30,496 bases of DNA from a virus: the IMG/VR virus record IMGVR_UViG_3300003690_000144, positions 1-30,496 of that record. One strand, 5' to 3'. This document shows positions 1-30,496 of this stretch, piece after piece. A model generated the notes under the pieces. It saw only the letters and a program-made list of their open reading frames with translations. It had not been told where the DNA came from and did not search any database. Numbering within the stretch: the stretch's first letter is position 1; each line of letters opens with the position of its first letter. The position numbers and the translations under genes are program-made.

Positions 1-1859
1 ACACCTGTACCGGCAATAAATTGCCTATGAAGTTCAAAGTTTTCCATTAATTCTGCAAGTTTAACTGCAGGCTTAATTTTTGTAAGTCTTAAAACAGTAG
101 AAACTGGAAGTGTTCCTCTGAAAAGGTATGTATCAGCAATCTTTCTAGCTTTAATGGGAATCATTTCAAATGAACTTAATGGAGCACGGTTTACAACCTG
201 ATGTGAAAGTGTCTGCCTCTCTGGTGTTATCATGTGCTTAGCCCTAAGCAACTGCTCACCAGTCATATTTTTCGTAGAGCCTTTACTTCCTGGAATTACC
301 TCCGCCATCACTGCGTGAAAGTCCTTATCGCCCATTCCAATTTTCTTTTGTTGTCCCTTTACAGAGCCACGCAGCCTACTCCATGATTTATATACTTCCG
401 GGTCTTTCTCTTTGTCTGGAACGTACTTTAGTTTGGACGGTGCAACCGTATCAGACTTTACTATATCGCCTTCCTTCATTGGAGACACCTCTATTGGCGT
501 CTCTACTTCCGTCTTACCAATAAACTTAAATTTCTTCTTAAACGTCCCCAATGCCTTTCTAGGTGAACTACCAAACACACGTTTGACTTCTCCAGTAACT
601 AGATCATGATAAACGACAACACCCTGCCCATCCTCCTTAGAATAAACCTTTAATAAGTCTACCTCGTCTTTACTTGTACGTTCGGCATATACCTGACGCT
701 TTTCTTCTGCGCGCAGCTTTTTCATTTCTTTACCTGACGCCTTCTGTATTGCCTTGCCTAGAACTTTATCTCCTGCATTTACTATGCGATTGATTTCTAC
801 TTCATCTTTATAGCCAACCGCACGTAATGCATCACGCTGCTTAGACTTTATACCGGCCTTACCCATCCCAAGCCTGGCATAATGAAATGCAACTAACCCA
901 AGTCCGTGTATAATTCTATCAGTCTTTGTCATATCAGACGGAGCTGTAATACCTAGCTTTTCAGTGAGTATATCACTTCCAGCACCTATGCCAAACAACA
1001 TGCCTGCCTCAGACAGGTTCATACCTGTAGCCTTATATGGTTGTTTCATAAATTTGGGGAATTCACCAAGAACACGAAGAGAGGATGCCGCAGAAAACAG
1101 TACAGACTGTACACTTGATGACTGTATAGTTTGTAGCCTGTCTGCAAAGCTTGGAGATAGAGGTGGAAGATATGCCTGCCCATGTACATTAAATACAAGT
1201 AAGTTTGTAAAACCGGTATTAGCCATTTTAGCTAAACGTGGGTCTATAGCTGTGAGCTTTGTAAAAGACTCAATATATCGCCCGCTTTTACCAAGCCACC
1301 CGGCGCCCTGTATGCCAAATGCAACAGTAGCATCTGCCACCTTCCCAGCGCTTACAAGCTCTTTAGCCATAGCATAGCCTTCAGCGCCCTTTCCTGTACG
1401 CATAAGCTTGCTAGCCTTGCTTGCAACATCTGCAGCTTTACCAGCTTTAATTAATTTATTTGCGCTACTTGACGCTTTGACTACATTTGTAGTACCCTTA
1501 GCAAGCTTAAATAATTTACCAGCACTGGTCACATATGCAGGAGAGCCTCCACCGCCAGTAATAGCTGAAATAAGTGTAAAGCCTGCTACAGTCCCACCAA
1601 GTCCGCCTAACACTTCTAAGAATGTTTGCCACCCTGTTTCTGCCTTAGGCAAGCCAGCCTCATATCCAAGCGGTATAGCGCCCTCAAGAAAACGCCTGCC
1701 AAGGCGCGTCCAGTTACTTACGACCTCCTCTGGCTCATTTGTAATCGTCTCGTATTCAATAATGGGTAGTGATAGAGCGGAAAGAGGTTTAAGATATGAT
1801 GGAAATGAATAAGGCTCTTCTTCTTTGCGTTTAAGATATGATGGAAATGTAATAGGCAT
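1..1859 (-). CDS. Large virion-type protein, C-terminus cut by window edge
   Basis: The frame is open from an ATG at 1859 to the left edge, giving at least 619 residues with no stop. I do not recognise a family. Residues 1-25 contain the hexapeptide FPSYLK twice. Residues about 85-150 are Gly/Ala/Lys rich with a hydrophobic stretch (GGLGGTVAGFTLISAIT), and a second Ala/Gly-rich hydrophobic part lies near residues 260-300. The rest is Lys-rich and probably helical. It is the fourth of a run of proteins downstream of the tail genes that look like internal or DNA-ejection proteins, which are often large and Ala/Gly rich. That role is inference from position and composition. The upstream gene ends in the same frame two codons before this ATG (TAA TGT CTG ATG), and no good ribosome site is seen, so translation is probably coupled. 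Confidence 0.75.
   Translation of the reverse strand, partial: MPITFPSYLKRKEEEPYSFPSYLKPLSALSLPIIEYETITNEPEEVVSNWTRLGRRFLEGAIPLGYEAGLPKAETGWQTFLEVLGGLGGTVAGFTLISAITGGGGSPAYVTSAGKLFKLAKGTTNVVKASSSANKLIKAGKAADVASKASKLMRTGKGAEGYAMAKELVSAGKVADATVAFGIQGAGWLGKSGRYIESFTKLTAIDPRLAKMANTGFTNLLVFNVHGQAYLPPLSPSFADRLQTIQSSSVQSVLFSAASSLRVLGEFPKFMKQPYKATGMNLSEAGMLFGIGAGSDILTEKLGITAPSDMTKTDRIIHGLGLVAFHYARLGMGKAGIKSKQRDALRAVGYKDEVEINRIVNAGDKVLGKAIQKASGKEMKKLRAEEKRQVYAERTSKDEVDLLKVYSKEDGQGVVVYHDLVTGEVKRVFGSSPRKALGTFKKKFKFIGKTEVETPIEVSPMKEGDIVKSDTVAPSKLKYVPDKEKDPEVYKSWSRLRGSVKGQQKKIGMGDKDFHAVMAEVIPGSKGSTKNMTGEQLLRAKHMITPERQTLSHQVVNRAPLSSFEMIPIKARKIADTYLFRGTLPVSTVLRLTKIKPAVKLAELMENFELHRQFIAGTG
1788..1849 (-). 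repeat. 20-bp direct repeat, in-frame
   Basis: The same 20 bases occur at 1788-1807 and 1830-1849, 42 bases apart (14 codons). Both lie in the first 25 codons of the gene that starts at 1859, and each encodes FPSYLK plus its flanks. The copies are identical at DNA level, so the duplication is either recent or maintained. Confidence 0.8.
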
Positions 1860-1865
1860 CAGACA

Positions 1866-2903
1866 TTAAAAAGGCATATCTCGTGTAAGATCAAAGCCTT
1901 CTGGGAAAAATCCTGGTAAGGTATCTTCTATTATATCCGGCTCTGTCACTGGCTCTTGTTCTGACTCACTGAATACCGAATCTGGAATGTCAAAATCGGG
2001 GTCATTAAGTAAGCGCTCCATAGATTGATTGTCCGCAACAAGGCCATTACCTTCTAGCCATGCTTTAAGGCTTGCAACGTCTTCTGGTGATAGTTTATCA
2101 AGCTTAGGATATGCGCCTTGCCTGTCATCCTCACCCTCGTCTTCGCCAAAAACGCCACGTATCATCATATTTTTAGTATCATCTCTAATTGTGATCCAAT
2201 CGCTAAGATAAGATTTGTCATAAGGGTCACCAGCCTGCATCTTTTCTTGCTGTTTGAATATTTGCTCGTTTGCAATTAAAAGAATAGTATTTAGATACTC
2301 AGGTGATGTCTTTTTCCTCTTCTTTTTCATGTCTTCCACTACCATTTGCACAGCAGTTGGGATAAAAGCCTTATTAGCTCTCAACGTAAGCATTGGATTG
2401 CTTTTAGGTCCATATCCAAGCGATTTAAACAACTCCTTGGTATCGTTTTGCAGAGTTATACCTAATATATTTTCTAATTTAATAGTCAACCTAGTGGCCT
2501 CTGCCGGACTTGCATCAAGTAGGCCAGCGTGAATATCAGCCTCTGTAAGGTCTTTATCTGGTGTACTTATTAAAGTTCGGATACGTCCCCGCATAAGTGT
2601 CTCTTCGTTTGAAACATTTCTTAATGCGTCCCATCGTTGTCTCCCAGATTCAGATTCCATATCAAGGGATTCTAAGGCATGAGTGGCTGCAGCACCTTCC
2701 AAATCACCTATCAGTGCCAATTCATCAGCGTCACGTTTCTCTGCATCAAGCATCCCCTGTCGCTCCTTAATAATTGTATCTTGTTGCTTTTTATGTGTAA
2801 ATTGGTCACGCTGAAGCTTCATATTCTCAAATGCTAAGAGAAACTGCGGTAAATTATTCAAAAACTCAGCAAGAGGGTCTTCAGGTATTTGTATTGTTGC
2901 CAT
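1866..2903 (-). CDS. Putative internal virion protein, coiled-coil, 345 aa
   Basis: Unrecognised family. Residues about 25-110 are highly charged and helical (Lys/Gln/Glu rich, LAFENMKLQRDQFTHKKQQD), as expected for a coiled coil. The centre (about 140-230) is helical with a basic KKKRKK patch. The C-terminus is acidic (ESEQEPVTEPDIIED) and ends DMPF. There is no signal peptide or membrane segment. The ATG at 2903 follows the stop of the small gene upstream by three bases. Its position between tail-side genes and a large Ala/Gly-rich protein suggests a structural or ejection protein, but nothing in the sequence proves it. Confidence 0.72.
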   Translation of the reverse strand: MATIQIPEDPLAEFLNNLPQFLLAFENMKLQRDQFTHKKQQDTIIKERQGMLDAEKRDADELALIGDLEGAAATHALESLDMESESGRQRWDALRNVSNEETLMRGRIRTLISTPDKDLTEADIHAGLLDASPAEATRLTIKLENILGITLQNDTKELFKSLGYGPKSNPMLTLRANKAFIPTAVQMVVEDMKKKRKKTSPEYLNTILLIANEQIFKQQEKMQAGDPYDKSYLSDWITIRDDTKNMMIRGVFGEDEGEDDRQGAYPKLDKLSPEDVASLKAWLEGNGLVADNQSMERLLNDPDFDIPDSVFSESEQEPVTEPDIIEDTLPGFFPEGFDLTRDMPF

Positions 2904-2906
2904 TAT

Positions 2907-3080
2907 TTATTTCCTTTTATTCCAAAGCATATTCATTGCCCCGTAAAAGTCATTGCCATATGGGACATTCCTATTAAGCCATTCTTTTCTCTTCTTGCAA
3001 CCGCCACATTCCTTTATCTTGCCACGCGAGGCAACCTTAATCAATGCCGATACAGTATCGCCTAATCCTTTATCCTTCAC
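2907..3080 (-). CDS. Small phage protein with CxxC, 57 aa
   Basis: A 57-codon frame begins at a GTG (3080), overlapping the end of the upstream gene by 11 bases; the only in-frame codons between the upstream TAA and this GTG are non-starts apart from a CTG. The protein begins KDKGLGDTV and carries ECGGCKKRKEWLNRNVPY at residues 24-41. The pattern GLGDTV, then CGGCKKRKEWLN, then a Pro-Tyr is one I associate with a widespread short phage protein of unknown function found near tail and internal-protein genes. One CxxC pair is too few for a full zinc site in a monomer. Codon content and the three-base gap to the next ATG support a real gene. Confidence 0.75.
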   Translation of the reverse strand: MKDKGLGDTVSALIKVASRGKIKECGGCKKRKEWLNRNVPYGNDFYGAMNMLWNKRK

Positions 3081-3849
3081 AGAGATACGATGCAGTTACA
3101 CAATCACCACTAGCACATTCAAACAAACCTAGGTCCTCGCAAGTTTGACCTGCTGGAGGTGCAGTACCTCCCCACTGGGTATATTCATCGGCTGCGGGAT
3201 CGGTCGGCCCTCCCGGCGGCGGATCGACGTCCCTGCGAGGATCGACATCGGCTGATTGAATCATAGATGCAAGGTCATACCAGCTACCTAATTGTGTACC
3301 GAGTCCACCAAATGCGGTGCCAAGACCTTTCTGGTATTCTCTGCCAACATCAGTGAACATACCTCCTAATTGCTGCCTACCTCCACGTAAAATATCGGTT
3401 AAAAAGTTCTGCTGTCCTCCACCACCAGCAAAGCCTCCAGTCTGTCCCATTGCTTTTTTGATGCCTGGAAACATTCGAGAGCGTATATTCTCAGTCCCAT
3501 ACTGTATATCCTCTGTACGCTGCCTACCTACTCCTCCTAATGCCGTCTGAAATTGTCCTACATTAAATGGAAGAAAGCCTTCGTCCTCTACGCCAAATAT
3601 ATCAGCTATCCCAGCCCCGCCAGTCTGGCTAAATAAGCTCTGCATCTGTGCTTGTGTTAGACCATATGTTTCAGGGCTTATCCCATATTGTGTTAATGCT
3701 GACTGTATTTGTTGCCATTCATCACCACCTGGCATTGTATATTGACACTGAGCTACATCGCCTTCATATTCAAAGCCCTCTGAGTATACCTCTACATACT
3801 CATTGGACCTAGGATTCCACTCAAAAACTACTTTTGTATTTATATGCAT
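3070..3849 (-). CDS. Putative virion protein with Cys-rich LDLa-like tail, 259 aa
   Basis: ATG at 3849 has AAAGGA eight bases upstream. Residues 1-35 (MHINTKVVFEWNPRSNEYVE) resemble the short N-terminal segment seen on many phage structural proteins. The middle (about 55-195) is rich in Gly, Gln and Phe, low in complexity and probably membrane-active or scaffold-like. Residues about 200-225 form a Pro/Asp/Arg linker encoded by unusually GC-rich DNA. The last 24 residues have four Cys spaced as in the first half of an LDL-receptor class A repeat (C-x6-FxC-x2-GxCV-x6-C-EG), but the acidic calcium-binding half is missing. Function is unknown; an internal or tail-tip protein is my guess. Confidence 0.72.
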   Translation of the reverse strand: MHINTKVVFEWNPRSNEYVEVYSEGFEYEGDVAQCQYTMPGGDEWQQIQSALTQYGISPETYGLTQAQMQSLFSQTGGAGIADIFGVEDEGFLPFNVGQFQTALGGVGRQRTEDIQYGTENIRSRMFPGIKKAMGQTGGFAGGGGQQNFLTDILRGGRQQLGGMFTDVGREYQKGLGTAFGGLGTQLGSWYDLASMIQSADVDPRRDVDPPPGGPTDPAADEYTQWGGTAPPAGQTCEDLGLFECASGDCVTASYLCEG

Positions 3850-3871
3850 TTTTATATTCCTTTAATTCTAT

Positions 3872-4750
3872 TTATGGTGTCCAACTCGGCCTCTGCCAAG
3901 GAGTTGTTTGCTCACCTTGCATAGATGTTAGTAGTGCATTTAGCCAGTCGCCTCCACTAGTCACTGCCCGCCCGGCACCAGTTTCGCCAAAAGTTGGCGG
4001 CACATAAGCTGGCATTGCTGAGGATGTAATAGCTGGAGCTCCTATTTGAGATGGAACATTAACTAAATTTTCTAACCACCGACCTGGTTTTCTTCCAAGG
4101 CCTTGTGCTGCTTCTTCAAATGTGGCACCACCGGGGCCCTCCATAGCCATTTGTATCATTTCCACATCACCGCCAAAAATACCAGATTCAAGCGCCCTTA
4201 ATTTGTCTGCGGCCACAGTAGCAGTTAAACCAGTCTTCAGTGCATTAGTTAGAATTGTCTTCCCAAAGTTCTGATTCCAAATTTCGCTTTGTATATCAAT
4301 GTCGCTAATTTTTTCCTTACCTCTAGTTATATCCGCTGCGGAGCGCTTAAATCTAGTCTTTGGAGCTTCAACGCCTGTTAGCTTGCCAATTTTACTTGCG
4401 CCAGGCATAAGACCTTTAAGCCCGCCTCGCACACCACCAATAAGTCCACCAAATAAGCTTCCAAACCCTGCGGCCCCACCTATGCCAAGTGCAGACGCAG
4501 CAGCTAAACCTCCAGGCCCAAGTGCACTAAGCAACATAAGCCCCGCAGCACTGCCAAATAAACCGCCAAGCGAACCTTTGCCTTTGCGCTTTGCAATAGA
4601 AAGGCCTTTCTTAGTTTCTTTTCTGCCTATCTTGGAAAGCCATTCTTGTATAACATTTTGCTCTTCAAGCATACCCCGCCTCTGTCTTGTCTCGCTAGCT
4701 CCGCCTCTACGAGATAGTGACTCTAAAAATCTCATTAATTCAGGTGGCAT
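3872..4750 (-). CDS. Gly/Ala-rich putative internal (ejection) protein, 292 aa
   Basis: ATG at 4750 is preceded by AAAGGAG at eight bases. Residues 1-60 are basic and helical. Residues about 60-118 are a long Gly/Ala/Leu stretch (LGGLFGSAAGLMLLSALGP and GFGSLFGGLIGGVRGG) able to enter a membrane. The remainder is mixed, with Pro-rich ends. No enzyme motif is seen. Phage internal proteins that form a DNA-ejection channel often carry such glycine-rich hydrophobic segments, and the gene sits with other candidates of that kind. The role is inferred, not shown. Confidence 0.72.
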   Translation of the reverse strand: MPPELMRFLESLSRRGGASETRQRRGMLEEQNVIQEWLSKIGRKETKKGLSIAKRKGKGSLGGLFGSAAGLMLLSALGPGGLAAASALGIGGAAGFGSLFGGLIGGVRGGLKGLMPGASKIGKLTGVEAPKTRFKRSAADITRGKEKISDIDIQSEIWNQNFGKTILTNALKTGLTATVAADKLRALESGIFGGDVEMIQMAMEGPGGATFEEAAQGLGRKPGRWLENLVNVPSQIGAPAITSSAMPAYVPPTFGETGAGRAVTSGGDWLNALLTSMQGEQTTPWQRPSWTP

Positions 4751-4762
4751 AATATCTCTCCT

Positions 4763-5437
4763 TTATCCTAAAAACCATCCACAAAAATATGTATTCAATG
4801 TAACCGCACCAGTCACATCTGTTTGTTCCAGACCACCAGTTTGATATACTTCAACACTAGCGGTATCAGCCTTATCCATATCTGCCACAGCGGTTATACT
4901 GAATGTATAGTAACTCAAATCGGCAGAATAATTTGGGTCTATCTGACTTATATAAACCCTATTTGACGTGTTAATCCTTGCCCTATATCTCGTTGCATCC
5001 ACATCTAATGTCTGAAGAACAACATTAGTAGAAAGCAAATATAATCCATTCTTTGGTGCTGTAAATGTATCTGATGCGAAATTATGAGTGCGATCAAATA
5101 CCTCAGTATTGAAATCAATTGTTACCCATTCGTCCTTAGCAATATTCGTATCGCTGGAACTATTGTAAGCAAGGAATGCCGTCTGACCAGGCGCTGTAAA
5201 CATACGACCAACAGATAAATTATGACCAACGTCTAACGATTTCTTAACATGCTTATTACCGTCTTCTGTAAACTCCATGTACCAATCTATGCCGCCAAGC
5301 TTAACATAATATCTCAGTGGGTTTCCACCAAAAAGAGCAAATACATCCTCACCTTCTTTCAAACTTGGTGCATTGCGAACAAAAGAAGTATCCTTCTTGC
5401 TCACTGCGCGTAATAATCTTTCCTGTCTTGATGGCAT
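4763..5437 (-). CDS. Virion protein with C1q/TNF-like jelly-roll domain, 224 aa
   Basis: Residues about 80-224 fit a C1q-like trimeric jelly roll: FTAPGQTAFLAYNSSSDT, then VTIDFNTEVFD, then FASDTFTAPKNGLYLLST, and a final TYFCGWFLG. The spacing of the FTAP-x-GLY motif, the conserved aromatic residues and the terminal F-x-G-W-F/L-L strand are typical. C1q-like domains in phages sit on tail fibres, spikes or head fibres and bind surface ligands. Residues 1-75 would be the virion anchor. The ATG overlaps the stop of the upstream nozzle-like gene as TAATG, so the two are coupled. I am fairly sure of the fold; the ligand is unknown. Confidence 0.75.
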   Translation of the reverse strand: MPSRQERLLRAVSKKDTSFVRNAPSLKEGEDVFALFGGNPLRYYVKLGGIDWYMEFTEDGNKHVKKSLDVGHNLSVGRMFTAPGQTAFLAYNSSSDTNIAKDEWVTIDFNTEVFDRTHNFASDTFTAPKNGLYLLSTNVVLQTLDVDATRYRARINTSNRVYISQIDPNYSADLSYYTFSITAVADMDKADTASVEVYQTGGLEQTDVTGAVTLNTYFCGWFLG

Positions 5438-8007
5438 TAGCTAACTCTCTTATAAATTGGTCTATATTCAATGGATATATCATTGAAAAATATCTTATTA
5501 CTCGTGGTTGTAAATGTAAGTGTTGTATTATTATTTGTAGCTGTCGCAGTAGCAGAAAGCTCGAATTCCGTATCGCTTGTAATTGATGCGACGGTAGCAC
5601 CCTCAGGAATGCCAGTTCCACTAACAGACATACCAGCTTTAATATCTCCCTTATCATCAAGATGAGTCACTGTTGCGTCACTACTTGAAGTATCACATGA
5701 AGAATCTGTAAATGATGCCACATTTGGGTCTAGCTTAAAGCGAATACTCTGACACTCTTTTGGAGAAGAAAAAGAATGGACAGCTACATCCCACTTTGAC
5801 TGCTCAGACCATGTGCCAGTCAAGCCAGTATTGCTAAACAATGTATTACCATCTATAGCCCAATACATATCATCGGTAAGAGTACCAGCCTCAGGCTTTC
5901 TATATGTCGTATAAACATTATATATCTTCTTAATACGCCCGACATCCCCAAAATCAATATCTTTTGTTGCGATTTCAATATTAGCCACTTCAGACGAATT
6001 ATTACCATACTTAACTACAGTGCCAGTACCTGATGTGTGTGCACAAACTAAATCCTTATTGTAGTCTATGATAAAATTAGTTTGAATTTGGTCGTCTGTA
6101 AATATAGCATCACCATATATCCACGATTTAGTTCTAACATCATAAATATATACATCACCATCACTAGAGGAAGAACTGTCTCTTAGAACAACAATCTGCT
6201 TATCTTTGGGAAGATACCCAACCATAGAACTGTCCGTTATGAATTCGCTCCAAGTCTCATTGTATAAACCCAAATTTGCTTTCGTATCAGAATCCCTAAT
6301 TTTTCCATCAATTAAATTTACTATATTGCTACCATCAAAAAGATAACATCCACTCTCATTAATCCACACTATTCCAAATTCAGTCTTGAATACCGCCGAT
6401 GGTAGCTTAACGCCCATATATTTATGGGTAGCCTCAAGAAACCAGTTGCTTGGCGATGGAGAAGAAATATTAATAATAAACAATGTACGTTGCTTAAATG
6501 CAAAAAGCCTATCAGCATACTCCTCCAGTTTAACATATTCCTCTGCATCCCCCCTTACAACATCAATAAAATAACTGCGCGGGAAAGTATCAAATCTATT
6601 AGCAGGAGAATACATAATCCTATCACCCATATGAATTACTTCACCAAATTTATCCTTTGTTCTAACATTAGCAACAAACACACGCCTATTAGCAACTACA
6701 ACGCTCTTATATCCTTCGCCAGCACCACTAATAGAAATAGATGCCTCATCATTAGAAAATCCATTTAGTATCTCATATGTTTCAATATTTGGAGATGCAC
6801 TCATAATTGTATTTGAATAAACTTCGGTATTGTCACTACCGCGAGTCCAAGCCGTATAATCACTATCAAGTTTAGCTCTCACACCATCTCGCATACTTAT
6901 ATCAAGCAACAGCGTCCAAGGCTCATCAGTACTATCTTCCCTTGCATATATTCTTGCACCGCTTATTCTTTCGTCAAATCCAGGTGTTGCCCTAACGTCC
7001 AAATCAAGTTTATCTCCATCATCAGGCGAAAATGTATTATTAGATGTAGGCACATACAATAAAGACTCCTGTGCGTCATCGTAGATAAAACTACTCGCAA
7101 TTTGATAAGTTTTATCTGACCAGTCACCGCCGGTGGTCGCATCATCTACTGTAATTTGAAATCCTGTGCCGGCACTTGGATATGCGCTAGCATGAATTAC
7201 AAGTTCTGTTGGTGCATCCAATGTATTAGTATTTTCAAACCACCCTGTATACGTATCCTTTGCAAGTCCGGAGCCGTTAAAATGAGTACGCTTTACATAC
7301 CCATACCATTTTGTTCTATTAAGGTCCCCGAAATTACCGTCTGACACTCTTAATGCCTCATCTACAAAATAAAACACACCCTCTACACCAGACGATCCAC
7401 CATCGCCGGAAACAGATTCCATATTAATAACAGTTGCAGTCCATGAATCACCTGTTTTATCGTATAAATCAACCGCCGCATTCGTGGCATCAACCATTGC
7501 AAGCCAATCTTCACCGTCATCACGAACACCAGTAATAACAACATTAGCAGTTGAAGACTCATCTGTAAACTCAGCCTTTTGTGTAATGGTAAGTTTAGTA
7601 GCCGCTACAGTTCCAACGGTGAAAAATCCATTGTTACCAGCATTATTAGCCGCAGAAATAGAAATCACCATGCCAACAAGAAAGCCATCTGATGTAAAGC
7701 TACCTGACGCCCTTGATACAGAACTAAATGCAGGGTCAGCATCATTAAATGTTGCTGTTATAGTGCCGGTAGTAATATCCTTCTTATGGTCTGATGCAAA
7801 ATAAAATAGCCCATGCCCGGCAGTAAGTGCTGCCGCATTAGCAGGAATATCTCCGTGCGTTACCTCAGCACCAATACTTCTTATCGCACCATCTTGATCG
7901 CACATAATATTTTGACAGCCAGAAAGCTCGTCATTGCCAATGTCCCTAGGGTCTTTATATGTATTAATCCCACGAAAGGAGTTAAGTGTTAGCATCTGCT
8001 TAGGCAA
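5437..8007 (-). CDS. Large tail nozzle/propeller-like virion protein, about 856 aa
   Basis: The N-terminus (SFRGINTYKDPRDIGNDELS, then a short CQNI...GAIRSIG segment) is the typical opening of phage tail-nozzle or tail-tubular proteins, in which a Gly-Ile-Asn segment precedes listed tail contacts. Residues about 400-640 have repeated aromatic/Gly blade-like strands (ANRRVFVANV, RLFAFKQRTLFII, GCYLFDGSNIV) consistent with a beta-propeller. Two small beta modules are embedded: one near residues 85-155 and one near residues 760-830 (GMSVSGTGIPEGATV), both common add-ons in phage tail proteins. The start is a TTG at 8007 with GAAGGAG nine bases upstream; an ATG at 7995 lacks a site at useful distance. 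It overlaps the end of the lysis peptidase frame by eight bases. The nozzle role is inference from fold-like features and podovirus context. Confidence 0.72.
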   Translation of the reverse strand: MPKQMLTLNSFRGINTYKDPRDIGNDELSGCQNIMCDQDGAIRSIGAEVTHGDIPANAAALTAGHGLFYFASDHKKDITTGTITATFNDADPAFSSVSRASGSFTSDGFLVGMVISISAANNAGNNGFFTVGTVAATKLTITQKAEFTDESSTANVVITGVRDDGEDWLAMVDATNAAVDLYDKTGDSWTATVINMESVSGDGGSSGVEGVFYFVDEALRVSDGNFGDLNRTKWYGYVKRTHFNGSGLAKDTYTGWFENTNTLDAPTELVIHASAYPSAGTGFQITVDDATTGGDWSDKTYQIASSFIYDDAQESLLYVPTSNNTFSPDDGDKLDLDVRATPGFDERISGARIYAREDSTDEPWTLLLDISMRDGVRAKLDSDYTAWTRGSDNTEVYSNTIMSASPNIETYEILNGFSNDEASISISGAGEGYKSVVVANRRVFVANVRTKDKFGEVIHMGDRIMYSPANRFDTFPRSYFIDVVRGDAEEYVKLEEYADRLFAFKQRTLFIINISSPSPSNWFLEATHKYMGVKLPSAVFKTEFGIVWINESGCYLFDGSNIVNLIDGKIRDSDTKANLGLYNETWSEFITDSSMVGYLPKDKQIVVLRDSSSSSDGDVYIYDVRTKSWIYGDAIFTDDQIQTNFIIDYNKDLVCAHTSGTGTVVKYGNNSSEVANIEIATKDIDFGDVGRIKKIYNVYTTYRKPEAGTLTDDMYWAIDGNTLFSNTGLTGTWSEQSKWDVAVHSFSSPKECQSIRFKLDPNVASFTDSSCDTSSSDATVTHLDDKGDIKAGMSVSGTGIPEGATVASITSDTEFELSATATATNNNTTLTFTTTSNKIFFNDISIEYRPIYKRVS

Positions 8008-8375
8008 TTTCAGTCACTCCTTCACCGTTCACCTGAATATGCCCGTGAATTGCTGGTCCGTGTATCTTTAGAGTCTTGTATTTGTACTTCTTAGGGTTAG
8101 AGCTATAGATAAAATGCTCGCAGAACCGCTTTAATCTTCTCGACTTCCTCTGGGGTGTAGATAGACTCACCGCCTGACGGCTGAACCCTGAAATCAAAGG
8201 CGCGGTAATACATATGTGTAGATAACTTATTACCGCCACGATAGGCACTAGTGATGACTAAATCTTTATCCATTTCCTGTGCTATATATCCGCTCAGAGC
8301 ATAGCATATAACCTGTAATCTATCATCTAATACATCAAACTGTTCCTTCAGCTCGTCGTACTTGAATTTAATCAT
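8000..8375 (-). CDS. M15-type peptidase (endolysin), broken by a one-base frame change
   Basis: Two frames together encode one 124-residue peptidase. The first frame (8375 to 8103) carries VITSAYR and STHMYYRAFDFR, with the zinc ligands H54 and D61 of the SxHxxGxAxD motif of M15 peptidoglycan peptidases. It stops at TAG (8103-8105) before the third ligand. The +1 frame continues with KTLKIHGPAIHGHIQVNG, where H110 or H112 supplies the missing ligand, and ends at 8000. Removing one T from the TTTT run (8111-8114 on the plus strand) restores a single frame. The cause may be a sequencing error, a real mutation, or +1 slippage on TTT-T. The gene follows four small membrane proteins, so it is the likely cell-wall hydrolase of the lysis cassette. 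Its ATG overlaps the upstream stop as TAATG. Confidence 0.78.
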
Positions 8376-8626
8376 TACTTCTTCTTCTTCTTAAGTGAGG
8401 TAAATAGAGATTTAAGTGCATTAATTACGCCCGCTTGGTTCTCAATTCTACCAGCAAATGCTACGCCAGTCAATGCTCCAATAACAGCCCAAATACCTTT
8501 GAGCATTTCGTAGTCATTAGGCCACCAACCAAATGCATAGCTAAGCGTAAATCCTGCACCAGCTATAATACCAACTTCAGATTTACCACCTACATACTTT
8601 CTTATTGCTTTAAGTACTAAGTACAT
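8375..8626 (-). CDS. Small two-helix membrane protein, holin candidate, 83 aa
   Basis: ATG at 8626 has AGGAG about seven bases upstream. Two hydrophobic segments (about residues 18-34, GIIAGAGFTLSYAFGW, and 43-60, LKGIWAVIGALTGVAFAG) are followed by a charged tail ending in five Lys. Small size, two membrane segments, a basic C-terminus and position directly before the peptidase gene are classic for a class II holin. No family is certain. It is coupled to the peptidase by a TAATG joint. Confidence 0.72.
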   Translation of the reverse strand: MYLVLKAIRKYVGGKSEVGIIAGAGFTLSYAFGWWPNDYEMLKGIWAVIGALTGVAFAGRIENQAGVINALKSLFTSLKKKKK

Positions 8627-8636
8627 TTATTATCTC

Positions 8637-8900
8637 CTATTTGAAATTACTTTTAATCGCAAAGAAAGCCGTGCTGACTATCCCTGCCACCATTAACCAC
8701 ATTACCTTGAAGGTTGACTTGCGGAAGTGAGTATTACGCTCCACCGCACCCTGTAAGCCTAAGTCTTCGTGCTTCTGAGGGTCCCCCATCAGACAAACTT
8801 TAATATCCTTCACGTCTATCGCTAATTCCTCACGCTCTTTTCGATGCTCCGCAAGAACATCCAAAATTGTGTGTAATTCTTTTCTTTCGTTTCCATTCAC
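8637..8900 (-). CDS. Small C-terminally anchored coiled-coil protein, 87 aa
   Basis: The frame starts at a GTG (8900) just after the upstream TAA; AAAGG directly abuts the GTG, so the start is uncertain, but no ATG fits the frame. Residues 1-45 are charged and helical (ILDVLAEHRKEREELAIDVK). Residues about 65-82 (FKVMWLMVAGIVSTAFFA) form one membrane helix near the C-terminus. This coiled-coil plus tail-anchor plan is seen in XhlA-like haemolysin accessory proteins of phages. Its place in the lysis cassette suggests a holin partner or spanin-like role; this is inference. Confidence 0.65.
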   Translation of the reverse strand: MNGNERKELHTILDVLAEHRKEREELAIDVKDIKVCLMGDPQKHEDLGLQGAVERNTHFRKSTFKVMWLMVAGIVSTAFFAIKSNFK

Positions 8901-8902
8901 CT

Positions 8903-9154
8903 TTATTTACCGCTATTTAACTTGCCTTTGATGTAGTTAATGTCATCTGTCATATCATTTATCTCTTGAATCAATTGCTCGTGTCGTCTGTCTCTTGTCT
9001 CGTCACTGCGATTCCAGCGATTTATTAGAGCGATTACTTTCTCGTTAATCCCTTTCAGCTTGCTCATAAGAGTTTTAGTGAGGAATGTAATGAGAATACC
9101 AAGGATGACCGCCGACAAGCCGGTGAACCCGTACTCTATCCATATTTTACTCAT
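8903..9154 (-). CDS. Small N-terminally anchored coiled-coil membrane protein, 83 aa
   Basis: Residues about 10-31 (GLSAVILGILITFLTKTLM) form one membrane helix; residues about 35-80 are charged and helical (WNRSDETRDRRHEQLIQEIN), probably a coiled coil. This is the mirror image of the next gene's plan, where the anchor is C-terminal. The ATG overlaps the end of the upstream membrane protein by eight bases (ATGAGTAA). It is part of the lysis block; i-spanin-like or antiholin-like roles are possible but unproven. Confidence 0.7.
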   Translation of the reverse strand: MSKIWIEYGFTGLSAVILGILITFLTKTLMSKLKGINEKVIALINRWNRSDETRDRRHEQLIQEINDMTDDINYIKGKLNSGK

Positions 9155-9335
9155 CCCACTTCCACTTCGGCAAGCCGACTTTGAGTTTCATCTTCTTGAT
9201 TGTATAAATGCACAGCACAACTACAACTGTCCAGAACAGCGGCTCGGAACTTGCCTGCAACCACTTCAATCCCTGATAGCTCACAGCCGCAATGGCTATG
9301 GCTAATGCTATCTTGATTATTTCCTGTATTGGCAT
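9147..9335 (-). CDS. Small two-helix membrane protein, 62 aa
   Basis: Two hydrophobic stretches (about residues 6-21, IIKIALAIAIAAVSYQ, and 31-46, EPLFWTVVVVLCIYTI) flank a short loop; the C-terminus is basic and Trp-containing. I chose this frame over an overlapping frame starting seven bases earlier because only this one has clear membrane segments and a coupled joint to the next gene. It is the first of four consecutive small membrane proteins before the peptidase and may be a holin or holin partner. Confidence 0.65.
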   Translation of the reverse strand: MPIQEIIKIALAIAIAAVSYQGLKWLQASSEPLFWTVVVVLCIYTIKKMKLKVGLPKWKWDE

Positions 9336-9345
9336 CGTTCATACT

Positions 9346-9540
9346 TTACTTTTCATTTTCTGCGTCTTTCTCAATCTTCTTCACACCGTCCAATTCTCCC
9401 CACTCCAGATTGTAGTGAGCGGAGTAACCGAGCTCTTTCAGCAGACTTTTAAGTATGGTAGACAACTTGTAAACATCATCTTCCAAGTCTTTTATCCGCC
9501 TCCTGTAGTCTTTACTTGAACCGAAAAGTCTATACCGCAT
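9346..9540 (-). CDS. Small coiled-coil protein, 64 aa
   Basis: ATG at 9540 has AAAGGA about six bases upstream. The protein is charged and helical (DYRRRIKDLEDDVYKLSTIL) with no membrane segment or enzyme motif. It lies between the tail-side genes and the lysis cassette. Function unknown. Confidence 0.62.
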   Translation of the reverse strand: MRYRLFGSSKDYRRRIKDLEDDVYKLSTILKSLLKELGYSAHYNLEWGELDGVKKIEKDAENEK

Positions 9541-9577
9541 AATTAATCCTTTAAGTTATGGATATATTGATGTGCTC

Positions 9578-9744
9578 TCATTGAACAGCTTCTTCGGCAA
9601 CGTCCAAACTTCCTTTAAGCATCGTAAAGAAGTGTTCTCTTCCACCCTGTAACTGAGCTACATTGAACTGTGCGTTGCGTAGCTTGTTATCCAAGTTTGC
9701 CCATCGATATTTACTGTAGGCTCGTCTTTTTTCTTTTTAGCCAT
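9578..9744 (-). CDS. Small basic coiled-coil protein, 55 aa, broken by a one-base frame change
   Basis: A strong site (AGGAG, eight bases before ATG 9744, embedded in the end of the upstream gene) starts a frame MAKKKKDEP that stops after 28 codons. A second frame shifted by -1 encodes RRAYSKYRWANLDNKLRNAQ and then FNVAQLQGGREHFFTMLKG to a TGA at 9578-9580, with no start codon of its own upstream. Adding one A to the A6 run (T6 at 9727-9732 on the plus strand) fuses them into one 55-residue protein, MAKKKKRRAYSKY and onward. So the gene is real but appears one base short in a homopolymer. Sequencing error, mutation or slippage are all possible. Function unknown; it looks helical. Confidence 0.68.
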
Positions 9745-9748
9745 TTGT

Positions 9749-10189
9749 CTATCTCCTTATGTGTTTTATACTACTAGTATCAATACGTATATTGTCTAGC
9801 AGCACTGATTTAGTGTCACTATCACTGTAAGCGACACTCCTGTTATCAAAGAAAACCTTTATCTCTGATTTAGTATTTGAGTCAGTAGGATAATCTGCTT
9901 GTGTTGTAGCAACACCATTGATTACATGATGCTTACCAATCAACAACCTGCCATGTCCATCACCGTGCTTCTTAGCACATTCTGACACAAAGTATTCTTC
10001 AACTGTTTCAAAGCTGTCTGAACGCTTAACTACAGTACCATCTACTTCTACAAAGTAGTCATACTGCGCTGAAGGATAAGTCAAAGTCTCTACTGCTCCA
10101 TCTGGATAAGTCTTTACTCTTGTCGCATCTGGAGTAGTATTACGATGTAATCGTACTCTATGTCCCTGACTGCACCTTCTAATAATCAT
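9749..10189 (-). CDS. Hypothetical tail-side protein, 146 aa
   Basis: ATG at 10189 lies four bases after the tail-fibre stop. The protein is soluble, beta-strand rich and begins with a basic segment (MIIRRCSQGHRVRLHRN). No domain is recognised. Directly downstream of a tail fibre one often finds a fibre assembly or attachment protein, but there is no motif here to support a specific role. Confidence 0.65.
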   Translation of the reverse strand: MIIRRCSQGHRVRLHRNTTPDATRVKTYPDGAVETLTYPSAQYDYFVEVDGTVVKRSDSFETVEEYFVSECAKKHGDGHGRLLIGKHHVINGVATTQADYPTDSNTKSEIKVFFDNRSVAYSDSDTKSVLLDNIRIDTSSIKHIRR

Positions 10190-10193
10190 TTTA

Positions 10194-13100
10194 TTATGCG
10201 TTTTCTAATGCTTCCACTTTTGCGGAAAGTTCTTGTATTGCTTTTATCAAAACTGGAACAAGCCTATCTCTTGACACACCCATCATCATTGGTCTTTCGC
10301 CCATTACAGCATCAACGGCTTCGACACCTTCTGATGCTTCAACTGATGGAGAAACTTCATATTCTTCAACATCATCCTCTTCGCCACTTACGGCTGGAGA
10401 GAAAACTTCTTTTAACTCCTGTGCAACAAGACCGCCAATACAAGTATCTCCCGATTTCTTCCATTCAAAATCTCTGACTTGCATTGAATTGACAGCACTT
10501 AATCCTTCAATTTCAGTATCTCGTATATTGTCTTTAATGCGTCTATCAGAACCATCCGTTAATGCAAACGTTCCAGATGTATTAGCTAAATAACCAACTG
10601 TACCCCCATCTCCATCCTGTGCTAATAGATACCTTGTAGTACCACTTGCATCGTCAGCTCCAGCTTTAATGATAATACCAAGTCTATTTGCATTATCTCC
10701 ATCATTGGTAAAACGTGCCATATATCCGCCATCATCCGTAGTATCATCATGAATATCTAACCTATAAGTCGCTGCAACTCCAATCCCGACGTTGCCATCT
10801 CCAGAAATGGTTAGTCTATCTGCCAGCGTTGTTGAGTTTACTCCACTCGGCACTAATTTAATAACGAATTGTGAGCCTCTGGAATCAGCGTCCCAAGTTT
10901 CAGCGGCTTGTACTTTCAGAGTACCACCTTGTTCAAGACTGTCTGTATCAGAACCTTGAAATATAATCTCTCCTAGAACGTCATTCGCATCTACTGCCGC
11001 ATAGGAGTCTATCGAAGCATGATTACTCCTACTCAGATAAACCGTCGCACCTTCTCCAGCGGTTGTAGAAAATGCATTTAGAGCGACATTGCAAACACCA
11101 GCTCTCTTTGCCGTCAATCGTTCACAAAGAACCTGTGCCCCACTATCCGACCCCATATACACAGCAGTTACAGAAGCATTGCCAAGTGTTACAGAGTTGT
11201 CTGCTTGTCCTGTTGTTCCATATCCGATTACTGTTTGATTTGCACCAGCCGCTGTTGATGGGTCTGTACCTGAACCAAGACAAGTAATCTGATTTCCATT
11301 ATCAATTACATCACCCGCAGTATATCCGATGAGTGTATTATCGTCTTCATCTCCATTACCAGCACCAAGAGTGTGTCTGCCTAAAATGGTATTATTCTGC
11401 CCTGTAGTAAGGACATCTCCAGCACTATATCCGATTAGGACGTTGCCACCGCCCGATGTTAATAACGCTCCAGCGGCATACCCAATCGCTACATTACCGT
11501 TAATGCCAGTAGTTGCTGAAGCACCCAACATTGCATTGTTACCTATAGCTATTGCGAATTCAACCGCTTGGTCTGCTGGAACGCTTCCCATGGCTGAATG
11601 TCCGATAGCTATTGAATTATTTACAGTTGTACCAAGGTCAAGTGCTTCATATCCTAAAATAGTATTTAAACCTCCACCGATAAGAGCCGCACCCGCATTA
11701 TTACCTACAGCAGTATTCCCAGCACCAGATGTGAGGGCTGCAAGAGCAGATTTGCCTATTGCAACTGTGCCGTCAGCGTCAGCTAAAGCTCCAGAGAGTG
11801 CTAAATAACCAATAGCTACACAATCATCCGTATCACTGCCTGTGTGAGAGCCGCTAAAAGCCGAAGTTCCAAGTACAGTATTTCCAGAACCACCACCTGT
11901 TGTTCGATAACCTGATTGATAACCAACCATTGTATTATTTGAAGCATCCGTATTTGTTAACAAAGACTGATACCCCACAGCCGTATTCCCAGCACCAGAT
12001 GTGAGGACTTTGAGAGCAGAATGCCCGATTCCAACACTTCCTTCAGCAGCGGTAGTTATATTTCCATCAGCTCCCGCATCAGCACCAATAAATACACATT
12101 TAATACCAGCAGTTGATTGAGACATTACATTGTATCCTATCAAAACATTTGAGCCAGCCGCACCTGTAAGTAATTGACCAGCCACTTCTCCTATTCCAAT
12201 GTTATAACTTCCAGTATTAACAGCAGCCAACGAACCCTTGCCAACAGCCACATTGCCATCCCCCGTCGTTAAAGCACTCATAGCACTATAACCTACAGCA
12301 GTATTATTTAAAGCCCCATCCATAGCGGCACCCATAGCAAAGCTACCAATTGCAGTATTGTTGTTTGAAGCAGCCGTAACCCAATCTCCTCCTAAAGCAT
12401 TTTTACCAACTGCGACATTTGCTTCTGAAGCATCAGCAGTGTCATCGGCTAAATCTCCTCCCATTGCACCACTACCCACAGCCGTATTGTCAAAGCCTGT
12501 AACCATATCAACCAAGGCAGACTTACCAATCGCTGTATTATCTCCACGCGTATTCACCATTAATGCTTGATATCCAACAGCGGTACTATCTGCTCCACAA
12601 GCCGCAGATAGAGCTTGATGTCCTATAGCTGTGCAGTAACCAACAGAAGTAATGGCATCTAAAGTTTGATAACCCACAGCCACGTTCCCAACACCAGATG
12701 TGAGGGCATTAAGAGCAGATGCTCCGACAGCAACTGTGCCATCGGCATCAGTATGGTTGAGTGCACTACCAGCACCATCACCTATAAGAACAGTAGAGGC
12801 TTGAGCGGCGATTGTGTAACCAGCCTCTCTCCCAATAACGACATTACCACTGCCAGTTGAAACAGAAAACAACGCATCTTTACCCACTCCAACATTATTT
12901 GCTTCTGCCCCAGAATCACCTTTACCAGCACTAAATCCGACATAGGTATTTGATGCTCCTGTCGTCACTAAACCAGCCATGTGACCTATCATAGTATTAT
13001 TAATATCACCACTCGCAATAACATTTCCAGCCTGATAACCGAGTAATGTTACACCGATTGCACCGCTACTATCATTATTCGAGAGCGAGATGCGGGAGTT

Positions 13101-13478
13101 TTCGTCAATTATCATCCTATTAGCATCATTTACGGCAAACGTAAGTAGTTCACTTCCACTATTATACTCTCCTTTTATAGCTGCGACTCTATCATTAGTA
13201 GCGGATTGAAATAAAATAGTCCCTCTATTTGCATCTGGACAACGGATAGAAATTCCTACAGTACCACTATTCTCTATGATTAAATCATCTGCAAATGCTT
13301 CATCAGTAATTGTTCCTGCACTTGCTGTTATAATATGTAAACTACCTTCTATTATTTCATCAAATACTGCTCCTCCACTACCACTTACAGTTAAGTCACC
13401 TGATATAGTTAAATCGCCTGTTATTGTGCCGCCTGAAGATATATGGTCAGCAGTTGTTGCTATAATTGTACTTTGCAT
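10194..13478 (-). CDS. Tail fibre with repeat shaft and S74 self-cleaving chaperone
   Basis: About 1,094 residues. The N-terminus has a GDLTISGDLTVSGSGG beta segment typical of phage fibres. Residues about 140-750 are about 25 degenerate repeats of the type GNNTAVGYxAL, a left-handed beta-roll like those of YadA-type adhesin heads. After a beta-rich linker come the last 118 residues (starting at about 978 counted from the first Met): GSDRRIKDNI, IGGLVAQEL and a terminal coiled coil, which is the peptidase S74 intramolecular chaperone. The Ser-Asp-x-x-x-Lys motif supplies the cleavage Ser and Lys. The domain trimerises the fibre and then cuts itself off. Two adjacent ATGs exist (13481, 13478); AGGAGG is two bases from the first but five from the second, so I take 13478. 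It probably recognises the host surface. Confidence 0.88.
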   Translation of the reverse strand: MQSTIIATTADHISSGGTITGDLTISGDLTVSGSGGAVFDEIIEGSLHIITASAGTITDEAFADDLIIENSGTVGISIRCPDANRGTILFQSATNDRVAAIKGEYNSGSELLTFAVNDANRMIIDENSRISLSNNDSSGAIGVTLLGYQAGNVIASGDINNTMIGHMAGLVTTGASNTYVGFSAGKGDSGAEANNVGVGKDALFSVSTGSGNVVIGREAGYTIAAQASTVLIGDGAGSALNHTDADGTVAVGASALNALTSGVGNVAVGYQTLDAITSVGYCTAIGHQALSAACGADSTAVGYQALMVNTRGDNTAIGKSALVDMVTGFDNTAVGSGAMGGDLADDTADASEANVAVGKNALGGDWVTAASNNNTAIGSFAMGAAMDGALNNTAVGYSAMSALTTGDGNVAVGKGSLAAVNTGSYNIGIGEVAGQLLTGAAGSNVLIGYNVMSQSTAGIKCVFIGADAGADGNITTAAEGSVGIGHSALKVLTSGAGNTAVGYQSLLTNTDASNNTMVGYQSGYRTTGGGSGNTVLGTSAFSGSHTGSDTDDCVAIGYLALSGALADADGTVAIGKSALAALTSGAGNTAVGNNAGAALIGGGLNTILGYEALDLGTTVNNSIAIGHSAMGSVPADQAVEFAIAIGNNAMLGASATTGINGNVAIGYAAGALLTSGGGNVLIGYSAGDVLTTGQNNTILGRHTLGAGNGDEDDNTLIGYTAGDVIDNGNQITCLGSGTDPSTAAGANQTVIGYGTTGQADNSVTLGNASVTAVYMGSDSGAQVLCERLTAKRAGVCNVALNAFSTTAGEGATVYLSRSNHASIDSYAAVDANDVLGEIIFQGSDTDSLEQGGTLKVQAAETWDADSRGSQFVIKLVPSGVNSTTLADRLTISGDGNVGIGVAATYRLDIHDDTTDDGGYMARFTNDGDNANRLGIIIKAGADDASGTTRYLLAQDGDGGTVGYLANTSGTFALTDGSDRRIKDNIRDTEIEGLSAVNSMQVRDFEWKKSGDTCIGGLVAQELKEVFSPAVSGEEDDVEEYEVSPSVEASEGVEAVDAVMGERPMMMGVSRDRLVPVLIKAIQELSAKVEALENA
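11230..13070 (-). repeat. Coding repeat array in tail-fibre shaft
   Basis: Degenerate in-frame repeats of roughly 60-90 bases encode the GNNTAVGY-type beta-roll units. Some are nearly identical at DNA level: a plus-strand block containing CAGCACCAGATGTGAGG occurs near 11730 and 11990, with a one-base variant near 12690, and each is followed by related sequence. This points to recent internal duplication or recombination between units. It is not a CRISPR array: unit length varies and all units are coding. Confidence 0.8.
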
Positions 13479-13487
13479 CATAACCTC

Positions 13488-13826
13488 CTAAGCCAACACG
13501 TATCTGACAGTTGAATCAGAACTTTTACGTTCCCATTGGATGTAAACAGCATTGCCTAATCCTTTAGGAACTCTTAATGAATATATTGTATCACCGCCAA
13601 CTAAGTATAAATCTTGGTTTGGGTCTACAGAATCTGTTGTGCCATGAGCAACAGTAGTAAACATAAAATATATCGATTCACTAGTCTGTATATGAATAGT
13701 ATTATATCCGCTCACGTTGGCTGATGTAGCGGCAGAGCCAACAGTAACCTCTTCTTGAACATCCCAACCTGCGGCTGAATCAGCATTAAGCGATTCATGT
13801 GATCTATATTTTTGTAAATTTGCCAT
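13488..13826 (-). CDS. Small beta-rich virion protein, 112 aa
   Basis: ATG at 13826 has AGGAG seven bases upstream. The sequence is beta-strand rich (YNTIHIQTSESIYFMF, VYIQWERKSSDSTVRYVLA) with no membrane segment. Its stop codon overlaps the ribosome site of the tail fibre. It may be a fibre adaptor or a head/tail decoration protein; the family is not recognised. Confidence 0.68.
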   Translation of the reverse strand: MANLQKYRSHESLNADSAAGWDVQEEVTVGSAATSANVSGYNTIHIQTSESIYFMFTTVAHGTTDSVDPNQDLYLVGGDTIYSLRVPKGLGNAVYIQWERKSSDSTVRYVLA

Positions 13827-13846
13827 TTTATTCTCCTATTATATAA

Positions 13847-13883
13847 GCCTGACCTGCGGGGCGAGAACGCTCCCTATTCAGGC
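13847..13883 (-). other. Intergenic hairpin before the fibre genes
   Basis: The 81-base gap between the upstream gene and the 112-residue protein holds a strong dyad: GCCTGA (13847-13852) pairs with TCAGGC (13878-13883), and an inner stem GGGGCG/CGCTCCC (13858-13863 with 13868-13874, one bulge) closes a four-base loop. It sits about 20 bases upstream of the start codon on the minus-strand transcript. No run of T follows, so it is not an obvious terminator; an RNA-processing or stability site is possible. A second short dyad (GCACCT/AGGTGC, 13897-13919) overlaps the upstream stop codon. Confidence 0.55.
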
Positions 13884-13907
13884 GTATTAATTTATAGCAC
13901 CTTTTTG

Positions 13908-14228
13908 TCATTTAGGTGCCTTACCTTTTATCTTTTCCATAATTTCATCAAATTCTTTCTTGAGTTCCCGATACTGTTCTCTCACATCATCTGGCATTTT
14001 CGCTATATCCATACCATATCGGTCTTCAAGCTTCCACATCCTACTCTGAAGTGCATCAGCACGGTCTTTCAGAATCTTAATATCAAGCCTATCATCTACT
14101 GATGCAATGTAAGCTGATATAGAATCAACATCAGCTAACTTAGCATATCTACTATCTACTGTAAATGCAGCACCTATAATGGTAGTAAGCCCAATTGATA
14201 TTGCAATTAATGTATTAATCTTTTTCAT
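13908..14228 (-). CDS. N-terminally anchored coiled-coil protein, 106 aa
   Basis: Residues 4-24 (INTLIAISIGLTTIIGAAF) are a membrane anchor or uncleaved signal; the rest is charged and helical (residues about 45-105, LKDRADALQSRMWKLEDRYG). No lipobox is seen. The plan resembles inner-membrane spanins and small phage membrane proteins, but it lies among head/tail genes, not in the lysis block. Function unknown. Confidence 0.68.
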   Translation of the reverse strand: MKKINTLIAISIGLTTIIGAAFTVDSRYAKLADVDSISAYIASVDDRLDIKILKDRADALQSRMWKLEDRYGMDIAKMPDDVREQYRELKKEFDEIMEKIKGKAPK

Positions 14229-14229
14229 T

Positions 14230-14661
14230 TTATACTAATGAGAATGGGTTAATTGCCCTCGTACCCCCTACCTTGTCTAGCTTTCTAACGCCATATCTTT
14301 TAACAGCCTCATCCCACCTTTGCCTGTGTTGCATAGACATATTGCTGGCAACTGCAGATGCATTAGGGTCCAAAGCCTTACCTGCAGAATCCATATACAA
14401 GCATCTCTTAACATAGTCAACTAAAGCCAAATGCAATGAATTGTCTACATCTGGCACATCGCCTAAAGATGATACATTATTCGGCTCAGCATAATAGTAG
14501 AGTAATATACCATCAGTAACAGCTTCCTGTATAGCCTTCCATTCCTTTCTTGCCGTAGTGCTCGCAGAACCGCCACTGTCTACATTTGTAATTAAACAAA
14601 ATGAATCGCCTTCTACAAACCAGCGACACGAACTATCTGGGTATGTTATATTGCTAGCCAT
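14230..14661 (-). CDS. Putative head-tail connector/neck protein, 143 aa
   Basis: A soluble protein with a helical centre (LHLALVDYVKRCLYMD, QHRQRWDEAVKRYGVRK). It is one of three consecutive genes between the capsid block and the fibre that are joined by TAATG overlaps (14661, 15017, 16264). In podovirus-like maps this interval encodes connector or adaptor proteins that extend the portal. I infer that role from position; no domain is certain. Confidence 0.65.
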   Translation of the reverse strand: MASNITYPDSSCRWFVEGDSFCLITNVDSGGSASTTARKEWKAIQEAVTDGILLYYYAEPNNVSSLGDVPDVDNSLHLALVDYVKRCLYMDSAGKALDPNASAVASNMSMQHRQRWDEAVKRYGVRKLDKVGGTRAINPFSLV

Positions 14662-15017
14662 TATTTACTATCCGGTGCTTCTAACACCGACTCACTAGTT
14701 ACATCAGTTAACAACAAATTCGTATTTACCAATCGTGGTATTTGGATATAATCACCATCACTATCCATAAAATAAACTTTAAAAATCTTATTTATCTCAA
14801 GTACATTATCTGATGAGTCTTTAGCCAAATCTCCTAAGTCGTACCACATCTGATCTGCAACCGTACTCATTTTAGCATGCACTATCTTTGCGTTATACAT
14901 ACCAATCTCGACTAATGCATCGTTAATCAGATTCATTACATACGTTTCTGGCGCATTAGGGAATACCTGACGCACTCTACTTAAAATCTGTTTTACCGTC
15001 ATTGAATGGACAGCCAT
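14661..15017 (-). CDS. Putative head-tail adaptor protein, 118 aa
   Basis: The N-terminal part is helical (VKQILSRVRQVFPNAPETY, VMNLINDALVEIGMY) and followed by beta strands (DGDYIQIPRLVN). Short helical proteins of this size with a leading R/L-rich helix and a mid-protein NDAL-type helix are typical of phage adaptor proteins that bind under the portal. It is coupled at both ends by TAATG joints. The call rests on position and shape. Confidence 0.62.
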   Translation of the reverse strand: MAVHSMTVKQILSRVRQVFPNAPETYVMNLINDALVEIGMYNAKIVHAKMSTVADQMWYDLGDLAKDSSDNVLEINKIFKVYFMDSDGDYIQIPRLVNTNLLLTDVTSESVLEAPDSK

Positions 15018-16264
15018 TATGCCCTAGCCCCTAATAACATTTGAATTCCCTTTTCATAATCCTGCTGAAGCTTAGCTTGCTGCTTTTCATACCATTGATA
15101 TATTTGTGCATCTCTTTCCATTCTAATCTTAGCCTCAGAAAGATAACCATTAGCAGACGCCAAATAAGTTTGTGCAGCCTGAGCATATGCTGCGGCTGAC
15201 GCAAAATATCCATTCCAAACTTGAGCTTTAGCAGCCGTCCATACGCCCCTTGATTGAACCTCATTGGCAAAACCCTGAGCCTCTGTACTAGCAGCCTGAA
15301 GTATTGAACTCCATTCTGATAAATGTGTTTTGGCTCTTTGTATTTCAGCACTTGCTATACTTAAAGCCCCTTGAAGCAATTCAATGTCCTCATTATTTTG
15401 AGCCCCATAAGCATCAGTAGTAGCTGACGGCTGATTACTGTTTATAACATCTTCAGCATTGTCTAGGGCCGCCTTTACTCTTGTGAGTTGAGCACTGCCA
15501 GTCGTAAAGGTATCACTATCTCCCCAATTATATGTAGCAATTCTATCTAGGGCTATATTTATTGCATCAGCCGCAGTCTGCATTTCAGAACTACTTGTAT
15601 CTGTATCTACAGCAGATTCTGTTACTTCAGCTACACCTAAAACAATATTATCAACCATCTTAGCACCATCTTCTATCTCATCTTCAGCATTTGCGACAGA
15701 TGTCACCACAGCACCAAATGCAGTAGTGTCAATTGCTGTATTACTTACAGTATTGCCCAAAACGCACTGTAATGATTTTATCGCACCATAAAGCGTAACA
15801 AGGTATTCTGCCTCATCTGGGAATACCGCTATTGAACTAACGCTATAAAGGACAGAAGGATATGCGACCTCTGAATAAGTGCAAGAACCGCCAACAGGCA
15901 ACGCATCAAGAGAATTATTCTCTATAAAAAATATTGGGTCTGTAATAGTAGCATAATTCATATCTTCTGGATCGCTGTATCTGCCCTTATTTCTGGCTGT
16001 AGCTCTTCTGCACGGCTGTTTAATGTCGCCATCGCTTCTGAATACGCGCAGAACCTTACCTGTATTTAAGGTGCTTGCAGACCCAGATGTGAACGACACA
16101 GAAGATGCACATAAATCCAACAACCTAGCTGGGAGCAAGTTTATAATCTCCGTAGCACCATCTGTAAGGAACGTAGTTAATTGAGTTTGCGTTGGATTGC
16201 TAACACCAGTTATTGTTAAGCCTGTTAGTGCCTCGACCTGTAATTCAAAAGTAATTGCAGACAT
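15017..16264 (-). CDS. Structural protein with helical C-terminus, 415 aa
   Basis: Residues 1-180 are mixed alpha/beta and begin with a segment (TQLTTFLTDGATEIINLLP) that resembles the N-terminal helix of phage head-tail connector proteins. Residues about 190-415 are strongly helical and Ala/Gln rich (AQVWNGYFASAAAYAQAAQT, YEKQQAKLQQDYEKGIQMLL), a long coiled coil. It may be a connector with an elongated tail or a fibre-like head protein. The ATG overlaps the upstream stop as TAATG. Confidence 0.68.
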   Translation of the reverse strand: MSAITFELQVEALTGLTITGVSNPTQTQLTTFLTDGATEIINLLPARLLDLCASSVSFTSGSASTLNTGKVLRVFRSDGDIKQPCRRATARNKGRYSDPEDMNYATITDPIFFIENNSLDALPVGGSCTYSEVAYPSVLYSVSSIAVFPDEAEYLVTLYGAIKSLQCVLGNTVSNTAIDTTAFGAVVTSVANAEDEIEDGAKMVDNIVLGVAEVTESAVDTDTSSSEMQTAADAINIALDRIATYNWGDSDTFTTGSAQLTRVKAALDNAEDVINSNQPSATTDAYGAQNNEDIELLQGALSIASAEIQRAKTHLSEWSSILQAASTEAQGFANEVQSRGVWTAAKAQVWNGYFASAAAYAQAAQTYLASANGYLSEAKIRMERDAQIYQWYEKQQAKLQQDYEKGIQMLLGARA

Positions 16265-16737
16265 TATGTACTCGCTACAAAAACTTCAACCTGCCCGCTA
16301 TTAGAGCCGGGGTCTATTATAATACTTTCAAAATCTGTCAATGCAGTTACAATAGTGGCAGAATCATCATCTGCATGAGCACCCTCATCTGGGGCCCCCA
16401 TTAAAAAACTTCGTCCAGCCTCGAGTAAGTGCGTTATTGATAAATCTGCAGCAGAATTATCTTCACCAGAATCTAATTGCAATGAAATATTAACAGAATT
16501 AGAACTGTCTAAATTTGTAATACGTATATATTTTACAGTTTGCAAATCTAGTGCACTATCTGCTGAAGCTGTAGTTGATTTAAAAACTAGAACAGTAGCA
16601 TCATCATCTCCTGCAATGGTCACTATCTTCTTAGTAATATTAGCAATACTTGATATTTCAAATACTCGCTTAGAGCCATAGTCCTGATTATCAAGAATAA
16701 TGCTCTCTTCAATTTTAACTTTTAATTTGCCAGCCAT
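16264..16737 (-). CDS. Beta-rich virion protein, 157 aa
   Basis: Predominantly beta strands with Ser/Asp-rich loops (VKYIRITNLDSSNSVNISL, FESIIIDPGSNSGQVEVFVA), a layout typical of decoration or fibre-base proteins with an immunoglobulin-like or jelly-roll fold. There is no Cys and no membrane segment. Coupled upstream and downstream by TAATG. Exact role unknown. Confidence 0.65.
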   Translation of the reverse strand: MAGKLKVKIEESIILDNQDYGSKRVFEISSIANITKKIVTIAGDDDATVLVFKSTTASADSALDLQTVKYIRITNLDSSNSVNISLQLDSGEDNSAADLSITHLLEAGRSFLMGAPDEGAHADDDSATIVTALTDFESIIIDPGSNSGQVEVFVAST

Positions 16738-16832
16738 TAGTATTTCTTCTTACGCTTTAAACTCTTCTTCTTTTGCTTCTTCTTAGGCGGTCGCCCTCTT
16801 GTCTTGCCATATGTTCCTGGACCTCTTGGCAT
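16737..16832 (-). CDS. Very small highly basic protein, 31 aa
   Basis: The frame encodes MPRGPGTYGKTRGRPPKKK followed by further Lys/Arg and ends KKKY: 16 of 31 residues are Lys or Arg. Both ends are TAATG joints with neighbours, which is strong evidence of a real gene. Short proteins opening MPRGxGTYG and containing an AT-hook-like GRPPKKK are common in phage head regions. The GRP core suggests minor-groove DNA binding, perhaps with packaged DNA or the scaffold; that is inference. Confidence 0.75.
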   Translation of the reverse strand: MPRGPGTYGKTRGRPPKKKQKKKSLKRKKKY

Positions 16833-17020
16833 TATAAAGCCCCCTCTCTCATTTGTGTTATACTTTCTTCCATCGTAATAGATGAAAATTCCATATCAGT
16901 TCTATACCCACGTTCAGTTCTCATGAATACATATGGGGCAGATTTCTTATTCACGACACATTCGGGGCATTTTCCACCCTTATAGTAGCCATGTTTACTG
17001 CATATTCCTGAGATTCTCAT
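16832..17020 (-). CDS. Small zinc-ribbon-like protein, 62 aa
   Basis: Residues 7-21 (CSKHGYYKGGKCPEC) give a CxxH...CxxC site that should bind one zinc. The rest has a few beta strands and a short helix. The ATG at 17020 has no clear ribosome site; the 111-base gap upstream holds only short dyads. It is coupled to the basic 31-residue protein by TAATG. A nucleic-acid or protein-binding adaptor is possible; function unknown. Confidence 0.68.
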   Translation of the reverse strand: MRISGICSKHGYYKGGKCPECVVNKKSAPYVFMRTERGYRTDMEFSSITMEESITQMREGAL

Positions 17021-17131
17021 AGAGATGGAAGAGAGTTTGACCTCGCAACCACCTAATTGGATTTTTGGGGCCGCCCTTTATCGACAACCCCAACAGTATC
17101 CTAAAACTGTTAAACCTTATCTATTCGGTTT
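17021..17131. other. Gap between capsid-side genes with two short dyads
   Basis: No coding frame is convincing here. Two adjacent inverted repeats are visible: TTGGGG (17065-17070) with CCCCAA (17088-17093), and AACAG (17092-17096) with CTGTT (17107-17111). Neither is followed by a T run on the minus strand. They could shape the mRNA and lower expression downstream of the abundant capsid genes. Confidence 0.35.
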
Positions 17132-17587
17132 TTAAGCAAATACAGTAGCAACAGCACCAGAGGCATAAACAATACCCTCTACTTGCCATCTATTTGTAGC
17201 AATGCCAGTAAGTTCATACACTGCTGAAGCACCTGTTGTAGTGCCATTCATTGAAATAGCATCATCATTAGATTCATCAGCTGCAAAAACAACATGCTGA
17301 GCAGGAGTTCCGTCTATGGTATCAATTACCAAAGCATAACCCTCATACAGCGTTGTTGTTGCATCACACGTTATAGTGTGAGCATTACTTGTTACCGCTC
17401 CAAATACAACTTTTATCTTTGCTCCAACAGTGGGTGCTGGCAATGTAACATCGCAACCATCCAACTTTGTAACAAGATAACAAAAGCCATCAACAGCTGT
17501 GAAATCTGCTGTTTGTGCTGACATTTTGTATACATCTGGAGTTCTTCCATATTTACTACTACTACTATTGAGTACGTCTGCTCTCAT
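17132..17587 (-). CDS. Putative capsid decoration/head protein, 151 aa
   Basis: A beta-rich protein directly after the major capsid gene, coupled by TAATG. The segment CDVTLPAPTVGAKIKVVFG is characteristic of a beta-roll module found in phage head-decoration and fibre proteins, where LPAP/xxGxxIxV strands repeat. An outer capsid decoration role fits position and fold but is not proved. Confidence 0.68.
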   Translation of the reverse strand: MRADVLNSSSSKYGRTPDVYKMSAQTADFTAVDGFCYLVTKLDGCDVTLPAPTVGAKIKVVFGAVTSNAHTITCDATTTLYEGYALVIDTIDGTPAQHVVFAADESNDDAISMNGTTTGASAVYELTGIATNRWQVEGIVYASGAVATVFA

Positions 17588-18936
17588 TATGCCACCGCCT
17601 CTTCAAAGACAAACAACGCATGAGTTTCAGGTAATGAAACCTCAAGACCTGCTTCTGTAAGAATTAAATCCTTACGCAAGTCTTCATCCGCTGCCTGCAC
17701 ATTAGTTTCAATTGAAGTATCGCGATTGATTCCGTTGCCAACAAGTGGGCGATAAGATACATGATCGAGGTCAACCATACAGCAAAATTCAGCAGCAAGG
17801 CCTCTAAATAGAGGTTCCCTTACTAATGATAAATCGCCATGAACGGTTTCAATCTTCATTATCTTATGACCAAATGTACCCTGACTTCTCTCAAAGTTAT
17901 ATGGTACTGTAGAACTCAATGAATCACCAATGAATCCAGCACCACTACCTAACTTATTGAACAGTGAAATTACAGGCAAACTGCATAAAGCAAGTTTAAC
18001 TGAACTTCCACCTCTAGCGGGGTCAAATACAACTTCTAAATCACGAAGAAGAACATCATAGGTTAAACTTGCAGCAGCAACTGTTTTCAAGTATGCTTGA
18101 CCTTCAGTATAAACTAATTGTTCTGAATCTTCATGTGTTTGAGATTGACCGTTAGCAATAATATGACCAGCTATACCTTCGGTGTAATTAATACCACCAG
18201 AAGATGCACGCTGACCAAACAACATTGCACGCTCAATATCAACCTTGTGTTCGCGTAACTTTAGATTCCATATCCGTTGCCATTCGCTAGAATAACCCTT
18301 ATAAACCGTTGCCCTTGCCGTATTTGACATCTCACAAGCTGTCTTGAAGATTTGGGTATACCCATAATCATGGTCAAGCTCTTGAGACCAAACATCTGGG
18401 GCTCCAGTTCCTTCTGCATACGCAGTTCCGATAACCTGTCCTATACCTTCCATTGAGGCAGCACTAACATAAGCAGCTGGGTCAGCATCTGAACCAGGAT
18501 TGGTCAACCATTTAATATCAATCGATGTAGTCGAATTGATTGCTGTTATTACAGCATTTGCATGGTTAGGCGCATCACTATTTCCCTGTAAAGAGGAAAT
18601 TTGCACGACCATACCTTTGATTAACCAAGGTTGAGCTGCTGACAGAGTGGCTGATACAACCGCACCAGTAACTACTGCTGCAAGATTGGTAGAAATATTA
18701 AAACTTCTATCAGTCCACGCCATTGGGCTTCTGTCTTCGAGAAATCGGAATTGAGGGTCGGATGTAGGCATCTTTGCTACGTTAGAAAGGTAAACAAAAA
18801 ATGGTGACTCTTCGGGGGACAGCTCCGCAACCCTATCACTAAAGTCATATAAACGTCTTGAACCTTTAGTGAGGGATAATGCAGTCTGACTACCGGGAAT
18901 ACCAACATTTACTATTCCACTATTATAATTAGCCAT
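17587..18936 (-). CDS. Major capsid protein, HK97-like fold, 449 aa
   Basis: ATG at 18936 has AGGAG six bases upstream. Features of HK97-fold capsid proteins of the podovirus type: an N-terminal segment VAELSPEESPFFVYLSNV with nearby FRFLEDR, an inserted beta domain (about residues 85-165), the conserved TQIFKTACEMSNTARATV followed by a long helix (LKLREHKVDIERAMLFG, about residues 225-245), and a C-terminal domain with LVREPLFRGLAAE. It follows a scaffold gene and precedes a decoration-like gene, the usual order. No separate protease gene is seen, and there is no obvious delta-domain cut site. Confidence 0.85.
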   Translation of the reverse strand: MANYNSGIVNVGIPGSQTALSLTKGSRRLYDFSDRVAELSPEESPFFVYLSNVAKMPTSDPQFRFLEDRSPMAWTDRSFNISTNLAAVVTGAVVSATLSAAQPWLIKGMVVQISSLQGNSDAPNHANAVITAINSTTSIDIKWLTNPGSDADPAAYVSAASMEGIGQVIGTAYAEGTGAPDVWSQELDHDYGYTQIFKTACEMSNTARATVYKGYSSEWQRIWNLKLREHKVDIERAMLFGQRASSGGINYTEGIAGHIIANGQSQTHEDSEQLVYTEGQAYLKTVAAASLTYDVLLRDLEVVFDPARGGSSVKLALCSLPVISLFNKLGSGAGFIGDSLSSTVPYNFERSQGTFGHKIMKIETVHGDLSLVREPLFRGLAAEFCCMVDLDHVSYRPLVGNGINRDTSIETNVQAADEDLRKDLILTEAGLEVSLPETHALFVFEEAVA

Positions 18937-18957
18937 TACGACTCCTATTTTCTTTTA

Positions 18958-19716
18958 TTAAAGAACATTACTTCGACTCCCAGCCTTGACAATAGAATCC
19001 CATATTTTATCGCCCTCAGACTTAGGAGTACGCTCTCCACCTCCCTGTAAAACACCAGGAGAGTTTGGAGACTGTTTGTTTTTTCGTACAGCATCAAGAG
19101 CATTTTGGGTTTCGACCTGTTGCCCGGTATTCTCTTTCCACAGCTTAATCAGCGAAGAGGTATCAATCTTGTCCTTCGGTTGAGAAACGAAATTCAAAAA
19201 CTCTCCGATTTCATCATCTTCTAGTTTATGAACTCCCTTTAACTCGCTAACAAAGGCACCCAATGCTGCCTCCTGCTTTAATTCTTGCTGCATCTGCTGT
19301 ACAGCCTCACCCACCAACTGTTTTTCCTGCTTTACGCGGAAATCATAAGATGGTGAATCGGTTTTGTAGTATGCGTCCCAAGGGTTGAACTCATCGTAAC
19401 TTAACTTTTGGTCTGTGTTAGAATCTTCCTTACCACCAGAAACAATCCAGTCCTGCATTTTCTCTACTAACCCTGGATTACTCTGCAAATAATCACGAAG
19501 CTGGCCCATCTTCTCAATTTCGCCTGTCTGGCCCTTGAGACCATCAAGCTCAGCTTGTCTTTTATCTGCAATAGACTGAAACTTTTTAGCTTCAACCTCC
19601 CAATCAAGCCCAGTATCTTCAGCCACTTCACCCTCATAGGATGTCGGCTCTTCAAACGGGTTTGGATTATCACTAGTATCTAAGACCTCTTCCACAACAT
19701 CTACTTCATTTGCCAT
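18958..19716 (-). CDS. Scaffolding protein, 252 aa
   Basis: ATG at 19716 has AAAGGAG seven bases upstream. The protein is acidic at the N-terminus, then helical and Gln/Lys/Glu rich (QKLSYDEFNPWDAYYK; GEAVQQMQQELKQEAALG), with a flexible C-terminus (NKQSPNSPGVLQGGGERTP). No protease motif is seen. Size, composition and position between portal and major capsid protein are those of a phage scaffold. Confidence 0.8.
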   Translation of the reverse strand: MANEVDVVEEVLDTSDNPNPFEEPTSYEGEVAEDTGLDWEVEAKKFQSIADKRQAELDGLKGQTGEIEKMGQLRDYLQSNPGLVEKMQDWIVSGGKEDSNTDQKLSYDEFNPWDAYYKTDSPSYDFRVKQEKQLVGEAVQQMQQELKQEAALGAFVSELKGVHKLEDDEIGEFLNFVSQPKDKIDTSSLIKLWKENTGQQVETQNALDAVRKNKQSPNSPGVLQGGGERTPKSEGDKIWDSIVKAGSRSNVL

Positions 19717-19753
19717 TTTGCTTCTCCTTTCTGCAATGTGTTTATTGACGGGC

Positions 19754-21769
19754 CTAACTTGGCTCCCTCAGAATATCCTTAGTGAGGGACTTCAATCTCT
19801 CGCCTTCAACCTTCACTGCACCTGCAAGCTTATTAGCCTGCACTTTTCTATCAGCCTCGGCGTCCGATAAGACTTCAAACAGTTTGCTCTTGAATTTCTC
19901 AACAGCAATGCGTTTCTTGTCATGTATGGACTCCCTTGTAGTTGACTGCAATTGTCCTTCAAGCGCCTTGACACGCTGACCAGCCTGCTGTAATGCAGAG
20001 GCCATTTGTGCCTGTTGGCTCTTTCTCTGAATGACACCTTGCTTATCAAAAATATCTGGAAATTTCTTCAACACTTCTATGTCGTCAATTATTCCCATTT
20101 GGAAGGCCTGCATATAGACTTCAAGTTCTGCCCACTTGCTCGACGGTAATGTAGAGCCAGGAACTATCTTGATATCATGCTGACCTAAATTAAATTTATC
20201 TTTTTTAATGTCAATAATGGTCTGCGAGGCGTCATCATAAAAATTAACAGTTACCTCGTCAATATCATTATTCGGTTGTACGAGCCTGAACATCTTCTTA
20301 AATGTATAATGACCCTTGGCGTAATTATACACAATACGCCCAAGGCGGTTCAAGCTAAATTCTATGTCCCTAAGTTTCGACTTAGGTCTCTCTGCCCCAA
20401 GACTAAGCATCATCTGCGTGCCTTTAGCTGTCTCTGGCGCAGTCTGTGAAAATCCATGCATCATCTCTGGTAGCCCAAATGCAAAATCAATATAAAATTC
20501 ACATTGCTGAATCAATCTGTAAAACTCACCAGCCAACGGCTGTGGCTGTGGATAGTGAGGTTCCCCTGCGCTGGTATCACCTTCGATTACAGCATTAGGA
20601 TTTGCCCAATCTTGCTCAAGCCTTTCAAGCCCATTAATTGCAAACCCTATTGGCACTACAAGCTTTAGCCCAGCAGAACTCTGCGCATGGGAAAGAACTA
20701 ACGACCAGAGCTTATTAAGCAATCTCTGAATCGGTCTTGCCCGAGAAATATCAGACTTAGGATATGGTGTCCCAGTCCAAATATTTGGAAACGAAACTAT
20801 TGGATATATGTCAGTATTAAGCACGTCTTCATATAACATAACCTGACCTATCGATGCCGATACTGCAATCCTGTCCTGAAATATCTCTTCAAAGTCAAGC
20901 AAGCCACGCTCAAATATACCAGGGTTTTCCGATAAGAATTGAGAAAATCCTTCCTCATCAAATATCATTTCATTACCGCTTGCCTGGTCTGCTACACGAT
21001 AAAACGGCATCTTTATTTTATAAAAACGCTCTAATATCTGATACTTTGTTCTATTGCCCAAATCGAGGTCTTTGACCTCTGACGGCGTATAGACAGAAGC
21101 AGTATTACTCTGCTGTGAATCAGGATAATCATCCTCCGTATACGATTCAATCTCATTAATTATACCAGGAATAATATCACCTGTCTCTTGGTCTACTTGG
21201 TCGCCTAAATGCGGGTAGAGGCTGACGACCTGCTCACGGGTTAGTATAGTAGAAAGGATGACACTTTCTGCGTCATCGTACCATCTGTCTCTGCATGATG
21301 GAGGTACATACACCCTAAACGGGTTAACATAAGTGAACTTGACATCGCCTCTACCAAAGTCTGCATTACGGTCTACATAAATATAAGCATAGCCCATACC
21401 AGTTGTAGAGTAATCATTAATAATCTGTTTCAGCTTTTCATCGCCCTCAGAAATATCCCATATATACCCAAGAATTGTACGCCACACCTTAGACTGCTTT
21501 ACATCAGAATCCTCTCTTGGCTGTGCATCAAACATAGCTGGGCGAGCTGTAAGTACGCTCTTAAGTTTTTCTACTGCTGGGCCGCATCTATCCATAGGTA
21601 CAGCAGCCTGATTACGAGATGACAGCTCTTCTTCTTCTTCCGCCGAGAAATGATTACCAAGGGAAAAGTCCAAATCCTTACGGGCATCATTATCCCAATT
21701 AGCCCGTGCATCACGCCAGCGTCGGTATAATTCTTTATTATGCTCTGCTTGCGGTTCTTGTTCTATCAT
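19754..21769 (-). CDS. Portal protein, P22-like family, 671 aa
   Basis: The N-terminal region (helical, DLDFSLGNHFSAEEEEELS, then CGPAVEKLKSVLTARPAMFD) is the start of P22-type portal proteins, in which a residue string of the DNA-gate clip domain follows. FRVYVPPSCRDRWYDDAESV and the later PNIWTGTPYPKSDISRARPI are typical wing/stem segments. Residues about 580-650 are a coiled coil. Length matches podovirus portals (600-750). The gene lies after a promoter at 21803-21831; only a weak AAGTAGA-like site precedes the ATG. It forms the dodecameric DNA channel at one capsid vertex. Confidence 0.85.
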   Translation of the reverse strand: MIEQEPQAEHNKELYRRWRDARANWDNDARKDLDFSLGNHFSAEEEEELSSRNQAAVPMDRCGPAVEKLKSVLTARPAMFDAQPREDSDVKQSKVWRTILGYIWDISEGDEKLKQIINDYSTTGMGYAYIYVDRNADFGRGDVKFTYVNPFRVYVPPSCRDRWYDDAESVILSTILTREQVVSLYPHLGDQVDQETGDIIPGIINEIESYTEDDYPDSQQSNTASVYTPSEVKDLDLGNRTKYQILERFYKIKMPFYRVADQASGNEMIFDEEGFSQFLSENPGIFERGLLDFEEIFQDRIAVSASIGQVMLYEDVLNTDIYPIVSFPNIWTGTPYPKSDISRARPIQRLLNKLWSLVLSHAQSSAGLKLVVPIGFAINGLERLEQDWANPNAVIEGDTSAGEPHYPQPQPLAGEFYRLIQQCEFYIDFAFGLPEMMHGFSQTAPETAKGTQMMLSLGAERPKSKLRDIEFSLNRLGRIVYNYAKGHYTFKKMFRLVQPNNDIDEVTVNFYDDASQTIIDIKKDKFNLGQHDIKIVPGSTLPSSKWAELEVYMQAFQMGIIDDIEVLKKFPDIFDKQGVIQRKSQQAQMASALQQAGQRVKALEGQLQSTTRESIHDKKRIAVEKFKSKLFEVLSDAEADRKVQANKLAGAVKVEGERLKSLTKDILREPS

Positions 21770-21802
21770 TCTACTTATTGAGATTAAATCTCATTTTAGC
21801 CC

Positions 21803-21831
21803 AAATATACGAAACATTCATCTCAATGTCA
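21803..21831 (-). promoter_or_regulatory. Sigma-70 promoter for the head/tail operon
   Basis: On the minus strand TTGACA (21826-21831) and TATATT (21803-21808) are separated by exactly 17 bases. The -35 is a perfect consensus and the -10 has five of six. Transcription would start near 21796, about 27 bases before the portal ATG. Upstream is an AT-rich block with TTTTTTCA that is shared with the promoter at 26533-26561, so both may have an UP-like element. Confidence 0.8.
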
Positions 21832-21861
21832 AGGATTATTTTATAATTAGTGAAAAAAACC

Positions 21862-23415
21862 TTAATACCTAGCTCCAGTAAGCCAATTATAGCGTCTTTT
21901 AGTCTTACCAGCACCTTTTCTGGCATGTGAGGAAAATTCTTCCTCCTTCATTCTGTTGCTTCGTGGTGGCTTGGCATGATAGTTAGCGCAATACAATGCA
22001 TCCATAATATCATCATGTTTTGATCTTGGATGTTCGAAAAATTCATTAGTCAACTCAGTCATAGTATGCTTAGTATGTAGCTTCTTAGAGTTTACTATCC
22101 AGCCCAATGCTGTCTCAAGCCTATCTTCCTTTGATATCCTCGTTGGGTGCTTAATGCCCTTCATAATGCCAGGTACAAGCTTTCTATCCTTGGCTGCAAG
22201 CCTCTCTGCCATATCTCTAACTATCTCCTGTGCCGCTACAGTTTCAATAGTGACACGCCTTACTGGACTATACTTTTTTGCCATTTCAACAATCTTAGGT
22301 GCCAAGTCAAATGCTGGTATCTTTTCCCTGAAATAGTCTATTACATAGCGATTACGCTCAGAGTCTATGCCCATTACGATTATGACCTGGTAGTCTGAAG
22401 ATGATGTAGCAGTAGCTGCAATGTCTACACCCAAATAGACATAAATTGGTACAACCTCGCTGCCAATATGAAGATAGGCAAAGCCATTTTCGGAAACAAA
22501 ATCACCGTGATATTTTTGAATTCTATCAATCTTAAATGAGGCAGAGGATATATCACGGGCATCGTTCATATACTCCTGTGCAAACTTGTCAGGACTGTCC
22601 CTAAACTCACCCTCAAGCTTTGACCTTAGCTTTTTAATCGGGAACTGCTCAGGCCACAACGGCTCACTATCGAGGGTGCCATCAATCGTAGCCCTATAGA
22701 AAGCTACATCCCAAGGGTTATTTAGACATTTCTCCTGTGACTCACGCCAACCGTCATAGATAGACTGCAAGAAACTGTCATAGTGCACAATTGTGCCCTG
22801 TAACCATATCCAGCCTTCTCTCCCTGGTGTCTCCTCAAGGGCGGGGTAAATAGTAGACATTACCCATTTCTTAATCTCTGAGCGCCTATCAGGTGTTTTA
22901 GTATTCAACTCAGATTCAAAGTCATCAAGTACAATGCCAGTATAACGGACATCAACCTCAGTACGACCTCTCAGTCTCTGTGTCGTGCCTTTAGCAATAA
23001 TTCTGTCGCCTTTAGATGTAACAATATCTTTCTCAGTCCACTTCTCACCAAGCAAATCACCAAAGTAATGGCGTATAGCCTGATTCATTTCCAGGTGATA
23101 TTTAATATATTTAAGATGGTCAATCGACTGTCCCTGTTCTTCACTGACCCATGCTATAAACTCACGCCTACCGCTCTCAGCAAAGCATATCTTATGCAGT
23201 ATTGCAGCCTTTGCCAGTGTAGACTTAGCAAATCCACGAGGGAGAATATTACATATCCTGGCACCTGGCTTAAAACTAATAAGCTTTTTAGCTATCTCAT
23301 GATGAAACGCTGGCGTTTCGCTCTTATGTAAGAAATCATTAGGCAAAAAGACCCGCCCAAAGTAAATCAAGTCTTTATAAGCACGATGAAGTATCTCTTC
23401 TTTGTTATCTGTCAC
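21862..23415 (-). CDS. Terminase large subunit, 517 aa
   Basis: ATPase domain: Walker A LPRGFAKST (residues 58-66), Walker B IVLDDFE (161-167). Nuclease domain: VYLGVDIAATATSSSDYQ with D331, a TIETVAAQEIV segment with E391, and HDDIMDALY with D468/D469/D472 as metal ligands. These make the two-domain motor that packages and cuts the DNA. The start is a GTG at 23415 with GAG about five bases upstream; no closer ATG preserves the N-terminal helix. It lies one gene group away from the small subunit (24120-24875). Confidence 0.92.
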   Translation of the reverse strand: MTDNKEEILHRAYKDLIYFGRVFLPNDFLHKSETPAFHHEIAKKLISFKPGARICNILPRGFAKSTLAKAAILHKICFAESGRREFIAWVSEEQGQSIDHLKYIKYHLEMNQAIRHYFGDLLGEKWTEKDIVTSKGDRIIAKGTTQRLRGRTEVDVRYTGIVLDDFESELNTKTPDRRSEIKKWVMSTIYPALEETPGREGWIWLQGTIVHYDSFLQSIYDGWRESQEKCLNNPWDVAFYRATIDGTLDSEPLWPEQFPIKKLRSKLEGEFRDSPDKFAQEYMNDARDISSASFKIDRIQKYHGDFVSENGFAYLHIGSEVVPIYVYLGVDIAATATSSSDYQVIIVMGIDSERNRYVIDYFREKIPAFDLAPKIVEMAKKYSPVRRVTIETVAAQEIVRDMAERLAAKDRKLVPGIMKGIKHPTRISKEDRLETALGWIVNSKKLHTKHTMTELTNEFFEHPRSKHDDIMDALYCANYHAKPPRSNRMKEEEFSSHARKGAGKTKRRYNWLTGARY

Positions 23416-23436
23416 TAACTCTTATCCAGAAAATCT

Positions 23437-23772
23437 CTAGGCAAAAATGCCCTGCCGGTCATTTACATGTGTTAAACTCTTTTTGTTCCAATTTTTTCTC
23501 TTATAAGCATAATTTTTCTTAGAGTCATATACATAGTCATTTTTATTACCGCCAAACCGTTTTATCGCTCTGTCAACAGCCCTCTCTTCAGGTCCCATAT
23601 TACTACGTAATATACCATCATATGTAAGATTGCCGTCACTGTAGATATGATTGCGCTTTATCAATATACTTTTTGCCATCGACTTAGCATCATCATAGCT
23701 TGTACCACTCTTATTCTGTATTTGCTCTGTAAGCCTGCCCCACAAAGGATTTATTTTCATTTCATTACTCAT
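23437..23772 (-). CDS. Hypothetical basic protein, 111 aa
   Basis: The ATG at 23772 overlaps the upstream TGA (ATGA joint) and has AGG six bases before it. A TTG at 23793 would extend the protein by seven residues but has no better site. The protein is helical and basic (RAVDRAIKRFGGNKNDYVYD, KNYAYKRKNWNKKSL). It sits between the small zinc protein and the large terminase. No domain is recognised; a nucleic-acid role would suit its charge. Confidence 0.66.
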   Translation of the reverse strand: MSNEMKINPLWGRLTEQIQNKSGTSYDDAKSMAKSILIKRNHIYSDGNLTYDGILRSNMGPEERAVDRAIKRFGGNKNDYVYDSKKNYAYKRKNWNKKSLTHVNDRQGIFA

Positions 23773-23921
23773 CGCTTGCCTGTAGGCTTCCAACCGTGTT
23801 TAACACCTCGTAAGAGATTAAGCATTTTTTTTGCACCTGCAATAGTTTTAGACATAGCCTTCTCTTCCCATCTTTTGCCCTTTTTAACATAAACCGTCTT
23901 TCCGATTCTCTTATATGGCAT
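23769..23921 (-). CDS. Small very basic protein, 50 aa
   Basis: The sequence begins MPYKRIGKTVYVKKGKRWEE and ends GWKPTGKR: 17 of 50 residues are Lys or Arg. Its ATG overlaps the stop of the upstream gene as TAATG, and its TGA overlaps the next ATG. The arrangement is strong evidence that it is translated. Its sequence is like short basic proteins common beside phage packaging genes. Function unknown. Confidence 0.7.
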   Translation of the reverse strand: MPYKRIGKTVYVKKGKRWEEKAMSKTIAGAKKMLNLLRGVKHGWKPTGKR

Positions 23922-24115
23922 TATGCATCCCCTCTTATTGGCGAATGAAAATCACCTATTAGCATTAATTCATTCTGAAGGTCATAGAGGCTATTACAAT
24001 AAGAACATTTCCAGCCTATAATAGAACCAAATGGGCTAAATATAGGTTCCCTGTTATGTGTTGTCAATTTCCCTTCACAGACATCACAGCTATTGTCCTC
24101 TAAGTTCCTATACAT
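23921..24115 (-). CDS. Small zinc-ribbon protein, 64 aa
   Basis: Two CxxC pairs (CDVC near residues 10-13 and CSYC near 37-40) flank a short beta region, the typical layout of a zinc ribbon. I chose the ATG at 24115, four bases after the terminase small subunit stop; a TTG at 24133 would overlap that gene by 14 bases. No clear ribosome site precedes it, so coupling is likely. It may bind DNA or protein during packaging; that is a guess. Confidence 0.68.
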   Translation of the reverse strand: MYRNLEDNSCDVCEGKLTTHNREPIFSPFGSIIGWKCSYCNSLYDLQNELMLIGDFHSPIRGDA

Positions 24116-24119
24116 TATA

Positions 24120-24875
24120 TCATACACTGGCAACCTTAGCTTGAATCTTCTTTACTTTAATCTCGCCAGCCTCTATTGCATCCAACTGCTCCCTAGTAAA
24201 ACCTTGAAATAGTGTAATTGACTCTGATTTCTTTTCAGTCTTGGGACTAACGCCATAAAGACCTAGCAGATATTCTATAGCCCTCAGCCTGGTAGCGTCA
24301 GAATCTGCACTCTCTGCAATGGAATTAGCACTCCTAATGAGTGCCGACTTTGATACGCCTGCACTATCAAGCAGTCCTTCAACCTCCTCACGTATCGCGC
24401 CCTGCACGCGTTCCGTCTTCATCAGTCTCTGACCCATTACAGTAGCATAATTCTTGTTATTCGTCGGATAAGCCTTGATATACGCTTTTGCCGGCTCCAT
24501 CCCTCTGGCAACGTAATAGGCGAAAAGAGTCTCATATTTGGTTGGCTCCTTGCGTCTGTTGCGTATTTCGTTGTATTTGCGATTTGAAAAACACCATATG
24601 TTATGAATTGGCTCTCCCGACATCTCAACATTCTTAGTCTGTAAGAAAGTTCCAAAAAGTGTCCTGATATACGGAACAGGCTCATTTTTCCTACTGGGCT
24701 GAAGCTTGCCGCTGTAAAGGACCTTACACACCTGACCGTCATCTGACACACACCAATCACCATCTTCAGCTTTTCGCCAATCATCGATAACGGCATTATC
24801 ACCTTCATTTGCATTAAACTCTTTAATATCTTCATAAATGCGGTGAATAACACCATTGATCTCCCTTTCGTACAT
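24120..24875 (-). CDS. Terminase small subunit, 251 aa
   Basis: ATG at 24875 follows immediately after the stop of a 25-residue leader and has GAGAGG eight bases upstream. Residues about 113-150 (KYETLFAYYVARGMEPAKAY, then a short loop and an RLMKTERVQ segment) form a helix-turn-helix that matches the DNA-binding domain of phage small terminases. A helical oligomerisation region follows (about 155-205). The N-terminal 100 residues are unusual for the family and contain three Cys and several Trp, so an extra domain is probable. It would recognise the packaging site. Confidence 0.75.
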   Translation of the reverse strand: MYEREINGVIHRIYEDIKEFNANEGDNAVIDDWRKAEDGDWCVSDDGQVCKVLYSGKLQPSRKNEPVPYIRTLFGTFLQTKNVEMSGEPIHNIWCFSNRKYNEIRNRRKEPTKYETLFAYYVARGMEPAKAYIKAYPTNNKNYATVMGQRLMKTERVQGAIREEVEGLLDSAGVSKSALIRSANSIAESADSDATRLRAIEYLLGLYGVSPKTEKKSESITLFQGFTREQLDAIEAGEIKVKKIQAKVASV

Positions 24876-24953
24876 TCAGGATACCTCTCCCGACCATTTT
24901 ATTACATCGCCTTTCCTGCGCCCTCCGGGTACCCTGCTTACCAATCGCTTCAT
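24876..24953 (-). CDS. 25-residue leader peptide before the small terminase
   Basis: ATG at 24953 has a perfect GAGGAGG seven bases upstream. The 25 residues (MKRLVSRVPGGRRKGDVIKW and five more) end with TGA directly before the ATG of the terminase small subunit, with no intervening base. The gene is so short that it may act mainly as a translation-coupling or regulatory leader. Its basic composition also allows a real mini-protein. Confidence 0.6.
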   Translation of the reverse strand: MKRLVSRVPGGRRKGDVIKWSGEVS

Positions 24954-24970
24954 ATGGATTCCTCCTCATT

Positions 24971-25696
24971 TTACATGGGTTGGACGATTGGAGTATTATA
25001 GCGCTCAATCTTTTTATGTAGCCGCTCTAAAATCCTAACGTCAGCAATATTATGCTTAAGTATATATTCCAGAGACTTTTCATCACCATACTGTGCTTTT
25101 CGCCATATTTCAGGCTTTAGACGTGTTTTGCCAGCAATCCCAAAGAATTCACATGCAGACGCCAAGGCATTAGAATGAAGCTTGAATAGCCTTCTAATCT
25201 GATAATATATGTCTTTATGCGACATTTCACGGTAATGTGGGAATGCTATGCCGTGGGTGGCAGCACGAGTACGAGAAAACGGAATATCATAGCGAGTCCC
25301 GTAAAATGTACACAAAACATCAAACTGACGCATTGCATCCATAAGTTCCTCTACTAGGCGTGCATCCATCAAACCAGACATAATATCCTCTTTTCGGATT
25401 ACACTATGCAGGACTTCGTTCTCATCTCGCCGTTTAATAGCCCAAGAGAGCATAATAGCGAAATTACCTACAAGACCAGAAGCCTCGATGTCAAAATATC
25501 CTATTTTCTTACCACGCCCGCTTTTGTACCTTTCAGGCTTTCTCAGCGGCATTGTCTCTATTTTACTCTGGACTGCCTTGTATGTGCGATTATAGCCGGA
25601 ATTGATTACTTCCTGATATAATACATAAACACTCTTGGCAGTATTCTCATACTGAGCAAGTATCTTTATTTCGTCATCTGACCATTTTATGCTCAT
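24971..25696 (-). CDS. DEDD-type 3'-5' exonuclease (RNase H fold) with N-terminal SANT-like helices
   Basis: Residues 64-241 are an RNase H-like exonuclease: YFDIEASGL (D69, E71), GTRYDIPFSR (D137), HKDIYYQIRR (D162), and YILKHNIADVRIL (D219), i.e. the Exo I-III motifs of the DEDD family, resembling the RNase_H_2/YprB group. Residues 1-50 (WSDDEIKIL, then RTYKAVQSKIETM) have the helix pattern of a Myb/SANT-like helix-turn-helix, so the protein probably contacts DNA. The gene overlaps the previous stop by ATGA. Roles in replication, repair or host DNA breakdown are all possible. Confidence 0.78.
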   Translation of the reverse strand: MSIKWSDDEIKILAQYENTAKSVYVLYQEVINSGYNRTYKAVQSKIETMPLRKPERYKSGRGKKIGYFDIEASGLVGNFAIMLSWAIKRRDENEVLHSVIRKEDIMSGLMDARLVEELMDAMRQFDVLCTFYGTRYDIPFSRTRAATHGIAFPHYREMSHKDIYYQIRRLFKLHSNALASACEFFGIAGKTRLKPEIWRKAQYGDEKSLEYILKHNIADVRILERLHKKIERYNTPIVQPM

Positions 25697-25986
25697 CTTA
25701 CTTCCTTTACGGTCTGAACCCAGGTAGACGGCACAGCAAAGACCTGCCCATACTTGCCATGTGTCTTAGAGGGCTCAATACGCTTAATATCTTGAGCAAA
25801 AGCCATGTAGCCATTTTTCTCGCCAATATAGAAACCGAGAGTTTCTATGGGAAAACCGCTGTTCATGACTTCCATTATGTCAGATTCGTCTGACCAGCCG
25901 CTTGATGAATACGCATCGTTCCATTTGACGGTATATCGAGCGTCCTTCTTCAGTTTCCATCTCTTTCTACTTTTTTGATTTGTCAT
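25693..25986 (-). CDS. Small hypothetical phage protein, 97 aa
   Basis: ATG at 25986 has GAGG six bases upstream and overlaps the end of the upstream gene by 20 bases. The protein is basic at its start, then contains a Trp-rich segment (YTVKWNDAYSSSGWSDESD) and beta strands (ETLGFYIGEKNGYMAFAQDI), a plan common among short early phage proteins. No catalytic motif. Function unknown. Confidence 0.66.
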   Translation of the reverse strand: MTNQKSRKRWKLKKDARYTVKWNDAYSSSGWSDESDIMEVMNSGFPIETLGFYIGEKNGYMAFAQDIKRIEPSKTHGKYGQVFAVPSTWVQTVKEVR

Positions 25987-26317
25987 TGTAGTCCTCTATC
26001 ATCTGCACTGTTAATGCGTAGCCAGCAATATCTATAAGATTATCCCGCTTGTGCTCATTGCACTCACGACTAAGCTTTACACCGATCATGCAGAGCCCAA
26101 CCTGCTGCGGTGAAACCTCCGTATCTAAGATTGAAGCCCATATTTTAGCACTTCTTGAGAAATCAATGATTGGATGACCATAATTATTGCCCCTATCACC
26201 CCCAACAAGGGCCTGAGCCTCCTCAAGTATTGAGTTTTCAACACTTTCCACAATTTCAAACTTGATTTTTCCCATTTCTCCATTTTTAGTCGAAAAATAT
26301 TTAGATTCTGTAGTCAT
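25967..26317 (-). CDS. DUF6378-like phage protein, 116 aa
   Basis: ATG at 26317 overlaps the upstream TGA (ATGA). The sequence ILEEAQALVGGDRGNNYGHP, then IWASILDTEVSPQQ, then LCMIGVKLSRECNEHKRDN and IDIAGYALT matches the DUF6378 pattern (ERG..YGHP, K.sRe...KrDN.iDiaGYa). This family is common in phages and related in outline to MazG-like nucleotide hydrolases, with acidic residues in two helices. A nucleotide-pool role is plausible but unproven. A longer reading from 26359 would overlap the neighbour by 46 bases and is less likely. Confidence 0.75.
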   Translation of the reverse strand: MTTESKYFSTKNGEMGKIKFEIVESVENSILEEAQALVGGDRGNNYGHPIIDFSRSAKIWASILDTEVSPQQVGLCMIGVKLSRECNEHKRDNLIDIAGYALTVQMIEDYNDKSKK

Positions 26318-26526
26318 GCGAAAGCACCAGGTAAAACTATGTTGTTGAAGTAAGTGCACTCACCAGCAAAACACGGTTTTTTATAATAATATTCGTCAAT
26401 CCACATAATCAGTCTTCCATCTTCATCACGTCTCATCATTACGCCGCCACACAAGCCACGATTGGGGCCACGCCCAAAATTAGCACAATTTTTAGAGGCA
26501 ATCCTAATTTCATTCTTGTCAACCAC
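26314..26526 (-). CDS. First gene of the leftward early operon, Cys-rich, 70 aa
   Basis: The frame begins at a GTG (26526) and ends in an ATGA joint with the DUF6378-like gene. Four Cys (residues 14, 26, 52, 57) could form a metal site; the sequence contains the segment KPCFAGECTYFNN. The promoter -10 lies only about seven bases upstream, so the message may be leaderless. Function unknown. Confidence 0.62.
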   Translation of the reverse strand: MVDKNEIRIASKNCANFGRGPNRGLCGGVMMRRDEDGRLIMWIDEYYYKKPCFAGECTYFNNIVLPGAFA

Positions 26527-26532
26527 AAAACA

Positions 26533-26561
26533 AATTTACACAATTAAAACGCGAAAGTCAA
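26533..26561 (-). promoter_or_regulatory. Sigma-70 promoter for the leftward early operon
   Basis: Minus-strand TTGACT (26556-26561) and TAAATT (26533-26538) are 17 bases apart. The block from the -35 upstream (GTCAAGGATTATTTTA on the plus strand, 26557-26572) is identical to that of the promoter before the portal gene, and a T-tract TTTTTTCA lies at the same distance. Transcription should start near 26526. Confidence 0.75.
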
Positions 26562-26719
26562 GGATTATTTTAAAAACCCTGAAAAAAGTTTCCATTCCCC
26601 CTTAATAATCCCCCTATAATGTATAAGTTAGTTATAATCTTAATCTTAATCAAGGAAAGTTGAAAGAAATAGAGCGAAATAGCAAAATAGGGTTACGATG
26701 TGTGCGTACGATCCACTCT

Positions 26720-26743
26720 CCCCGCTACTCGGGGGGGCTTTTT
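26720..26743 (+). terminator. Candidate rho-independent terminator in the divergent interval
   Basis: CCCCG (26720-26724) pairs with CGGGG (26730-26734) across a five-base loop, followed after GGGC by five T (26739-26743). It would stop any short rightward transcript begun near 26640. The extra GGGC between stem and T tract weakens the call. Confidence 0.4.
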
Positions 26744-26913
26744 CGCCTTTGCTCAGATTTCGTTAGAAAGCATAATGACGAAACGAAAGCGAGCCCTTGC
26801 GCAATCGAGCCCGCCCAGTGGGGGCGTACAAACTGCGCATATAGCAGTCTGTCGAATTGTGTTGCGATTGTCATATTTATTTAATATATTGATTTAATTC
26901 AGTTTATAGATCT

Positions 26914-26956
26914 TTGACAATTAGAATACAAGCTTTTACTTGCAATGGGCAAGTAA
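26914..26956 (+). promoter_or_regulatory. Candidate rightward promoter with overlapping operator-like dyad
   Basis: TTGACA (26914-26919) is a perfect -35. No good -10 lies 16-18 bases later; TTTACT (26935-26940) is the best at 15. An eight-base perfect inverted repeat, TTACTTGC (26936-26943) with GCAAGTAA (26949-26956), covers that -10 position. A repressor or activator bound there could control the rightward operon, starting at 26985. Confidence 0.45.
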
Positions 26957-26984
26957 TTGACTAACTAAATGAGAGGGCGAAATA

Positions 26985-27365
26985 ATGACAACTAAATCAC
27001 AGAGTAAGGGCGACACAAAGCCCACAATCAAAGCTAAAGCGTCAAGCTTGCGGGCTGATGAACTACTTAACATACAAACAAAGCTCGTTATTGACGGGCT
27101 TGTCAGTGCAGGCGTTTCAAGGGCTAAAGCTGAAGCCCAAGCAATCGAGATTCAAGAGACTGCTAAATCAGAAGCGCAGACAAAGGGCGTTGTAGCGGGC
27201 TTCTCTCGGGGCTCTAAACATACGGGCTCATTCGTTGATGCGCTTAGGGTTGATATCACTGCAATAATGAGCAAACATACGAATGAAGCGGGCTTGATTG
27301 AGACAGACGGCGGGCTTAAAAAGCTGGGCTTCTGGGCTAAGTTCACAGAGCCCGATACTAAGTAG
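26985..27365 (+). CDS. First rightward gene, unknown soluble protein, 126 aa
   Basis: ATG at 26985 has GAGAGG eight bases upstream. The protein starts with a Lys/Ser/Thr-rich segment (TTKSQSKGDTKPTIKAK) and is helical in the middle (SRAKAEAQAIEIQETAKSEA). No domain is recognised. It lies directly after the candidate promoter and is closed by a terminator, so it may be made at high level early in infection. The coding strand has 12 GGGC tetranucleotides in 381 bases, far more than expected by chance. Confidence 0.65.
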   Translation: MTTKSQSKGDTKPTIKAKASSLRADELLNIQTKLVIDGLVSAGVSRAKAEAQAIEIQETAKSEAQTKGVVAGFSRGSKHTGSFVDALRVDITAIMSKHTNEAGLIETDGGLKKLGFWAKFTEPDTK

Positions 27366-27380
27366 TTAAATAGATTCACG

Positions 27381-27412
27381 GGCGGGCGCAATCCCGCCTA
27401 AAATTTTGTTTT
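27381..27412 (+). terminator. Rho-independent terminator after the first rightward gene
   Basis: GGCGGG (27381-27386) pairs perfectly with CCCGCC (27393-27398), loop CGCAAT, followed by TAAAATTTTGTTTT. It lies 15 bases after the stop codon. It probably limits read-through to the next gene, giving stepwise expression. Confidence 0.7.
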
Positions 27413-27447
27413 AATTGGCATACACTTCAAGGGAATAAATTAGGGCA

Positions 27448-27846
27448 ATGATTAAGATAACAATATCAAAGAAGGGCAGAATATACGCCATCGACATAGT
27501 TGATGGGCAGGAAGAGTCTGCCCTTTTTTTTACTAAACGAAATCTATTTGAGAAGGCTATTAAAAATTACGCCTGCAAATGCGCAGGGCGTGGCGAATAC
27601 GTTGTAGTGGTTGATGAAATTAAGGGTACAACTATGCGGACAAGTAAGGGGGCAGTTAAAGTTAAAGATAGAGATTGCCCCTCAGTTCCCAAGTACCCTC
27701 GCTATCGTTCCAATAAATTAGAAACCATCGAGCTTTCGCAAGGGCAGAGAAATCGTAGGGCTCTTAGAGTCCAAGTGAGCAAGTATGACGCTGGCAAGAT
27801 TTCTATTGGCGAGTTAGTCAGAAAAGGGTTAGCCATTTATGGTTAA
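27448..27846 (+). CDS. Hypothetical basic protein, 132 aa
   Basis: The N-terminal half is beta-rich (MIKITISKKGRIYAIDIVDG), with the pair CKC at residues 43-45; the C-terminal half is basic and helical (RNRRALRVQVSKYDAGK, then IGELVRKGLAIYG), which resembles the helices of small DNA-binding proteins. AGGG lies close to the ATG. No certain domain. An early regulatory or DNA-binding role is conceivable. Confidence 0.62.
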   Translation: MIKITISKKGRIYAIDIVDGQEESALFFTKRNLFEKAIKNYACKCAGRGEYVVVVDEIKGTTMRTSKGAVKVKDRDCPSVPKYPRYRSNKLETIELSQGQRNRRALRVQVSKYDAGKISIGELVRKGLAIYG

Positions 27847-27982
27847 AGACAGACAGATGGATAATGTGAATGTAGAAGATATTATGTTGGAAGATGAAAT
27901 GTTGGTATATGAACGGGAGCACGTCTGTCGCCATGATTTAAGTATGGCGGAAGAATGCGCTAAATGTAATGTGGAAAAATAA
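27839..27982 (+). CDS. Small acidic protein with CxxH...CxxC, 47 aa
   Basis: The ATG overlaps the previous gene by eight bases. The protein is acidic (EDIMLEDEMLVYEREH) and ends with CRHDLSMAEECAKCNVEK, where C32, H34, C43 and C46 could bind one zinc. It is followed 11 bases later by a gene with a strong ribosome site. Short but compact, so I think it is real. Function unknown. Confidence 0.6.
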   Translation: MVKDRQMDNVNVEDIMLEDEMLVYEREHVCRHDLSMAEECAKCNVEK

Positions 27983-27993
27983 GGGGAATAACA

Positions 27994-28233
27994 ATGAAAG
28001 GGCTATACGAACATTTGGTTAATTCTGTGCCAAATAATAGGCTCACCCGCTACTTGGTTGGCAAGTTTAATCAGCGGATGAGAAGAGATGGCAGTCGTTA
28101 CAGATTGCACATAAGATACAGGGGCTTAATAGATGGGCGGGGCTATCGCAATGATTTTGGCGATATTTATTGCCAAGATGCACGCCGCTTTTCACTTTAC
28201 TTACGGAGAAGAAATACTGTTGGTAATTTTTAA
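27994..28233 (+). CDS. Small basic hypothetical protein, 79 aa
   Basis: AGGGG seven bases before the ATG supports the start. The protein is Arg/Tyr rich (KFNQRMRRDGSRYRLHIRYR, then RRFSLYLRRRN), with an IRYRGLIDGRGYRNDFGDIY segment that looks beta-stranded. High positive charge suggests nucleic-acid binding. Family not recognised. Confidence 0.6.
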   Translation: MKGLYEHLVNSVPNNRLTRYLVGKFNQRMRRDGSRYRLHIRYRGLIDGRGYRNDFGDIYCQDARRFSLYLRRRNTVGNF

Positions 28234-28252
28234 TGATGAGGAGGAGTGAATA

Positions 28253-28351
28253 ATGGAAGCGGCAATAATAATATCAGGGGGCTATCTACTATTGATAGCC
28301 TACGCATTTGTTTTGTTTATGTGGGTACAACAGGTAATAGATGAGGATTAG
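28253..28351 (+). CDS. Single-pass membrane miniprotein, 32 aa
   Basis: GAGGAG six bases before the ATG is a very strong ribosome site. Residues 4-25 (AIIISGGYLLLIAYAFVLFM) are one membrane helix; the C-terminus is acidic (QQVIDED). It overlaps the next gene by 11 bases. Such miniproteins often modulate host membranes or superinfection, but the role here is unknown. Confidence 0.6.
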   Translation: MEAAIIISGGYLLLIAYAFVLFMWVQQVIDED

Positions 28352-28802
28352 AAATACTTGCCTGGTGCAACTTCATAGGGCACGTGCATTGACTGGCAGG
28401 CAGTTTTCACATAATATAGCCTTCAATAGGTGTGAGCCAGCCAATAGCAAGAAAACTATTTGGAATGTTACATTGAAGGTAAGAGATTCAAGCGGGCCTG
28501 GGCATAGGCTTGGGTGTCAGATTAAGAAGGATGGCACACGCAGGAACTTAAGCAGTGCCTGTTGGCACGCCCATGGTGTATTTATGTATGAATTACTTAA
28601 GATTAATGGTGATACGGTTATATATTCCCGTGGCAGTAGAATTGATAAAGATATTGGTAATTGGCTGACATGGCAAGTTGGCTTTCACAGTGGCAAGCCA
28701 TTGTATATTGGCTCACTATGTTATTGTCGTGGTGAATACATTTATGCCGATGCCAAGCAGGGTCCTGTGCTAAGTATTAAAAACATAAGGGAGTTAAAAT
28801 GA
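28341..28802 (+). CDS. Hypothetical phage protein with ACWHAH motif, 153 aa
   Basis: The sequence NLSSACWHAHGVFMYELLKI (residues about 69-88) resembles a Cys-Trp-His-x-His motif seen in short phage proteins of unknown function. The remainder is beta-stranded (TIWNVTLKVRDSSGPG, GNWLTWQVGFHSGK, LYIGSLCYC). The His/Cys set could coordinate a metal. ATGA joins it to the next gene. Confidence 0.62.
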   Translation: MRIRNTCLVQLHRARALTGRQFSHNIAFNRCEPANSKKTIWNVTLKVRDSSGPGHRLGCQIKKDGTRRNLSSACWHAHGVFMYELLKINGDTVIYSRGSRIDKDIGNWLTWQVGFHSGKPLYIGSLCYCRGEYIYADAKQGPVLSIKNIRELK

Positions 28803-28975
28803 ATGAGCTAGAAAAGGATCAATCTGTAAAGGAATGCCAGTATCCACGCTGTGCTAGAAATTCTAGGCGTTGGATAACTTACATTACCCCTAAGGGTGAG
28901 CCATTTCACGCTAAGTTATGTAAGCCACACTATACTGAGACTGATGGTATTATTGGAAAGAGTGGTAGGTTGTAA
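28799..28975 (+). CDS. Small Cys/His-rich protein, 58 aa
   Basis: ATG overlaps the previous TGA. C13 and C18 (KECQYPRCARN) with C41 and H44 (KLCKPHY) suggest one zinc site. The protein is basic. It is one of a row of small Cys-rich genes. Function unknown. Confidence 0.62.
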   Translation: MNELEKDQSVKECQYPRCARNSRRWITYITPKGEPFHAKLCKPHYTETDGIIGKSGRL

Positions 28976-28977
28976 CA

Positions 28978-29178
28978 ATGAAGGCTAGAAACGAAATAGA
29001 AGTAAAAGTTTTGCCTAAGTGCAGTCTTTGTTTTGATGGCACCAAAGCACACTATGACGCCAGGACTCTGTTCGGTTCTTGGGCTTACCTTTGTAATAAT
29101 CATTTTGTATTGCATAGGGGCAAGCTTGGCGTTGGCTATGGTCAGGAGTTTATTGTTAAAAAGAGAGGTAAGAATTGA
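28978..29178 (+). CDS. Small zinc-binding phage protein, 66 aa
   Basis: The pattern CSLC (residues 15-18), then AHYDARTLFGSWAYLC and NNHF, then LGVGYGQEF is one I associate with a common family of short phage proteins: CxxC, AxYDAxTxxGxWAYLC, hF, LGxGxGQ. Four ligands (three Cys, one His) should bind zinc. Role unknown; the family is frequent in early regions of phages. Confidence 0.72.
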   Translation: MKARNEIEVKVLPKCSLCFDGTKAHYDARTLFGSWAYLCNNHFVLHRGKLGVGYGQEFIVKKRGKN

Positions 29179-29192
29179 TAGAAGGAGAAAAA

Positions 29193-29420
29193 ATGAAGAT
29201 ACTTAAAAATAGCACTACAGGTGAGGAAAGACCACTTATTAGATGTGGTATTACCCGTTGTAATAAAGTGATTCATATTGGTGATGAAATGGGATATAAT
29301 AAAAACTATGATGTATTCTGTAAGGATTGTAGCAATGATTTGTTCGTTACTCGTGGTGAAGTTGATGATGATTGGATTAGTGGTGATATTGGATGGGAAG
29401 AAATAGAGGAGGAAAAATAA
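29193..29420 (+). CDS. Small acidic zinc-ribbon-like protein, 75 aa
   Basis: Starts at ATG 29193 with GGAG about six bases upstream; an in-frame TTG at 29175 lacks a site. Cys at IRCGITRCN and CKDC (two pairs, about 20 residues apart) fit a zinc ribbon. The C-terminus is strongly acidic (EVDDDWISGDIGWEEIEEEK). Acidic short phage proteins sometimes mimic DNA or bind host enzymes; here there is no direct evidence. TAATG joins it to the next gene. Confidence 0.66.
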   Translation: MKILKNSTTGEERPLIRCGITRCNKVIHIGDEMGYNKNYDVFCKDCSNDLFVTRGEVDDDWISGDIGWEEIEEEK

Positions 29421-29566
29421 TGAACGGAATAACACTTGCCGTTATCGTTATACTGACACTGTTATGTGGATATCTTAAAGTAAGGCTTGATGATATGTCC
29501 GATAAGCGTGATAACTGGCGTCAGACTGCAATGGAATTAAACAGAAAGGTTATGGAATTAAATTAA
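29420..29566 (+). CDS. Single-pass membrane miniprotein, 48 aa
   Basis: Residues 3-18 (ITLAVIVILTLLCGYL) are a membrane helix, followed by a charged helix with periodic Leu/Met (DNWRQTAMELNRKVMELN). Translation is coupled by TAATG. The ORF ends just before a 187-base non-coding stretch with strong secondary structure. Function unknown. Confidence 0.6.
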   Translation: MNGITLAVIVILTLLCGYLKVRLDDMSDKRDNWRQTAMELNRKVMELN

Positions 29567-29574
29567 AATTGGAT

Positions 29575-29731
29575 GGCGGGCTTTCTAATGTGATGCCCTT
29601 TCTACCCCATACCTTGCGAATGGAGAGTCCGCCTTCATCATTAAATGGAAAGAAATAGAATGAACAGGTCAGAGTTGGCGGTAAGAAAGTGGGATACGGC
29701 AAGCCAAAGGACTCCACTTCACCTGTTCTAA
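29575..29731 (+). ncRNA. Structured intergenic element with possible pseudoknot
   Basis: Two folds are visible in 29567-29753. Fold 1: 29575-29585 pairs with 29623-29633 over 11 bp (two G-U), loop 37 bases. Fold 2: GAACAGGT (29662-29669) pairs perfectly with ACCTGTTC (29721-29728); inside, TTGGC (29675-29679) can pair with GCCAA (29703-29707) and AAGTGG (29687-29692) with CCACTT (29714-29719), which interleave as an H-type pseudoknot. A 28-codon frame (29645-29731, ATG also at 29660) overlaps fold 2, so a mini-protein is an alternative. A cis-acting RNA or small RNA is my preferred reading. Confidence 0.45.
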
Positions 29732-29753
29732 ATTATGGAAAAGGAGCTGTATA

Positions 29754-30113
29754 ATGCAAACAACTGAAAAGACCCTTGAAAATATAACATCGGCAACTGA
29801 AGATGTGGCAAGCAGGGTTTTGGGTGATGAGACAGTAATGATGCCTCTGTTTAGCGCCGCTTGCTGCCTTGCCAATGTGATTTGCAGGATAAACCCAAAG
29901 AAATTATATAAACATATGGACAAGGAAGGCATAGACTGTGAATATGATGAATATATTTCAGGTATAGGCGATTCCATTGGGGTAATAAAGGCTATACAGG
30001 AAGTAATACTTGAAATAACAAGTGATAGACTTGGTACTGGTCTCGATTCTACCGGTCTTTGTGATATGGTATCAAAGCTTCTTGAAATACAGAAGATGGT
30101 CGAAATAAAGTAG
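29754..30113 (+). CDS. Hypothetical helical protein, 119 aa
   Basis: AGGAG eight bases before the ATG supports the start. The protein is helical throughout (TSATEDVASRVLGDETVM, VSKLLEIQKMVEIK), with CC and two further Cys in the middle (FSAACCLANVICR). No motif recognised. It is the first gene after the structured interval. Confidence 0.6.
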   Translation: MQTTEKTLENITSATEDVASRVLGDETVMMPLFSAACCLANVICRINPKKLYKHMDKEGIDCEYDEYISGIGDSIGVIKAIQEVILEITSDRLGTGLDSTGLCDMVSKLLEIQKMVEIK

Positions 30114-30122
30114 GAGATTAAA

Positions 30123-30496
30123 ATGACGAAAAGCGAAGATAGGTATAGGCTTGTTAACAATGTTGTTGGTGAGTTGCGGGACTTGGTTGATTCACACGAA
30201 CCTGCAGTTTGCCGTGTAAGCCATGATACCCTTTTGAAGTCCTACCACGTGGACAGTGAACGTCCAACAATAGCTGTACGTCAGTGGAAGGCGTGGAAAA
30301 GGCTGTACATACATGCCAGCGTAGTTTCAGATTATATTATTTTTAGGCTACGAGATGATGCGCCGATGGACAGTTGGTTTAACGGTAGAAATGACGTGCC
30401 TGACAAACCTGAAAAAGAGAAAGAAGTAGGTTTCAAGGGTGAGTTCAAGGAAGACCCATCTTACTTCAAGTTTCCTCCTGAAACCTCAATAATAGA
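30123..30496 (+). CDS. Partial hypothetical protein, runs off the right edge
   Basis: AGGAG seven bases before ATG 30123. At least 124 residues with no stop. The N-terminal 80 are helical with Trp/Tyr clusters (RQWKAWKRLYIHASVVSDYI), followed by a charged low-complexity segment (DKPEKEKEVGFKGEF). Family not recognised. Confidence 0.6.
   Translation, partial: MTKSEDRYRLVNNVVGELRDLVDSHEPAVCRVSHDTLLKSYHVDSERPTIAVRQWKAWKRLYIHASVVSDYIIFRLRDDAPMDSWFNGRNDVPDKPEKEKEVGFKGEFKEDPSYFKFPPETSII

Follow-up and report, generated by a model that had tools for sequence, protein, structure and literature searches.

A plus-strand hairpin in the single untranslated gap of a phage operon stretch: a possible mRNA processing or stability point

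Introduction

The locus described here raises a simple question: why should a stretch of a viral operon, in which genes otherwise follow each other almost without interruption, contain one gap of 187 nt, and does the RNA of this gap have a structure of any consequence? The sequence under study (the window, i.e., the whole stretch of DNA that was analysed) is a virus record of 30,496 bases (IMGVR_UViG_3300003690_000144), a fragment from an uncultured bacterial virus. The left 26 kb of the window consist of minus-strand genes, and a terminase of the phrog_38 kind is located on the minus strand at 21862-23415. From 26985 on, there is an operon on the plus strand. In an initial annotation, the gap, lying in an otherwise gapless operon, had been read as structured RNA containing a long helix and a potential H-type pseudoknot.

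The gap and its neighbours

The gap was confirmed at 29567-29753, between ORF 29420-29566 and ORF 29754-30113. The spacings between called genes across 28341-30494 are, in order, -4, 2, 14, -1, 187 and 9 nt, so the 187-nt gap is the sole real gap in that region. Thus, the description of the operon as otherwise gapless holds for 28341-30494, where the other spacings range from -4 to 14 nt. Earlier in the operon there are three gaps, of 82, 147 and 107 nt, in two of which a short open frame (27839-27982 and 28253-28351, respectively) fills the space. The features that frame the gap are:

29420-29566, plus strand: upstream ORF of 48 amino acids (from the ORF call)
29741-29746, plus strand: AAGGAG ribosome site of ORF 29754-30113 (from reading of the sequence and prediction of accessibility)
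29754-30113, plus strand: downstream ORF of 119 amino acids (subjected to family searches)

The protein encoded by ORF 29754-30113 matched no family in PHROGs, Pfam, PADLOC or NCBIfam. Structure models of two downstream proteins were unusable, with mean pLDDT of 43.7 and 35.1. Further upstream in the operon, at 28978-29178 on the plus strand, there is a 66-amino-acid protein that matches phrog_23287 (E 5.5e-15) and has relatives by tblastn in 22 phage records, mostly phages of Arthrobacter, Gordonia and Streptomyces.

One strong helix, on the transcribed strand

The helix reported as 11 bp in length is present and is in fact longer, comprising 13 contiguous pairs (10 Watson-Crick pairs and three G-U pairs), 29575-29587 with 29621-29633. 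It begins a few bases past the stop codon of ORF 29420-29566, and its loop is 33 nt, or 20 nt if a weak inner stem is formed. The elements of this hairpin are:

29570-29573, plus strand: 5′ side of a weak outer 4-bp extension of the hairpin, paired with 29634-29637 in the minimum-free-energy fold
29575-29587, plus strand: 5′ arm of the main 13-bp helix (pairing check; ensemble pairing probability 0.80-0.92)
29589-29618, plus strand: interior of the hairpin in the fold, with a weak 5-bp stem (29589-29593 with 29614-29618) and a 20-nt loop ending in CAUACC
29621-29633, plus strand: 3′ arm of the main 13-bp helix (pairing check)

The stack energy of the main helix is -26.4 kcal/mol, compared with a mean of -14.6 (sd 2.5) for shuffles of the spacer, and only one of 2000 dinucleotide shuffles of the spacer contained a helix of equal stability. 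If only length is considered and G-U pairs are allowed, 13-bp helices arise in 21 of the 2000. Among all 2488 helices of at least 7 bp and a span of at most 75 on both strands of the window, this helix ranks first by stability; similarly, when the window was divided into 326 tiles of 187 nt (both strands), the best helix was the one in the tile of the spacer. When 75-nt windows were ranked by minimum free energy corrected for G+C, the region of the helix came no higher than the top 2% (86 of 4058 windows had an energy that low). The helix is statistically solid, yet it is an ordinary kind of hairpin. What is unusual about it is its location, in the sole untranslated gap, and its strand.

The helix favours the plus strand, which is the direction of the operon, because its three G-U pairs turn into A-C on the minus strand. 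With boundaries that were set after the fold had been seen, the local fold around the helix has a z of -2.35 on the plus strand (9 of 500 shuffles as good) and -0.47 on the minus strand (155 of 500).

The second most stable helix (-23.3) lies elsewhere, at 27468-27529 on the plus strand, inside ORF 27448-27846 and near its start. This segment includes a terminator-like hairpin (27505-27523) with eight T after it. This helix could be either an attenuator or an indication that the gene start of ORF 27448-27846 has been wrongly set.

The idea that there is more structure here than in a random short spacer is borne out by the main helix (the 1 in 2000 shuffles given above) but fails for the fold of the entire spacer, which has a z of +0.83, with 163 of 200 shuffles folding at least as well. 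Accordingly, the term "structured RNA with a long helix" is appropriate for the first 70 nt of the spacer but not for the spacer as a whole.

A possible intercistronic processing or stability point

The best explanation for these observations, although one to be held tentatively, is by analogy with phage T7: the hairpin in the gap may be an intercistronic point of mRNA processing or mRNA stability. What has been established directly is that the helix exists, on which strand it forms and how rare it is within the spacer; the function is argued from the analogy. The gap would be an untranslated intercistronic stretch of a plus-strand polycistronic mRNA, presumably with transcription running through it. 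The hairpin would act on its own mRNA, as a double-stranded landmark that is cut by the RNase III of the host or a similar nuclease; alternatively, it might block 3′-to-5′ exonucleases after a cut. The genes on either side of the hairpin would thereby decay at different rates, and the remainder of the gap, from about 29645 to 29753, would simply serve ORF 29754-30113 as its ordinary leader. A real hairpin of this kind would mean that, in an uncultured phage clade, mRNA is controlled differentially at this position within the operon.

In T7, R1.1 at nt 5887 is described as a mapped RNase III cut that matures and protects the T7 mRNAs (PMC8708148). From the gene coordinates, this position falls in a gap of 184 nt (5823-6006). 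The early region of T7 has six untranslated stretches (five intergenic gaps and the leader of gene 0.3), five of which hold a helix of 9-13 bp with an energy of -16.3 to -22.7 kcal/mol. For E. coli, operons are described in which RNase III cuts between the genes and stabilising hairpins are left behind (PMC5371410). The hairpin in the window resembles R1.1 and its kin in having a strong helix (13 bp, compared with 9-13 bp in T7), and in carrying it on the transcribed strand of an early operon, in a gap that is untranslated and 187 nt long (184 nt for R1.1). A hairpin of the RNase III type is expected to have a stable stem, to lie in an untranslated gap within an operon and to form on the transcribed strand, and these are the properties observed here; the decisive trait of the type would be RNase III-dependent cleavage in or beside the stem. 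It differs from the T7 hairpins in its larger loop (33 or 20 nt) and in being known from its sequence alone, and no sequence kinship to T7 is claimed.

Relatives of the phage, and the gap as leftover DNA

The main rival to a processing or stability point, itself rather unlikely, is that the gap is leftover or junction DNA, produced when a gene was lost or a module was joined; the hairpin would then have no function and be just a remnant, passive or due to chance. Several observations are consistent with this. The G+C content of the spacer is 44%, higher than in the flanking genes (36% and 39%); its overall fold is not superior to those of its shuffles; and when the entire window was shuffled, five of 20 shuffles contained, somewhere, a helix no weaker than the main helix.

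The variability of the plus-strand arm points the same way. The search for terminase relatives found 163, and 80 of these were retained; a comparison with 50,697 phage records gave none at 60% identity or more. At around 26650 the nearest relatives become less similar, with identity going from 97-99% down to 86-90%, which implies that the plus-strand arm varies. This drop, noted for the region of about 26647-27502 of the window, is a possible recombination boundary ahead of the plus-strand operon. The nearest terminase relatives (L002, L003 and L042) stop before window position 27510. Of the right-arm proteins, 26985 is present in L003 and L042, and the start of 27448 in L003. Protein 29420 gave five weak 17-residue matches in relatives (E 0.017-0.044), and there were no other matches to right-arm proteins in the remaining kept relatives.

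Against a remnant stand the single spacer shuffle in 2000 that reached the stability of the helix, the formation of the helix on the transcribed strand, and the finding that nucleotide and protein searches gave no gene match for the spacer or its small frames. In particular, blastn of the spacer against phages and plasmids returned just matches of 20-34 nt, the best with E of 0.05 and 0.6.

Homologues of the gap itself would be the most informative comparison, and searches for them in viral and genome contigs, phages and plasmids found none. In viral contigs, no relative was found with the proteins 29754, 30123 and 27448, or with the four concatenated proteins of 28799-29566, as queries. Three patterns drawn from the spacer matched 10, 10 and 7 stretches of viral contigs, none of which had the flanking arms (judged by eye) or a neighbouring protein (by tblastn). 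Scans of genome contigs returned no relative of protein 28341 and no match to a stem pattern. The protein scan requires exact stretches of eight residues and near-identical records may be missing from the collections, so this absence of homologues is weak evidence. Covariance models of the two halves of the spacer matched the window alone among 81 sources, with a helix model in which one of the 13 pairs was misplaced; with the corrected helix model, both halves matched nothing in 24 whole records, a set without a positive control.

The proposed pseudoknot and the downstream ribosome site

In the second half of the spacer, the initial annotation had proposed an H-type pseudoknot enclosed by a perfect stem. 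The segment concerned is:

29662-29728, plus strand: domain 2, with an 8-bp stem enclosing the proposed pseudoknot (pairings present; as a fold, no better than chance)

All of the pairings on which the proposal was based do exist. The 8-bp perfect stem is formed by 29662-29669 with 29721-29728, and the interleaved arms are 29675-29679 with 29703-29707 (5 bp) and 29687-29692 with 29714-29719 (6 bp). If these were to fold as proposed, the spacer would be a cis-regulatory leader in which the pseudoknot controls the translation of ORF 29754-30113. It would then resemble the leader RNAs with H-type pseudoknots (e.g. pseudoknotted riboswitches), in which interleaved pairings lie upstream of a ribosome site.

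The presence of all arms speaks for such a leader, as does the rarity of their exact combination: among 2000 shuffles of the spacer, the 8-bp stem occurred in 240 and interleaved pairs of 5 and 6 bp in 970, whereas the full nested combination occurred in one. In the window, it is found at one place among 27 8-bp stems. When only the 51 nt of the interior were shuffled, interleaved pairs arose in 19 of 5000. However, the definition of this combination is post hoc, as it was drawn from the sequence of the spacer itself, and interleaved 5- and 6-bp pairs are common in stretches of 72 nt (130 of 2000 shuffles and 99 of 1217 real windows). Nor is domain 2 unusually stable: alone, it has a z of about -1 (79 of 500 shuffles as good).

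The pseudoknot itself found little support when nested alternatives were considered. In an ensemble restricted to nested structures, its stems are minority pairings (probabilities of 0.33-0.36 for the 8-bp stem, 0.07-0.16 for the 5-bp stem and 0.23-0.47 for the 6-bp stem). The best nested fold of domain 2 has a predicted energy of -17.5 kcal/mol, compared with -13.1 or -12.5 for the enclosing stem together with either one of the pseudoknot stems. Together, the shuffles and the predicted nested alternatives appear to remove most of the reason for believing in the pseudoknot. The case shows how little, a single helix, may be left of an impressive single-sequence fold when it is compared with shuffles and with nested alternatives.

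Regulation of ORF 29754-30113 by the spacer was similarly not supported by prediction. The predicted openness of the ribosome site barely differs with and without the spacer (0.39 and 0.38, respectively); it is 0.49 with 47 more upstream bases, and 0.45 (sd 0.22) when the upstream part is shuffled (n=200). The spacer differs from leaders with an H-type pseudoknot in that it has no match in Rfam at the gathering cut-offs, prefers a nested fold and has no clear effect on how accessible the ribosome site is, and a cis-regulatory leader of this kind is very improbable.

A comparison can also be made with the RNAs of type III toxin-antitoxin systems (the ToxI kind), in which, as here, a possible pseudoknot lies ahead of a small gene. 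Unlike those RNAs, the gap has no tandem repeats (no arrays in 29400-29800) and no terminator-like site, and the downstream protein matches none of the families searched. An antitoxin RNA of type III was therefore rejected.

Small open frames

Two small open frames lie in the spacer, one of which had been named at the outset as an alternative that, if conserved at 23-28 codons in homologues that have lost the pairings, would speak against a structured RNA:

29660-29731, plus strand: open frame of 23 codons, or 28 codons from 29645 (codon usage unlike that of the genes of the phage)

This frame is open, and by eye there is a GGAAAG a few bases ahead of the ATG at 29660, as might be expected of a tiny gene or a leader peptide. 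Its codon usage argues against that role. The frame scores -0.23 bits per codon. Of 322 coding stretches of the same length (which were also the training set), 0.3% have a score that low, and of 422 open frames that are non-coding, 55% have one that high. A PHROG search gave no match, and the single tblastn match in phages had an E of 9. For the second small frame (29569-29658), 1.2% of coding stretches score as low and 50% of non-coding frames as high. Both of these micro-ORFs have codon usage that is non-coding-like; a conserved frame is disfavoured, and a tiny gene or leader peptide at 29645/29660-29731 is extremely improbable.

Could the gap encode a free RNA?

A gap that is non-coding-like and has one strong hairpin could give rise to a small free RNA, released from the operon or made beside it, that acts in trans. 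This is improbable. No promoter-like site was found on the plus strand within the gap, which left the earlier suggestion of a free RNA unsupported, and none of the six terminator-like sites in 26300-30496 falls in the gap, so that an intrinsic terminator, expected to be a G+C hairpin with a short loop and a trailing run of T, was also rejected as an explanation for the hairpin. An antisense action on the mRNAs of the phage itself was rejected, as the longest perfect complement to phage transcripts is 12 nt, a length equalled in 48 of 200 shuffles. A search of the whole window against Rfam gave no family at the gathering cut-offs; below these there were four matches, the best with an E of 0.44.

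A repeat-based origin or a promoter shared with other gaps was also considered and rejected: the repeats are unremarkable, and the best match of a 20-mer to other gaps has four mismatches (16 of 60 shuffles equal or better).

A motif shared with hairpins of relatives

The remaining alternative to an intercistronic processing or stability point begins with the loop of the main hairpin. Perhaps the hairpin is a copy of a small, undescribed family of leader hairpins specific to this phage clade, in which the loop of a strong stem (7-13 bp) carries the motif AUACCU 6-7 nt ahead of the 3′ arm; its members would be located in the leaders and gaps of operons. A protein of the phage or of the host would bind the hairpin and thereby control the elongation of the transcript or the fate of the mRNA. 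Both the existence of such a family, as proposed, and the membership of the window hairpin are quite improbable.

The window, L024/L025, L008 and L021 all have the motif 6-7 nt ahead of the 3′ arm, and on reading, none of these four places falls within the main genes. AUACCU occurs 619 times, four of them in helices of -18 or lower; permuted 6-mers occur 21652 times, 36 of them in such helices (L024 and L025 count here as a single sequence that was found twice). Of the distinct hairpins with a large loop and a helix energy of -22 or better, three of 31 carry AUACCU at this distance from the 3′ arm. Against this, the choice of the 6-mer followed a comparison of the window with L021 and L024, the fourth case (L008) having come up in a scan for the 6-mer. 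In a look-elsewhere test with shuffled loops, some 6-mer reached the same count in 683 of 1000 at a cut-off of -20, and in 42 of 1000 at -22 (where the count is three). At -16, the motif is in four of 605 hairpins, and 57 classes of 6-mer and offset reach at least four. The sharing of AUACCU is thus within chance at the -20 cut-off and borderline at the stricter -22. In addition, the sequences align poorly outside the motif, and eight further segments of five relatives yielded no clear member.

Considered in their own right, the hairpins in L024/L025 and L021 are strong leader hairpins of a small cysteine-rich gene (L024:3397-3504, L025:999-1061 and L021:3140-3217, all on the minus strand). 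They have stems of 13 and 7 bp, respectively, and z of -5.58 and -3.57, and none of 200 shuffles folded as well. By eye, a terminator-like hairpin and a TTGACA-like box precede them, and they share the tail AAAATTTAAT..CACG..GGAG. A search of L021 and L024 against Rfam gave no match. These hairpins are a candidate leader-RNA family of the phage clade and, as a lead to a new RNA family, a better one than the spacer of the window.

The hairpin in L008 (770-840, plus strand) is G+C-rich, has a CAUACCU loop and lies in a long non-coding region between divergent genes, with a z of -1.73. It is built from an inner stem of GGAUC with GAUCC, an AA bulge and an outer helix of 9 bp.
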